A DNA stretch of 53,725 nt from a virus, in the IMG/VR virus record IMGVR_UViG_3300032224_000518, positions 1-53,725 of that record. One strand, written 5' to 3'. Below the pieces are notes generated by a model. That model did no database searches and had not been told where the DNA came from. It saw nothing but the letters and a program-made list of their open reading frames with translations. The position numbers and the translations under genes were made by a program. The first letter of the stretch is position 1; the number at the start of each line of letters is the position of its first letter. Below, piece after piece: positions 1 through 53,725 of the stretch.

Positions 1-264
1 ACTATTGTAGTTGGTCATCATGCTCCAAGCAAAGGTTCTGAGCATCCACGTTACAAGCATGATACGCTGATGAATGGTGCTTATAATTCTCAGTTGGAAG
101 ATTTTATTATGGATCGTCCAGGAATTAAATTGTGGACTCATGGTCATACTCATGAAGACTTTGACTACATGATTAAACAGTGTCGTGTTGTTTGTAATCC
201 TCGTGGTTATATCAACTACGAAGATCGTGCAGATCGTTTCGAACTTAAATATGTAGAGGTTTAG
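1..264 (+). CDS. Calcineurin-like metallophosphoesterase, C-terminal part
   Basis: The window opens inside this gene, so the start is missing; the frame is open from base 1 and 87 codons are visible. Two metal-binding signatures of the calcineurin-like phosphoesterase fold can be seen: GHH at visible residues 5-7 and GHTH at 48-51, followed by NPRGY at 66-70, which is where this superfamily usually ends. The enzyme would hydrolyse a phosphoester with two metal ions; the substrate cannot be told from sequence. T4-like phages often carry such a gene in the early region. The next gene starts one base after the stop, so the two are probably co-transcribed. Confidence 0.85.
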   Translation, partial: TIVVGHHAPSKGSEHPRYKHDTLMNGAYNSQLEDFIMDRPGIKLWTHGHTHEDFDYMIKQCRVVCNPRGYINYEDRADRFELKYVEV

Positions 265-265
265 T

Positions 266-601
266 ATGAGTGATTATCAACCAGATAAGTGGGTAGTTGT
301 TAAGATTACTGGAAAAGATATGCCACCAGTCCATAAAGTTTTTGCTTGTTGGTCTGGTGGTTATCTTGATGGCGATTCTTGGAAATTGAATTCAGGTATC
401 ACTAAGGTAACAGACAAAGATGATTATTTCTTCTTTGATGGTTCTAGTGGTTCATGTTATGCTTGTCGTAAAGGAATGTATGGTACCAATCTATATGGTC
501 ATGGAGTATTAAATAATTTGATTGATAAAATTGAAAAGGCTGATGGAACATGTGTTATCCTACCTGAGGACACTAATTGGTTGGAGATAAATTATGAATA
601 A
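266..601 (+). CDS. Conserved phage protein of unknown function
   Basis: 111 residues, starting one base after the metallophosphoesterase stop; the GAGG at the end of that gene can serve as ribosome binding site. The protein is acidic, rich in aromatic and glycine residues, with three cysteines near residues 28, 64 and 67 and a fourth near 96. No signal peptide or membrane segment is visible. I do not recognise a family with confidence. It overlaps the next gene by eight bases, which supports a real coding region in a translationally coupled string of small early genes. Confidence 0.7.
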   Translation: MSDYQPDKWVVVKITGKDMPPVHKVFACWSGGYLDGDSWKLNSGITKVTDKDDYFFFDGSSGSCYACRKGMYGTNLYGHGVLNNLIDKIEKADGTCVILPEDTNWLEINYE

Positions 602-821
602 AAGTTTTGTTGTAACTCTTGAAGAAGCAGATGATGGTAGTGGCGACGTAGTTCTCCCTCTTACACCTGAACTACTTGAAGACTTGGATTGGAAAGAGGG
701 TGATACTCTTGAATGGATTGATAATAAAAATGGAACTTGGACGCTACGAAAGAAAGAATCATGGATAATGAATTTATACCACTACTTAATGAAAAAGAAG
801 AAACAATTCTTCACTTTATGA
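594..821 (+). CDS. Small protein with AbrB/SpoVT-like character
   Basis: 75 residues. The first 53 residues contain a strand-rich segment with the pattern VVLPLTPELLEDLDWKEGDTL, reminiscent of the DNA-binding swapped-hairpin AbrB/MazE fold (P-x-x-L-x-x-L-x-W-x-x-G-D). Homologues of this type are common in T4-like phages, but the function is not known to me. The last 17 or so residues (after the Lys-Lys-Glu) are encoded where the next small gene also reads, in another frame, and are probably a non-conserved read-on tail. Resemblance to AbrB is inference from pattern only. Confidence 0.65.
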   Translation: MNKSFVVTLEEADDGSGDVVLPLTPELLEDLDWKEGDTLEWIDNKNGTWTLRKKESWIMNLYHYLMKKKKQFFTL

Positions 822-907
822 AACGTATCTCAGAATTAGAGTATGAAAACTCAAATTTAAAAGATGAAATTAAACAATTAAAATGGTCACTACAGGAGCA
901 CGACTAA
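761..907 (+). CDS. 48-residue coiled-coil protein
   Basis: A short open frame begins with ATG at 761 inside the end of the preceding gene and stops with TAA at 905-907. The product is highly charged, with a heptad-like pattern over most of its length (I, L, F, I, L, Y, L, I, L at regular spacing), so a single coiled coil is expected. Its stop overlaps the ATG of the next gene in a TAATG, and an AGGAG just inside its 3' end serves that next gene. This arrangement supports a real small gene. Function unknown. Confidence 0.6.
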   Translation: MDNEFIPLLNEKEETILHFMKRISELEYENSNLKDEIKQLKWSLQEHD

Positions 908-1182
908 TGCCAAAATTTACATTTATCGGAGAGCACACAGATTTATATGGAAAACCAGATGGTACTAAAGTTACCTATGAGTTTGAAGTTGATTCATTGG
1001 ACGATGTTCTGATTCACGCTGACTTGTTTATTCGTGGTTGTGGTTACAATCCATCTGGAACACTTGGATATATTTCTGATGAAGAATACTATGGTGAACC
1101 TGAGTGGACCACTGAAGAGTGGGATACACCAGAAGATTCTCAACATTCAAAATTTTTCTTTGATACGGAGCGTAACAAATGA
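907..1182 (+). CDS. Conserved phage protein of unknown function
   Basis: 91 residues. An in-frame ATG lies upstream at 883, but I place the start at 907 because it forms a TAATG stop/start overlap with the upstream small gene and has AGGAG at the right distance. The protein is acidic (many Asp/Glu), begins with a predicted beta strand (KFTFIGEH) and has a run of acidic and aromatic residues near residues 62-80. No enzymatic motif is visible. Its stop overlaps the next start by four bases (ATGA), so it is coupled with the MazG-like gene. Confidence 0.7.
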   Translation: MPKFTFIGEHTDLYGKPDGTKVTYEFEVDSLDDVLIHADLFIRGCGYNPSGTLGYISDEEYYGEPEWTTEEWDTPEDSQHSKFFFDTERNK

Positions 1183-1553
1183 GTAAAGTATTCACTGACG
1201 TAGAAGTATTCCTACTTGCATGTGGTCAAAAACATGCAAATTATCCGACAACACCAAATGACTTGTCAGATCTTTATCTAAAATTGATTGATGAGGAATA
1301 TAGTGAGTTTGCAGAAGCAGTTGCAGACAATAATGATGCTGAACAACTCGATGCTTGCTTCGATATGATGTGGGTTATCATCGGTTACATGAAAGCACGT
1401 GGTTGGGATTGCGAAACAGCGTGGGATGAGGGTGCAAAAAGCAATCTTTCTAAAATTAACCCTACTACTGGCATGGTTATTCGTCGTGAAGATGGTAAAA
1501 TTCTCAAGCCAGAGGGCTGGAAACCTCCAAATTTTGCAAAATTCGTGAAATGA
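1179..1553 (+). CDS. MazG-like nucleotide pyrophosphohydrolase
   Basis: 124 residues, all-helical. The metal-binding signature of the MazG/dUTPase-like all-alpha NTP pyrophosphohydrolases is visible: E39, E40 and E43 (EEYSE), then E55-x-x-D58 with D62 following. Such enzymes split NTPs or modified nucleotides, or alarmones, into NMP and pyrophosphate; T4-like phages of marine bacteria commonly carry one, thought to adjust the nucleotide or ppGpp pool of the infected cell. The C-terminal segment (KPEGWKPPNF) is the usual short tail of the phage subfamily. It overlaps the previous gene by an ATGA. Substrate is not predictable. Confidence 0.85.
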   Translation: MSKVFTDVEVFLLACGQKHANYPTTPNDLSDLYLKLIDEEYSEFAEAVADNNDAEQLDACFDMMWVIIGYMKARGWDCETAWDEGAKSNLSKINPTTGMVIRREDGKILKPEGWKPPNFAKFVK

Positions 1554-1554
1554 C

Positions 1555-1583
1555 TTGACTTTAATTCAGTTTTGAGGTATAAT
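1555..1583 (+). promoter_or_regulatory. Sigma70-like promoter, conserved type A, copy 1
   Basis: TTGACT at 1555-1560 and TATAAT at 1578-1583 are separated by exactly 17 bases. The whole 29-base element matches the one at 8155-8183 at 26 positions, including nearly all of the spacer. The predicted start of transcription (about six to seven bases after the -10) falls on or next to the ATG at 1590, so the mRNA would be leaderless; no ribosome binding site is present before that ATG. Confidence 0.8.
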
Positions 1584-1589
1584 TATACT

Positions 1590-2096
1590 ATGATTACACT
1601 ATACTTAGACATGGACGGAGTGCTTTGCAACTTTGACAAGGCATATTCGTCACTTCGCACTCGTGCACCCGATGGAAAGCGTTTTCGTTACGCTGTTTTA
1701 GACTTTCACATCTTTGAAGATCTTGAATTTATGCCAGATGCGCAAGAATTACTCACTTATGTGAGTAAACTTGATGACATTACCATTGAAATTCTTACTT
1801 CAATGGGGACTTTCGATGCTCATCAAGGTTTTGCTGCTAAAATTCAAAAACAAAAGTGGTTAGACAAGCATAATATTCCTTATAAAGCCAATTTTGTGCG
1901 CTCTAAGGAAGAAAAAGCCCAATATGCCAACGAAAACACGATTTTAGTCGATGATTCTATTGGATGTATAACACCCTTTAATGCTAAAGGTGGTCATGGT
2001 ATCCTTCATACTAAATCTTCTGACTCAATTCAACAAATTCATGACACCATTCGTGGTATTTGTGGGTTAAATGCATTACGAGGTACATATGCTTGA
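1590..2096 (+). CDS. HAD-superfamily phosphatase (5'-nucleotidase-like)
   Basis: 168 residues from the ATG at 1590. HAD motif I is at residues 7-10 (DMDG, with nucleophile D7 and acid/base D9), a T/S-containing motif II follows near ILTSMG (about residue 70), and motif IV is LVDDS near residue 119. The overall shape resembles 5'(3')-deoxyribonucleotidases and the HAD proteins of T4-like phages, so nucleotide salvage is a reasonable guess. A TTG lies upstream at 1572, but it falls between the promoter boxes and cannot be translated from that promoter. The gene has its own promoter and seems to be translated from a leaderless message. Confidence 0.85.
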   Translation: MITLYLDMDGVLCNFDKAYSSLRTRAPDGKRFRYAVLDFHIFEDLEFMPDAQELLTYVSKLDDITIEILTSMGTFDAHQGFAAKIQKQKWLDKHNIPYKANFVRSKEEKAQYANENTILVDDSIGCITPFNAKGGHGILHTKSSDSIQQIHDTIRGICGLNALRGTYA

Positions 2097-2373
2097 TATT
2101 TTCGCACCTACTTTACAATGGATAAAAGATGACTGGAATTCTAATCGTTTTCGTTTTGTTATTGAGTTGTTGGCTTGGGCTGTGTCTATTGGTTGCTCAA
2201 TTACAATGGCTATCACTGTACCCAATCCTCCGCTTCTTTACATGTATCCTGTTTGGATCTCTGGTTGCGCTATGTATGCTTGGGCTAGTTATACTAGGAA
2301 ATCATTTGGCATGTTGGCTAACTATATGCTCTTGGTAACAATCGATATAATTGGATTAATCAGGATGCTTTAA
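2089..2373 (+). CDS. Small membrane protein, three transmembrane segments
   Basis: 94 residues. ATG 2089 is preferred over the in-frame ATG at 2071 because GAGG lies just before it and it overlaps the end of the HAD gene by only eight bases. Three hydrophobic segments are visible, around residues 22-40, 46-63 and 72-92. It has no signal peptide or known catalytic motif. Similar small membrane proteins lie near nucleotide-metabolism genes in T4-like phages; function unknown. The stop overlaps the next ATG by one base (TAATG). Confidence 0.7.
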   Translation: MLDIFAPTLQWIKDDWNSNRFRFVIELLAWAVSIGCSITMAITVPNPPLLYMYPVWISGCAMYAWASYTRKSFGMLANYMLLVTIDIIGLIRML

Positions 2374-2915
2374 TGAATATTTTTTATTTGGATAAAAATC
2401 CTAGAGTCTGTGCAGAGATGCACGTTGATAAACATTGCGTAAAGATGATACTTGAATATGCTCAACTCCTTTCTACCACACATCGTTATCTTGACGGTAT
2501 TCTTACTGATGGTTTATCTAAGTCTGGTCGCAAACGGAAGCAATACATTCTCTCTGATAAGCGTGAGCAAGTGCTTTATTCCGCTACTCATATTAATCAT
2601 CCTTCTGCAGTTTGGGTGAGACAGTCGGATAAAAATTATATGTGGCTCGCTGAAATGCTCGAGATGTTATGCTGCGAGTATACATATCGTTATGGTAAAG
2701 TTCATAAAGTTGAATCTATTGGTCTAATGCAACTACTAAAGAATGAATTTCCAAAAAATATACCAACTGGCAATTTTACTGAACCGACTCCTGCGATGCC
2801 AGACCACTATAAAGTAGCTGGTGATTCAATTACGTCTTATAAGAACTATTATCTTGGAGATAAGACTCGTATGTTCTCTTGGAAAAATCGTCCAACACCA
2901 AGTTGGATTAGCTAA
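2373..2915 (+). CDS. Conserved T4-like phage protein, DKH-motif family
   Basis: 180 residues. The N-terminus has the recognisable pattern NIFYLDKNPRVCAEMHVDKHCVKMILEYAQ-like (residues 2-31; key residues Asp6, Pro9, His17, Asp19, Lys20, His21, Lys24), a family widespread in T4-like and other marine phages. A second conserved block near residues 67-76 (ATHINHPSAVW) and a third near the end (KNRPTPSW) complete it. The many histidines suggest a metal or nucleic acid binding role, but I cannot assign an activity. It starts in a TAATG overlap with the membrane protein gene. Confidence 0.7.
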   Translation: MNIFYLDKNPRVCAEMHVDKHCVKMILEYAQLLSTTHRYLDGILTDGLSKSGRKRKQYILSDKREQVLYSATHINHPSAVWVRQSDKNYMWLAEMLEMLCCEYTYRYGKVHKVESIGLMQLLKNEFPKNIPTGNFTEPTPAMPDHYKVAGDSITSYKNYYLGDKTRMFSWKNRPTPSWIS

Positions 2916-2918
2916 ATA
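2912..2918 (+). promoter_or_regulatory. Late-promoter-like element CTAAATA
   Basis: CTAAATA overlaps the stop codon of the preceding gene and lies 17 bases before the next ATG. It matches the element found in front of the structural genes further along the window and resembles the T4 late -10 sequence TATAAATA. Chance occurrence is possible in such AT-rich DNA. Confidence 0.4.
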
Positions 2919-2934
2919 CAAAAGAGGAGTTATT

Positions 2935-3180
2935 ATGCCAACATACGTATTTCGAAACAAAGAAACAGGTGAGCAGTTTGAAAAATTGATGAAAATTTCA
3001 GAACTCGACTCATTCAGAGCTGAAAATCCCCAACTAGAAACCATTATACAGTCACCGATGATATGCGATCCTGTTAGAGTAGGTGCACGTAAAATGGATA
3101 CAGGATTTAAGGAGGTATTGCAAAAGATTAACGAACGAAACCCCCACAACGATTTAAGTAAAACCTCTTCACAACTTTAA
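2935..3180 (+). CDS. FmdB-like small phage protein without zinc cysteines
   Basis: 81 residues, starting MPTYVFRNKETGEQFEK, which matches the beginning of FmdB-type putative regulatory proteins and their phage relatives. FmdB proteins usually have two CxxC zinc knuckles; only a single cysteine (near residue 44) is present here, so the metal site is lost. A strong AGGAG at 2925-2929 precedes the ATG at 2935. The gene sits directly before phoH, as in related T4-like phages. Function unknown. Confidence 0.7.
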   Translation: MPTYVFRNKETGEQFEKLMKISELDSFRAENPQLETIIQSPMICDPVRVGARKMDTGFKEVLQKINERNPHNDLSKTSSQL

Positions 3181-3189
3181 GGAATTTTA

Positions 3190-3957
3190 ATGGCTCGTAA
3201 ATCTGCACTAGCGATAGTGGAAAGAGATAATAATGAACAACGTGAGCCCAAACCAATCGCTTCTAATCAATTAAAATTAAGATTAGACAATTTAAAAACT
3301 TTCCAACCACTAACAGAAAATCAAAAATTATTTTTCGATGCATATAAATTAGGCGATTATTTTATAGCATTACATGGTGTAGCAGGAACAGGTAAAACCT
3401 TCATTGCGTTATATAAAGCGATTGAAGAAGTATTGGATAAAAATAATCCATTTAATAAAATTATTGTAGTTCGCTCAGCAGTACAATCTCGAGAGATCGG
3501 TCATCTTCCAGGAGACGTTAATGAGAAGATGGATATCTACGAACAACCTTATCGTCAAATTTGTCATCAGTTATTTGATCGTAAAGACGCATGGGATCGT
3601 TTAGAAGAACAGGGGTATATTCAATTTATCTCAACGTCTTTTATTCGTGGTATGTCTTTTGACAATGCTATTATTATTGTTGATGAAATGCAGAATTTAA
3701 CGTATGATGAAATTGATACAGTTATGACTCGTGTTGGTCATATGTCAAAGATTATCTGGTGTGGAGATTATCGACAGACCGACCTAAATAAACGAAAGAA
3801 CGATGTTACAGGTATTTTGAAATTTTTTGATATTGCGCAGCACATGAAATCATTTACTCGCATTGAGTTTACTGTAGATGATATCGTTCGTTCATCATTG
3901 GTCAAAGATTATATCTTGGCTAAATTAAAATACGAAGATTACGAGGATAGAAAATGA
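3190..3957 (+). CDS. phoH: PhoH-like ATPase
   Basis: 255 residues, the usual length for phage PhoH. The Walker A motif GVAGTGKT is at residues 63-70, Walker B with IIIVDEMQN at 161-169, and a sensor segment with CGDYRQTD near 191-198. PhoH proteins are cytoplasmic P-loop ATPases related to the N-terminal domain of superfamily I helicases; the bacterial ones act with RNA-processing enzymes, and phage copies are widespread in marine and freshwater T4-like viruses without proven function. An AAGGA lies before the start, and the stop overlaps the endolysin start (ATGA). Confidence 0.95.
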   Translation: MARKSALAIVERDNNEQREPKPIASNQLKLRLDNLKTFQPLTENQKLFFDAYKLGDYFIALHGVAGTGKTFIALYKAIEEVLDKNNPFNKIIVVRSAVQSREIGHLPGDVNEKMDIYEQPYRQICHQLFDRKDAWDRLEEQGYIQFISTSFIRGMSFDNAIIIVDEMQNLTYDEIDTVMTRVGHMSKIIWCGDYRQTDLNKRKNDVTGILKFFDIAQHMKSFTRIEFTVDDIVRSSLVKDYILAKLKYEDYEDRK

Positions 3958-4574
3958 TAACAGGAGATCAATTTAAACACTTGTTCCCACGTGCGCAAGA
4001 TCCAGATGGATGGGCTGACGCAATGAATAATGTGTTTCCAACATACGATATTAATACACCAGAGCGTGTAGCAGCATTCCTTGCTCAGTGTGGACATGAG
4101 TCTGGTGGTTGGACAGTTTTTGAAGAAAATCTGAATTACTCAGCGCAAGGATTAAATAGCATTTTTAAGAAGTATTTCCCTACTATCGAATCTGCTACAC
4201 CTTATGCTCGTCAACCAGAAAAAATTGCTAATAAAATTTATTCAAGTCGTATGGGTAATGGTGATGAATCTTCAGGCGACGGATATAAGTTTCGTGGTCG
4301 TGGACCGATCCAGTTGACTGGTCGTGCAAACTATACTAAATTTGCACAAGAGATGTTTGACGACTGGCAAAACGTAGTAGATAATCCTGATTGGGTTACT
4401 GCTGATCGTGACTTTGCTCTTATGTCTGCAATTTGGTTTTGGAATGCAAATAAATTAAATGTGCAAGCAGACTCTGGTGATATTAAACTAATGACCAAGA
4501 AAATCAATGGTGGATACATTGGTTTAGAGGATCGTATCAAACATTATAATGAATGCATGCACTTATTGACTTAA
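3954..4574 (+). CDS. GH19 chitinase-like endolysin
   Basis: 206 residues. The glycoside hydrolase 19 fold is recognisable from the catalytic-region motif CGHESGGW (residues 46-53, with Glu49), the second acidic cluster FEENLNYSA (56-64) and the FRGRGPIQLTGRANY block (113-127). It lacks a signal peptide, so release would depend on a holin; a 3TM holin-like gene lies at 14106-14549. The protein should cleave the glycan strands of peptidoglycan at lysis. A related GH19 domain is embedded in the tail hub protein gp5 of the same phage. Start overlaps phoH by four bases. Confidence 0.9.
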   Translation: MITGDQFKHLFPRAQDPDGWADAMNNVFPTYDINTPERVAAFLAQCGHESGGWTVFEENLNYSAQGLNSIFKKYFPTIESATPYARQPEKIANKIYSSRMGNGDESSGDGYKFRGRGPIQLTGRANYTKFAQEMFDDWQNVVDNPDWVTADRDFALMSAIWFWNANKLNVQADSGDIKLMTKKINGGYIGLEDRIKHYNECMHLLT

Positions 4575-4575
4575 T

Positions 4576-5226
4576 ATGAAGACATTTATACATCATGAAT
4601 TTTCCAAACTTGAACGTATCGACTCTCCCGAAGGTAGATTATACAAAACCCCTTCGGGTAGAGCCTATCCCTCCGTTACAACAGTTACAGGATTGCACTC
4701 ACAAAAATCCATCATGGAATGGAGAAAGAAAGTTGGTGAAGAAGCAGCCAACGCAATCTCAAGTAGAGCAGCAGGAAGAGGAACTCGAATACACAATCTA
4801 TGTGAAAACTATCTCCTCGGAAATAATCCTGAAGCGGATATGTTCGACCAAGATATCTTTAAGAGTTTAATTCCTCAATTAGATTTAATAGATAATATTC
4901 ATGCATTAGAAACACCACTATTCTCGCATCATTTAGAAGTTGCAGGAACTGTTGATTGTATTGCTGAATATAAAGGTAAACTGGCTGTTATTGATTTTAA
5001 AACTTCAAGTAAGTTAAAGAATCGTGATTGGATTCATGGATATTTTATGCAGACGTCAGCATATGCTGTAATGTTTGAAGAATTGACAGGAATTCCTATC
5101 GGTAGACTTGTTGTTATTATTGGAGTGGATGATGAAGAACCACAAATCTTCGAGGAAAAACGAGATAATTGGATTAGTGGTTTCAAAGATTTACGATTGC
5201 AATATAAGCAAATAAAAAAGATTTGA
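4576..5226 (+). CDS. PD-(D/E)XK exonuclease, RecB/MGME1-like
   Basis: 216 residues. The nuclease core is visible: GRGTRIHNLCENYL (residues 68-81), then GTVDCIAEYKGKLAVIDFKTSSK (124-146) with D127, D140 and K142 as the D...DxK catalytic set, and QTSAYA (159-164) as the QxxxY motif typical of RecB-like and mitochondrial MGME1-type exonucleases. T4-like phages of this lineage use such a gene in recombination or DNA processing. It begins one base after the endolysin stop. The tmRNA promoter overlaps its last codon and stop (5223-5226). Confidence 0.85.
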   Translation: MKTFIHHEFSKLERIDSPEGRLYKTPSGRAYPSVTTVTGLHSQKSIMEWRKKVGEEAANAISSRAAGRGTRIHNLCENYLLGNNPEADMFDQDIFKSLIPQLDLIDNIHALETPLFSHHLEVAGTVDCIAEYKGKLAVIDFKTSSKLKNRDWIHGYFMQTSAYAVMFEELTGIPIGRLVVIIGVDDEEPQIFEEKRDNWISGFKDLRLQYKQIKKI

Positions 5227-5251
5227 CATAAATATAAGATTACTGTATAAT
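5223..5251 (+). promoter_or_regulatory. Perfect consensus sigma70 promoter for the tmRNA
   Basis: TTGACA (5223-5228) and TATAAT (5246-5251) are both perfect consensus hexamers with the optimal spacing of 17 bases. Transcription should begin near 5258, about 40 bases before the acceptor piece of the tmRNA. It is the strongest host-type promoter I can see in the window and may also feed the outer-membrane protein gene downstream by readthrough. Confidence 0.9.
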
Positions 5252-5259
5252 AGATATAT

Positions 5260-5333
5260 GGTAATGTGAATTGTTGTATGAAGTGAATGGAAAAGTATTC
5301 TGGACGTGGGTTCGATTCCCACCACCTCCACCA
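5260..5333 (+). ncRNA. ssrA: tmRNA acceptor piece (T arm and 3' CCA)
   Basis: A five-pair T stem (GTGGG 5306-5310 with CCCAC 5318-5322) closes the canonical loop TTCGATT (5311-5317). It is followed by the 3' acceptor strand CACCTCC (5323-5329), discriminator A (5330) and encoded CCA (5331-5333). Just upstream, GTATT (5295-5299) can pair with AGTAC in the coding piece (near 5441-5445) to make the long P2 helix that links the two chains. The 5' end is the estimated transcription start. Confidence 0.9.
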
Positions 5334-5412
5334 TAGCATATTAGACGAACCAGTTTTGGTAGCAAACATAATTGATCGTGTAGCGAGATATTAGTGGCTA
5401 ATGTGCTATGTT
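5334..5412 (+). other. tmRNA intervening segment removed during maturation
   Basis: The segment begins and ends with an 11-base inverted repeat, TAGCATATTAG (5334-5344) and CTAATGTGCTA (5398-5408), with one G.U pair. Stacked on the acceptor stem, it makes one almost continuous helix in the precursor, which is the expected substrate for tRNA-type end processing. No gene is visible within it. Confidence 0.85.
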
Positions 5413-5580
5413 GGGGGTGACAAGGTTTCGACAGGGTAATAAGTACAAACATGGACAACTCGGTAGGCGATGACCGTAAATCAAGCAAACTAAGTAAATG
5501 CAAACGACTCTGTCTACGCATTAGCAGCCTAAACACTGCTTAGGGTTTCGGTAACTTTCCTCGTAACAGAATAAGTTACC
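5413..5580 (+). ncRNA. ssrA: tmRNA coding piece with tag ANDSVYALAA
   Basis: GGGGGTG (5413-5419) is the 5' acceptor strand, followed by the D-arm-like signature GGTTTCGACAGGG. A stem CGGT/ACCG (5461-5464 with 5473-5476) fits the position of pseudoknot 1. The resume codon GCA at 5500 opens a ten-codon frame, ANDSVYALAA, ending in TAA at 5530-5532; with the alanine carried by the tmRNA itself the tag is A-ANDSVYALAA. The stop codon lies in the helix CCTAA/TTAGG, as in bacterial tmRNAs. The 3' end is set at the last hairpin and is approximate. Confidence 0.9.
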
Positions 5581-5587
5581 AAGTTTT
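5550..5587 (+). terminator. Hairpin with T tract after the tmRNA
   Basis: GGTAACTT (5550-5557) and AAGTTACC (5573-5580) form an eight-pair stem with a 15-base loop, followed by AAGTTTTT. It may act as a terminator, as the 3' structure of the tmRNA coding piece, or both. The outer-membrane protein gene starts 28 bases after its base, so incomplete termination would let that gene share the tmRNA promoter. Confidence 0.55.
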
Positions 5588-5607
5588 TAATTTTAAAAGG
5601 AAATAGT

Positions 5608-6051
5608 ATGAAAAAATTAGTTCTAGTAGCTGCATTAATGGCAGCATTTTCTGCACAAGCAGTTGAAGTTGGTGTGAATGGTAGCACCGATACTGCTAAC
5701 ACAGATCGCACTGGTTATGGTATAACTGTTGGTCAGAAGTTTGATAAAGTTGGTGTAACAGCTGGTTTTGATCGTTACACTAAAGGTACTGACCTTGACA
5801 AATACACCTTGATGGGTTCTTATGATGTAGCTAAGGTTGGTACTGCAACAGTTGCAGTTAAAGCTGGTGTTGCATATCTAAACCAGAAAACTGGTAATGA
5901 TGGTTATGCAGGTTTGGTTGGTGCAGGTGTTTCTATTCCTGTTACTAAACAAGTAGCTGCAACTGTTGACTATCGTTATCAAGCTGGTCAAAGCAGAGTT
6001 AATAATTTAGATGGTAGTACTGTTTCTGCTGGTCTGAAATACTCTTTCTAA
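5608..6051 (+). CDS. Phage-encoded outer-membrane beta-barrel protein
   Basis: 147 residues. Residues 1-18 are a textbook Sec signal peptide (MKKLVLVAALMAAFSAQA, cleavage after AQA). The mature part of about 129 residues is made of alternating-residue strands with short turns, enough for an eight-stranded barrel, and ends in Lys-Tyr-Ser-Phe, the C-terminal aromatic signal recognised by the BAM machinery. It resembles small OmpA/OmpW/opacity-type barrels of betaproteobacteria. By analogy with phage Lom and similar proteins, it may alter the infected cell surface, for example to block superinfection; that role is inference. AAAAGGAAA precedes the ATG. No promoter of its own is seen after the tmRNA hairpin. 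Confidence 0.85.
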   Translation: MKKLVLVAALMAAFSAQAVEVGVNGSTDTANTDRTGYGITVGQKFDKVGVTAGFDRYTKGTDLDKYTLMGSYDVAKVGTATVAVKAGVAYLNQKTGNDGYAGLVGAGVSIPVTKQVAATVDYRYQAGQSRVNNLDGSTVSAGLKYSF

Positions 6052-6060
6052 GGATATAAC

Positions 6061-6243
6061 ATGAAGACAATTATCTTACTTACTGCTTTAACATTTTCTC
6101 TTTCAACATTTGCTGCTGAACCAGCAAAACCTGCAAAGAAAGAAGAAACAAATTGCGTAACAAAGGACAAGAAAGGTAATTGTCCTCCTGCACCAAAGTC
6201 AGCCAAGCCGACTCCAAAGAAAAAAGCTGAAGCGACTAAATAA
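6061..6243 (+). CDS. Small secreted Lys/Pro/Ala-rich protein
   Basis: 60 residues. The first 18 (MKTIILLTALTFSLSTFA) are a Sec signal peptide. The mature peptide of about 42 residues is very basic, rich in Lys, Pro and Ala, and has two cysteines ten residues apart around TKDKKGN, which could form a disulphide in the periplasm. It lies nine bases after the outer-membrane barrel gene with AAGGA before the start, so both proteins would be exported together. I do not recognise it; a partner for the barrel or a peptidoglycan-associated peptide are possibilities. Confidence 0.7.
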   Translation: MKTIILLTALTFSLSTFAAEPAKPAKKEETNCVTKDKKGNCPPAPKSAKPTPKKKAEATK

Positions 6244-6251
6244 TATACACG

Positions 6252-6284
6252 TGGGTTGGTGGAACCCAATAAAACCACCATTTT
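6252..6284 (+). promoter_or_regulatory. Mutually exclusive hairpins / possible pseudoknot
   Basis: TGGGTT (6252-6257) pairs with AACCCA (6263-6268), leaving the loop GGTGG. The same loop bases with the T before them (TGGTGG, 6257-6262) can pair instead with CCACCA (6275-6280), and that second hairpin is followed by TTTT. The two stems could be alternatives, as in an attenuator, or form an H-type pseudoknot. It lies between the small secreted protein gene and the next gene. Confidence 0.4.
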
Positions 6285-6308
6285 ACACACAACACAGGAG
6301 AAGTAAAA

Positions 6309-6581
6309 ATGTCAAACATGACTCCGTTCGAGATTCGCCTTGAACTATTAAAAATGGCGAAAGACATGCTTAACGATGACTACTACGGTAAGCGTGAAGT
6401 AATTAGCAATAGTTGGCATGCTAAACTAGAAATTGCTAAAATCAATGGTGGTGAGTTACCTGAACATCCAGGATTTCCAGCTTACCCATCAGAAACCGAA
6501 ATCATTGCAAAGGCTCAGACCCTAAATGGTTTTGTTTCAAACATCCCACTAGATACAAAGACTAGCAAAAAGTCCACCTGA
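6309..6581 (+). CDS. Conserved T4-like phage protein of unknown function
   Basis: 90 residues. It begins MSNMTPFEIRLELLKMAKDML, a pattern I associate with a small conserved protein of marine T4-like phages. Most of the first half is amphipathic helix, followed by a Pro-rich segment (LPEHPGFPAYPSETEII) and a helix. There is no signal peptide or membrane segment. A strong AGGAG precedes the ATG. It is followed by a clear terminator, so it closes the transcription unit that began at the tmRNA promoter. Confidence 0.75.
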   Translation: MSNMTPFEIRLELLKMAKDMLNDDYYGKREVISNSWHAKLEIAKINGGELPEHPGFPAYPSETEIIAKAQTLNGFVSNIPLDTKTSKKST

Positions 6582-6591
6582 TAGGGATTGG

Positions 6592-6622
6592 AAGAGTATA
6601 CATTCACATGTATACTCTTTTA
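6592..6622 (+). terminator. Rho-independent terminator
   Basis: A perfect 12-pair stem (6592-6603 with 6608-6619) closes a four-base loop and is followed by Ts. It separates the envelope-protein unit from the SleB-like gene at 6639. The stem is nearly palindromic and AT-rich, so it could act weakly on the other strand as well. Confidence 0.75.
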
Positions 6623-6638
6623 ACTAACAAGGAGAAAT

Positions 6639-7190
6639 ATGCGAGTAACATATAAAAATATACTTTTAATTATACTAGCACTAATAACATTAACATCGAT
6701 ATTCACTTATTCTGAAACTACACGAAAGTACTTGAATATTAAATATACTGAATTGACAACCGATACTCAAAAACAGATCGATTGTCTTGCTCAAAACATT
6801 TACTATGAAGCTGGATATGAACCAGTAGAAGGTAGAGTTGCAGTAGCACTAGTTACATTAAATCGTGTTAACGATCAAAGATTTCCTAAAGACATTTGTG
6901 GAGTCGTTAAACAGAAAACAACTTCAGTCTGTCAGTTTTCGTGGTTCTGTTCCACACCAAAAATTTCAAACAAAACTGCATACGATGAGTCTTTACAGAC
7001 TGCATTGTGGGTTTATGCAAATTATGAAATTTTAGAGGACATTACCAAAGGTGCGATATACTATCATGCGGATTACGTTAATCCAAGATGGAAGTTAGAG
7101 AAGACTACCCAAATCGGTAGACATATATTTTATAAGGATTACAATAATGATGCAAAAACTGAATCTCGCAATAAAGGAAGAGCAATCTAG
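6639..7190 (+). CDS. SleB-like cell wall hydrolase, membrane-anchored
   Basis: 183 residues. Residues 8-24 are a hydrophobic segment acting as signal anchor. From residue 49 the Hydrolase_2/SleB fold is recognisable: CLAQNIYYEAGYEPVEGR (49-66) with the likely catalytic Glu58, VAVALVTLNRV (67-77), CQFSWFC (98-104), YYHADYVNPRW (141-151) and IGRHIFYK (159-166). These enzymes are lytic transglycosylases or amidases acting on peptidoglycan. The anchor would place it on the periplasmic side of the inner membrane; a role in lysis or in local wall remodelling is inferred. A GGAGAAAT sequence precedes the ATG. It overlaps clpP by 44 bases. Confidence 0.85.
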   Translation: MRVTYKNILLIILALITLTSIFTYSETTRKYLNIKYTELTTDTQKQIDCLAQNIYYEAGYEPVEGRVAVALVTLNRVNDQRFPKDICGVVKQKTTSVCQFSWFCSTPKISNKTAYDESLQTALWVYANYEILEDITKGAIYYHADYVNPRWKLEKTTQIGRHIFYKDYNNDAKTESRNKGRAI

Positions 7191-7704
7191 TCATTCGTTT
7201 TATCTGTTAATGGATGAAATTAGTGTGGCAACAGTAAAGCCAGCTGTAGAATGGATTATGGAAGCAAACTTTACAGATGAGCGACCTGATATGCTTAACC
7301 TGTTGATTACTTCTCCAGGTGGCGATCTAAATGCTGCTTTTGCATTGGTAGATGTTATGAGAGGATCAGCTGTTCCTATTAGGACAGTTGGTCTCGGACA
7401 AATTGCTTCAGCAGGATTGATGATTTTTATTGCTGGAACAAAAGGGCAAAGAATGTTAACACCAAACACCTCTATTCTATCTCATCAATATTCTTGGGGA
7501 GCATTTGGTAAAGAACATGAATTATTTGCTCAAGTTAAAGAGTTTGACTTGACAACAAAGAGAATGATTGCTCACTATAAAAAGTGTACTGGATTATCTG
7601 AACAAAAAATTCGTGAGGTATTACTCCCACCACAAGACGTATGGTTGGGTTCTTTAGAAGCAAAAAAATTAGGGATATGCGACGATGTTAAAGACCTTAA
7701 GTAA
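7147..7704 (+). CDS. clpP: ClpP-like serine protease
   Basis: 185 residues, typical length for ClpP. The oxyanion strand TSPGGD is at residues 55-60, the nucleophile Ser88 in GQIASAG (84-90), His113 in LSHQYSWG, and the third residue is probably Asp164 in PPQDVW. The active site is therefore complete. ClpP normally forms a barrel fed by a AAA+ unfoldase, presumably the host's here. It is notable next to a phage tmRNA, whose tag sends proteins to Clp proteases; phage ClpP copies are otherwise known as prohead-type or host-takeover proteases. Start taken at the first of two consecutive ATGs, with AGGAT upstream. Confidence 0.9.
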   Translation: MMQKLNLAIKEEQSSHSFYLLMDEISVATVKPAVEWIMEANFTDERPDMLNLLITSPGGDLNAAFALVDVMRGSAVPIRTVGLGQIASAGLMIFIAGTKGQRMLTPNTSILSHQYSWGAFGKEHELFAQVKEFDLTTKRMIAHYKKCTGLSEQKIREVLLPPQDVWLGSLEAKKLGICDDVKDLK

Positions 7705-7873
7705 TTACATACAGTACTCTGGTATTTGGGTTTCACTTTGTGTGAATCCATTTCATTGGAGTTTTAAAGCAGAGTTCATGCATCCAGACGATTTAAATCC
7801 AAAGATGCGAGGAGTCTATTTGGTATTGGCAATGGTGTCAATCCGAATAGTCATTGATGATGGTAGTTGGTAA
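7685..7873 (+). CDS. Small hydrophobic protein of unknown function
   Basis: 62 residues, overlapping the end of clpP by 20 bases and using AGGGAT inside it as a possible ribosome binding site. The sequence is rich in aromatic and hydrophobic residues, with one plausible membrane segment near residues 43-57 (GVYLVLAMVSIRIVI). Similar small proteins follow clpP-like or envelope genes in T4-like phages, but I cannot give a function. Confidence 0.6.
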   Translation: MLKTLSNYIQYSGIWVSLCVNPFHWSFKAEFMHPDDLNPKMRGVYLVLAMVSIRIVIDDGSW

Positions 7874-7889
7874 ATTTAGGGAGTTTATT

Positions 7890-8132
7890 ATGGAAGTGAG
7901 AAGAGAAGCAATGGCATTTATTATTGGTGCTGCACTTGTTGCAATAACTTTAATTTGCTGTGTAACATTTTTTAGTTACAATCAGACTCTGGCAATTAAA
8001 TCAAATATTGAGTCTGCAATTGTTAAGGGAATTGACCCACTTTCTGTTCGTTGCGCATATGGCGATAATAGTCATGTTTGTGTAGCCTATGCAGTGGCTC
8101 ATGGGAAGTACTCTGGAGAGGGTAAAAAATAG
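7890..8132 (+). CDS. Small membrane-anchored protein
   Basis: 80 residues from the ATG at 7890; an upstream in-frame ATG at 7854 lies within the previous gene and lacks a good ribosome binding site, whereas TAGGGAG precedes 7890. Residues 8-28 form a transmembrane helix after a basic N-terminus; the remainder (about 50 residues) has two cysteines (near 55 and 63) and would lie in the periplasm, where they could pair. Function unknown. Confidence 0.65.
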   Translation: MEVRREAMAFIIGAALVAITLICCVTFFSYNQTLAIKSNIESAIVKGIDPLSVRCAYGDNSHVCVAYAVAHGKYSGEGKK

Positions 8133-8154
8133 TTGTTTTTACGCAACTAAATGC

Positions 8155-8183
8155 TTTACTTTAATTCAGTTTTAGGGTATAAT
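8155..8183 (+). promoter_or_regulatory. Sigma70-like promoter, conserved type A, copy 2
   Basis: TTTACT (8155-8160) and TATAAT (8178-8183), 17 bases apart. The 29-base element matches that at 1555-1583 at 26 positions, including the spacer block TTAATTCAGTTTT. The ATG of the next gene (8191) begins eight bases after the -10 box, so the transcript should start at or beside the start codon. A short hairpin TAGTTG/CAACTA (8130-8149) lies just upstream. Confidence 0.8.
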
Positions 8184-8190
8184 AGTTATT

Positions 8191-8547
8191 ATGAATGTGA
8201 TATTTACCTCTGTTCCTAAAGCCAAGAAGCGTAAGCCCACAGCTAAACAACGTGAGCTGCAAGAATCATGGGAAAGACTTTTAAAGCAGTATGTCACAAA
8301 GACTGTTGTGAAACCCAAACCACAACAACTCAGTGATGTATACTCACTTGGAAAAACTGCTCGTCGTGAGACGCCTAAGATTCCGAGTCTTAATAATGGT
8401 GTCGATACTGGTGCTGCTACTAAAAAAACATCACCAGTTTATACTGGCACAAAGGTGAAAGGTATTGGTACTATGCATAAATCAAATGCTGTGCCAATTT
8501 TTAGTGATGAAGAAGCAAAAGACATTGCAACTATGAGAAGGAATTGA
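8191..8547 (+). CDS. Conserved phage protein of unknown function
   Basis: 118 residues, basic and low in hydrophobic residues, so probably partly disordered. Residues 9-40 are Lys/Arg-rich (KAKKRKPTAKQRELQESWERLLKQ-type helix), and the C-terminal part has a conserved-looking NAVPIFSDEEAKDIATMRR segment. A protein of this style precedes gp33 and gp59 in other T4-like phages. No Shine-Dalgarno is visible before the ATG, which fits a leaderless message from the promoter at 8155-8183. The basic N-terminal part suggests nucleic acid binding, but this is a guess. Confidence 0.7.
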   Translation: MNVIFTSVPKAKKRKPTAKQRELQESWERLLKQYVTKTVVKPKPQQLSDVYSLGKTARRETPKIPSLNNGVDTGAATKKTSPVYTGTKVKGIGTMHKSNAVPIFSDEEAKDIATMRRN

Positions 8548-8549
8548 TT

Positions 8550-8813
8550 ATGAACGCTACATACCAAAAAATTGTATCAACCGATAATGTGGAAGAAATT
8601 CTTAACATTCAAAGAGACTTGTATACACAGAAGATGAAGATGGATAAATTCTTTTCTATGTACCTTGACAAATTTGAAGGTAAGATGGATCCTGACGAAC
8701 CAGATACTCAAATCTGGAAACTTTATAAATTGAAATTGAAAGAATATGATGCTATTAACCAGTCCATCAAAGCAGCCACCTATTATGCTAATAAACGATC
8801 AGCCAGTATTTAA
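8550..8813 (+). CDS. Small helical phage protein of unknown function
   Basis: 87 residues from the ATG at 8550, with AAGGA (8539-8543) upstream; a TTG at 8544 in the same frame is a less likely start. The sequence is almost entirely helical and charged (VEEILNIQRDLYTQKMKMDKFFSMYLDKFEGKM...), which suggests a helical-bundle or coiled-coil accessory protein. In T4-like phages this neighbourhood, upstream of gp33 and gp59, includes small recombination and replication mediators, so a UvsY-like role is worth considering, though the sequence alone does not show it. Confidence 0.65.
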   Translation: MNATYQKIVSTDNVEEILNIQRDLYTQKMKMDKFFSMYLDKFEGKMDPDEPDTQIWKLYKLKLKEYDAINQSIKAATYYANKRSASI

Positions 8814-9021
8814 AACTTCCAACGAGTTTTCTTTGTATATCGAATCTATAGTTCGTGACAAGAATATTACGCATATGGATGCTGTATTAAAGTATTGCGC
8901 AGATAATTATCTTGAACCTGAAGATATCGCTAAACTTGTGAACAAATCTCTTAAAGAAAAGATTGCGCTCAATATGCAAGAATTAAACTTCTTACCAAAG
9001 AAAGCACAGTTAGATGTCTAA
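8785..9021 (+). CDS. gp33: gp33-like late transcription coactivator
   Basis: 78 residues from the ATG at 8785, overlapping the previous gene by 29 bases. The helical segment SLYIESIVRDKNITHMDAVLKYCADNYLEPEDIAKLVNKSLKEKI matches the pattern of cyanophage and T4 gp33 (helices followed by an acidic-hydrophobic turn and LNFLPKK end). In T4, gp33 bridges the sliding clamp gp45 and RNA polymerase carrying gp55, enabling late transcription. Its presence agrees with the late-promoter-like elements before the structural genes. Assignment rests on family pattern and on position next to gp59 and gp32. Confidence 0.75.
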   Translation: MLINDQPVFKTSNEFSLYIESIVRDKNITHMDAVLKYCADNYLEPEDIAKLVNKSLKEKIALNMQELNFLPKKAQLDV

Positions 9022-9196
9022 TGTTTGGATGGCTGTTGTAACTGCTTTTGCTTTTATTGCTATTTGGGGAACTTTACTCATAGCAATCCCAAAACATGGC
9101 GTAGTAGTATACAACTGTTCTCTGGCAGAAATATCTCCTGATTATCCAGTTGAAGTTAAAAATGAATGTAGGAAAATAAATAGTGGACGGATTTAA
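9014..9196 (+). CDS. Small membrane protein between gp33 and gp59
   Basis: 60 residues. Residues 5-25 form one transmembrane helix (VWMAVVTAFAFIAIWGTLLIAI), followed by a periplasmic or cytoplasmic part with the segment YNCSLAEISPDYPVEVKNECRK, a pattern seen in other T4-like phages. Two cysteines could pair if it is outside the cytoplasm. It overlaps gp33 by eight bases and gp59 by fourteen. Function unknown. Confidence 0.7.
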   Translation: MSNVWMAVVTAFAFIAIWGTLLIAIPKHGVVVYNCSLAEISPDYPVEVKNECRKINSGRI

Positions 9197-9797
9197 AGCG
9201 TATAAGTATTACATGGCTGTTAAGTTGCATTTCACTAAAGATAATTTTGATGTATTTAAGAATCGTGGAAACATCAAAGGAACTCGTGAAGCATTTAATG
9301 CCAGAAATGATCGTTATGTCTTTGAAAAGTTGGCACGTAAGTATCCAGTTGATAAAGACATAATTCAATATTATGTAGCTAACTTTGCTTATGGAAGCGA
9401 TACTGCAGTTTACTCTCAGTCTGAAGCCGAACAAAACTTACAAGAATGGAATAGACGTAAACAGTCAATTACTAAAATATTCTCTGATGATTGCAATAAG
9501 ATTCTATTAGACGCTTGCAAGAATAAAATTAAATCAGATGGTATTTTAAACTTGACAAATAAAGGATATTGTAGTATACTTAAATTATTCCTTGGTAATC
9601 AGATATCTCTGGAGACCATTCGAATCATTGATGATATGTTACCTGTGGTTCATTCATGGAAACGAAACGATTCAATGTTATTGTTATGGGAAAACGATAT
9701 TCGAAGGATTGAAAAATCCAAAGGGTTCGTGAAGTATGATAGCGAGAAAGTTATAAAAGTTTTTAACAACTTTATGGAAGAAGTAAAAGAGTTATAA
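9183..9797 (+). CDS. gp59: gp59 loader of the gp41 replicative helicase
   Basis: 204 residues, close to T4 gp59 (217). The GTG start at 9183 is chosen because translation from it gives DGFKAYKYYMAVKLHF, which matches the family N-terminus, and AGGAAAA lies at a suitable distance. Downstream segments such as NARNDRYVFEKLARKYP and DIIQYYVANFAYG correspond to the N-terminal HMG-like helices of gp59, and the C-terminal half is helical. gp59 recruits gp41 helicase to forks and recombination intermediates coated with gp32, encoded two genes downstream. A consensus promoter lies inside it. Confidence 0.88.
   Translation: MDGFKAYKYYMAVKLHFTKDNFDVFKNRGNIKGTREAFNARNDRYVFEKLARKYPVDKDIIQYYVANFAYGSDTAVYSQSEAEQNLQEWNRRKQSITKIFSDDCNKILLDACKNKIKSDGILNLTNKGYCSILKLFLGNQISLETIRIIDDMLPVVHSWKRNDSMLLLWENDIRRIEKSKGFVKYDSEKVIKVFNNFMEEVKEL
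9552..9580 (+). promoter_or_regulatory. Sigma70-like promoter inside gp59, upstream of gp32
   Basis: TTGACA (9552-9557) and TATACT (9575-9580) are spaced by 17 bases. It would add transcription of the small acidic gene at 9799 and of gp32 over that of the upstream genes. T4 gene 32 likewise has several promoters within the upstream genes. Within a coding region this could be chance, but both boxes and the spacing are close to ideal. Confidence 0.55.
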
Positions 9798-9798
9798 A

Positions 9799-10002
9799 AT
9801 GGGCAAGACTTGGGTTAACACTTCAAAGAAATTTGAAGATGATACCAGTGGGCGATCTGGTAAACACGCAAAACATTCTAATGGTAAAAAAACTGGAGGA
9901 ATGAAAACGCTAAATAGTTATGTTGAAGAAGATTATGATCCTTTCGAGGATGACATTGAAATTAATGATGAAATAACGATACAACATAATAAACAATCTT
10001 AA
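9799..10002 (+). CDS. Small hydrophilic protein before gp32
   Basis: 67 residues, starting one base after the gp59 stop. The first half is Lys/Gly/Ser-rich (TSGRSGKHAKHSNGKKTGG) and the second half strongly acidic (EEDYDPFEDDIEINDE), so it is probably disordered. Similar short proteins occur just before gp32 in cyanophage-type genomes. No motif is recognised. A role at the fork with gp32 or gp59 is suggested only by position. Confidence 0.65.
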   Translation: MGKTWVNTSKKFEDDTSGRSGKHAKHSNGKKTGGMKTLNSYVEEDYDPFEDDIEINDEITIQHNKQS

Positions 10003-10026
10003 TACATTTAATACAAAGGAAATACG

Positions 10027-10932
10027 ATGGATATTAGTACTCTACGCAAAATGCGCACGTCAGACTTCGGAAAAATCTCTGGAGAATTTGACAAAATCTC
10101 AAACCCCCAATCTGAATCAAAGTCATTCACAGACGATCGCTTTTGGCGTCTTGAAGCAGACAAAGCTGGCAATGGTACAGCAACGATTCGATTCCTCCCA
10201 CGTGTTGAAGGCGATGAACTCCCATGGGTTCGTATCTTCTCTCACGGATTCCAAGGTCCAACTGGCAAATGGTATATCGAGAATAGTTTGACTACTCTTG
10301 GTGAAAACGATCCTGTAGGTGAGTTAAATACCAAATTGTGGAACTCTGGTTCTGATGCTAACAAAGAAATTGCTCGTAAGCAGAAACGTAAACTTGGTTT
10401 CACTGCTAACGTGTTGATTATCTCTGATCCTAAGCATCCAGAGAATGAAGGACAAGTTCGCTTGTTCAAATTTGGTAAGAAAATCTTCGACAAGATTATG
10501 GACAAGGCTCGTCCAACATTCGAAGATGAGAAGCCAGTAAATGTGTTCGACTTCTGGGAAGGCGCAAACTTTAAATTGCGTATGCGTAAGAAAGATGGTT
10601 TTACTAACTATGATGAATCATCATTTAGTGACCCAACTCCTGTTGCTAGTAGTGATGAAGAAATTCTTGCTATCGCTAACAAGCAACATAAACTTTCTGA
10701 ATTCACAGACCGTAAGAACTTTAAGTCTTATGAAGAATTAAAACAGAAACTTGAGCAAGTATTGAGTGGTGATTCTTTCACTAACAAGACAGCTGCTCAA
10801 ATGTCTGAAGAAGATCGTCCTGTAGCAGCAGCACCAACTTTTGCTTCTAAGCCAGCACCAACTCCATCAAAGTCAATTGACGAAGATGAAGATGTTATGT
10901 CTTATTTTGAAAAAATCGCTAAGGAAGATTAA
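10027..10932 (+). CDS. gp32: gp32 single-stranded DNA-binding protein
   Basis: 301 residues, the length of T4 gp32. The N-terminus (ISTLRKMR) corresponds to the LAST-like basic segment used for cooperativity. The core from about residue 38 has the gp32 OB-fold pattern (FWRLEADKAGNGTATIRFLP, then WVRIFSHGFQGP and KWYIENSLTTLG), and the C-terminus is acidic (DEDEDVMSYFEKIAKED), where T4 gp32 contacts partner proteins. The Cys/His zinc site of T4 gp32 is missing: no cysteines are present in the protein. That loss is also common in cyanophage gp32. AAAGGAAA precedes the ATG; a strong terminator follows. Confidence 0.95.
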   Translation: MDISTLRKMRTSDFGKISGEFDKISNPQSESKSFTDDRFWRLEADKAGNGTATIRFLPRVEGDELPWVRIFSHGFQGPTGKWYIENSLTTLGENDPVGELNTKLWNSGSDANKEIARKQKRKLGFTANVLIISDPKHPENEGQVRLFKFGKKIFDKIMDKARPTFEDEKPVNVFDFWEGANFKLRMRKKDGFTNYDESSFSDPTPVASSDEEILAIANKQHKLSEFTDRKNFKSYEELKQKLEQVLSGDSFTNKTAAQMSEEDRPVAAAPTFASKPAPTPSKSIDEDEDVMSYFEKIAKED

Positions 10933-10956
10933 ACCAGTCCCATGCAAGTGCGCTAA

Positions 10957-10982
10957 GGGGAGCTTCGGCTCCCCTTTTTTTA
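10957..10982 (+). terminator. Strong Rho-independent terminator after gp32
   Basis: GGGGAGC (10957-10963), loop TTCG, GCTCCCC (10968-10974) and eight Ts. It ends the rightward early/middle region and also lies at the 3' end of the leftward tape measure gene, but the leftward side has no T tract. Confidence 0.95.
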
Positions 10983-12779
10983 TTATGCGAATCTAGATTT
11001 TAGGTAACGACTCATTGATTGATCTTGATTGCGAATCGGTGGCGTAACCACTGTTTGAGTTTTATTTTGAATGTTTGTAGTTGGTGCTACAACAGAAGTA
11101 TTGTTTCCACCAGGATTAGTTTTTAACGCTAATACACTACCAGCATTATTAGCAGATGATGATTCAACTCTAGCACCTGAATTCATAGCAACTCCCATAG
11201 CAGCAATTTTATCCAATGGTAAAGCTGCGATTGCTTTAATTTTACCAGGATCTATTTCTGAGAATTTAGCCATACCATCTGCCAAGTTCTTCATACCATT
11301 ACCAGCTTTATTAACACCCTCTCCTGCTTGACCTAATGCTATAACCTGATCAACTCCAGATTTCTGTCCAGAAATAGCACTGAAAAAACCAGTGGCTAAA
11401 TTTGTAAGACCATTTGCAGCTTGTCCTGCACCAAACACAGCCATACCTGCACCGAGAGACATTAAAGCTGGACCCATCATCATAAGATTCATTGCGTCTA
11501 TCTTTGATAATCTTTCCATAGTAGTGGCAAATGATTCCATACCATCTTTGGCAAGATCTAAAGCAAACGCCAGTGGAATTAATGCTATACCGATAGCAGC
11601 TAATGCTCCAGCACCAGTAAATAATAATGGAGCAGCCATGCCCATAACTGCAGCAATAACACCAAGACCAGCTATCATGGCGAACCCTTTACCGATAGTT
11701 TCCCAGTCTAGTTCTGCAAATCCTTTAAATACTTCACCAATACCCCAAAGAGCAACACCAAGAATACCAAGTACAAATGCACCTTTGAGAATAGACCCTT
11801 TCATTTTATCTAACCCAATGGCAGCTAGAACTAATCCACCTAGTGCAACCATACCTTTAGTGATAGAGTCCCATTCTAGATCAGCGAAACTTGCCAATGC
11901 TTTAGAAGCAATCCATAATGCGCCAGCAATGGCAATAAGACCAATACCAAATGTCTTCATTCCCTGTAATGCTTTACCCATACCACCAGCAAGACCAGAG
12001 AACAATCCCTTACCTTCTGCAGCAGCAACTGGCTTACCTGATTTTTTTGGATCCTTTAGTGATTCAGTATTATCTGCAATGGCTTTAAGTACCTTTGCAT
12101 TCTCGTCTGCTTTTTTATCTGTCTCAACATCTTTTTCATTCAGGTCAAACGATTTGGCTTTATCTGCAGCATCTGTATTAATCACTGGTTTCGCTAACCC
12201 AGCAACAGTTTTCATGGCAGTATCTTTTCTTTCAAATGCTTGCGCAACTTTACTTCCTGGCATTGCACGTTTTCTTAACTCGTCTTCATCAACTCCAGGA
12301 TTCGCTTTCTTGAATTTTTCAATATCTTTATTGGCAGCATCATAATCTTTCTTGGCAGTATTACGTACTTCGAATTCTTTATGTAAATCTTTGGTTGATT
12401 CAGTTCTACCCAGATCTCTTTGGTTTTTAACAAAGTCATTTTTTGCTATAACTTTATTTAAAATACCACCAAAATTAAGTGAACTTAAAATTCCTTGTTT
12501 CATTCCATGGGCAGTTGGTAACCCACCAGAAGCCAACGCTTTTAATTTATCACCAATAGATAAAAATGCTTTAGATGCTTTTAATTCATCTTCAGAAACC
12601 TTTACTTGTTTTTTATCTAATTCAAGCTGTTGCTTCTGAATCTTCAAAGACTCTTCTTCACGTTTAGCAGGTGGACCATTAGTCAGTAATGTTTGAATTG
12701 CTTGTTGTGATTCTAGAGATTGCTTTTGAATCTCTAGAAGTCTTGCAAAGTTAGCTGGTGATGCTGTTATTAGTGCCAT
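10983..12779 (-). CDS. gp29: Tail tape measure protein (gp29-like)
   Basis: 598 residues, nearly the length of T4 gp29 (590), which sets tail length. The N-terminal third is a coiled coil rich in Lys, Glu and Gln (residues 14-70 and 120-230). Residues about 270-430 are a series of hydrophobic, Gly/Ala-rich helices, including tandem copies of an (AD/AE)LxWxxIxKGM/F unit, typical of tape measures that later insert in the inner membrane. The C-terminal 60 residues are Asn/Thr-rich and extended. It directly follows the paired gp26/gp51 chaperone genes, the usual position for a tape measure. At about 1.5 Angstrom per residue it would specify a tail near 90 nm. Confidence 0.8.
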   Translation of the reverse strand: MALITASPANFARLLEIQKQSLESQQAIQTLLTNGPPAKREEESLKIQKQQLELDKKQVKVSEDELKASKAFLSIGDKLKALASGGLPTAHGMKQGILSSLNFGGILNKVIAKNDFVKNQRDLGRTESTKDLHKEFEVRNTAKKDYDAANKDIEKFKKANPGVDEDELRKRAMPGSKVAQAFERKDTAMKTVAGLAKPVINTDAADKAKSFDLNEKDVETDKKADENAKVLKAIADNTESLKDPKKSGKPVAAAEGKGLFSGLAGGMGKALQGMKTFGIGLIAIAGALWIASKALASFADLEWDSITKGMVALGGLVLAAIGLDKMKGSILKGAFVLGILGVALWGIGEVFKGFAELDWETIGKGFAMIAGLGVIAAVMGMAAPLLFTGAGALAAIGIALIPLAFALDLAKDGMESFATTMERLSKIDAMNLMMMGPALMSLGAGMAVFGAGQAANGLTNLATGFFSAISGQKSGVDQVIALGQAGEGVNKAGNGMKNLADGMAKFSEIDPGKIKAIAALPLDKIAAMGVAMNSGARVESSSANNAGSVLALKTNPGGNNTSVVAPTTNIQNKTQTVVTPPIRNQDQSMSRYLKSRFA

Positions 12780-12968
12780 TTAGCGTGCTCTCTTTTGTGC
12801 TTCTAATCGTTGTTTTTCTTCTTCTAAATATTTTACTAACATAGCGACGTAGACCTCTCGCTCAAATGGAATCATGTTATCCAAATCCGATAGCGAATAC
12901 TTATGGTACTGCATTAACGCAAAGTTCATCTTATAAAAGTTGAACATGTTGTCATGACAGAGGTTCAT
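12780..12968 (-). CDS. gp51: gp51-like hub assembly chaperone (GT-like domain)
   Basis: 62 residues. The segment FYKMNFALMQYHKYSLSDLDNMIPFEREVYVAMLVKYLEEEKQR contains the PFEREVY motif seen in phage tail assembly chaperone extensions (gpE', gpT) and in cyanophage gp51. Its ATG overlaps the gp26 stop by one base (TAATG), in the -1 frame. A run of eight Ts lies immediately upstream, so it is probably also, or only, made as a -1 frameshift fusion to gp26. In T4, gp51 acts catalytically in baseplate hub assembly. Confidence 0.75.
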   Translation of the reverse strand: MNLCHDNMFNFYKMNFALMQYHKYSLSDLDNMIPFEREVYVAMLVKYLEEEKQRLEAQKRAR

Positions 12969-13681
12969 TAAAAAAAACTTTGTATTCCCTCCAACACCTT
13001 GTGGTGAGGTTTCTTACAGACAGGACAGTTATAATCAACTTCCTGTTTAATCTTTGGCATAGTTTCAAAGAAGTGTTGAACTTTCTTAAACTGCTCTGAT
13101 GTTAGATTGTTCAAGAACTCAATCATTTCTCCAGGTTCTTGCTCTTTTGCATAAAAGACTTCATCGCCTTGATATACAAACTCTACACATTCTGCCATAA
13201 TCCTGAATAAATCATCAAGATTATTTGTATCTAATTTTTCTAATTTCTGAATAATCTGAACAGTTGGGTATTTCATTTGAACACCAACGTCACCGAACAA
13301 TTCAATATTCTTATTATGATCTTCAGATTTAACTACTTTAAGTTTAGTAATATCGAAACTAATTTGTACTCTTGCTTTTTCATCTTCACAAGTATCACAT
13401 GGGAAAATCAATTCAACATTCTCGCCAACGGATTTTGCACGCAACTGGGTAAAGATATATTCTAAATCAAATGTAGCCAGTACGTCAACATCAATTTCAG
13501 TTATTAAACAGTTTTTAATAACATTCTTCAATGTTTCAATCATTACAACTGGATCTTCACTTTGTTGTGCAATCAATAATGCTTTTTCTTCTTTTACTAA
13601 AAATGGTCTATACTTGACCTCTTTTTCCAACGATGGTACCACCAACGTATAGGTCGGTGTTGTATTAATTGGTAATGCCAT
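12968..13681 (-). CDS. gp26: gp26-like baseplate hub protein / tail assembly chaperone
   Basis: 237 residues (T4 gp26 is 208). The N-terminus (YTLVVPSLEKEVKYRPFLVKEEKALLIA) is the family signature, and a zinc ribbon is visible as C95-x-x-C98 and C219-x-x-C222. Located immediately upstream of gp51 and the tape measure, it corresponds in position to the G protein of lambda-like phages. The last two codons lie in a U run next to the stop, where ribosomes may shift to the -1 frame and continue into gp51. Confidence 0.85.
   Translation of the reverse strand: MALPINTTPTYTLVVPSLEKEVKYRPFLVKEEKALLIAQQSEDPVVMIETLKNVIKNCLITEIDVDVLATFDLEYIFTQLRAKSVGENVELIFPCDTCEDEKARVQISFDITKLKVVKSEDHNKNIELFGDVGVQMKYPTVQIIQKLEKLDTNNLDDLFRIMAECVEFVYQGDEVFYAKEQEPGEMIEFLNNLTSEQFKKVQHFFETMPKIKQEVDYNCPVCKKPHHKVLEGIQSFF
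12971..12977 (-). promoter_or_regulatory. Putative -1 ribosomal frameshift site at gp26/gp51
   Basis: On the minus strand the end of gp26 reads AGT TTT TTT TAA TG. The heptamer T TTT TTT fits the X XXY YYZ rule in the gp26 frame. A -1 shift reads TTA then ATG, entering gp51 in frame, which would make a fusion of about 300 residues. Downstream bases can form an imperfect hairpin (GAAC...GTTC with inner TGTC/GACA). This mirrors the G/GT arrangement before tape measure genes. Confidence 0.65.
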
Positions 13682-13683
13682 GA

Positions 13684-14103
13684 CTATTCTCCTTTATTCA
13701 TATTCTTGATTAACTTATTCAACTCAGCTGTGCTACCAACAAAGATAGCGTTATTCACAGTTTTAGAGTCACCTTTCTTAGGTGCATCTAATTTTGCTTT
13801 TTGCTGATGTAAGTCCATAAGTTGTTGGTTTACATCAGCTAACTGTTTCATTAAATTACCCACAACTTCAAATGCACGTGGATGTTCACTTGACTTTGCC
13901 ACTTCCAAAGCATGCATCAAAGCACCTTGTCCCGTGGTCAATAATTCACGAAGATTATTTCTTGTTACGTCATAATCATCTTCAATTTTACCTTCTGGTG
14001 TTTTTACAACTTCACCAGTAGAATTATCAATCACTTCAAGTGCTGGAGTTTTAGTTATATTTGGTAAATCAAAAACTTCAGCTAAATTATCATCAATTTT
14101 CAT
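13684..14103 (-). CDS. gp16: Terminase small subunit, gp16-like
   Basis: 139 residues. The central helical segment DYDVTRNNLRELLTTGQGALMHALEVAKSSEHPRAFEVVGNLMKQLADVNQQLMDLHQQ and the NNAIFVGSTAELNKLIK end match cyanophage-type gp16, which binds DNA as a ring and regulates the gp17 packaging ATPase. The large subunit is not in this window. The gene lies just upstream of gp26 and downstream of the holin-like gene; in many T4-like genomes gp16 is next to gp17, so this displaced position is notable. Confidence 0.75.
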   Translation of the reverse strand: MKIDDNLAEVFDLPNITKTPALEVIDNSTGEVVKTPEGKIEDDYDVTRNNLRELLTTGQGALMHALEVAKSSEHPRAFEVVGNLMKQLADVNQQLMDLHQQKAKLDAPKKGDSKTVNNAIFVGSTAELNKLIKNMNKGE

Positions 14104-14105
14104 TT

Positions 14106-14549
14106 TTATCCATCGTTTCTAGTATTTCTTGTAGGTGGGTCACCTGGAAAACTATTTAGGGTTGGAGTTGGAAACGCTGCTGCAACTGGGGCTGGAGTTG
14201 CTGGGAATGCTGCTGGCGCAGGAAACCCAGATGCTGCTGGCACGCTTGTTGGTAAGGTTGGTGTTGGTGTATTTGTTGCGCTTCCTGCAATTTTCTCTTG
14301 AGTTCTACCAAAAGCTGCGATACCTAATACTGCACCCATTGCTAGGTGAAATAAACCAGCACCTTGTAGTGTCAATGGATTCCACTGAGTAATTGGAGTA
14401 TGAGTGACTGCTTGTAGTATAGACCACAATACTGGAAATACAACCATATCCATCATACAGACAACCATATACATCCAGCCCATTGCTGGACGCCATTTCT
14501 TTTGCATCCAATCTTCGTCTTTTTTAACTTCTGACATATTATCTCCCAA
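14106..14549 (-). CDS. Putative holin, 3TM type
   Basis: 147 residues. After a basic start, KKWRPAMGWMYMVVCMMDMVVFPVLWSIL (about residues 18-46) matches the beginning of 3TM holins, including the RPxxxWxY motif, and a further membrane segment lies at GAGLFHLAMGAVLGIAAFGRTQEKIAG. The remaining 55 residues are a Pro/Ala/Thr-rich tail, probably cytoplasmic and disordered, rather long for a holin. Two to three membrane segments and the small size support a role in releasing the GH19 endolysin (3954-4574). It could alternatively be a virion membrane protein, given the tail-gene surroundings. Confidence 0.65.
   Translation of the reverse strand: MGDNMSEVKKDEDWMQKKWRPAMGWMYMVVCMMDMVVFPVLWSILQAVTHTPITQWNPLTLQGAGLFHLAMGAVLGIAAFGRTQEKIAGSATNTPTPTLPTSVPAASGFPAPAAFPATPAPVAAAFPTPTLNSFPGDPPTRNTRNDG
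14151..14160 (-). promoter_or_regulatory. Late-promoter-like element CCTAAATAGT (minus strand)
   Basis: The minus-strand element CCTAAATAGT lies inside the holin tail-coding region, about 50 bases before the gp16 start codon at 14103. It matches the late-type element in front of other structural genes here. Confidence 0.4.
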
Positions 14550-15273
14550 AATAGTTAGTTACACCAGTTACCATACTGTCATTTTCTGGTAATGGATTAT
14601 TAAAATCTTTCTGAAACCCTAAGTAATTCTCAGCCCATTCTGACGGAACACTTGGTAAACTTTCTAACTCACGACCATTAATGGTTGGCATTTTTAAATA
14701 TCTGCTCCATGGTGATTCTTTAGTTTCTATCGGTGCATCAAAAGACTTCGATGTCCAATATTTGTAATTTATAGAAATTTGCAATTTCATAACATCTTTA
14801 CTTTCATGACCAACTGAAATTGATCCTATATTTTTAGGATAACATTCAAATAGTTTAACTTCATAGCGTTTTCTATCTTTAGTATCTTCAATATCTAAAG
14901 TCATATCAGTAATGTAATATTTGTAATATTCAAAACTTCTTGTTGATGGATTCTGAATAACATTAATCCAATCATCAAAAAATTGTTTAACTTTCATGTT
15001 ATTGTCAACATAAAAAGTCATATTAACATTATCAAACATTTTCTCATATGGAGTTTCACGAATTTCACCAAACATTCTAATCTGAGTGGTAGACATCGTC
15101 ACACCTGGAATCTGAACGTCAGAACAGAACAATAAAATCTTTCTTAAATCTCTTGGTGTTTTCATTGCCTTCGGTGGAGAAAGGGTTACTGCATAACGTG
15201 CTGTGCGCATTAATCCTTCAGTTTTAACTGCAGCAATAAAATTCTTTAAACCACCAGCTTTTGCGTCTGCCAT
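14539..15273 (-). CDS. gp54: gp54-like baseplate tail tube initiator
   Basis: 244 residues. The segments CSDVQIPGVTM, RMFGEIRETPYEKMFDNVNMTFYVDNNMKVKQFFDDWI and DVMKLQISINYKYW are the tube-fold signature shared by gp19, gp48 and gp54 of T4-like phages. Since gp48 is encoded at 16377-17570, and gp54 is the second tube-like baseplate protein, gp54 is the best call; a tail tube proper (gp19) is less likely because of the position among hub genes. gp54 starts polymerisation of the tail tube on the baseplate. It overlaps the holin-like gene by eleven bases. Confidence 0.75.
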   Translation of the reverse strand: MADAKAGGLKNFIAAVKTEGLMRTARYAVTLSPPKAMKTPRDLRKILLFCSDVQIPGVTMSTTQIRMFGEIRETPYEKMFDNVNMTFYVDNNMKVKQFFDDWINVIQNPSTRSFEYYKYYITDMTLDIEDTKDRKRYEVKLFECYPKNIGSISVGHESKDVMKLQISINYKYWTSKSFDAPIETKESPWSRYLKMPTINGRELESLPSVPSEWAENYLGFQKDFNNPLPENDSMVTGVTNYFGR

Positions 15274-15277
15274 ATCT

Positions 15278-15877
15278 TTAACCTATTTTTCTCTTTGAAT
15301 CTAACCATACAGCTTCTTTAGTAGAACCAACGAATCGTTCAACAGGTAACATCATGGCTGTTGCCCAATCGTCTGCTGGGATTAGTCTAAACTGACTTCT
15401 TACGTGTGGAGCCAAATAATGTTTAACGCAGGGTTTAGCTGCAGCATATTTTGAAACACCATCAATCATAGCCCACGAATATTTAATTCTTGTAGTTTCA
15501 TCCATTCTTGAGTTACTTTGAAACGCCATTAATCTATCCAATAATCTTACTCTTAATTGATATGGAAGATAATGCATATTCAACCCCAAGAACCCACCCT
15601 CTACCTTTCTAAATGGAAATACTAGAGGAAACTTATCATAATAAGGTAGCTCCGCTTTTAATTTCGGATCATACATAAACATATACAGTTTACCTGGAAC
15701 TATTCCAGTTTTTAATGCAGCAAGATCGCCTTTCATAACTTTAGGTGGCGTAATACCCTGCCTAGTCATTTTTGTGGCTTCTTGATCAAACCATGCACGT
15801 GACTTGCGCACAGCAGTCTTTAAATCATACTGGTGCTGGTCAAAAACGTCTTGGAATGTAGTTGGTTTGGTTGCCAT
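15278..15877 (-). CDS. Conserved T4-like virion or assembly protein, unassigned
   Basis: 199 residues. The central block GKLYMFMYDPKLKAELPYYDKFPLVFPFRK, then GGFLGLNMHYLPYQLRVRLLDRLM and CVKHYLAPHVRSQFRLI, is a strongly recognisable pattern of cyanophage-type T4-like phages, found next to gp4, gp53 and other tail or head completion genes. I cannot tie it safely to a T4 gene number; a DNA-end protector (gp2) or tail completion role are candidates. A late-type element (minus 15889-15883) lies just upstream. Confidence 0.65.
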   Translation of the reverse strand: MATKPTTFQDVFDQHQYDLKTAVRKSRAWFDQEATKMTRQGITPPKVMKGDLAALKTGIVPGKLYMFMYDPKLKAELPYYDKFPLVFPFRKVEGGFLGLNMHYLPYQLRVRLLDRLMAFQSNSRMDETTRIKYSWAMIDGVSKYAAAKPCVKHYLAPHVRSQFRLIPADDWATAMMLPVERFVGSTKEAVWLDSKRKIG

Positions 15878-15880
15878 ATT

Positions 15881-15890
15881 ATTATTTAGG
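15881..15890 (-). promoter_or_regulatory. Late-promoter-like element CCTAAATAAT (minus strand)
   Basis: CCTAAATAAT reads leftward from 15890 to 15881, four bases before the ATG of the preceding entry's gene (15877) and just after the gp4 stop. At this spacing, transcription would begin close to or within the start codon, so it may serve genes further downstream. Confidence 0.45.
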
Positions 15891-15892
15891 CA

Positions 15893-16327
15893 TTAGATAC
15901 CGAGTTCGGTTTCGGTAATTATTTTAAATTCCCAGTTTCTATCTTTACAATATTCTTTGGCTGCAGCCCACTTTGCTTGGTTTTTGATGTAAGTTAAAGA
16001 CTCAGTTATATACCGTTGGGTTTGACGTCCAGGATATACTGGTGGCTGACATTGTTTTGCGGGTTTTACTTCGATTAGATACGTTTTTAAAACATTATCT
16101 TTTTGACGAACTTGTATCTGAAAATCTACAAAATACCGATGTAATCGATTATCTGTCGGGCATCGATACGGAACTACGGTTTCTTCAGATTTCCACTTAA
16201 TTACAGAGGGATTTTTATCACACCAAGAAGCAAACTTAGTTTCCCAAGAACTTCTCATAATTATGTTTGTGGGATCCCCTGAATATTTCTCTGGGAACAT
16301 TGGTTTATATAATCGTTTATGAAACAT
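15893..16327 (-). CDS. gp4: gp4 head completion protein (TnsA-type nuclease fold)
   Basis: 144 residues from the ATG at 16327 (MFHKRLYKPMFPEKY), close to T4 gp4 (150). The open frame runs further upstream to 16402, but the region between contains both late-promoter elements, so the shorter start is chosen. The pattern SSWETKFASWCDKNPSVIKWKSEE, then RYFVDFQIQV and YLIEVKPAKQ, is the TnsA-like PD-(D/E)XK endonuclease core (Glu, Asp, Glu-x-Lys). T4 gp4 acts in closing filled heads before tail attachment. The gene diverges from gp48. Confidence 0.88.
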   Translation of the reverse strand: MFHKRLYKPMFPEKYSGDPTNIIMRSSWETKFASWCDKNPSVIKWKSEETVVPYRCPTDNRLHRYFVDFQIQVRQKDNVLKTYLIEVKPAKQCQPPVYPGRQTQRYITESLTYIKNQAKWAAAKEYCKDRNWEFKIITETELGI

Positions 16328-16328
16328 G

Positions 16329-16336
16329 CCTAAATA
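16329..16336 (+). promoter_or_regulatory. Late-promoter-like element for gp48 (CCTAAATA)
   Basis: CCTAAATA precedes gp48 by 41 bases and begins directly beside the gp4 start codon. With the mirror element at 16363-16370 it forms an inverted pair, giving face-to-face promoters for two divergent genes. Confidence 0.6.
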
Positions 16337-16362
16337 AATAAAGAGAACAATAACTTTCCATC

Positions 16363-16370
16363 TATTTAGG
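16363..16370 (-). promoter_or_regulatory. Late-promoter-like element for gp4 (CCTAAATA, minus strand)
   Basis: On the minus strand CCTAAATA reads from 16370 to 16363, 36 bases before the gp4 ATG at 16327. It is the exact inverse of the element at 16329-16336. The two predicted 5' leaders overlap by roughly a dozen bases and would be complementary. Confidence 0.6.
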
Positions 16371-16376
16371 GATCCT

Positions 16377-17570
16377 ATGGGAATATTCGACAGCATAACC
16401 AATAAAGTGCAGGGCTATGCAGACCAAGCCAAAAACGCTGCCAACAATGTTAAGTCTAATTTTAGCGCAAATACTGGAGCTGGTTCTTCTTTATATCAAC
16501 AGCGTAAAGATAGTAAAGGAACATTAAGTCAGTATGATCTAACACATCACTCGTTTCCTTCTGATATTACCAACTCTGCAGATTATGGGGGAAACTATGT
16601 TATATTTTACATTAACGTAAACGTAGATTCAAAATTTTTAAAAGATAAGAACCCAGCTACCATACCTGATAATATGGTTAAACGTGATCTTGGTGGATTA
16701 AGAGCAATAAATCAAAAGATGTTTGGCGATCAAGCAACTGCTGCTCAGAAAACAGGTTTTGTTGCACTTAATGCAGCTGGTCAAGCATTAAGTGGAGCAG
16801 GTGCTGGTTTATTAGCAAAAGGTCCAGTAGGTGCAGTGCTTGGGGCTGGAGCAAATGCTGGTCCAGCTGCTATTGGTATTGGCGCAGCAATGTCGCAAAC
16901 AAGCACACTTTCTCGTGCACAGAAAAGATTAAAAACTGCCATTGCTTTGTATATTCCAAATCAGTTAAGTATTAGATATGGTATGCAATGGTCAGAAGAA
17001 GATACCTTTGCGTATCAAGCTGCAGCAGGTGGTGCAGAAGCAGCTATGAAAGCATTCGCTACTGGTGGATCTGCTGGTCTTGGAGAAGGTTTAGGGCAAG
17101 GTGCACCTGTAATTGCAGCTATGGGATTGAAGAGTGATAAACAAGGTGCAGCTGCTTCTGCTGCAACTGGTCTAGCAGCAAACCCAAAGAAAGAACAAGT
17201 ATTTAAGGGAGTTGATTATAGAACGTTCCAGTTTGACTATCAGTTCTTTCCCAGAGACCCTACTGAAGCTGCAAACGTAATGGAAATTATTAATGCATTT
17301 AAACTTCACATGCATCCAGAGTTTAAAGATCCCAATGAATTTTTATACGTTTACCCTTCTGAGTTTGATGTTGAATATTGGCAAAATGGTGGACTGAATC
17401 CCTATGTTCATAGACATACTTCTTGTGTATTGACTGAGATGAATGTAAACTATACACCGAACGGACAGTTTAACACATTTGCAAATGGTATGCCAACACA
17501 GATTAATATTACACTTCAGTTCCGTGAACTCTCTCTACTAACAAAACAGAAAATTGAGGATGGTCTATAA
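16377..17570 (+). CDS. gp48: gp48 baseplate tail tube cap
   Basis: 397 residues (T4 gp48 is 364). The N-terminal segment around residues 64-84 (ADYGGNYVIFYINVNVDSKF), the Gly/Ala-rich middle (about 120-260, partly amphipathic helix) and the tube-like C-terminal domain (FQFDYQFFPRDPTEAANVMEIINAFKLHMHPEF, then YVYPSEFDVEYWQNG and a Leu-rich end) match gp48 of T4-like phages. gp48 sits between baseplate hub and tail tube together with gp54. The gene starts the long rightward baseplate operon and ends one base within the gp53 start. Confidence 0.85.
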   Translation: MGIFDSITNKVQGYADQAKNAANNVKSNFSANTGAGSSLYQQRKDSKGTLSQYDLTHHSFPSDITNSADYGGNYVIFYINVNVDSKFLKDKNPATIPDNMVKRDLGGLRAINQKMFGDQATAAQKTGFVALNAAGQALSGAGAGLLAKGPVGAVLGAGANAGPAAIGIGAAMSQTSTLSRAQKRLKTAIALYIPNQLSIRYGMQWSEEDTFAYQAAAGGAEAAMKAFATGGSAGLGEGLGQGAPVIAAMGLKSDKQGAAASAATGLAANPKKEQVFKGVDYRTFQFDYQFFPRDPTEAANVMEIINAFKLHMHPEFKDPNEFLYVYPSEFDVEYWQNGGLNPYVHRHTSCVLTEMNVNYTPNGQFNTFANGMPTQINITLQFRELSLLTKQKIEDGL

Positions 17571-18061
17571 TGTATTTTGAAAAATTCCCAACTTTTATGT
17601 ATGATTTTGAGATAACTCCAGGAAAAGAAAGAGTTACCTATGCAATAACTGATATCACTCGTAACATTCGTTTTCGCAGAGACGTACTGGCAAATATTTC
17701 AGTTTATGATACATATAATGTTGTAAGTGGTGAAACTCCAGAAATTCTTGCTGAACGATTTTATGGAGATTCAAATTTACACTGGGTTATAATGTTAGCC
17801 AATCAAAGATATGATTACAGAAACGACTGGTTGATGGATACACCAGCACTAGAAAAATATATTACAGAAAAATATAATGATCCTTATGCGATACATCACT
17901 ATGAGGCTAATAATTTAATTGTTTCATATGATTATCCAAATGCTCAACCAGTTACTAACTGGGAATATGAAGATAATGTTAATGAATCTAAAAGAACAAT
18001 TAAAGTTGTTTCTCCAGAACTATTAAATATAGTATTAAAGAACTTTGAAGATATAATCTAA
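17570..18061 (+). CDS. gp53: gp53 baseplate wedge protein
   Basis: 163 residues. The C-terminal half carries the LysM-like pattern VSGETPEILAERFYGDSNLHWVIMLANQRYDYRNDWLMD (about residues 50-88), diagnostic for gp53, and the N-terminus starts MYFEKFPTFMYDF as in cyanophage gp53. gp53 links the wedge to the hub. T4 gp53 is 196 residues, so this is a short version. One-base overlaps join it to gp48 and to the gp27-like gene, a sign of tight coupling. Confidence 0.85.
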   Translation: MYFEKFPTFMYDFEITPGKERVTYAITDITRNIRFRRDVLANISVYDTYNVVSGETPEILAERFYGDSNLHWVIMLANQRYDYRNDWLMDTPALEKYITEKYNDPYAIHHYEANNLIVSYDYPNAQPVTNWEYEDNVNESKRTIKVVSPELLNIVLKNFEDII

Positions 18062-19344
18062 TGGCAGAAGAAACATTAAGATTTGCTGGTGACGTTGATA
18101 TAGTCAAAGCTACAATTATATCATCACGTGGTCTTGGGCAAAATGTATTAAATCAAATTAAAGGTATACAGATATTTGAAGATCTGTTATCGCCATTCAT
18201 CACAGGTACGATTATTTTAAAAGATTCTCTTGATCTTGCCAATCTATTTCCATTTATTGGTGAAGAGTATCTTGAATTAAATATAAAAACTCCTACCTTA
18301 AAGAAAGGTAATTTGGATGGTAAATTTTATATTTACAAAATGACTGATAGAAATATGCTGGGTGACAGAAGTGTAGGTTATCAATTACATTTTATAAACC
18401 AGTATGCTCTTATCGATCTAAACAAATCAATAAGTAAAACATTTTCTGGTAAAGTTTCTGATATAGTCAAAACTTTATTAACAGATAAAGTAAATGGATT
18501 ACAATTAGAAACAAATCGGTATACTATTGAAGAAACTAAAAATTCAACCAAGTATACTTCTAATTTTTGGTCTCCTGTAAAAAATCTATTATATTTAACA
18601 GAAAATTCAGTTAACGTAGATAACTCTCCTAGTTTTACATTGTTTGAAAATCGCGATGGGATTAATTTTTTATCACTTGCTTGGTTATACAAACAACCTG
18701 TAGTACAACAATTTGTATATGATAATTATTCCAGAGACGATCGTAATCTTAGTGGGTCTATTAAAAACTTAGAAGAAGATTATAAAAGAATTTCAAAATT
18801 AGTAATTCCAACTGGGGTTGACTATATGGATAGAATTACCTCAGGAATTTATGGATCAAGAATGTATACTCATGATATCTTGTCCAAGAAAATATCAAGT
18901 AATAATTTTGATATGTTGCAATCATTTAAACAGAAACCTCATTTAAATGAATTCCCTGCAGCGTCAAGTAAAGTAGTTTATAGGTATGGATCTAAAACTA
19001 TTTTCTCTCCAAAATATTATAATAACTTTAGTAATTTTGGAGATGTTACTAATACTAGTTTTATTCAAGAAAGAATGTCTTTATTGAAACAAGCTGAATC
19101 TACTAAAGTAGAAATTACAATTCCTGGTAGATGGGATTATACAGTTGGTAAAAAAGTTTATTTAAAATTAAACAAAGTAGAACCAACAACTAAATCAGAT
19201 AAAGATACTCTTGACAAATTATTCTCAGGAAATTATCTTATATCTGCTATTAATCATTTTATAACACGTGAAATGCATGAATGTACTATGGAATTGATTA
19301 AAGATTCGTTATTAATAAATTTGGATACTGGAGATAAGAAGTAA
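18061..19344 (+). CDS. gp27: gp27-like baseplate hub subunit
   Basis: 427 residues (T4 gp27 is 391). Its position between gp53 and gp5 and its composition (beta-rich, with SPFITGTIILKDSLDLANLFPFIGEEYLELNIKTP at residues 42-77) fit the hub protein that forms the trimeric torus onto which gp5 docks. The C-terminal domain ends with the strand pattern KVEITIPGRWDYTVGKKVYLKLNKVE and a helper segment SAINHFITREMHECTMELIKDS, which resembles the final domain of gp27/gpD-type hubs. Confidence 0.8.
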   Translation: MAEETLRFAGDVDIVKATIISSRGLGQNVLNQIKGIQIFEDLLSPFITGTIILKDSLDLANLFPFIGEEYLELNIKTPTLKKGNLDGKFYIYKMTDRNMLGDRSVGYQLHFINQYALIDLNKSISKTFSGKVSDIVKTLLTDKVNGLQLETNRYTIEETKNSTKYTSNFWSPVKNLLYLTENSVNVDNSPSFTLFENRDGINFLSLAWLYKQPVVQQFVYDNYSRDDRNLSGSIKNLEEDYKRISKLVIPTGVDYMDRITSGIYGSRMYTHDILSKKISSNNFDMLQSFKQKPHLNEFPAASSKVVYRYGSKTIFSPKYYNNFSNFGDVTNTSFIQERMSLLKQAESTKVEITIPGRWDYTVGKKVYLKLNKVEPTTKSDKDTLDKLFSGNYLISAINHFITREMHECTMELIKDSLLINLDTGDKK

Positions 19345-22277
19345 TGCAATTATATACTGGCGTAGTTGAAAATAGAAATGACCCACTAAAACTTGGTAGA
19401 TGTCAAGTTAGAATTACTGGATTACACACAGAAAATAAATCTATATTACCAACAGACGATTTACCTTGGGCTTATCCAATTCAGCCACTAATCTCAGCAG
19501 CAATGAATGGTATTGGATGGTCACCTGTTGGACCTGTTTGTGGAACATGGGTTGTTATTTCTTTTAGAGATGATGATTTACAACAACCAATTATGCTCGG
19601 TACTATTGGTGGTATCCCACAATCAACAGCAGGCGCATATGCTGCAGCTGATTCAGATGATGCTATTATTGCTACTAATGGTGGTGTTCTTACAGATGGT
19701 GAAGGAAACCCAGTAACGGATGGTAGCGGAAATCCTATTCAGGTTGGAACACAAGAGTCTAGTAATGTAGTATCACCAAATATTCCATCTGTAAAGACAG
19801 CACCAAAAGTAAATAATACAGAACAAAAAGTTCCAAACGCAGCGACACAAGATACTTTATCAAAAGCAATTCCTTTCGATCCACCACCATGGGCAGGTGT
19901 TTCCAATAAAGCGCAAGTTAAAGCAAATATTGCAGCAATCATCGCTGCTTGTGATGAACTGGGAATGACTAGTAAATATGCTAAAGCAGGAATATTGGCA
20001 ATCGCTGGTGGTGAAACACTTTGGCAACCTATTGAAGAAGGTCACTATTATAGTAGTGCTGAGTATCTCAAAAAAACATTTGGTCATACCTTTAAAACTG
20101 TTGAAGAAGCTCAACCATATGTTAAATGGCAAGGAACTAAAAAAGACTGGTTCAATGTTATTTACAGACCATCAGGTAATGGTAAATTAGTTTCAAACAC
20201 TCAACCAAATGATGGTGGTGATTTTTATGGTCGTGGATATATTCAGATAACTGGTAGAGGTGGCTATCAGCAGATGCAAAATTTTTTGAAGAAACAAGGA
20301 ATTACTATTGATCTAATGAACAACCCATCATCAATTATTGGTGATGCTAGAACATCTGCACTGGCTTGTGTTGGGTTTTTTAAAATGAATGTCAAAACGC
20401 CACAGGATGATCCAGGGTTTTTTATAGCAGCACGAGCAAGGTGTGGAGCTGATGCTGGCGGTGGTTATGCTAAGAAAGAAAAATATTATAATTATTTCCT
20501 TGGGCAAGATTTAACCACAACTTCTACTAACAAACCTGCAGCAGACGATCAAAAAGTTTATACTAAAGAAGAAGTTAAAGATCTACCACCTGCAAAACAA
20601 ACAGCATTACTAGAAGATAGAAGCGCAAATCAAAGTGTTGGTTTCGTAGACCCGTCTGGAAAATATCCACTCCGTAACTTGATGGATGAGCCAGATACTA
20701 ATAGATTGGCACGTGGTATTATTAAAGAAACTGCAATTGAATTTAAAGATTCTACTAGAACCCAAGATATAGAAGCTGCAAACGGAGCAGACACATGGGA
20801 GCAACCTTTAGCACCATTTGGTGGTGTTTATCCTTACAATAAAATTTTTGAAAGTGAAGGTGGTCACATCCAGCAATTTGATGATACACCAACTAATGAA
20901 ACATTAAGTTTATATCATCGAGCAGGTTCTTTCCTTGAGTGGGATGCTAATGGTACTCAAGTTAATAAAATTATCGGAGATGGTTATACAATTTATGATA
21001 GAAATGGATTTATTAGTATTGTCGGAAAGGCAAATTTAACAGTTGGACAAGGTGTTAATATTTACGTAAAAGGTGCTGCAGACATTCAAGTAGATGGTCC
21101 ATCTACAATTAATCTGAATAATAATGCAGACATTGGTGTTGGTGGAGATTTAAATGTTGCTGTCGGTGGCAACATACAAGTTTCTGCTGGTGGTTCGATT
21201 GATATGAAAGCAGGAACTAAATTTGGTATTGAAGCTGCTTCAACAATCACTAATAAAGCTGGAACAACTTTTGGTTTAACTGCTGGTGAAAATGTTAGTA
21301 TGAAAGCTGCTGGCAAGTTTTATGCTGATTCCGCTGGCGATACGCATATTCATGCTGCAGGTGCTGTGTATAATACAGCAGGTGGAGATAATCATATCCG
21401 TGCAGGTGGAAATATTAATGTTGATGGTACCCAATTCCATGGACAAGAAGGTGCTGCTGGAACTGCCGATGGTGCACCAGCAGTGGAAGCAAATGCTGTT
21501 GATCTAACTGCTCCAGATTTCCAAAATGGATCTAAAAATACAATATCAATTTTATCAACACCTGTTAGACCAAGTCCACCTGTTCTAGAGAAAAAACAAA
21601 TAACTGATGATAATAGTGCTAGAGTAGAAGATTATATAAAAACTCCTGATAAATATTATAATAAAGAAGCCGAAGCAGTTGGATCTAAACCAAACGTGCC
21701 ACCACCACCAAAAGATAGTGGAACAGGACAAAGTTTAATTTCTGGAGCACAAGCCAGCGATTTATATGCTTGGTTAACTAAACATCTCGAAGCTGCAGGA
21801 ACTGGTTACTGGAGAGAAACTGGGCAGAATAGTAAACCAAGTAATCCAAACATTTTACGCATTTGGCAAGATCTTGGATATAAAGGTGCATATTGGGAAA
21901 CCGATCAAACTCCATGGTGTATGGGATTTGTTGCTTGGTCATTAAAACAATGTGGATATCGTTATTATCAAACAGCATCCTCTTGGGCAATTAGAGACGC
22001 AACAGCTAAGTTTGGTGCTACAAAGGTAGACAATTATGCTGATGCACAGCCAGGAGATATCGCTTTATTTAAAGCAGGACACGTAGCATTTGTTTACAGA
22101 AATAAAGGTGGACTTTTAAGTTTCGTTGGTGGTAATCAAATGCCTGGAAAGGGAGTTGGTCCACCAGTTAGAGATCCTAAAAATGATGGTGATGTTTCTG
22201 AGTCTTATATTGGACCTTGTTATTCAGATTCAAGATTTGGTCAGTTGGTTGGTATATGGAGACCGAGTAAAGCATAA
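19344..22277 (+). CDS. gp5: gp5-like hub spike with two embedded cell wall hydrolases
   Basis: 977 residues (T4 gp5 is 575). Residues 1-95 are the OB fold of gp5 (MQLYTGVVENRNDPLKLGRCQVRI). Residues about 180-395 are a GH19-like glycosidase domain with GGETLWQ, GDFYGRGYIQITGRGGYQQ (292-310) and a C-terminal helical region, in place of the T4-lysozyme domain. Residues about 540-720 are VxGG-like short strand repeats of the spike beta-helix. Residues about 800-977 are an NlpC/P60 or CHAP-like peptidase with Cys859 (TPWCMGF), His913 (AGHVAF) and Asn931. The phage thus carries glycosidase and peptidase in one puncturing spike. Confidence 0.85.
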   Translation: MQLYTGVVENRNDPLKLGRCQVRITGLHTENKSILPTDDLPWAYPIQPLISAAMNGIGWSPVGPVCGTWVVISFRDDDLQQPIMLGTIGGIPQSTAGAYAAADSDDAIIATNGGVLTDGEGNPVTDGSGNPIQVGTQESSNVVSPNIPSVKTAPKVNNTEQKVPNAATQDTLSKAIPFDPPPWAGVSNKAQVKANIAAIIAACDELGMTSKYAKAGILAIAGGETLWQPIEEGHYYSSAEYLKKTFGHTFKTVEEAQPYVKWQGTKKDWFNVIYRPSGNGKLVSNTQPNDGGDFYGRGYIQITGRGGYQQMQNFLKKQGITIDLMNNPSSIIGDARTSALACVGFFKMNVKTPQDDPGFFIAARARCGADAGGGYAKKEKYYNYFLGQDLTTTSTNKPAADDQKVYTKEEVKDLPPAKQTALLEDRSANQSVGFVDPSGKYPLRNLMDEPDTNRLARGIIKETAIEFKDSTRTQDIEAANGADTWEQPLAPFGGVYPYNKIFESEGGHIQQFDDTPTNETLSLYHRAGSFLEWDANGTQVNKIIGDGYTIYDRNGFISIVGKANLTVGQGVNIYVKGAADIQVDGPSTINLNNNADIGVGGDLNVAVGGNIQVSAGGSIDMKAGTKFGIEAASTITNKAGTTFGLTAGENVSMKAAGKFYADSAGDTHIHAAGAVYNTAGGDNHIRAGGNINVDGTQFHGQEGAAGTADGAPAVEANAVDLTAPDFQNGSKNTISILSTPVRPSPPVLEKKQITDDNSARVEDYIKTPDKYYNKEAEAVGSKPNVPPPPKDSGTGQSLISGAQASDLYAWLTKHLEAAGTGYWRETGQNSKPSNPNILRIWQDLGYKGAYWETDQTPWCMGFVAWSLKQCGYRYYQTASSWAIRDATAKFGATKVDNYADAQPGDIALFKAGHVAFVYRNKGGLLSFVGGNQMPGKGVGPPVRDPKNDGDVSESYIGPCYSDSRFGQLVGIWRPSKA

Positions 22278-22579
22278 TGCCAGCAATAGCTACAGAAAAT
22301 AATTTATCAACTGGCGCAGACGGATATCCTCCGTCTTTACCCATTGGTCCATTTACTTCAACAGTCACTTTCGCCAACAGAAGGCTACAATGGCGTGGCA
22401 CGACAGTTTATAATGACCACCCAAACAGAGTCACTCATCATGGATCAAGGACAGTAAGATTATCCCAGAATACTCCTTCTACTATGTTTTTTGAGGGTAA
22501 ACCTATCGCCTTTGAGGGTGATTTTTTAGATGATAACGATACTATAGCACCTTTAGCTGGCAACACTTCTTTTGGATAG
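22277..22579 (+). CDS. gp5.4: PAAR-type spike tip protein (gp5.4-like)
   Basis: 100 residues, close to T4 gp5.4 (97). The start MPAIATENNLSTG and the segments STVTFANRRLQ, HGSRTVRLSQ and TMFFEGKPIAFEGDF show the short strand hairpins of PAAR-repeat proteins, which sharpen the gp5 spike and bind a metal through His/Cys; several histidines (around residues 48, 53 and 54) are present. It is joined by a one-base overlap to gp5, the protein it would cap. Confidence 0.75.
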   Translation: MPAIATENNLSTGADGYPPSLPIGPFTSTVTFANRRLQWRGTTVYNDHPNRVTHHGSRTVRLSQNTPSTMFFEGKPIAFEGDFLDDNDTIAPLAGNTSFG

Positions 22580-22580
22580 A

Positions 22581-22589
22581 CTAAATAAT
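22581..22589 (+). promoter_or_regulatory. Late-promoter-like element CTAAATAAT before gp25
   Basis: The element ends two bases before the gp25 ATG (22592). If it is a promoter, transcription begins about on the start codon, so either gp25 is made from a leaderless message or the element feeds gp6 and later genes. Confidence 0.4.
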
Positions 22590-22591
22590 AG

Positions 22592-22984
22592 ATGGCAACT
22601 AATACAAGAACATTCTCGGATTTAGATCTCAATTTCACTGCGCATCCTGTGACTAAAGATATCACTATGCGATATGATGAGAATGCGATTAAAACCAGTC
22701 TTAAAAATCTAATATTAACTTCTAACTATGAGCGTCCGTTTCATAGCGAGATCGGCACACCAATTAAACGTCTATTGTTTGAGCCAATGTCACCGATGAC
22801 AGATTTGCTCATTAGACAAGCAATTATAGATACTATTAATAACTTTGAACCACGTGTTAATTTGCTAGACGTTTCTTGTAAATCAAGCGAAGATACTAAT
22901 AATGTTCTTGTTTCTGTAACTTTTAAAATAGTAAATACTGTAACACCAATTAGTCTTACTGTAGCATTAGAGAGAACCCGATAA
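22592..22984 (+). CDS. gp25: gp25 baseplate wedge protein
   Basis: 130 residues, the length of T4 gp25 (132). The family pattern is clear: FSDLDLNFTAHPVTKDITMRYDENAIKTSLKNLILTSNYERPFHSEIGTPIKRLLFEPMSP, with ERPF at about 49-52 and the following FE. gp25 belongs to the most conserved contractile injection system wedge proteins (with gp6 and gp53) and forms the core triple bundle with gp6. The stop overlaps the gp6 start by one base. Confidence 0.95.
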   Translation: MATNTRTFSDLDLNFTAHPVTKDITMRYDENAIKTSLKNLILTSNYERPFHSEIGTPIKRLLFEPMSPMTDLLIRQAIIDTINNFEPRVNLLDVSCKSSEDTNNVLVSVTFKIVNTVTPISLTVALERTR

Positions 22985-24810
22985 TGGCAAATAAAAAAAT
23001 TAACGTAGCCGAACTAGACTTCGATGCTATTAAAACTAATTTAAAAACATTTTTAAAAGGACAATCAACCTTCCAAGATTATGATTTTGAAGGTTCTGGT
23101 ATGTCTATTTTAATGGATGTGTTAGCATATAATACTCATTATAATGCTCTTTATAATAACATGACTATTAATGAAATGTTTTTGGATTCAGCAAGTAAAA
23201 GAAACAGTGTAGTGTCTATTGCTAAATCCTTGGGATATATTCCTAGATCTGCTATTTGTTCTAAAGCTACAATATCTCTAACTGTTAATAGTACAACTAT
23301 TGGACCAAGTGCTTTAACTCTTCCAGCATATAGTTCTTTCTCAACTACAGTCAATGGTGTTGGTTATACATTTTATAACCCATCATCATATACTGTTACT
23401 GGATCTGGAACTCAATACACATTTCCAAACATTCAAATTATTGAAGGTACTCCACTAACATTTAACTGGGAAGTTTCTGACGGAGCAGTTTATGTTATTC
23501 CAAATAGCACTGTTGATTTAACAACATTAAAAGTTCAGGTACAAGAATCTGCGACTACTTCTCTGTTTACTACATATATTAATGCGTCAAACATTACTAC
23601 TGCAGATTCTACCTCTAAAATTTATTTCGTCAAAGAAATTGACGATGGTTTATATCAGATTACTTTCGGTGATGATATTATTGGCAAAAAATTAGATAAT
23701 GGTAATGTTGTTCATATTGAATATATGGCTTCTAATTTGGGTGCACCTAATGGCGCACGATTATTTAATTATACTGGATCGACATTAATTAATGGCGCAA
23801 GTACAACTATATCTACATCAGTACCTGCTACTGGTGGCGCAGCTGCTGAAGATATTGAGAGTATTCGTTTCAATGCTCCACGAACTTATGCTGCACAAAA
23901 TAGAGCAGTAACTCCAGAAGATTATAAAGCAGTTATTTACTCAGCTTTACCGAATGCCAAATCAGTTGCTGTTTGGGGCGGTGAAGATAACAATCCACCT
24001 GTATATGGTAAAATTTTCGTTTGCGTTAAACCTGTTGATGCAACTAAACTTACTACTGCTGAAAAATCAAATTTAATTTCTACTATTTTAAATAGTAAAA
24101 ACGTAGTATCAGTTCAACCAGAAATCGTTGATGCTGATTATATTAATATCGCTTTAAATGTAACAGCATATTACAATGATAGAGAGACAACTCGCACTGC
24201 CGATGAACTTAAAACTATTATTACAAATACAATTTTTGATTATGATACCAATGAGTTAGAAAGATTTGATGGAGTATTTAAATACTCCAAATTATCTCGT
24301 TTAGTTGATACTTGTGAACCATCTATCATTAGCAACATTACAACTGTGGCTCTACGTAGAAAAATGACTCCACGCTATAACGTATCTGCTCAGTATCTAA
24401 TTAATCTCATTAATCCAATTTTTTACTCTGAAGTTCCAGGTGGATCAATTTCTACCACAGGGTTTTATATTTCAGGTAGCGAAGAATTACATTACCTCGA
24501 TGACGATGGTAAAAATTTACGTTTAATTAAATACGGTTCAACTGCAAACAAAATTGTTGTTAATCCTCAGATCGGTTTTATTGATCATCTCGGTGGTGTG
24601 CTTGATATTCGTAACTTACATATTACAGCATTGGCTGATGTTGATTTTGAAATTTCAATTAAACCTGCATCGTTTGACGTTGTATCTGCTTTAACATCTA
24701 TCGCTCAGATAGCAAGAGACCATTTAGTTGTAAACGTCATCGCAGATAAAACTGCCAATGGTGATTTACGTGCTGGATATAATTACGTATTCTCAAATAG
24801 TGCTGCATAA
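22984..24810 (+). CDS. gp6: gp6 baseplate wedge protein
   Basis: 608 residues (T4 gp6 is 660). The N-terminal segment DFDAIKTNLKTFLKGQSTFQDYDFEGSGMSILMDVLAYNTHYNALYNNMTINEMFLDSASKRNSVVSIAKSLGY is the signature of gp6/gpJ. The C-terminal half contains the wedge iris domain (RTADELKTIITNTIFDYDTNELERF). gp6 dimers clamp neighbouring wedges into the ring that opens on contraction. It directly follows its partner gp25. Confidence 0.95.
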   Translation: MANKKINVAELDFDAIKTNLKTFLKGQSTFQDYDFEGSGMSILMDVLAYNTHYNALYNNMTINEMFLDSASKRNSVVSIAKSLGYIPRSAICSKATISLTVNSTTIGPSALTLPAYSSFSTTVNGVGYTFYNPSSYTVTGSGTQYTFPNIQIIEGTPLTFNWEVSDGAVYVIPNSTVDLTTLKVQVQESATTSLFTTYINASNITTADSTSKIYFVKEIDDGLYQITFGDDIIGKKLDNGNVVHIEYMASNLGAPNGARLFNYTGSTLINGASTTISTSVPATGGAAAEDIESIRFNAPRTYAAQNRAVTPEDYKAVIYSALPNAKSVAVWGGEDNNPPVYGKIFVCVKPVDATKLTTAEKSNLISTILNSKNVVSVQPEIVDADYINIALNVTAYYNDRETTRTADELKTIITNTIFDYDTNELERFDGVFKYSKLSRLVDTCEPSIISNITTVALRRKMTPRYNVSAQYLINLINPIFYSEVPGGSISTTGFYISGSEELHYLDDDGKNLRLIKYGSTANKIVVNPQIGFIDHLGGVLDIRNLHITALADVDFEISIKPASFDVVSALTSIAQIARDHLVVNVIADKTANGDLRAGYNYVFSNSAA

Positions 24811-24812
24811 AA

Positions 24813-26621
24813 ATGTCATTAAAACCAAAAGTTTCAGCATTAATCTCATCGCAGGTTCCTGAATTTGTCAAGGAAGATAATGCTACGTTTGTAGCATTCT
24901 TACAAGCGTATTATGATTATCTTGAAACACAATCTCCTGATATAAAAGATCTTAGAAATTTAGATACAACTCTTGATGGGTTTATTAAATATTTTAAAGA
25001 TGAGTTGGCTCATAACATGCCAGCTGTTGCGAATCCAAGATTTGTTTTACAACACATTAAAGATCAGTATCTAGCCAAAGGTGCAGAGTCATCATTTAAA
25101 TTATTGTTTCGATTATTTTTTGAAAAAGAAGTTTCTATTGATTATCCTGGAACTCAGATGCTTCGTGCTTCTGATGGTAAATGGAACCAAGACGTTTCTA
25201 TTATTGCACAGGTAACTAGTGGCCACCCAGATCAAATTGTTGGTAAATTAGTTGACGTTGTAACACCTACTAAGATTATTCGTGTCATGATTGACAGACG
25301 TCAGTATATTGAAATTGAAGTCGAACGTGCTGTTAAAATCTCAGAAGACATTTATGAATTTTATATCGATCGTCGCTTCTTCGGTAATATTTCTATTAAC
25401 GATAAACTTCGATATAAAACAGAAACAGTTTATTTTAGTGCAACTATTTTAGCAACCACTTCTAAATTACAAGTTCTGGCAGCAGGAACTGGTTTTAAAG
25501 TAGGACAGCTGTATAATATTAGGAACGGTAAAGGTACTGGTTCCATTATGAAAATCACTGCAGTTAATGGAGCTGGTGGTATAATTTCTGCGGAATTTAT
25601 TAAGTATGGAACTGGTTACTCTACAGATTTTACGTCAACGATTTACGCAGATTCAGGACAGACTACTGCAGGAACTGGTGGAACAAGTTTACAATTAATT
25701 GGTGCGCAGCTTTCTATCTCAGAGGGAACTGATGGTTTCACTGAAGCTGGCGCTATCAACAAATTTGACTATGCTGTTGGTAGTGCTATTGATGGTACTT
25801 ATGCTGGTCAAATTTTACGTGAATTTGGTGGCGACGCAACTGCAATCGTAAGTCTATATGACCCAGCTGTTATTAAAATTAGTTTAGGTCCGTTAGCAAA
25901 ATATCCAGGATATTATGTTAACAATGATGGTTTCTTGGACGATGCTATTTTTATTCAAGATAGTCGTTATTATCAAGCATTTTCATATGTTTTAAAAATT
26001 GATGAACGACTAGATCAGTACAAGTCTTTGGTTAAAACTTTATTGCACCCAGCTGGTATGGCTGTATTTGGTGAATATAGTGTATTAAATACTTTTGATA
26101 TTGGTATCCAACTAGAATCTATGATTAAGATTCTTGCTGTGAGCACTCGTGATAACGTGCTTACAACCGACCAGTTAACTAATCTTTTCTTAACCAAAGG
26201 ATTTGAAGATGCATACAGCGTTTCAAATGACTTTATATCTACTATAGGGTTTAGTAAAGCATTAAACGATTCGATAGATACCCCAACCGATGGTATTACT
26301 ACCAAAGGTTTTGGTAAGGGATTGTCTGATTCGATAGATACACCAACCGATAGTATTAATGCCAAAGATTTCGGTAAACGTCTAGATGATTTTCCATCTA
26401 TGGGCGATACTATTACAGCGAGAGATTTTGGTAAAGCATTGACAGATTTACCTGTTATTACTGAAATTCCTTTGCTAAGTGTGACTAAATATATTGATAA
26501 CACAGGATCAGGTGATGACAAATATACACCAGTAGATGGTGGAGGATATATGATTATTAACCCATACGTGGAAGCTGGATGGTTTTTAGAAAACTATGTT
26601 GGCGTCCCAATCAATTTTTAA
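24813..26621 (+). CDS. Large baseplate wedge or tail protein, gp7 position
   Basis: 602 residues. The N-terminus (KPKVSALISSQVPEFVKEDNATFVAFLQAYYDYLE) is typical for a cyanophage-type virion protein encoded after gp6, and the middle has Gly-rich strands (VLAAGTGFKVGQLYNIRNGKGTGS). Around residues 479-548 there are tandem repeats of a 20-residue unit, (G/D)FxKxLxDSIDTPTDxITxK, encoded by near-identical 60-base units. By synteny with T4 (gp6-gp7-gp8) it may replace gp7, but T4 gp7 is over 1,000 residues and I see no decisive similarity. Confidence 0.6.
   Translation: MSLKPKVSALISSQVPEFVKEDNATFVAFLQAYYDYLETQSPDIKDLRNLDTTLDGFIKYFKDELAHNMPAVANPRFVLQHIKDQYLAKGAESSFKLLFRLFFEKEVSIDYPGTQMLRASDGKWNQDVSIIAQVTSGHPDQIVGKLVDVVTPTKIIRVMIDRRQYIEIEVERAVKISEDIYEFYIDRRFFGNISINDKLRYKTETVYFSATILATTSKLQVLAAGTGFKVGQLYNIRNGKGTGSIMKITAVNGAGGIISAEFIKYGTGYSTDFTSTIYADSGQTTAGTGGTSLQLIGAQLSISEGTDGFTEAGAINKFDYAVGSAIDGTYAGQILREFGGDATAIVSLYDPAVIKISLGPLAKYPGYYVNNDGFLDDAIFIQDSRYYQAFSYVLKIDERLDQYKSLVKTLLHPAGMAVFGEYSVLNTFDIGIQLESMIKILAVSTRDNVLTTDQLTNLFLTKGFEDAYSVSNDFISTIGFSKALNDSIDTPTDGITTKGFGKGLSDSIDTPTDSINAKDFGKRLDDFPSMGDTITARDFGKALTDLPVITEIPLLSVTKYIDNTGSGDDKYTPVDGGGYMIINPYVEAGWFLENYVGVPINF
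26247..26456 (+). repeat. Tandem 60-base repeats in the gp7-position gene
   Basis: Three units begin at 26247, 26307 and 26367 and a partial fourth at 26424. The first two share blocks such as GATTCGATAGATAC and CCAACCGAT and encode DSIDTPTD; the later ones have diverged but keep DFGK. The phase is kept (60 or 57 bases), so the repeat is maintained as protein. Confidence 0.8.
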
Positions 26622-26631
26622 GGAGAATTTT

Positions 26632-27081
26632 ATGAATATAAACGAAGGTTTACAAGCAAAAGGCGAATTAACCATTATTCATCGTGCCGAAGATGGTACA
26701 GTGAAAAATGCACTTCATGTTCCAAACTTAGTTGTTACTACTGGTAAAACATACATTGCTGCACGTATGCAAGCAACTAGCATTCCTAACGTCATGTCTC
26801 ATATGGCTATTGGTATTGGTTCTGCCACTCCAGTCGCTGGTGATTCACAATTAGGAAGTGAATCTGGACGTGTTGCGTTAGCATCTCAATCTGCTTCTGG
26901 TGGTACTGTAACTTATACTGCTACTTTCCCAGCAGGTACTGGTACTGGTGCAATCCAAGAAGCTGGTATTTTTAACGGAGCAGGTACTGGTACTACTATG
27001 CTTTGCCGTACTACTTTCCCAACTGTCACTAAACAGTCTGGTGACTCTATTGCAATTACTTGGGTTGTTACAGTTAGCTAA
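26632..27081 (+). CDS. Tail or baseplate accessory protein
   Basis: 149 residues from the ATG at 26632, selected because a good AAGGAG (26620-26625) precedes it. The pattern NLVVTTGKTYIAARMQ...MSHMAIGIGSATPVAGDSQLGSESGRV and the Gly/Thr-rich beta segment AGTGTGAIQEAGIFNGAGTGTTMLCRTTF belong to a small structural protein family found in tail or fibre modules of many phages. It sits between the gp7-position gene and gp8 and may be a fibre adaptor; function not established here. Confidence 0.65.
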   Translation: MNINEGLQAKGELTIIHRAEDGTVKNALHVPNLVVTTGKTYIAARMQATSIPNVMSHMAIGIGSATPVAGDSQLGSESGRVALASQSASGGTVTYTATFPAGTGTGAIQEAGIFNGAGTGTTMLCRTTFPTVTKQSGDSIAITWVVTVS

Positions 27082-27095
27082 TTTTTAAGGTTTCC

Positions 27096-29672
27096 ATGGC
27101 AACGTCCTCTCTATTAAAATCTGGATTACATACAGCAATCGCAAAGGGATTGTATAATGAACTCCAGACAAGATCTACTCATTATTACTACTTTTTAGGT
27201 AAAACCCTTGCGTGGGATAATGAAGCAGATCCCCCATATCCAATTGAATCATTTAAATATGATCTATTAACACGTAATGAAATTATTACGATGAAAGAAA
27301 TTAAATCTACGGATGTGGCATTTATTGTAGAGAGATATAATTGGGTTACTGGAGTTGTTTGGGATCAATACGATGACTTTTATTGTGATCAATTAGATGG
27401 AATTGATTTAATTTCAGGTGGATATGGTTTTGCAGATGCACCAACTGTTACTATTAGTGGTGGTGGTGCAACTGTTGATGCAACTGCAGTTGCTACTATT
27501 GCCAATGGTGTTATTATAGACATTACGTTAACAAATCCTGGACGTGGTTATAATTCTACTCCAACTGTTACATTAACAGGTGGTGGTGGAGAAACTGCAG
27601 AAGCTGTGGCAGTATTTAATAAACCACCATCAGGTGCCACTAAACTTGAAGATTGTAAGTATTATGCAATGACAGACGAATACAACGTCTACAAATGTCT
27701 TAACAATAATAATAACGCTAAGTCAACATATAAACCTGTTGGTACCACTGTTGATCCAGTAACAATGCCAGATGGTTATATGTGGAAATATTTGTATAGT
27801 ATTCCAATCGCTCTGCGTAATAAATTTTTAACCGATACTTATATTCCTGTTGTTACTGCTCTACGTGGACAGTTTTATTCTAATGGAAATATTACATCAG
27901 TTAAAATTGACAGACGTGGACAAAATTATACAACAGCATCTATCTCTGTAGTTGGTGATGGTAATAGAGAATCTGATCCACTATTTGTAACTGCTACTAA
28001 TTTAACATCAGGTGGAAGTTTATATGGATCTGGTGCAAACGTAACATTCTCACCACCATTCTCTGCAAACGTATGGGCTGATGGTATTACTGTTTTACTT
28101 GGACAGAAATATATCTACAATGGTAATGTATATGAAGTTGCAAGTCCAGGAGTATTTGCTGCGCCTGCGCCTACTCATGGATCTGGTATTGTAGCTAATG
28201 GTACTACAGGACTTAAATATCTTGGTACTACTGCAACTGGAACATGTACTGTTATTGGTGGTGTAGTTACTGCAGTCAATTTACTCGGTGGTGTTCGTGA
28301 ATTAAATATTTCATCTTCTGGTTCTGGTTACACAACTGCTCCAGCAATTTCATTCACTGGTGGTGGAGGTTCAGGTGCCACTGCTGAAGCTGTAATGCAA
28401 GGAACTGGAGTTTCTTATATTAAAGTTACTAACGCTGGATCTGGATATACTTCTATTCCAACTGTTGTGATTGGTCGGCAATTTACTGCGTCAACAGCAT
28501 ATACACTAGGAACTCAGATTTTTTATTCTAATAGACTATATACTGTTACAACTGCAGGTACGACACATTCTTCCACTGTTCCAACTCATACAACAGGTGC
28601 AGTTGCTAATGGTACTGCTACATTAACTTATGCTGGACTTAATGCTAGTGCGTCAGCGTTGCTTAGATATGGTGCTGGTTATTCTTCACTACCAACTATG
28701 ACTATTACTCCAGTATCAACTGGCAGTGGCGCAGCTGGATATACTTCAGGTGTAAAATCTGAAGCAAAACTATTACCAATAATTGAAAATGGGCAAATTA
28801 CTAGTATACAAATTGATGATCCAGGAACTGGTTATTCATATGCTAACTTAACTGTTTCTGGAGATGGCACATTAGCATCACTATCTGCTGATTTATCACC
28901 AGGAGATGTTAATACCTTGCAAGCTAATACTGAATTGTTAACGATTGATGGACGTATTATGTCTTGTAAAGTTACTTCAGGTGGATTTGGATATGCGTCA
29001 GCTACTGTTACTATTGATGGTAATGGTACTGGTGCTACAGCCGATGCAGTTGTTGAAAATGGACACGTTACAAAAATAATTATGACTAACTATGGTCAAG
29101 GATATAGACAAGCTACTGTAACTATTACTGGTAACGGATATGGCGCAAAAGGTCGTGCTATTATTACCGATATCGGTGGTCACGGTAAAGATTCAATCCA
29201 AGGTTTACATGCAAAATCTTTAATGTTTTATACTAATATTTCTAAAGATAAAAACCAAGGATTTGAAGTTAATAACGACTTCCGTCAAGTGGGTATTATT
29301 AAAAATCCTAGGAAATATGGAACAACTTATACGTTAGATTCCAATTTAGCATCAGCGTGTTGGGTAGTAACTGGCGATATTAATCTTAATAATTTTACAA
29401 AAGATATGCTAATTCGCTTATCTTCAAATAATAAAAAATTTAGAATTGTCAATTTAACAGCTACTGCAGCACTAGTGCAATCACTTGATGATGGAGTGCC
29501 AACAGTAGGATCTGTAATGCAAAATGAAAATTCAAATAGTTTTAGCATCACTGGGGTAACTCCTCCAACAGCAGATAAATATTCTGGTGATTTATTGTAT
29601 ATTGATAATAAACAAGCGTTTACACCAACTGCTGACCAAACAGTAACACTTAGAACTGTTATAAAATTCTAA
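27096..29672 (+). CDS. gp8: gp8-like baseplate wedge protein, enlarged by repeats
   Basis: 858 residues against 334 for T4 gp8. The N-terminus (HTAIAKGLYNELQTRSTHYYYFLGKTLAWDNEADPP, about residues 13-48) and the block PDGYMWKYLYSIPIALRNKFLTDTYIPV (about 228-255) match the gp8 wedge fold. Between and after these come repeated GSGYTS(I/A)PTVxIxGGG units (about 110-150, 250-290, 405-465, 550-690) and two copies of an approximately 45-residue module with YxxGxxxxYxxxxYxVxxxGxxxxxxPTHxxG (around 325-370 and 470-520), which resembles carbohydrate-binding CBM5/12-type sequence. The extra parts are probably surface-exposed and may bind cell-surface sugars. Confidence 0.8.
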   Translation: MATSSLLKSGLHTAIAKGLYNELQTRSTHYYYFLGKTLAWDNEADPPYPIESFKYDLLTRNEIITMKEIKSTDVAFIVERYNWVTGVVWDQYDDFYCDQLDGIDLISGGYGFADAPTVTISGGGATVDATAVATIANGVIIDITLTNPGRGYNSTPTVTLTGGGGETAEAVAVFNKPPSGATKLEDCKYYAMTDEYNVYKCLNNNNNAKSTYKPVGTTVDPVTMPDGYMWKYLYSIPIALRNKFLTDTYIPVVTALRGQFYSNGNITSVKIDRRGQNYTTASISVVGDGNRESDPLFVTATNLTSGGSLYGSGANVTFSPPFSANVWADGITVLLGQKYIYNGNVYEVASPGVFAAPAPTHGSGIVANGTTGLKYLGTTATGTCTVIGGVVTAVNLLGGVRELNISSSGSGYTTAPAISFTGGGGSGATAEAVMQGTGVSYIKVTNAGSGYTSIPTVVIGRQFTASTAYTLGTQIFYSNRLYTVTTAGTTHSSTVPTHTTGAVANGTATLTYAGLNASASALLRYGAGYSSLPTMTITPVSTGSGAAGYTSGVKSEAKLLPIIENGQITSIQIDDPGTGYSYANLTVSGDGTLASLSADLSPGDVNTLQANTELLTIDGRIMSCKVTSGGFGYASATVTIDGNGTGATADAVVENGHVTKIIMTNYGQGYRQATVTITGNGYGAKGRAIITDIGGHGKDSIQGLHAKSLMFYTNISKDKNQGFEVNNDFRQVGIIKNPRKYGTTYTLDSNLASACWVVTGDINLNNFTKDMLIRLSSNNKKFRIVNLTATAALVQSLDDGVPTVGSVMQNENSNSFSITGVTPPTADKYSGDLLYIDNKQAFTPTADQTVTLRTVIKF

Positions 29673-29678
29673 TAAATA
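29672..29678 (+). promoter_or_regulatory. Late-promoter-like element ATAAATA
   Basis: ATAAATA overlaps the stop of the gp8-like gene and lies 24 bases before the start of the very large structural gene at 29703. It matches the T4 late consensus TATAAATA at seven of eight positions (AATAAATA here). Confidence 0.5.
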
Positions 29679-29702
29679 GTCTAATAACTTAAAGAGCAAA
29701 GA

Positions 29703-32700
29703 ATGATCGATTTTAATACCGAACCGTATAATGATGATTACAACGAGGATCAGAAATTTCATAGAATTTTATTTCGTCCTAGTTTTGCTGTTCAAGCACG
29801 TGAGCTGACTCAACTCCAGTCAATTCTGCAAAAGCAGATTGAACGTAATGGAAATCATTTGTTTAAAAATGGTGCCATGGTTGTTCCTGGCCAAATCTCT
29901 CTTGATACTAAAGCAGCATACGTTAAATTAGCATCTACCTATGCTGGTGTTGTTACTGAAACTTTCGTTTCAAATTTAAATGGCGTAACTATCGTTGGTG
30001 CGAGTGGGTTAACTGCAGAAGTTATTAAAGTACAATCTCAAGAAACTTCTGATCCTACAACTTTATACGTTCGTTATAAAGATTCTGGAACTTCTAAAAC
30101 TGTCAAGTCTTTTAGTGCAAATGAAGTTATTACTGCTACAGTTAATGGTATCACTTATACTTTTATAACAGCCGATACAGATCCTTGTGGATATGGATCC
30201 ATAGTCACAATTCAGCGTGGTATCTATTATATTAATGGTTCATATGTTCTATGTGATAATCAACAGTTAATTCTTGAAAAATATAGTAATACTCCATCCT
30301 ATCGTGTTGGTTTAACTGTTGAAGAAACAGTTGTAACACCTGAAGACAATGAAACTCTTTTAGATAATGCTCAGAACTCATACAACTATGCTGCTCCAGG
30401 TGCGCATCGTTACATGATCGATTTAATTTTAGATAAACGTAGTCTTACTTCTACAGATGATCAAAATTTCGTTGAGTTGTTACGCACTGATGAAGGTGTT
30501 AATCTAAAACAAGTTACTAAAACTGAATATAGCGAATTAGAAAAAACTCTGGCTCGTCGTACTTATGACGAAGCTGGTGATTACACTGTCAAAGATTTTG
30601 CAATCGATATTCGTGAACATAGAACTAATGACAGAGGGCAGTGGACAACAAATACTTCATATTTAATTGGTGACGTTGTTACTAATGCTGGTAAAACATA
30701 TACTGCAAAAATTTCAGGTTCTTCTGTTTCTACTGCGCCAACTCATACTTCAGGAACTGCATATGATGGTCCAGGATCTACAGGTATTAACTGGACATAT
30801 ACAACAAACCCAGTATACAATCGTGGTATTTTTAAAAATGGATCTGAGTCTAAATTAGCGATCGGTCTTGAGCCAGGAAAAGCATATGTCCGTGGTTATG
30901 AGATTGAAAAGATTGCCACAGAATACGTAGCGATCGATAAAGCACGTGACTTGGTTCAAGCGGATAATGCTTTTGTTAATACTACTGTTGGTAACTATGT
31001 TTATGTTACTAATATTAATAATCTTCCACCTGTAGCTACCTTTGAAACTATTAGTCTTTATAACCAAGTTACTGGTTCTGCAGGACGTGGTGTTGCAACA
31101 GGAACTAAAATTGGTACTGCTCGAGTTCGTTTTATTGACTGGGATAGTGGAACTTTAGGTGCTACTACTGCAATCTATAAAGTTGGTTTATTTGATGTTA
31201 AAATGAATACTGGATATTTGTTTGATCGTCATGTAAAATCAATATACTATAGCAATGGTTCTACTGCACAAAACTTTACTGCAGATATTAATCCAATTAC
31301 AACTCAGTTAATTGGTTCTGTTACCGCAGCAGGAACTACTGTAACTGGTACAGGAACTTCTTTCCTTACAGATTTAATTGCTGGTGATTATATTCAAGTA
31401 GCTGGTGTGAATTACTTAGTATCATCAATTTCAGCACAAGGTACTTTAGTATTGGGCGCATCCCTTACTGCTACTGGTGCTCCTTATAGTTTAGTTAAAA
31501 CTAAATTACAAGAAACAAATGCAGACAGTTTAATTTTCCAATTACCATATTATGCAGTAGCATCATTAAGAAGCGTTAATGGTACTAATGATACAACATA
31601 TACTGCATATGAAAGATATACAGGAACTGCGTCTTCAGCTTCTGGATCATATTGCACCCTTACAGTATCAACTGCTTCAGGATCTATGGCTTCTGGTGCA
31701 ACCAATGGAAACTATATTTTATGTGATAATACTACAGGATCTATTATTGTCCCAACTAGTATTGCAACTTCAGGATCTTCTGTTACTTTCACATTATCAA
31801 ACACTTACGCTGCAAGACAGTTTGTTGTAATTGGAACAGTAAATAAGACTGGTACTACTAATACTGAAAAAACTAAAACACTAAACAGCGCAACTGTTAC
31901 ATTCACTACTCAAGCTACAGCTGGTGGTCCTTCTCTCTCATTGGGTAAATCTGATGGATGGAAAGTCACAAGCGTATTAATGCAGTCAGGAACTTTTGCT
32001 TCTCCAGGTGGCACTTATAATATTGATATCTCAGATCGTTATGATTTTGATAATGGTCAAAAAGGAACTTATTATGATATCGCTAAATTAGTTTTAAAAG
32101 ATACATATGTTCCACCATCAGCACCTGTTCAAGTAATATTTGAATATTTCACTCACTCAACTGGCGACTACTGTTCTGTTAAATCATATCCAGCTGATGT
32201 TGCATATAGTGACATCCCAGCTGTGCTTAGAGATTCTCTAGACTTCCGTCCACGTATCGATGACACTGGAACTGTATTCAGTGGATCAGGTGCTGCAACA
32301 TTAATTCCAAAACGTGGACAAGATGTAAGAACTGACTTTACATATTACCTTTCACGTAAAGAAAAAATTGCTTTAGATATTAATGGCAATTTCTTCAATA
32401 TCTCAGGAACATCATCTTTAACCCCAGGAGATCCTGCAGATCCTTCTATCGGTTTAGTTCTTTACAGTCTTTCTTTAGAACCATATACATTTGGAACTAC
32501 TGCAAAAAATATAGAAATTAAAAAGTTCGATAATAAACGCTATACAATGCGTGATATCGGTAAACTAGAGAAACGTATCGATAACTTAGAATACTATACT
32601 TCATTATCGCTATTAGAACAGCAAACAGAATCTTTAAAGATTACAGATTCAACTGGTCTTGATAGAATGAAAAATGGATTTATCGTTGACAGTTTTAATG

Positions 32701-35700
32701 GTCATGGCGTTGGTGCTACCAGTTCTGCAGATTATAAGTGCTCTATTGATATGAGTAAAGGCGAACTGCGTCCTTTCTATACAATGAGAAACGTAAATCT
32801 TATTGAGAAAAATTCAAATGATTCACAGCGTTCTGCAGCGCATTATGCTCAATATGGTGATGTAATCACATTACCTATTCAATCGCACATACCTCTAGTT
32901 AAACAAGAGTTTGGTTCACGTTTAGAAAACATTAACCCATTTGCAATTTTTACATTTATTGGCGATGTTAAAATTAATCCATCCTCTGATGATTGGTTTG
33001 AAGTTGATCGTCGTCCAGATATTGTAACAAACGTAGAAGGTAATTTTGTAACTGTTGCTTCTCTTGCTGAAAAAGCTGGTGTGCTTGGTACTGTTTGGAA
33101 CGCATGGCAAACTCAGTGGACTGGTGAACCAGTTAATCAAGGTATAAAACAATTCGTTGGTGATAGACGTGGTATTGGCACTGTTGGTTGGCGAGATGGA
33201 TTAGCAGCAAATATGAACGATGGTCAGCTTGATCAAATGTTTGGTTTTGTGCAAGGTGCTGGCTGGGCGCATCGTGTGGTTACTGCTGAAGTAACTGCTA
33301 CACAAATTGGTCAGTCAAGAAGTGGTGTTAAAACTAACTTAGTGCAAAAGGTTGATAGACAAGTTGTTGCTGATAGAACTATCTCTTCAGCTGTTATACC
33401 ATATATTCGTTCTAGAAATGTTCTAGTTCAAGTTCGTGGTCTAAAACCTGTTACAAGATTTTATCCATTCTTTGACAATATTGATATCTCTGCATATTGC
33501 ACTCCTGCTTCTTTCATCACTTATACTTCAAGTGGAACATTTAACGTAGAGTCAAATGTTGGTGGTTTATCTTCAGAAACTGCAAGAAGAATTTCTGGTG
33601 ACTCACAAGTTTGTTTAAACAAAGGTGACGTAATCACTGGCGCAACGTCAGGTGCAACTGCAGTTGTAGTTGGTAGTCATCTAGATCCTGATACAAATGC
33701 TAAAGTTCTTCATGTTATGAACATTATTGGAACTTTCCAGACTAATGAAACTATTACAGGTTCTATTTCATCAACAGTTGGTGTGGTTCAGGCTGTTACT
33801 GCCAATGCTATAGGATCTACTTTAACTACAAATAAAAACGGAGATATTAATCTTCTGTTTAATATTCCAAATACAGATTCAGTTCGTTTCCGCACAGGAT
33901 CTCGTGAGTTTAAGTTAGTTGACGTTTCTACTGCAACTGGAGACTTTACTTCTCGTGGTCGTGCTACTTACAACGCAACTGGTATTTTAGAAACTAAACA
34001 ATCTTTAGTTAATGCTGTACGTAACGCTGAAATTGTTCAAGAAACTGTTCAAGATTCTCAGACCATTGTTGAAACTTCACAGCGTGTTATTGGCGATACT
34101 GGTTGGTATGATCCGCTGGCTCAAACATTCTTGGTTGATAACAAAGGTGGAGCATTCTTAACTAAAGTTGATATTTTCTTTGCAACTAAAGATACACGTA
34201 TTCCTGTAACTTTAGAGATCCGTGAAGTGGTTAATGGTTATCCAGGAAAACGAGTATTACCTTTCTCTCGTACAACTATAAATCCTGAGCAGGTAACCCT
34301 ATCTTCAAATTTAGTTTCTTTAGATGGTGTAGATATTCCATCATATGATACTCCAACCACATTTACTTTTAAATCTCCTGTATATGTTCAGGATGGTGGC
34401 GAATATTGTATTGTTTTGATTTCAGACTCAAACAAATATAAAGTATGGATTTCACAGTTGGGCGACCAGATCCCAGGATCTTCTCGTACAATTTCTGAAC
34501 AACCTTACAATGGCGTATTGTTTAAATCGCAAAACGCATCTACTTGGACAGCAGATCAGTCTCAAGATTTGAAGTTTACAATATATCGTGCTGATTTTGA
34601 TACATCAACTGTTGGTACTGTTCAGTTTGTTAATGATGTTCTACCATATCAAACATTAGACAAAGATCCATTCCAAGTTACAACTGGTTCTAATTTAGTT
34701 CGTGTATGGCAAAAAGATCATGGATTGACTGTAGGAGCGAGAGTAATTATTACTGGAGCAACAGGAACTCTTAATGGTATTCCTTCAGCTGAACTTAATG
34801 GAACCAAAACTGTAGCTAATATTGACTTAGATTCATATACTATTAACACAACTACAGTTTCAACAGGAACTGGTTATTGTGGTGGTAGCGCAATTAGAGC
34901 TACTTCTCAAGTTCAGTATGATACAATTAATCCAATTTGTCAAGTTCAGAATTTCTCTGAGACAGCGATTGAATATGCAATTAAAACTACATCTGGCCAA
35001 TCAGTTGATGGAAGTCAAACTCCTTACATTACTGATATTGGTTTTGGTGATTGTTTAGCAAATTCAAATAATCCGTTCTTTAGCCCAAGAGTTGTAGCTT
35101 CAGAAGTTAATGAAAACACATTAATGTCTGGAACAAAATCCGTGACTTTTGCGGTTAATATGTCTTCTACAAATTCTTCACTTTCACCAGTGTTAGATAC
35201 TCATCGCATGAGTTTAGTTGCTGTTTCCAACAGACTTAACTATCCAACTCACGCAAACGTAGACGTAACCCCAACGGATTATGTAACTCTGTTTACTGGT
35301 GCAACTGGAGCGTTTAGTTTCTCTGGTTCTACAATCACTTCAACCAATGCTGCTGTAAGAACATTATTGGCAACTATTAACATTGGTCAGTATATTGTTG
35401 TTTCTGGTACTACTACTGCTGGAAATGCAGGACAGTATCTGGTCACCAATAACGTGGATGATGGAACTACAACTACTTTAACTTTAAACGGAATTACGTT
35501 TACCTCTGAAGCTGCAGTCAGCGGAACTACTGTCCAGCTGATTAATCTGTTTAGTGATGAAATCTCTCCAATGGGTTCATCGGCTGCTTCTAAGTATGTA
35601 ACAAACGTAGTTAAATTGGCTCTTCCATCAACCTTCGCTAAGATTCGTTTCTCAGCCAACATACCTTCGGGTGCTGATGTTTCTGTTTATTATAAGACTA

Positions 35701-35924
35701 CTTTGTCTGCCAGCGGAACTATGGATAAGACTAAATATACTTTAGCGAGTCCAATTACTCCAGCTGTAAAAGTGGAAAACGGAAACGAAGCATTCTATGA
35801 TGTTGATTACTCGTTGACCAATTTAAACCCATTTGATGCAATTCAGGTAAAACTGGTTATGAATTCTACAAACAGTTCTGCTGTTCCAAGAATCAAAGAT
35901 TTAAGAATTATTTGCTGCGCATAA
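29703..35924 (+). CDS. Giant virion structural protein (DUF4815-like start)
   Basis: 2,073 residues, the largest gene in the window. The N-terminus has FHRILFRPSFAVQARELTQLQSILQKQIERNGNHLFKNGAMVVPG (residues 18-62), typical of DUF4815-like large tail/baseplate proteins of T4-like marine phages, which seem to take the place of T4 gp9/gp10 or of long fibres. Further along it has a CBM-like module (TTNTSYLIGDVVTNAGKTYTAK, near 316), a VTGTGTSFLTDLIAGDYIQVAGVNY module (near 545), a DHGLTVGARVIITGATG module (near 1675) and a central VEQQTESLKITDSTG-like coiled section (near 960). Beta-rich, no membrane segments. Its stop overlaps the next ATG (TAATG). Confidence 0.8.
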   Translation: MIDFNTEPYNDDYNEDQKFHRILFRPSFAVQARELTQLQSILQKQIERNGNHLFKNGAMVVPGQISLDTKAAYVKLASTYAGVVTETFVSNLNGVTIVGASGLTAEVIKVQSQETSDPTTLYVRYKDSGTSKTVKSFSANEVITATVNGITYTFITADTDPCGYGSIVTIQRGIYYINGSYVLCDNQQLILEKYSNTPSYRVGLTVEETVVTPEDNETLLDNAQNSYNYAAPGAHRYMIDLILDKRSLTSTDDQNFVELLRTDEGVNLKQVTKTEYSELEKTLARRTYDEAGDYTVKDFAIDIREHRTNDRGQWTTNTSYLIGDVVTNAGKTYTAKISGSSVSTAPTHTSGTAYDGPGSTGINWTYTTNPVYNRGIFKNGSESKLAIGLEPGKAYVRGYEIEKIATEYVAIDKARDLVQADNAFVNTTVGNYVYVTNINNLPPVATFETISLYNQVTGSAGRGVATGTKIGTARVRFIDWDSGTLGATTAIYKVGLFDVKMNTGYLFDRHVKSIYYSNGSTAQNFTADINPITTQLIGSVTAAGTTVTGTGTSFLTDLIAGDYIQVAGVNYLVSSISAQGTLVLGASLTATGAPYSLVKTKLQETNADSLIFQLPYYAVASLRSVNGTNDTTYTAYERYTGTASSASGSYCTLTVSTASGSMASGATNGNYILCDNTTGSIIVPTSIATSGSSVTFTLSNTYAARQFVVIGTVNKTGTTNTEKTKTLNSATVTFTTQATAGGPSLSLGKSDGWKVTSVLMQSGTFASPGGTYNIDISDRYDFDNGQKGTYYDIAKLVLKDTYVPPSAPVQVIFEYFTHSTGDYCSVKSYPADVAYSDIPAVLRDSLDFRPRIDDTGTVFSGSGAATLIPKRGQDVRTDFTYYLSRKEKIALDINGNFFNISGTSSLTPGDPADPSIGLVLYSLSLEPYTFGTTAKNIEIKKFDNKRYTMRDIGKLEKRIDNLEYYTSLSLLEQQTESLKITDSTGLDRMKNGFIVDSFNGHGVGATSSADYKCSIDMSKGELRPFYTMRNVNLIEKNSNDSQRSAAHYAQYGDVITLPIQSHIPLVKQEFGSRLENINPFAIFTFIGDVKINPSSDDWFEVDRRPDIVTNVEGNFVTVASLAEKAGVLGTVWNAWQTQWTGEPVNQGIKQFVGDRRGIGTVGWRDGLAANMNDGQLDQMFGFVQGAGWAHRVVTAEVTATQIGQSRSGVKTNLVQKVDRQVVADRTISSAVIPYIRSRNVLVQVRGLKPVTRFYPFFDNIDISAYCTPASFITYTSSGTFNVESNVGGLSSETARRISGDSQVCLNKGDVITGATSGATAVVVGSHLDPDTNAKVLHVMNIIGTFQTNETITGSISSTVGVVQAVTANAIGSTLTTNKNGDINLLFNIPNTDSVRFRTGSREFKLVDVSTATGDFTSRGRATYNATGILETKQSLVNAVRNAEIVQETVQDSQTIVETSQRVIGDTGWYDPLAQTFLVDNKGGAFLTKVDIFFATKDTRIPVTLEIREVVNGYPGKRVLPFSRTTINPEQVTLSSNLVSLDGVDIPSYDTPTTFTFKSPVYVQDGGEYCIVLISDSNKYKVWISQLGDQIPGSSRTISEQPYNGVLFKSQNASTWTADQSQDLKFTIYRADFDTSTVGTVQFVNDVLPYQTLDKDPFQVTTGSNLVRVWQKDHGLTVGARVIITGATGTLNGIPSAELNGTKTVANIDLDSYTINTTTVSTGTGYCGGSAIRATSQVQYDTINPICQVQNFSETAIEYAIKTTSGQSVDGSQTPYITDIGFGDCLANSNNPFFSPRVVASEVNENTLMSGTKSVTFAVNMSSTNSSLSPVLDTHRMSLVAVSNRLNYPTHANVDVTPTDYVTLFTGATGAFSFSGSTITSTNAAVRTLLATINIGQYIVVSGTTTAGNAGQYLVTNNVDDGTTTTLTLNGITFTSEAAVSGTTVQLINLFSDEISPMGSSAASKYVTNVVKLALPSTFAKIRFSANIPSGADVSVYYKTTLSASGTMDKTKYTLASPITPAVKVENGNEAFYDVDYSLTNLNPFDAIQVKLVMNSTNSSAVPRIKDLRIICCA

Positions 35925-36148
35925 TGGATACATTAAAAGTTTTAGGTCACGATAGTCTGGTCAGAGATACCTCTTCTCAGGCTATCATAAATACAAATAC
36001 AGGCGAGTATTTTGAGTATCTTGCTCGCAAAGCTGCCAAAGAAGCTGAAACAAAACAGCTACAACAGCAGAGTGAAGAAATTAATAATTTAAAGTCGGAC
36101 ATATCTGAAATTAAACAGATGCTTCATCTGTTAATAAAAGATCGCTGA
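35924..36148 (+). CDS. Small coiled-coil protein after the giant gene
   Basis: 74 residues from the ATG at 35924, which overlaps the previous stop in TAATG. The first 30 residues (LKVLGHDSLVRDTSSQAIINTNTGEYFEYLARK) resemble a conserved small protein that follows large structural genes in cyanophage-type T4-like phages. Residues 35-74 form a regular coiled coil (LQQQSEEINNLKSDISEIKQMLHLL). Possible adaptor or assembly factor for the giant protein; the function is not known. Confidence 0.7.
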   Translation: MDTLKVLGHDSLVRDTSSQAIINTNTGEYFEYLARKAAKEAETKQLQQQSEEINNLKSDISEIKQMLHLLIKDR

Positions 36149-36164
36149 ATCATAAGGGAAAATA

Positions 36165-37355
36165 ATGGCGACGCTAGTTCTAAGACAATCAAAAGGCTCA
36201 CCTCTCACCAACGCTGAAGTTGATGCAAACTTTACCAACCTCAACGATGACGTTGCGACTAAGTTAGCCTCATCAGCATATACTGCTGCAGACGTCCTAA
36301 CCAAAATCAAAACTGTTGATGGCACTGGAACTGGGCTTGATACTGATTTGGTTCGTGGGTTGGCTTCATCTGCCACTTTACCAACTGGATCTGATAAAAG
36401 TTCTGTTGTAACTCGAGACGCAACTGGTAATACTGCTGCAAATGCGCTTACATTAACTGGAGCTTTGACAGGAACAACTGCTACCTTTTCTGGAGCAGTT
36501 AACGTAGCATCTATTAGTATTTCTGGCGGATCTATTCCAATCGGTGTAGGTGGTACTGGTGCAACTAATGCACCGAACGCAAGAGATAACTTGGGTGTTA
36601 TGATTAATCGTGACGTTCAAGCATGGAGTGCTAAATTAGATGCTTATGCAACTCCTGCAGGAACAACTCCTTATGGAGCCGATACAATCGCATATTGGAC
36701 TTCATCTAGCGAGGTCAGAGTAACATCGTTAACTTCACTTGGCAGAAGTTTAATTGCTAGTTCGACCCCTAATGGAATGCAAACTGTTCTTGGTTTACGT
36801 CTTGGTAATGATGTCCAGCCATTTAGTTCTGAATTATCTGCAGTTGGATCTTTATCTACTACAGGTATGGTTGCTAGAACTGCATCTAATACTTTTGTAC
36901 CTCGTACTATTACTGGGGTGACTGGCGATATTGACGTATCCAATGGTAACGGAGTTTCAGGAAATCCAGCTTTGTCAGTTGGTGCAAACATTCCTCGTCT
37001 TGCAAATAATAATACTTTTGCAGGTAGTTCGAATACTTTCTCGGGAACTGTCTACGCTGCAGGATTCCAAATTTCTTCTGACGCAAGACTAAAAGAGAAT
37101 GTAGAAACGCTAAATAGTGCTGTAGACACTGTTCAGCAATTGCGTGGTGTTTCTTACATTAAAAATGGTAAACCCGAGATCGGTTTGATCGCTCAAGAAG
37201 TTGAGCAAGTAATGCCATTTTTAGTCGGAGAAACCGAAGATGGATATAAATCTGTCGCCTATGCCAACATGGTTGGATTGTTAGTAGAAGCAATAAAAGA
37301 ACAAAATAAAACTATTAAAGAATTAACCACTCGTTTAGAGAAATTGGAGAAATAA
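36165..37355 (+). CDS. Tail fibre protein with S74 self-cleaving chaperone
   Basis: 396 residues. Residues 1-60 (LRQSKGSPLTNAEVDANFTNLND) are a common fibre attachment start. The middle is Thr/Ser/Gly/Ala-rich short-repeat fibre. The last 92 residues form the peptidase S74 intramolecular chaperone: SDARLKENV at 305-313, with Ser305 and Lys310 as the expected catalytic pair, then GVSYIKNGKPEIGLIAQEVEQVMP and a C-terminal coiled coil. The chaperone trimerises and then releases itself from the mature fibre. AGGGAAA precedes the ATG. The gene ends just before the Cys-rich gene, showing that the cassette lies within the fibre region. Confidence 0.88.
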   Translation: MATLVLRQSKGSPLTNAEVDANFTNLNDDVATKLASSAYTAADVLTKIKTVDGTGTGLDTDLVRGLASSATLPTGSDKSSVVTRDATGNTAANALTLTGALTGTTATFSGAVNVASISISGGSIPIGVGGTGATNAPNARDNLGVMINRDVQAWSAKLDAYATPAGTTPYGADTIAYWTSSSEVRVTSLTSLGRSLIASSTPNGMQTVLGLRLGNDVQPFSSELSAVGSLSTTGMVARTASNTFVPRTITGVTGDIDVSNGNGVSGNPALSVGANIPRLANNNTFAGSSNTFSGTVYAAGFQISSDARLKENVETLNSAVDTVQQLRGVSYIKNGKPEIGLIAQEVEQVMPFLVGETEDGYKSVAYANMVGLLVEAIKEQNKTIKELTTRLEKLEK

Positions 37356-37356
37356 T

Positions 37357-37725
37357 ATGCCAGTAGCTGCAACAGGATTTAGAAGATCAGATGGTACAGA
37401 CCTTAATGCCCTTTTTTGGACATGGCAAGGTGACTTGGGTCATAACGGTAATTTAGTAACCGACGGAAATGGTAACTGTAATTGGAACTGCGCATGTAAT
37501 GGAGCTAACTGCAACTGCGGTAACTGTGACGCAGCAGATATTTCAATTAACCTATATGTAACAGATTATCGTTTAAATATTTTCCGTAATACCGATCGTC
37601 GGGATGGTATTCGTCACGATACTCAAGAACAATCGATGGGTCAATTCCGTTTCTATCGTACTAATTGTAACTGTAATTGTAATTGCAACTGTAATTGTAA
37701 TTGCGACTGCGCTTGCAACTGTTAA
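37357..37725 (+). CDS. Cys/Asn-repeat protein, candidate substrate of radical SAM enzyme
   Basis: 122 residues with 16 cysteines (13%). Residues 1-20 (AATGFRRSDGTDLNALF) resemble the start of phage tail proteins. A first Cys/Asn cluster lies at 40-57 (Cys 41, 45, 47, 52, 54, 57). Residues 60-100 look like a normal folded strand-rich segment. The C-terminus is ten uninterrupted X-Cys dipeptides, seven Asn-Cys then Asp-Cys, Ala-Cys, Asn-Cys (Cys 104 to 122). The Asn and Cys codons are mixed (AAT/AAC, TGT/TGC), so selection acts on the protein. It begins one base after the S74 fibre stop and its stop overlaps the next gene. A SPASM radical SAM enzyme lies downstream; a modified peptide or a metal/disulphide-rich tail tip are both possible. 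Confidence 0.85.
   Translation: MPVAATGFRRSDGTDLNALFWTWQGDLGHNGNLVTDGNGNCNWNCACNGANCNCGNCDAADISINLYVTDYRLNIFRNTDRRDGIRHDTQEQSMGQFRFYRTNCNCNCNCNCNCNCDCACNC
37663..37722 (+). repeat. Ten hexanucleotide units encoding X-Cys dipeptides
   Basis: Ten in-frame six-base units, AA(T/C)TG(T/C) with one GAC and one GCT variant. Synonymous third positions vary between units, so recent slippage alone does not explain the array. Confidence 0.9.
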
Positions 37726-38663
37726 TGGAATATAAAAAAATGTATAAACTATTAAAAACACATATCCAAGCATCAACTGTAACCGAAAAGATTGGTATTA
37801 ATTATAATGTTAGACCAACTATGGGTTTCGATGAAGAAACACAAGAAATTAAAGTTAGAATTGACAAAGTTGCTAAACCTGATTTAACACGTGAAGCAGA
37901 TGTTGAAGTAACATATGAACTTCTTAAAGAAAGAACTTTCACTGTAGCAGATTTTCCTGCTGTTACTGACCACAATAACTGGATCGTAGAGTATGATGTA
38001 GTTAACAATATTATTAGTGATCCTATTTCAATCTGGGAACTTATTAAAGCCAAACGAGCAACAGATCCAACATTCGTTTTTGGCGATTTTAGAGAATATT
38101 TAAATTCTAGATGGAGTGAGGATTTAACCCCACTATTCTCTGTAAAATCATTTGACCCAATTTCAGATTTTAGTCATAGCGTTTTAGCATTTTGGGTAAA
38201 CCAAGATGATGATACTACAACCAAATATGATACTGTTTTAACAAACGATAGTTCTGTTGAATTAATGACAATTGAACAGCGTGATTCATATATTAGTTCA
38301 TTTATTCCTAAAATTTCTTTTGCAGTTAAAACTACCGATGATGTATCAGTTGGTACTGTTACTGCAGTACCTCCAAGTAAAACTGGTGGCACAATTTTTA
38401 ATAACTATACAGTTACATTACCTGCTGCAGATTTATATAAGATTGAAATAACAGTAGCCAAAGAAAAATTTGGGGATACTCCAAACACTTATAATTTAAC
38501 AACAGTCAATGGTAATATCAATAAAAATCGTATACAAATTGGCGACGGAACTTTTGAAATTCTATTAAATTCCTCTGGTTTGGTAGCTACTGATTATGTT
38601 AAACTTAAATTGAATTTGGGTGATTTTACGTCTTTCGCAGAACTTTGGATTACCTTTAATTGA
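37725..38663 (+). CDS. Unknown 312-residue protein coupled to the Cys-repeat gene
   Basis: The ATG at 37725 forms TAATG with the Cys-repeat stop, implying translational coupling. The frame is open further upstream to 37701, but that would read through the Cys repeat in another frame. The first 190 or so residues are mixed alpha/beta (EEYKLLKTHIQASTVTEK..., FTVADFPAVTDHNNWIVEYDVV, ISIWELIKAKRATDP), without membrane segments. The last 115 residues are beta-rich with an Ig-like look (ISFAVKTTDDVSVGTVTAVPPSKTGGTIFNNYTVTLPAAD). I do not recognise a family. Position suggests a virion component or a partner that carries the Cys-repeat protein. Confidence 0.7.
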   Translation: MEYKKMYKLLKTHIQASTVTEKIGINYNVRPTMGFDEETQEIKVRIDKVAKPDLTREADVEVTYELLKERTFTVADFPAVTDHNNWIVEYDVVNNIISDPISIWELIKAKRATDPTFVFGDFREYLNSRWSEDLTPLFSVKSFDPISDFSHSVLAFWVNQDDDTTTKYDTVLTNDSSVELMTIEQRDSYISSFIPKISFAVKTTDDVSVGTVTAVPPSKTGGTIFNNYTVTLPAADLYKIEITVAKEKFGDTPNTYNLTTVNGNINKNRIQIGDGTFEILLNSSGLVATDYVKLKLNLGDFTSFAELWITFN

Positions 38664-38668
38664 GTGAC

Positions 38669-38676
38669 CTAAATAT
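38669..38676 (+). promoter_or_regulatory. Late-promoter-like element CTAAATAT before the radical SAM gene
   Basis: CTAAATAT lies 38 bases before the ATG at 38714 and six bases after the previous stop. It would express the radical SAM enzyme together with the virion genes, late in infection. Confidence 0.5.
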
Positions 38677-38713
38677 CTTTGAGGGATATTATTAATTATT
38701 AAAAAGGTTGAGA

Positions 38714-40195
38714 ATGAAATATAAATTGACAATGACTGGCTCTAATGATGTAGAGCAAATTTTATTATATGATCCAATGACATCTGAAATTTTGTGGGAA
38801 GAGACTGGTGAAAAACCAGCTCTAACCCATTTAGGTAAAGATGTAGAATATAGCATTGAATCTAAAGTATGGAAACCATTTACCGTTACAGATCCTAGCG
38901 ATCCTGCGCTTCACGGTAGAAAATCCGCAACACCAATGACGTTAAAAATAACCATGGGGTTAAAGTGCAACTACAAGTGCACTTACTGCAATCAAGCACA
39001 TCAGCCACACGATTCAGTTGGTGGTCCTCAGGATGCGGAAGAACTGGTTCAAAAGATTAAAAATAATTTTAATATTGGAACTTTTGATAAACCAAGAATT
39101 GAATTTTGGGGTGGCGAGCCATTAGTATATTGGAAAACTATTGTACCTCTAACTGAAAAGGTTAGAAAACTATACCCTAATGCTCAATTTATGATGGTTA
39201 CCAATGGATCGTTATTGGACAGAGATAAAATTAACTGGTTCAATAAAATGGGATTTTCTATTGGTATGTCACACGATGGTCCGCTTCATGCGCAGAATCG
39301 TGGACCAGATCCTTTAGATGAATATCAAGCACGTGATGCTGTATGTTATGCTCTTAAAACTATGGGGCAAATGCGTTTCTCATTTAACTGCGTATTAACA
39401 CGTGAAAACGTATCCTTAAAAGCAGTCAGAGATTTCATTGTAAATAAATTAAATATTGATGACACAAGAACTCCAGATAAACCAGGTATTAGTGAAAGAG
39501 AAGTTCAAGTAACTACTGAAGAATTATTACTACCATATGACGAAGATGGTATGAAACATTCTTTACAAACTACTGATGAAAAGAAAGAAGTCTTGCACAG
39601 CTTATTCTGGGAGACTACTGGCAACGAAAATGAATTTAGTTGGACAATTCATCAGAAAATTAAAAACTTTTTTGATGGAATTATCTATCAGCGTCCTGCA
39701 GAAGTCTTAGGACAGAAGTGTGGAATGGATAGACCAGATAACATTGCTATTGATATGAAAGGTAATGTTACTACTTGTCAGAATACTTCATCATTAACTA
39801 AACACAATATTGGAACTATTGAGAAACTCGATGAAGTTAGGTTAGATACTTCACATCACTGGAGCACTCGTGCAGAATGCCCTTCTTGCCCAGTTGTTCA
39901 ACTATGTCAAGGTGCTTGTTTATTTCTTGAAGATGAATATTGGACACAAGCGTGTGAGAACTTATTCTACTACAATATGGCTATGCTAGCTTCTTCATTA
40001 TATTTTTTAACTGGTGGGTTAGTGTTGACTAAACTGGAAGGTGAGAAAATTCGTTTCGATGGAACTACTTCTATGGATGTTATTGATATAAATTTTGTTA
40101 AATCAAATGGCAAACAAAAGTCTTGGAAAGTTCGTAAACCGATCGGAATCCCAGTGGTTTCTGTTCCAAAAGCTGAAGAATATGCAGTTCAATGA
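38714..40195 (+). CDS. Radical SAM enzyme with SPASM domain (peptide maturase type)
   Basis: 493 residues from the ATG at 38714 (AAAGG upstream; a TTG at 38708 is less likely). The [4Fe-4S] motif CNYKCTYC is at Cys85, 89 and 92, followed by FWGGEPL (about 131-137) and a GMSHDGP strand. A full SPASM set follows: Cys336, Gx4Cys355, then Cys389-x2-Cys392-x5-Cys398-x3-Cys402 and Cys414, enough for two auxiliary clusters, as in anaerobic sulfatase-maturing enzymes and RiPP maturases such as those making thioether or C-C cross-links. Residues 1-75 are an extra N-terminal domain of unknown kind. The nearby Cys/Asn-repeat protein is the natural candidate substrate. Confidence 0.93.
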   Translation: MKYKLTMTGSNDVEQILLYDPMTSEILWEETGEKPALTHLGKDVEYSIESKVWKPFTVTDPSDPALHGRKSATPMTLKITMGLKCNYKCTYCNQAHQPHDSVGGPQDAEELVQKIKNNFNIGTFDKPRIEFWGGEPLVYWKTIVPLTEKVRKLYPNAQFMMVTNGSLLDRDKINWFNKMGFSIGMSHDGPLHAQNRGPDPLDEYQARDAVCYALKTMGQMRFSFNCVLTRENVSLKAVRDFIVNKLNIDDTRTPDKPGISEREVQVTTEELLLPYDEDGMKHSLQTTDEKKEVLHSLFWETTGNENEFSWTIHQKIKNFFDGIIYQRPAEVLGQKCGMDRPDNIAIDMKGNVTTCQNTSSLTKHNIGTIEKLDEVRLDTSHHWSTRAECPSCPVVQLCQGACLFLEDEYWTQACENLFYYNMAMLASSLYFLTGGLVLTKLEGEKIRFDGTTSMDVIDINFVKSNGKQKSWKVRKPIGIPVVSVPKAEEYAVQ

Positions 40196-40515
40196 GTTTT
40201 TTAGATTGTAATATTTGGGAGATTAATCAGTTTCCCAAATATGGAACTGCTTTAAATAGATACACGTTAGCAACTATATTTGAGTATAGTTCAGATACAG
40301 TTGATTATCAGAGTAATAATTTTAAACTACAAATACCTGAGTTTTGCATAAAAATTTCAGAATCTGATAAAAAATTTGTACTGAAAAATAAAGAATATCT
40401 GATTAAACATAAAATACCATTCTTGGTTTTGCTAAATAGTAATGATCAAGAAAACTGGGTAGCAGATTTATCCATGTCTGACTACTTAATTAGAAGAATA
40501 CAACAGGAGAAATAA
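40192..40515 (+). CDS. Small unknown protein coupled to the radical SAM gene
   Basis: 107 residues, overlapping the radical SAM gene by ATGA. It contains an internal strand-turn pattern (FKLQIPEFCIKISESDKKFVLKNKEYLIKHKIPFLVLLNSNDQENWVADLSMSDYLIRR), no signal or membrane segment, and two cysteines. Size and coupling would suit a substrate-recognition subunit for a maturase, but I cannot see the winged-helix pattern of a RiPP recognition element with confidence. It ends one base before the TRAP-type gene. Confidence 0.7.
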   Translation: MSFLDCNIWEINQFPKYGTALNRYTLATIFEYSSDTVDYQSNNFKLQIPEFCIKISESDKKFVLKNKEYLIKHKIPFLVLLNSNDQENWVADLSMSDYLIRRIQQEK

Positions 40516-41463
40516 ATGGAAAAGAAGCATGTAAAATGGGTTATCGCCCACGAGCCAATCGGTCTATTTTTGAAAGTAGCTGAGTCTTTCTCTAAAGAAG
40601 TTAATGAGCAGACTGGTGGAAAATTTAATATTGAAGTTCTTTCTTTGTCTGACTATTCTGCAAAATATAACGCTGGCAAAAAGATTACCAAGAATGAACT
40701 AATGAAATTGGTTAATACTGGCGCAATCGAAATGAGTCATATCTACACTACTTGGTTAGCTGACTACAATAAAGATCTACATGCATTAGATCTTCCATTC
40801 TTGTTTAAAGACCACGATCACGCTGATCGTGTTTTAGAAGGTTCTATTGGAACTGAATTGTTGGCTGGTGTATCTAAGCAGTCAAACATTAAGGCTATGT
40901 CGTTCACTTACTCTGGTGGCTATCGTGTAGTTCCAGCTAACTTCCGTGCTGATACTGTTGCAGCTTGGGAAGGACAAACTGTTCGTACTAGCCGTAGCCC
41001 AGTTGCTGTTGAAACTTTCAAAGCACTTGGCGCAATCCCAAATAAAGATATCGCTCTTGAAGAAATGAACGAAGCAGCTGATGCTGGTGTTATCTCTGCT
41101 GGTGAATCTACATACGTACGTATTTTCCCACTACAGCAAAATGAATCTTTCAAAGTTGTTAACGACACTGCTCATAGCTTGTTCTTGACTTCTATTATTG
41201 TTAACCAAGATTTTATGAAGCAGTTTGATGCTGAAACTCAAGAGATCATGGCTACTGCAGCATTTAACGCTGCTCGTAAAGAGCGTCGTGAGTCTGTTGC
41301 TGACATTCCAAATATCTTGGCTGAGTGTGTAGAAAAAGGTGTTGCAGTTGTTCGTATGACTGATGAAGAACAATCTAAATTTAAAGCTGTTACTTCTTCT
41401 GTATATGAGAAGTTTGCTGACTATTTTACCCCAGGATTGGTTCAGAAGATTCAGTTACACTAA
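40516..41463 (+). CDS. TRAP-type solute-binding protein homologue without signal peptide
   Basis: 315 residues. The DctP fold is recognisable: the first strand (VKWVIAHEP), the long helix FLKVAESFSKEVNEQTGGKFNIEVL, then the ligand-Arg block GQTVRTSRSPVAVETFKALGAIPNKDIALEEMNEAADAGVISAGEST (about 154-200). Typical DctP proteins are periplasmic receptors and start with a Sec signal; here the mature domain begins at residue 6, so it stays in the cytoplasm or enters the virion. No TRAP membrane subunits are nearby. AGGAGAAATA precedes the ATG. A role in binding a small carboxylate for the cassette, or as a virion protein, is open. Confidence 0.85.
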   Translation: MEKKHVKWVIAHEPIGLFLKVAESFSKEVNEQTGGKFNIEVLSLSDYSAKYNAGKKITKNELMKLVNTGAIEMSHIYTTWLADYNKDLHALDLPFLFKDHDHADRVLEGSIGTELLAGVSKQSNIKAMSFTYSGGYRVVPANFRADTVAAWEGQTVRTSRSPVAVETFKALGAIPNKDIALEEMNEAADAGVISAGESTYVRIFPLQQNESFKVVNDTAHSLFLTSIIVNQDFMKQFDAETQEIMATAAFNAARKERRESVADIPNILAECVEKGVAVVRMTDEEQSKFKAVTSSVYEKFADYFTPGLVQKIQLH

Positions 41464-41476
41464 TTAACTTTGGTGA

Positions 41477-41485
41477 CTAAATAAT
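41477..41485 (+). promoter_or_regulatory. Late-promoter-like element CTAAATAAT before the PP-loop gene
   Basis: CTAAATAAT directly adjoins an eight-pair hairpin (41485-41504) and precedes the PP-loop gene start (41522). The transcript would begin in the 5' arm of that hairpin. Confidence 0.5.
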
Positions 41486-41512
41486 AGGGAGCTTCGGCTC
41501 CCTAATTTATTT
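41485..41512 (+). terminator. Hairpin with TTCG loop, terminator or 5' stabiliser
   Basis: TAGGGAGC (41485-41492), loop TTCG, GCTCCCTA (41497-41504), then ATTTATTTT. It has terminator character for the TRAP-type gene. The core is the same GGGAGC-TTCG-GCTCCC as in the gp32 terminator. Confidence 0.65.
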
Positions 41513-41521
41513 TGAGGATAT

Positions 41522-42550
41522 ATGCAAGTAATTTATTATAACGTATTTTCTGTTCCATTGTGTATAGAAAAGAACCCTTCTTATCTAAGTCAATACTACT
41601 CTAAAGATTTTTCTCAAGATCTGTTTTTGAAGTATAGAAAATATGGAATAGACACTTCTAATTTTGTTTATGATAGAACGCAGTCGATACCACACTACCT
41701 TGATATAAAACCAGACTTAGCACCAATACCCAACGCAGAAGGATTTAATAAATCTTTTGAGCAGGTGGTTGAAGAACGAGCTAAAGAATTACTATCTTTA
41801 GGTAAACAAATCAATGTTGTTTGGAGTGGCGGAATTGATAGTACGTTAGCACTGTTTGCATTAATTAAATATGCAAACGATCCTAGTCAGATTACTGTAT
41901 ATGGAACATATACATCAATCTTAGAGTCAGGAAATCTTTTTGAGAATAATATTCTACCCAAAGGTGTTAAACATAACATAAAAGTTTCCAGTAAAAAAGA
42001 ATTCTCAAACCCAGATGAAATTTATGTAACAGGGTTTATGGGAAACCAGTTGTTCGGTCCTACGGACGACTTCTCTAAAAATTCTACCATAACTTTGTTT
42101 CACCATCAGTTTAATTATGATGATCCTTTGGCGCCATATCAGAAATGTATTTCAGGCGAGAAGTTAGAATTTTTACAACCAATGATTGATGCTTCTCCCA
42201 AAAAGATAGAAACAGTAAGGGATTTACGTTGGTGGTTTATTTTTAATTTGGACTGGTATACAGCTAAATTTGATTCTCTGGTTCATGCTAAAAATAGAAA
42301 TGACATATACCATTTCTTTAATACTGATGATTTTCAAAGATATGTTCTTACAACAAAAGAACCATTTACCAAAGAGGTTGGTAACGCATTAACCCATCGT
42401 TGGGAAATGAGACAACTAATCGAAGATTACAGTGGGAATAAACATTACCCTTGGAATAAAACAAAAGGGGTTTCGAATCTTAGTAACTCGAACCCCTCTT
42501 GGCTGATAATGCTTGAAGATTACAGTTTAATAGTTAGTAAACCCAACTAA
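41522..42550 (+). CDS. PP-loop ATPase, asparagine synthase-like
   Basis: 342 residues. The nucleotide-binding PP-loop SGGIDST is at 102-108, preceded by VVW, as in asparagine synthase, GMP synthase and related adenylating enzymes. There is no N-terminal glutaminase domain and no Cys2, so it is not a complete asparagine synthase; residues 1-95 contain other sequence. Such enzymes activate a carboxylate or carbonyl as its AMP ester, to make amides or thio-derivatives. In peptide-modifying clusters they close amide rings, but phage copies may equally act in nucleotide modification (QueC type), which usually lies in early regions. The 3' end overlaps the convergent gene by 24 bases. Its 3' part holds a terminator for that gene. 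Confidence 0.75.
   Translation: MQVIYYNVFSVPLCIEKNPSYLSQYYSKDFSQDLFLKYRKYGIDTSNFVYDRTQSIPHYLDIKPDLAPIPNAEGFNKSFEQVVEERAKELLSLGKQINVVWSGGIDSTLALFALIKYANDPSQITVYGTYTSILESGNLFENNILPKGVKHNIKVSSKKEFSNPDEIYVTGFMGNQLFGPTDDFSKNSTITLFHHQFNYDDPLAPYQKCISGEKLEFLQPMIDASPKKIETVRDLRWWFIFNLDWYTAKFDSLVHAKNRNDIYHFFNTDDFQRYVLTTKEPFTKEVGNALTHRWEMRQLIEDYSGNKHYPWNKTKGVSNLSNSNPSWLIMLEDYSLIVSKPN
42454..42497 (-). terminator. Terminator for the leftward gene, embedded in the PP-loop gene
   Basis: Reading leftward, AGGGGTT-CGA (42497-42488) pairs with TCG-AACCCCT (42476-42466, one bulged base), then comes TTTTGTTTTATT. It lies 30 bases after the leftward gene's stop (42527) and therefore within the opposing coding sequence. 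Confidence 0.7.
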
Positions 42551-43165
42551 AACATTGAAAGTAACCATAGTCTGTTGAGACATATTGGTTTCTTGATATC
42601 GTTGTAAATATCCAGGAGTCACAATACACTCTCCGATTCTTGGAATTAATCCAAAATGCGAACCAACTAAATTACTATAGGCTTTCTGTCTAATAGTCTG
42701 AACACCACCTCTAGTATCTGCGTAGTAAGTATAGTTTGGCTTTTCCCCAGTATGTAAAACAAAACTAAAAACCAATGGTGCATGCTCATAGCAATGTAAT
42801 GGACAATGTTCGCCAAGCTGTTGGAATAGTACATTTGATCCCATAATGCTAGGTAGATACTGTAGGTTTTCATTAAGCTGCAGTGGGCGACTTCTATTTT
42901 CTTCACTATCTACGGCATACTCTGATAAATTTGAACAGATATCATAAATAAAGTTACGCCACTGTTCCATGCAAGGAACATCCATATGGATTAAATCTTT
43001 AATTTCATCATTAAATTGTTGTTTATTGGCTAGCTCTAAAGTTTCAGCAATCAGTTCATCACTGAACGGATATGTAAAACAACGAAGTTCAGTTGGGAAT
43101 AAAACCTTACTAAACGTCTGTTCAATTTTCTGAGGTTCTACTTGGTTGGTTTCTTGAGAATCCAT
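42527..43165 (-). CDS. 2OG-Fe(II) oxygenase-like protein, possibly degenerate
   Basis: 212 residues on the minus strand, opposite to the cassette. The middle and C-terminal parts follow the double-stranded beta-helix pattern of the phage 2OG-Fe(II) oxygenases: HCPLHCYEHAPLVFSFVLHTGEKPNYTYYADTRGG (about 120-153), a G-x-C-x-x-T-P turn and a final TMVTFNVLVGF strand. The usual distal histidine position reads YLQRYQ, so the iron triad appears incomplete. It may be an inactive or divergent relative, or bind another metal. GGAG lies before the ATG at 43165. Confidence 0.6.
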   Translation of the reverse strand: MDSQETNQVEPQKIEQTFSKVLFPTELRCFTYPFSDELIAETLELANKQQFNDEIKDLIHMDVPCMEQWRNFIYDICSNLSEYAVDSEENRSRPLQLNENLQYLPSIMGSNVLFQQLGEHCPLHCYEHAPLVFSFVLHTGEKPNYTYYADTRGGVQTIRQKAYSNLVGSHFGLIPRIGECIVTPGYLQRYQETNMSQQTMVTFNVLVGFTNY

Positions 43166-43220
43166 AATTACTCCATAAATAATAGGTTAAAATAAGTTCG
43201 CTTTCGAGCAAATCTAATTG

Positions 43221-43227
43221 TATTTAG
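43221..43227 (-). promoter_or_regulatory. Late-promoter-like element CTAAATA (minus strand)
   Basis: CTAAATA reads leftward (43227 to 43221), 56 bases before the ATG of the oxygenase-like gene at 43165. It lies back-to-back with an ATAAATA element for the rightward fibre genes. Confidence 0.5.
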
Positions 43228-43240
43228 CGTTTCCAAATAT

Positions 43241-43248
43241 GATAAATA
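43241..43248 (+). promoter_or_regulatory. Late-promoter-like element GATAAATA
   Basis: GATAAATA precedes the GTG start at 43272 by 23 bases and differs from the T4 late consensus TATAAATA at one position. Confidence 0.55.
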
Positions 43249-43271
43249 AGTGTGTATATTGGGAGATTTAA

Positions 43272-43607
43272 GTGGCCACAGTTTCAAACCTTTACGTAGA
43301 TCAGGGTTCTTTTTACAGGACATATGTTACGGTATCTAATACCGATGGCAATCCCCTGGACCTGACAAACTATACTGTTGCTTCTCAGATGAGAAAATCA
43401 TATCAGTCTTCGACTGGCTATAATTTCACTAGTTCTATAACGAATCCAATACAAGGGAGAGTTCGTATTGAACTTTCGTCAGAACAATCAAGATTGATTC
43501 CGTCAGGTAGATACCTGTATGATGTCGAGGTCACTGCACCTAGTGGCGAAAAAACTCGTGTCGTGGAAGGTATTGTTTTAATCAACCCAGAAATAACAAA
43601 AATATAA
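43272..43607 (+). CDS. Ig-like small tail protein
   Basis: 111 residues beginning with GTG at 43272; GGGAG (43261-43265) provides the ribosome binding site. The protein is beta-rich with the pattern SFYRTYVTVSNTDGNPLDLTNYTVASQMRKS, then GRVRIELSSEQSRLIPSGRYLYDVEVTAPSGEKTRVVEGIVLINPEIT, which matches the BppU-N/Ig-like small proteins located next to fibre genes in many phages. Probably a fibre- or baseplate-attached protein. Confidence 0.75.
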   Translation: MATVSNLYVDQGSFYRTYVTVSNTDGNPLDLTNYTVASQMRKSYQSSTGYNFTSSITNPIQGRVRIELSSEQSRLIPSGRYLYDVEVTAPSGEKTRVVEGIVLINPEITKI

Positions 43608-43608
43608 T

Positions 43609-43836
43609 ATGTCTGAAATAACTGCAATCGTATCCGACCCATATGGTCAAGGTGATAGTGGTGTAAGCGTAATGGCTTCACAAACTTCGATTTCACCAAA
43701 TTCAATTGAAAACATGTTAGACGTTGATTTACAACAATTAACCAATGGCGCAATCTTAGTATACAAGAACAACACCACCAAATGGACTGCTACTACTTTA
43801 TTAGATCAGCAGAACATGGAAGGTGGAGAATTTTAA
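43609..43836 (+). CDS. Small tail-associated protein
   Basis: 75 residues starting one base after the previous stop. Residues 1-45 are polar, with NSIENMLDVDLQQLTNGAILVYKNNTTKWTATTLLDQQNMEGGEF at the C-terminus. The DLQQLTNGAILVYxxxTxKWxATxLLDxQxxxGGxF pattern is that of the C-terminal part of phage fibre segments, so it is likely a small fibre-associated protein. Function unknown. Confidence 0.65.
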   Translation: MSEITAIVSDPYGQGDSGVSVMASQTSISPNSIENMLDVDLQQLTNGAILVYKNNTTKWTATTLLDQQNMEGGEF

Positions 43837-43848
43837 CGGAGATTAAAG

Positions 43849-46440
43849 ATGGCTTCAATAATTAGAATTAAACGATCATCGGTAAGCGGAAATCCAACTA
43901 CCCTTGGCGCAGGTGAATTAGCATACTCAGCTTATGCTGGCGCAGGTGGTAACCGATTATACATCGGTATGGGTACAGAGAATTCAGGTAATGCTGTAAA
44001 TCACCATGTAATCGGTGGTACTTACTATACTGGTTTAATCGACGCATCAACTGCTGGTACTCTTACTACTACTGCATCTTCAATTCCAGTTCTATCATCA
44101 ACTGGTACGATTGATAAATGGTTAGTTGGTAACTTACAATTAACAGGTAATACATTATCTTCAACCAGCGTTAATGGTAATATTACCCTCCAACCAAATG
44201 GTAGTGGTCAGGTTAATCTTTACAATCCATATATTAACCAGTCAGGTAGTCTAGTAACTTTAGATGAATATGTTTATGACTTAGTTGGTGGAACTATCAC
44301 TGCTGGTACTGGTATTACTTCTACAGTTAGCGATCCTGGTAATACTACTACTCTTTCTATTAGTAATACTACAGTTACTGCTGGTAGTTACGGTTCTGCT
44401 ACTGCGATCCCAACATTCACTGTTAATGCACAAGGTCAATTAACTGCTGCTGGTACTGCTGCTCTAGCAACTACATTAAGTGTTGCTGGTAATAGTGGTA
44501 CTGCTGCAGTTGCACTATTAACTGATACCTTAACTTTCACTGGTAGTACTGGTATTACTACAGTTGCTTCTAAAAATCTAACAGCTGATACTGTAACAAT
44601 TGGTATCGATACTGCTGTTGTTGCTACTTTAACTGGTACTCAAACATTAACTAATAAGACCATCAACTTAGGTAGCAATACTTTAGTTGCTACTTCTGCT
44701 CAGTTAGCAGCTGCTATCACTGACGAAACAGGTTCTGGTCTTGTAGTATTCAATAACAGCCCAACTCTTATTACTCCAGTATTGGGTGTTGCTTCTGCTA
44801 CTACAATCAACAAAGTAACAATCACTGCTCCAGCAACTGGTTCTACATTAACTATTGCTGAAGGTAAAACTCTTGCTGCAAATAATAGTTTAACTTTTAC
44901 TGGTACAGATACTTCTTCTGTAAACTTTAGTTCTGGTGGTACTGTTGCTTATGTAGCAAATAAATTAAGCGTATTTGCTGCCACTACTTCTGCTGAACTT
45001 GCTGGTGTTATTTCTGATGAAACTGGAACTGGCGCTTTAGTATTTGCCAATAGCCCAAGTTTAGTTACACCAACTCTTGGTGCTGCTTTAGCAACTAGTG
45101 TTACTGCCACTTCTGGTAATATGGTGGTTAATGCTGCAGCTGGTAACAATAACGTAAACTTAGGTCCAACTGGTACTGGTACTGTTGACGTTAGTGGTAA
45201 ACGTATTACTTCTGTTGCTGAACCTACTCAAGCAACTGATGCTGCAACTAAGAACTACGTTGATGCTGTTAAGACTGGATTGGATCCAAAAGATTCAGTT
45301 CGCATCGCAACAACTACTGCTTTAACTGCAACTTATTCAAATGGTACTTCTGGTGTTGGTGCAACTCTTACCAACTCTGGTACTCAAGCTGCATTTACAG
45401 TTGACTCTATCGTTGCTGTTGCTGGCGATCGTGTTCTTGTTAAAGATCAAGCGAATGCTTCACAGAATGGTATCTATACAGTTACAACTGTTGGTACTGC
45501 ATCTACAAACTGGGTATTGACTCGTGCTATTGATGCTGACCAAAACCCTGAAGTAACTCCAGGTGCATTTACTTTCGTTGAAGAAGGAACAAATAACGGA
45601 AACAATGGTTACGTTTGTACTTCTATTGGTACCATTACAATCGGTACTAGCAATATTACTTGGGTACAGTTCTCTGGTGCAGGTTCAGTTATCGCTGGTG
45701 CAGGTTTAACAAAATCTGGTAACACTATTGATGCAGTTGGTACTACTAATAGAATTTTAGTTAATGCTGATAATATCGACATTTCTCCAAACTATATTGG
45801 TCAAAACACTATTACCACTCTGGGTACTATTGGTACTGGTATTTGGCAAGGTACTATTGTTTCACCAACTTATGGTGGAACTGGTATCAATAATGGTTCT
45901 AACACTTTATCTCTTGCTGGTAACGTAAGCCACGCTGGTGCGTTTACTCAGACGTTTACTGCTACTGGTAATACTTCAGTAACATTACCATTAACTGGTA
46001 CTCTTGCTACTTTAGCTGGTTCTGAAGCGTTAACTAACAAAACTATCAATGGATTGACAATTTCAACATCCACTGGTACGTTGACTATTGTTAATGGTGG
46101 AACTCTTGCAACTGCTGGCGCATACAGTACTACTTTAACATCTACTGCTGCTACTAACGTAACACTACCAACGACTGGTACTCTTGCTACTTTGGCTGGT
46201 GCTGAATCATTAAGCAATAAAACTATTACTGCTTCTTCTTTCTCTGGCACTACTATTGCTGCTTCTGGTCTAGTAACTTTCACTAATACTACTGACGCTA
46301 CTGCAATCGGTACTGCTAGTATTGTTGCTTCTGGTGGTTTATCAGTTGCTAAAGCAATTTATGTTGGAACTAACATTACTGGTGCAGGTGCTGCAACATC
46401 AACTCTGGATGGTTTCCAGATTGATGGTGGTACTTATTAA
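43849..46440 (+). CDS. Tail fibre protein with repeated LTNKTI modules
   Basis: 863 residues. The N-terminus (IIRIKRSSVSGNPTTLGAGELAYSAYAGAGGNRLYIGMG) is the common phage fibre attachment module, also found in the next fibre gene and, in variant form, in the last gene of the window. The rest is Thr/Gly/Ala/Ser-rich with repeats: TLTGTQTLTNKTI-type units, ETG(S/T)G(L/A)(V)VF(N)NSPxLxTPxLG units and LPxTGTLATLAGxExLxNKTI units. A domain at about 460-625 (ATKNYVDAVKTGLDPKDSVRIATTTALTATYS, then GDRVLVKDQANASQNGIYTV) is a common fibre module. GGAGATTAAAG precedes the ATG. Confidence 0.85.
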   Translation: MASIIRIKRSSVSGNPTTLGAGELAYSAYAGAGGNRLYIGMGTENSGNAVNHHVIGGTYYTGLIDASTAGTLTTTASSIPVLSSTGTIDKWLVGNLQLTGNTLSSTSVNGNITLQPNGSGQVNLYNPYINQSGSLVTLDEYVYDLVGGTITAGTGITSTVSDPGNTTTLSISNTTVTAGSYGSATAIPTFTVNAQGQLTAAGTAALATTLSVAGNSGTAAVALLTDTLTFTGSTGITTVASKNLTADTVTIGIDTAVVATLTGTQTLTNKTINLGSNTLVATSAQLAAAITDETGSGLVVFNNSPTLITPVLGVASATTINKVTITAPATGSTLTIAEGKTLAANNSLTFTGTDTSSVNFSSGGTVAYVANKLSVFAATTSAELAGVISDETGTGALVFANSPSLVTPTLGAALATSVTATSGNMVVNAAAGNNNVNLGPTGTGTVDVSGKRITSVAEPTQATDAATKNYVDAVKTGLDPKDSVRIATTTALTATYSNGTSGVGATLTNSGTQAAFTVDSIVAVAGDRVLVKDQANASQNGIYTVTTVGTASTNWVLTRAIDADQNPEVTPGAFTFVEEGTNNGNNGYVCTSIGTITIGTSNITWVQFSGAGSVIAGAGLTKSGNTIDAVGTTNRILVNADNIDISPNYIGQNTITTLGTIGTGIWQGTIVSPTYGGTGINNGSNTLSLAGNVSHAGAFTQTFTATGNTSVTLPLTGTLATLAGSEALTNKTINGLTISTSTGTLTIVNGGTLATAGAYSTTLTSTAATNVTLPTTGTLATLAGAESLSNKTITASSFSGTTIAASGLVTFTNTTDATAIGTASIVASGGLSVAKAIYVGTNITGAGAATSTLDGFQIDGGTY

Positions 46441-46446
46441 TATTGA

Positions 46447-46454
46447 CTAAATAC
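46447..46454 (+). promoter_or_regulatory. Late-promoter-like element CTAAATAC between fibre genes
   Basis: CTAAATAC is followed at ten bases by a seven-pair hairpin and then by the next fibre gene at 46506. The arrangement copies that at 41477-41512. Confidence 0.5.
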
Positions 46455-46463
46455 AATTAGTTC

Positions 46464-46496
46464 GCTGGGGTTTCTACCCCAGCTTTAACCTTTTTA
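46464..46496 (+). terminator. Hairpin with T tract between fibre genes
   Basis: GCTGGGG (46464-46470), loop TTTCTA, CCCCAGC (46477-46483), followed by TTTAACCTTTTT. It should terminate the upstream fibre transcript, and a message from the CTAAATAC element would carry the same hairpin close to its 5' end. Confidence 0.75.
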
Positions 46497-46505
46497 GGAA
46501 GATGA

Positions 46506-49208
46506 ATGAGTAACAAGATCATACTCAAAAAATCCTCTGTTGGAGCAAAAGTTCCAGTTACAGGGGATTTAGATTACGGTGAATTAGCATTAAACTATGC
46601 TGATGGTAAACTGTATTTTAAAAATTCTTCCAATCAAATAAGTTCATTCTCTGCAGCAGTAGACCTGTCAGGATATGCAACTCTAACAGGCTCGCAAACC
46701 CTTACCAACAAAACTCTTACTAGCCCAGCACTCACAACTCCGAGTGTTACTGGGCTAGCAACATTTACAACTACAACTGCAGCAAACGCAGTTAATATCA
46801 CCTATACACCAAGTGCTACTACTGGTTTTGCATTATCTATTACAGGTAAAGATTCTCAAGGTGGCACAGGTTATTTCGATTTCTTAAAAGTAACTAATAC
46901 GACTAGTGGTGTTACGAATGGTAGTAAATCATTCCGTATAAACTCAACTGGCGGTTTTGAAATTATTAACAGTGCTTATACTGCAAATATTTTCAACTTA
47001 TCTGATGCTGGCCAATTAACAGTATCTTCTCTAACAATTAATGGTGGTTCATTAACTGCTGGTGGATCTACTGGTACCTCTGGACAATTCCTTCAGTCTA
47101 CTGGTTCAGGTTTACAGTGGGCATCGCCAGCTGGTGGTGGTACTGTTCTTTCTATTACAGCAGGTACTGGTTTAACTGGTGGAACAATCACTTCTGCTGG
47201 TACTATCGCAATCGATACTTCAGTTGTTGCGACATTAACTGGCACTCAGACATTAACGAATAAGACTTTAACAAGTCCAACTATTAATACACCAAATATT
47301 TCTGGTCCAACAATAACTGGAAATCTTTACGCAACTGGAACGTATAACGTATTTGGCGATCTAGCTACTACTGCGCCATTTAGCAATAACGCATCTAGAT
47401 CTCTAAACTTAATTGGCGCCAGCGCAGTAATGCGTGTTGCAAGAACAACTACTACAGGCGATCCTGCAGTTGAATTGTTGGCATTAGATCCAACTACTGG
47501 ATCGCAATTAAGTTGGTGGGATTTCTTCACTAATACTGATCAATTTAATATTCGTCGTAGAACTGGTGGTGCTGCTGATGTTATGCTTAGAGTTAGTTCT
47601 ACTAACGTAGATTTTCCTCTCGGCTCAGCAACCCTTAATGGTGTTGCTATTCCTTCGATTAGCAGCACAAATACTTTAACAAATAAAACAATTAGTGGTG
47701 CATCTAACACATTAACGAATATTCCAAATAGTGCGTTAACAAATTCTTCAATATCAATTAATGGAACTTCCATTAGTTTGGGTGGTTCTGGTTCTATTAC
47801 AACCAGCGCAATTACTGAAGGTACTAACCTTTACTATACTTCAGCAAGATTTGATTCTGCATTCTCTGGAAAAACTACAACCAATCTAACCGAAGGAACA
47901 AATCTTTACTATACTTCAGCAAGATTTGATTCTGCATTTAGCGCTAAATCAACTACAAACTTAACTGAAGGATCAAACCTTTACTATACTGATGCAAGAG
48001 CAAGAGCTGCTCATTCAGCTGGTACTGGTATTTCTTACAATAGCACCACTGGTGTTATAAGTTTACCACAAGATATTGCTTCAACTGCTTCCCCTACATT
48101 CGCAGCATTAACTACAACTGGTAATGCCACTATTGGTGGAGCGTTAACAGTCACTGGTAATTTAACAGTTAATGGCACCACTGAATATTTAAATTCTACC
48201 ACAGTTCAAATTGCAGATAAAAATCTTGAACTTGGTAAAGTTGCTACACCTACTGATGCTACTGCCGATGGTGGTGGTATCACTATTAAAGGTGCAACTG
48301 ATAAAACCCTTAACTGGGTAAACGCAACAAGTTCTTGGACTTCTTCTGAGAACTTAGATCTAGCAACTGGAAAAACATACAAAATTAATGGTTCAGATGT
48401 ATTAACATCTAGCCAAGTGTTGGGTAAAACATTACCATCTGGAACTGTTGTTGGTACTTCTGATTCACAGACGCTTACAAATAAAACTCTTTCAAATCCT
48501 ACTATTGATGGAACTATTACATCAACAGGAACTGGAACACCTACCTTAACAAGTTCAACTAATATTAACTTAACAGCAGCTAATGCTGTTGTTATTACAG
48601 GTTCGCCACTCAGAGTTTCTAGTTATACAACTACAGCAAGAAATGCTCTTTCTAGTTCTAATGGCGATATCATATATAATAGTACTACTGGAAAAATAAA
48701 CGCATACCAGAATGGTTCTTGGGGTGCTGTTGGTGAAGTAACTTTAGCTGGTTCTGAAACTTTAACCAATAAAACTTTAGGCACAGTAACTTTAACAGGT
48801 GCTGTTATTGCCAACGGAACAGCTGGTACTAATGGTCAAGTTTTGGTTACTACTGGATCTGGTGTTCAGTGGGTAACAAGAAATACTGCAGCTTTATCAG
48901 GATTATCTGATGTTAGTATCAGTAATCCAGTTGCTCAACAGGTTTTAAAATATAACGGATCAACTTGGATTAACGCTGCAAATGATGTTGCAGTTGCTTC
49001 AGCTGTTTTTGCTACATCTCAAGCAGATCTTGGATCGGTAACTGATTCTGTTTTAGCATTCTCCGAAGATCTTGGTTATGTTTCTGATGTTGCATACTTC
49101 ATTTATGATATGGGACAATTGAGATTAGATGGTATTGTATCTCTACAAAACTTGGACCAGTCTGTAAAAGCAGATTATACTGCGATCGCTATTATCTTCG
49201 GATTCTAA
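46506..49208 (+). CDS. Tail fibre protein with three 25-residue repeats
   Basis: 900 residues. The N-terminal KIILKKSSVGAKVPVTGDLDYGELALNYADGKLYFKNSSNQI is the phage fibre attachment module. LTNKTL(T/S)-type units recur. Three 25-residue repeats, TEG(T/S)NLYYT(S/D)AR..., occupy residues about 437-510, encoded by 75-base DNA repeats. A module near residues 550-625 (VTGNLTVNGTTEYLNSTTVQIADKNLELGKVATPTDATADGGG, then WTSSENLDLATGK) is nearly shared with the last gene of the window. The C-terminal end (AVFATSQADLGSVTDSVLAFSEDLGYVSDVAYFIYDMGQLRLDGIVSL) is acidic and distinct. Confidence 0.85.
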   Translation: MSNKIILKKSSVGAKVPVTGDLDYGELALNYADGKLYFKNSSNQISSFSAAVDLSGYATLTGSQTLTNKTLTSPALTTPSVTGLATFTTTTAANAVNITYTPSATTGFALSITGKDSQGGTGYFDFLKVTNTTSGVTNGSKSFRINSTGGFEIINSAYTANIFNLSDAGQLTVSSLTINGGSLTAGGSTGTSGQFLQSTGSGLQWASPAGGGTVLSITAGTGLTGGTITSAGTIAIDTSVVATLTGTQTLTNKTLTSPTINTPNISGPTITGNLYATGTYNVFGDLATTAPFSNNASRSLNLIGASAVMRVARTTTTGDPAVELLALDPTTGSQLSWWDFFTNTDQFNIRRRTGGAADVMLRVSSTNVDFPLGSATLNGVAIPSISSTNTLTNKTISGASNTLTNIPNSALTNSSISINGTSISLGGSGSITTSAITEGTNLYYTSARFDSAFSGKTTTNLTEGTNLYYTSARFDSAFSAKSTTNLTEGSNLYYTDARARAAHSAGTGISYNSTTGVISLPQDIASTASPTFAALTTTGNATIGGALTVTGNLTVNGTTEYLNSTTVQIADKNLELGKVATPTDATADGGGITIKGATDKTLNWVNATSSWTSSENLDLATGKTYKINGSDVLTSSQVLGKTLPSGTVVGTSDSQTLTNKTLSNPTIDGTITSTGTGTPTLTSSTNINLTAANAVVITGSPLRVSSYTTTARNALSSSNGDIIYNSTTGKINAYQNGSWGAVGEVTLAGSETLTNKTLGTVTLTGAVIANGTAGTNGQVLVTTGSGVQWVTRNTAALSGLSDVSISNPVAQQVLKYNGSTWINAANDVAVASAVFATSQADLGSVTDSVLAFSEDLGYVSDVAYFIYDMGQLRLDGIVSLQNLDQSVKADYTAIAIIFGF
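47814..48032 (+). repeat. Three 75-base tandem repeats in the fibre gene
   Basis: Units begin at 47814, 47889 and 47964. The first two share the block CTTTACTATACTTCAGCAAG exactly; the third diverges after TACTATACT. They encode TEGxNLYYTxAR units, a motif common in fibres. Confidence 0.85.
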
Positions 49209-49226
49209 TTGAAATAAGGAAAACTA

Positions 49227-52200
49227 ATGTCTCGTGTCTTAACTGAAAAATATATTTTTACACCTGGACCAGTTGGTCAAGGTATCGTACAATTTCCTGG
49301 ACCATGTAAAGCAAATCAATTATTGATTATTGCGAATAAGAAAACACAGCAAAACATTTATGCTATTGGTGATCCTACAAAATCAGGTACAGTCGTTTAT
49401 GATCCAAATCCATCAACTCTATTCTATTCTGAGAAAGTTGGTGTAACTACAGTTACGTTGGCAGCTGATACTTCTACAATGTTATCTACTGATGATTTAG
49501 CAATCTATATGGATGCTCCAAATCATCAAGGTACTATTACTCGTCCATATTGGTTCGGTACTGATGCTATTGAACGTATGCGTGTCGCCAACCCTCAGGC
49601 AATGATTGACGCTGACTTTGAATATGGACTACAAACAACCAAGTGGCAGAACTATTCTGACATTAGAAACATTCCTGGTATCTATGAAAAACCTGGACTT
49701 GACTTATTCTTGGATACTGTTATCACTGATGGTGGAACACCTTCTATTGTTACAGTTACTTGTTTAGCACCACACTTATTAAAAGTAGGTGATCCTGTTG
49801 TTATTCATGGACTACAAAATTCAAATACAGCTGGTAGAGGTGAGGGAGCTTTTATTATTCAAACAACACCAACTGCTAATTCCTTTACATATATTGCCAA
49901 AGGTATCTGCGGAACTCCAGGATTGGCATTAGATTCTTCTGGAACATATGCACGTCGTGGTGGTTTATATGCAGGCGCAAAATTAAATATAGCAACTATT
50001 GTAAGCGATGGATTAAATCCATCAACATTAACAGTTACAACGTCAACACCTCACGGATTAATGCCAGGATCACCACTGTCGGCAATCGCTACTTCAACTG
50101 GTACAAACCATGCCTTAATCGGTGGTAATTTTTACACAGAACAAGTATTATCTCCAACATCATTTAAATACTCTGCTCGTGTTGGTGGAATCGTTTCAAC
50201 TGCAACTACTATTACAGGAAACATCTATATTCGTTCTGATGCGATTTCTGTGCATCGTCCATTCGATGGTGGCGTGTTGCTTGGACCATATAATGCTTCT
50301 CATGGTGCATCTATTTCACGTCAGACTAAAAAGTATATGCGTTACCAATCTGGTAAAGGTATGATGTGGACATCTGGTACATTATTCTGCCCAGTATACA
50401 ACCTCGACCAAGCATCTGCAACTGGCACTGCTGTTGGATCAACTGTTACTATTAGCACTGAACAAGTTCACGGACTTCAGGTTGGAGCTACAGTTGTTAT
50501 TGAAGGTGTCACTACTTCAGGATATAATGGCACATATGGTGTTTCTACCGTATTAGATGAACATACTTTCCAGTTTGCTGCATCAAACGTATTGGGATCT
50601 GCCACTTCAGTTCTTACCAATCTACCACGTGTAACAGTTAGAAACTGGTCAGGTTCAGTTGTTCGCTGCGGTGTTTTTGATGATCAAAACGGATTATTTT
50701 GGGAATATGATGGTACTGAATTGGCTTGTACTAAGCGTTCAGGAACCTACCAATTATCTGGATTTATAACTGTAAATCCAGGAAGCACAACTGTTAATGG
50801 CGTCGGAACTCGTTTTACACAGCAATGTTATGTGGGCGCAAATATTGTTATTCGTGGTATGACTTATTTTGTTAATGGTATAAATGGAGATAACCAGCTT
50901 TATATTAGTCCAGGATATCGTGGTATTAATACAGCAAGATCCGTTAAATGTTCTATGGTTATTGACACACGTGTTCGTCAATCAGAATTTAACATAGATA
51001 AATTGGATGGAACTGGACAGTCTGGATACAAATTAAATCCTGGTAAAATGCAGATGATGGGAATTCAGTTCTCTTGGTATGGTGCTGGTTTTATTGACTT
51101 TATGTGTCGTGGATCAGATGGTAATATGATTTGTGCTCATCGCATGAAAATGAATAACGTAAACAGAGAAGCCTATATGCGTACTGGTAACTCAACGATT
51201 CGTTATCAAGCTGCAAACTATGGACCAATCGATTTCCTTGCTTCAGATATAACTAGCACTCAAACTACTATCCCATTAAAAGACGCATCTCGTTTCCCAC
51301 AAGGTGGTGGTACAGTTTGTATTGACTATGAGATGATTAAATTTACAGGAGTATCTGGAAATAATTTAATTGGTTGTACTCGTGGTAGTACTATTACTCA
51401 GTTTTTAAATGGTAATACTAAAAATTTCCAAGGAACACCTGCTGCAGCGCACTTAGCTGGCAATGGATTTAATTCAGTACAATTAGTGAGTGTTACTGCT
51501 ACTCCTCTGATTAACCACTGGGGTTCTTCTTATATTATGGACGGTAATTTTGACGGAGACCGTGGATACTACTACAACTATCCATCTATTAACAACACAA
51601 TTCCAACTGGTAAATCTAAAACTTTATTCTATATTCGCTTGGCGCCATCAGTTTCAAACTCGATCGCTGCAGACTTTGGTGATCGTGAGTTAATTAATCG
51701 TGCTCAGCTGTTGCTACAAAAACTTCAAGTACAATCTGATCAATCTATTTTGATCACTGGTATGATGAATCCAGGTAATATTGATGCATCGACATTATAT
51801 TGGAACACTGTTAATGCTGCGAACTTCGGTTCTCAACCATCGTTCTCTCAGATATCTACAAGTAACTCAACTGCTGCAACTCCAGGCGAACAGATTTTCT
51901 CGACACTTGGTCAGCCAGGAGGTTTCTCTGAGATTGATTTGTCAGGACTTAAAGAATTGAGTAACTCTGCGATTGGTGGATTTAGTAACTTCCCTGATGG
52001 ACCAGACGTTCTTGCCATCGTTGCAACTAACAATGGTAGCGGTATTACTGACTTTGATGTAACTAAAACGACCACTGACTCTACAAGTAAATATAGAATT
52101 AACGGATATAATAACCCAACACTGACTGTATATCGTGGTGAAACTTATACATTTAACCTCGATGGTCAACCAATAAATAATATTGTTTCAGTAGCAGGTA

Positions 52201-52691
52201 CTGCAGGACAATTTACTTGCGGTGCATCTAATTTAGCAGTTGGTGACAGAGTAAGAATTACTGGGACATTAAGTGGTACTGCTACTATTACTGGTTATAC
52301 AACTGGTACTGAATATAAAGTTTCTGCTGTTACTGGAACTTCACCAAGCGTAACTGGTTTTACATTAACAACTCTTGGTGATGCTGCAATTACTACTACT
52401 GCTGGAACTGTAACTGGTTTGAGTTTTGTGAGTAGTAGTGGGTTTGGTAATCATCCATTCTGGATTAAAACTACAGATACAATCGGAACTACCGATGCGT
52501 ATACTACTGGCGTAACAAACAATGGCGCAAATTATGGACAGCAAATATCATGGACTGTTGATATTGATGCCCCAGATACATTATACTACCATTGCCAATA
52601 CCATACTGCAGACCATGGAACCATTAATGTTACAGATAGAGCAGCTGCCAGCGTCAACGTAAACTTGTTCTGGACTGAAGCACAATCATAA
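49227..52691 (+). CDS. Large virion structural protein with cupredoxin-like C-terminus
   Basis: 1,154 residues, beta-rich. The N-terminus (MSRVLTEKYIFTPGPVGQGIVQFPGPCKANQLLIIANKKTQ) is typical of a T4-like marine phage structural protein. Three HGL-x2-G-x2-V-x-I-type modules (near 190, 265 and 413) and a NPGSTTVNGVGTRFTQQCYVGANIVIRGMTYFV module (near 513) follow. The C-terminal domain begins TVYRGETYTFNLDGQ and ends YYHCQYHTADHGTINV, with His1076, Cys1123, His1126 and His1130 placed like cupredoxin copper ligands; an approximately 85-residue module is inserted inside this domain. Possibly a distal fibre or spike part; copper binding is inference. Confidence 0.8.
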   Translation: MSRVLTEKYIFTPGPVGQGIVQFPGPCKANQLLIIANKKTQQNIYAIGDPTKSGTVVYDPNPSTLFYSEKVGVTTVTLAADTSTMLSTDDLAIYMDAPNHQGTITRPYWFGTDAIERMRVANPQAMIDADFEYGLQTTKWQNYSDIRNIPGIYEKPGLDLFLDTVITDGGTPSIVTVTCLAPHLLKVGDPVVIHGLQNSNTAGRGEGAFIIQTTPTANSFTYIAKGICGTPGLALDSSGTYARRGGLYAGAKLNIATIVSDGLNPSTLTVTTSTPHGLMPGSPLSAIATSTGTNHALIGGNFYTEQVLSPTSFKYSARVGGIVSTATTITGNIYIRSDAISVHRPFDGGVLLGPYNASHGASISRQTKKYMRYQSGKGMMWTSGTLFCPVYNLDQASATGTAVGSTVTISTEQVHGLQVGATVVIEGVTTSGYNGTYGVSTVLDEHTFQFAASNVLGSATSVLTNLPRVTVRNWSGSVVRCGVFDDQNGLFWEYDGTELACTKRSGTYQLSGFITVNPGSTTVNGVGTRFTQQCYVGANIVIRGMTYFVNGINGDNQLYISPGYRGINTARSVKCSMVIDTRVRQSEFNIDKLDGTGQSGYKLNPGKMQMMGIQFSWYGAGFIDFMCRGSDGNMICAHRMKMNNVNREAYMRTGNSTIRYQAANYGPIDFLASDITSTQTTIPLKDASRFPQGGGTVCIDYEMIKFTGVSGNNLIGCTRGSTITQFLNGNTKNFQGTPAAAHLAGNGFNSVQLVSVTATPLINHWGSSYIMDGNFDGDRGYYYNYPSINNTIPTGKSKTLFYIRLAPSVSNSIAADFGDRELINRAQLLLQKLQVQSDQSILITGMMNPGNIDASTLYWNTVNAANFGSQPSFSQISTSNSTAATPGEQIFSTLGQPGGFSEIDLSGLKELSNSAIGGFSNFPDGPDVLAIVATNNGSGITDFDVTKTTTDSTSKYRINGYNNPTLTVYRGETYTFNLDGQPINNIVSVAGTAGQFTCGASNLAVGDRVRITGTLSGTATITGYTTGTEYKVSAVTGTSPSVTGFTLTTLGDAAITTTAGTVTGLSFVSSSGFGNHPFWIKTTDTIGTTDAYTTGVTNNGANYGQQISWTVDIDAPDTLYYHCQYHTADHGTINVTDRAAASVNVNLFWTEAQS

Positions 52692-52697
52692 TAAATA
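52691..52697 (+). promoter_or_regulatory. Late-promoter-like element ATAAATA before the last gene
   Basis: ATAAATA begins on the last base of the previous stop codon and precedes the ATG at 52723 by 25 bases, the same layout as at 29672. Confidence 0.5.
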
Positions 52698-52722
52698 GAG
52701 AATAAAAAGATAAAGGACACTC

Positions 52723-53725
52723 ATGTCAACCCAAGTACAATTTAGAAGAGGATCTACTACCCAGAACAATGCGTTTACTGGTGCAGCAGGAGAGATAACA
52801 TATGATACTGATGTAAAAACATTACGTATTCATGATGGAACTACTGCTGGTGGTGGAGCAACTGTTTTAACTACAACTGCCACTCAAACTATATTAAATA
52901 AAACGCATAGTACAGGTTCTGTTTGGGCTGGTGGTCTTATTGGTACTGCATATGGTGGTACTGGTAGAAATATTACACCAGCTGCTGGTGGAATAGTTTA
53001 TAGTACTGCGTCTAACTTTAATCTTTCTAACGCAGGTACTTCTGGTCAGGTTCTTATTTCTGGTGGTGATTCTGCTCCATCTTGGGTTGCTTCTACTTCT
53101 CTACAAGCTGGTAACTCTGTAAACTCAACATACGCAACTAATATTGCAGGTGGTTCTGCTGGACAGTTGTTAATTCAGCAAGATGCTTCGTTAACAACAT
53201 TCATTACTGCTGGTGATGCTGGTACGTTCTTGAAATCAGCAGGTGCTGGTTATGCTCCGCAATGGGCAAGTGGACAGGTTACCTACGGTTCTACAACTGT
53301 TCCTTTCGGTTCAACTTCTACGTCAATTGCAGGTTTAACTGCCATTGATGGTACTACTGGTGCTACATCTTTCTTTGCAACACCATCAGGAACTGTTTCT
53401 CTGTTAGGTGCTGCAATAAGTTTAACAATAGGTAATAGTGCAAACACAGTTTCTATTGGTTCTACCAATGGTACTACTACAGTTAGAAACAGTTTAGTTG
53501 TTACAGGCGATTTCACTGTTAATGGTACTACAACTACTATTAACTCAACAACTTATAATGTTGACGATAAAAATATCGAACTCGGTGCAGTAGCTACTCC
53601 TACAGATACAACTGCTGATGGTGGTGGTATTGATCTGTTTGGCGCTACAACAAAATATATTAGATTTGATAATGCTAATCAAAACTGGACTTCTTCAGAA
53701 AACTGGAACATCTTAACTGGTAAAA
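52723..53725 (+). CDS. Tail fibre protein, N-terminal part (runs off the window)
   Basis: The frame is open from the ATG at 52723 to the last base, 334 codons, with AAAGGACA upstream. Residues 1-45 (QVQFRRGSTTQNNAFTGAAGEITYDTDVKTLRIHDGTTAGGG) form the attachment module seen in major-tropism-determinant-like and cyanophage fibres. It then becomes Thr/Ser/Gly/Ala-rich. The segment near residues 260-330 (VTGDFTVNGTTTTINSTTYNVDDKNIELGAVATPTDTTADGGG, then WTSSENWNILTGK) is closely related to one in the 900-residue fibre, pointing to shared or exchanged modules. The C-terminus, with the receptor-binding end, is outside the window. Confidence 0.85.
   Translation, partial: MSTQVQFRRGSTTQNNAFTGAAGEITYDTDVKTLRIHDGTTAGGGATVLTTTATQTILNKTHSTGSVWAGGLIGTAYGGTGRNITPAAGGIVYSTASNFNLSNAGTSGQVLISGGDSAPSWVASTSLQAGNSVNSTYATNIAGGSAGQLLIQQDASLTTFITAGDAGTFLKSAGAGYAPQWASGQVTYGSTTVPFGSTSTSIAGLTAIDGTTGATSFFATPSGTVSLLGAAISLTIGNSANTVSIGSTNGTTTVRNSLVVTGDFTVNGTTTTINSTTYNVDDKNIELGAVATPTDTTADGGGIDLFGATTKYIRFDNANQNWTSSENWNILTGK

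Follow-up and report, generated by a model that had tools for sequence, protein, structure and literature searches.

The window analysed here, 53,725 bp of DNA from a virus record, is linear and represents a fragment of the genome of an aquatic T4-like myovirus. Its baseplate protein gp6 is most similar, at 38–40% identity, to those of Pelagibacter phage HTVC008M, Methylophilales phage Melnitz and Pelagibacter phage Mosig, all of which are filed under Kyanoviridae. Among these cultured relatives, the host of Melnitz is OM43 and that of Mosig and HTVC008M is SAR11. An intact circularly permuted tmRNA gene occupies positions 5223–5589 (+), including its promoter, and sits inside a phage operon with phage genes directly on both sides. 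The upstream genes encode a PhoH-like protein (3190–3957, +; PF02562, E = 8.5e-45; phrog_170, E = 1.2e-82), a GH19-type endolysin (3954–4574) and a PD-(D/E)XK exonuclease (4576–5226, +; phrog_298, E = 4.9e-71). The downstream genes encode a small outer-membrane beta-barrel protein whose start resembles a signal peptide (5608–6051), a 60-aa exported-looking protein (6061–6243), a SleB-type hydrolase (6639–7190), a ClpP-like serine protease (7147–7704, +; PF00574, E = 1.7e-27), the DNA helicase loader gp59 (9183–9797, +; phrog_269, E = 6.5e-43) and the single-strand DNA-binding protein gp32 (10027–10932, +; phrog_224, E = 3.4e-104). PhoH, the exonuclease, gp59 and gp32 are the conserved neighbours, and the ClpP-like frame lies 1.6 kb downstream of the tmRNA, as had been stated in a preliminary description of the sequence. 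The locus is flanked by two cell-wall hydrolases of different families, the GH19-type endolysin and the SleB-type enzyme. The barrel and 60-aa genes lie between the tmRNA and a conserved gene at 6309; elsewhere the barrel gene was seen only in the closest relative (L451, 62% identity), which marks it as an insertion specific to this lineage, perhaps one acting at the host surface or in superinfection.

The tmRNA gene is preceded by a sigma70-type promoter (TTGACA-17-TATAAT, 5223–5251, +) that matches the consensus at 12/12 positions and so deserves the word “perfect” given to it previously. The acceptor piece (5272–5333, +), delimited by the RF04321 and RF01850 alignments and by ARAGORN, contains the 5′ strand of P2, the T arm (5306–5322, +), the acceptor 3′ strand CACCUCC (5323–5329, +), A73 (5330, +) and an encoded CCA (5331–5333, +). 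It is followed by a precursor loop of 79 nt (5334–5412, +), which is predicted to be excised and which, folded alone or as part of the full transcript, is closed by a stem of 11 pairs (5334–5344/5398–5408, +), or 13 counting inner pairs. The 5′ part of the coding piece (5413–5499, +; Rfam alignment and ARAGORN) begins with the acceptor 5′ strand GGGGGUG (5413–5419, +), which forms seven pairs with 5323–5329, G3.U70 among them, and continues through the D-loop GGUUUCGAC (+; Rfam alignment and ARAGORN), the 3′ strand of P2, a PK1-like hairpin and the resume region. The tag frame called by ARAGORN (5500–5532, +) reads ANDSVYALAA followed by a stop codon, and thus has a hydrophobic Ala-Ala end. 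A 3′ hairpin, GGUAACUU...AAGUUACC, followed by a U run (5550–5589, +; stem 5550–5557/5573–5580) was recognized from the sequence and its fold and is the probable end of the coding piece and terminator; it is missing from the terminator-scan list because its loop exceeds the limit of the scan. The P2 pairing is present in the Rfam structural alignment. Every part named in the preliminary description was recovered, namely the seven-pair acceptor stem, G3.U70, A73, CCA, T arm, P2, the tag and the 11-pair loop stem, and the gene holds the full set of alanine-identity features. The single-sequence fold is weakly unusual compared with shuffles (z = −1.8), and the structural evidence is therefore that of the covariance models and of comparison.

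Both covariance models, whose use had been proposed along with the initial call, score well above their gathering thresholds and are covered over their full length. RF04321 (tmRNA_permuted) matches 5272–5532 with 140.3 bits (gathering 47; E = 1.4e-27) and RF01850 (beta_tmRNA) matches 5209–5589 with 124.3 bits (gathering 84; E = 1.7e-37). The gene is permuted, as the acceptor piece lies 5′ of the coding piece and the score passes the RF04321 threshold, and it is beta-type, as RF01850 is the top-scoring member of clan CL00001. A comparison of T loops agrees, with the window carrying the beta kind, UUCGAUU, versus GGCGGUA or GGCAGUA in the alpha kind. ARAGORN calls a single gene in the 53.7-kb window, a permuted tmRNA at 5241–5623 with the tag ANDSVYALAA, and no tRNA genes. 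The tmRNA is complete and single-copy, and the window holds no second acceptor fragment. A standard one-piece tmRNA was also considered and rejected, as none of 50 related records gave an RF00023 match above the cut-off. The covariance-model scores, together with conservation across 47 distinct related copies, rule out chance.

These 47 distinct phage copies come from the same locus, a few of them from contigs that are truncated on the 5′ side of the gene, and these were assigned by their downstream neighbours. Every one of the seven acceptor and five T-arm pairs is intact in 47/47 copies, with compensatory changes: acceptor pair 5 is GC, AU or CG, acceptor pair 6 is UA, AU or CG, and T pair 2 is UA, AU, GC or CG. 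G3.U70 and A73 are each found in 47/47 copies, and 44 of them encode CCA. For the loop-closing stem, the median is 11 pairs compared to a mean of 2.8 in shuffles, and a best promoter score of at least 10 upstream of the acceptor piece was obtained for 16/47 relatives compared to 6% of shuffles. The tag ends in Ala-Ala-stop in 47/47 copies, preceded by Leu in 46, with several synonymous codons in use, indicating that the tag is selected as a peptide. The close relatives L193–L196 have CCU in place of CCA at the acceptor end, like some bacterial beta tmRNAs, and would therefore require a CCA-adding enzyme. Another subgroup at the same locus (L086, L092, L008, L026 and L003) has long tags (ANDDVYFQDYALAA and kin) and lacks the loop-closing stem; L003 and L008 also have a manA RNA motif near the tmRNA.

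About 50 distinct records share the gene order PhoH – (endolysin) – PD-(D/E)XK exonuclease – tmRNA – ... – gp59 – gp32, a count made after removing repeat cuts of one contig and including records too short to hold every gene. In every syntenic record the exonuclease precedes the tmRNA. Three cultured phages, Melnitz, Mosig and HTVC008M, have a permuted tmRNA at this locus, with the late-transcription factor gp33 coming after it, and the window shares the Melnitz-type arrangement, in which the tmRNA lies between the exonuclease and the late-transcription/gp59 block. The HTVC008M gene (L466, 7121–7462; core at 145161–145370; tag ANFNEYALAA) is not annotated in its GenBank record. That close relatives keep the tmRNA at the same position makes it a real, conserved phage gene. 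The view that a phage encodes this permuted tmRNA is thereby upheld, by the phage genes on both flanks and by the same locus in many phage records, and the suspicion of misassembly raised with it is removed, since some 50 records hold a permuted tmRNA just 3′ of the same exonuclease.

A permuted tmRNA over the cut-off was found in 16/50 gp6-bearing records, including 10/10 of those of at least 80 kb, two of which had been chosen for their tmRNA. Judged from coordinates, a tmRNA is present in 14/14 of the gp6 relatives that were found independently and extend 19 kb or more upstream of gp6. The other 34 of the 50 records have no tmRNA over the cut-off and all have at most 18.8 kb upstream of gp6; these apparent absences arise because the tmRNA site is outside or at the edge of the records. 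The closest relative (gp6 89% identical) starts within the outer-membrane gene just 3′ of the tmRNA site.

We think it probable that the gene is functional, belongs to the phage and encodes a beta-type two-piece tmRNA (ssrA) that provides additional capacity for ribosome rescue in the infected cell, which would be the most economical function. We infer expression, processing, charging and benefit along the following lines. One precursor would be transcribed from the early sigma70 promoter, and host tRNA-processing enzymes would excise the loop, as in known permuted tmRNAs, leaving the acceptor and coding pieces joined via the acceptor stem and P2. Host alanyl-tRNA synthetase would charge the RNA with alanine via G3.U70, and host SmpB, if compatible, and EF-Tu would bind the charged form. 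The tmRNA would then enter ribosomes stalled on broken mRNAs and append ANDSVYALAA, freeing the ribosome and passing the tagged fragment to host ClpXP, assuming that the tag is compatible with ClpX. The phage would gain rescue capacity while the mRNA of the infected cell is broken down. The SmpB profile PF01668 had no match in the window, in 12 related viral records (four of 126–171 kb), in Melnitz or in Mosig; the same profile detected SmpB in bacterial genome G252 and in 10/14 control genomes. With no SmpB of its own found, the phage system does not appear to be self-contained, and host SmpB would thus be needed.

It had also been suggested that tagged proteins are redirected to the phage ClpP, and the tmRNA could in that case mark selected proteins for the ClpP-like protease encoded 1.6 kb downstream, for degradation of host proteins or recycling of amino acids. 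Selective tagging has been proposed for Melnitz (PMC9004378), and 27 listed loci, some of which are repeat cuts of the same contig, have a ClpP-like gene close to the tmRNA. All of these loci belong to freshwater-type relatives, a shorthand for the relatives of the window and not a record-by-record habitat assignment. However, Melnitz, Mosig and HTVC008M keep the tmRNA locus, and no ClpP homologue was found in the stretches of these phages that were searched, which included the neighbourhood of each tmRNA. Furthermore, the tag ends in a generic ALAA, an ordinary bacterial degron, and SleB and other unrelated genes also lie in the neighbourhood. The redirection proposal therefore lacks support, and we regard it as unlikely.

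The RNA may instead act as a decoy, inhibiting host trans-translation by titrating away host SmpB, EF-Tu or alanyl-tRNA synthetase. This has been suggested for the RNA of mycobacteriophage DS6A, a tag-less tRNA-like domain, and a molecule similar to such a phage RNA strongly inhibits tmRNA (PMC4131195). The failure to find a phage SmpB in the viral records searched would fit such a role. A decoy needs no tag, however, and here the frame, the Leu-Ala-Ala end and the stop are kept in 46–47/47 copies via synonymous codons. Selection on a gene does not imply that it acts by rescue, and much of this conservation would also be expected of a regulatory RNA or a decoy. Because both halves are conserved, working trans-translation is favoured over a decoy, to which we give only a slim chance.

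It is very improbable that the gene was recently acquired from a host, is what remains of a prophage attachment site or results from chimeric assembly: tmRNA genes are common integration sites (PMC11915505) and permuted tmRNAs do occur in the sampled Burkholderiales genomes, but the gene has immediate phage genes on both flanks, is complete and single-copy with no second acceptor fragment in the window, recurs at its locus in independent contigs and cultured phages, which excludes a chimera, has viral copies as its nearest tree neighbours, and finds only partial best matches (75–80% identity over 81–145 bases) in 399 sampled Burkholderiales genomes. A permuted beta tmRNA was over the cut-off in 6/150 sampled Burkholderiaceae genomes, so that this form is rare in that family. 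A DNA search of phages with the window gene returned only short acceptor-piece matches, in Stenotrophomonas phages.

In the tree with bacterial tmRNAs, the window copy sits in a clade made up solely of viral copies (34 rows, 96/82), and three bacterial sequences are placed weakly inside a second viral group. A tree had been proposed as a means of finding the donor host, and it groups the window with viral and not with bacterial copies. The viral clade and the partial bacterial matches argue for long residence in phages over recent capture. By Rfam type, the freshwater-type copies are beta and Melnitz is alpha, and in the best tree the copies of the three marine phages Melnitz, Mosig and HTVC008M group with alphaproteobacterial tmRNAs (100/95). 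With only about 138 columns in the tree, the data neither reject (p-AU = 0.10) nor demonstrate a single clade uniting every phage copy from this locus. The tmRNA may be an ancestral core gene of a whole T4-like aquatic phage branch, held at one fixed locus beside the late-transcription/replication block, with alpha- and beta-type copies in the same place that were swapped in place or drifted with host shifts; we consider the chances of this evenly balanced. If true, trans-translation would be a standing fitness function of these phages and not an occasional captured host gene.

Two-piece phage tmRNAs are a known kind, as that of Melnitz was published in 2022 with the same possible roles (PMC9004378). 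Two-piece forms make up 53/133 unique phage tmRNA structures, 50 of the 53 aquatic (PMC9004378), and the tmRNA database holds 79 phage sequences (PMC11915505). The additions here are a beta-type phage lineage, a fixed locus common to alpha- and beta-type copies, of which we found no prior report in an incomplete literature search, and strong comparative evidence of selection. That many phages keep the gene at one locus, with selection visible on the tag as well as on the tRNA-like part, argues for ribosome rescue being important in infection, and the cultured relatives Melnitz, Mosig and HTVC008M make this role testable.

Compared with known systems, the window is close to these three cultured phages, sharing the permuted gene and the locus PhoH – exonuclease – tmRNA – late transcription factor, and, in Melnitz and Mosig, the lack of a detectable SmpB. 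Melnitz differs in being alpha-type by Rfam and in having a glutamine riboswitch at the tmRNA 3′ end, whereas the window is beta-type with no riboswitch match and has a ClpP-like gene nearby in its relatives. Stenotrophomonas phage vB_SmaM_Bhz51 (Menderavirus; L456, 2472–2845) and Xanthomonas phage Rb1 (L459, 1972–2400) also have permuted tmRNAs with a beta-like T loop, but belong to another phage group and carry the gene at another locus, a tRNA cluster in the Stenotrophomonas phage; the nearest tree neighbour of their tmRNAs is another viral copy outside the group of the window. Gammaproteobacteria of the kind that host Bhz51 and Rb1 are expected to have a one-piece tmRNA, and if they do, the gene forms of phage and host would differ. 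The tmRNAs of mycobacteriophages (Bxz1 group, Wildcat) and Bacillus phage G have the standard one-piece order and belong to unrelated phages. What they share with the window is a phage-borne ssrA (PMC4131195). The two-piece tmRNA of betaproteobacteria (RF01850) resembles that of the window in its full-model match, its AND...ALAA tag and its UUCGAUU T loop; the window copy is distinguished by being phage-borne, by a precursor loop of 79 nt versus 3–54 in those compared, and by an RF01850 score of 124.3 bits versus 139 to 328 in the bacterial members tested.
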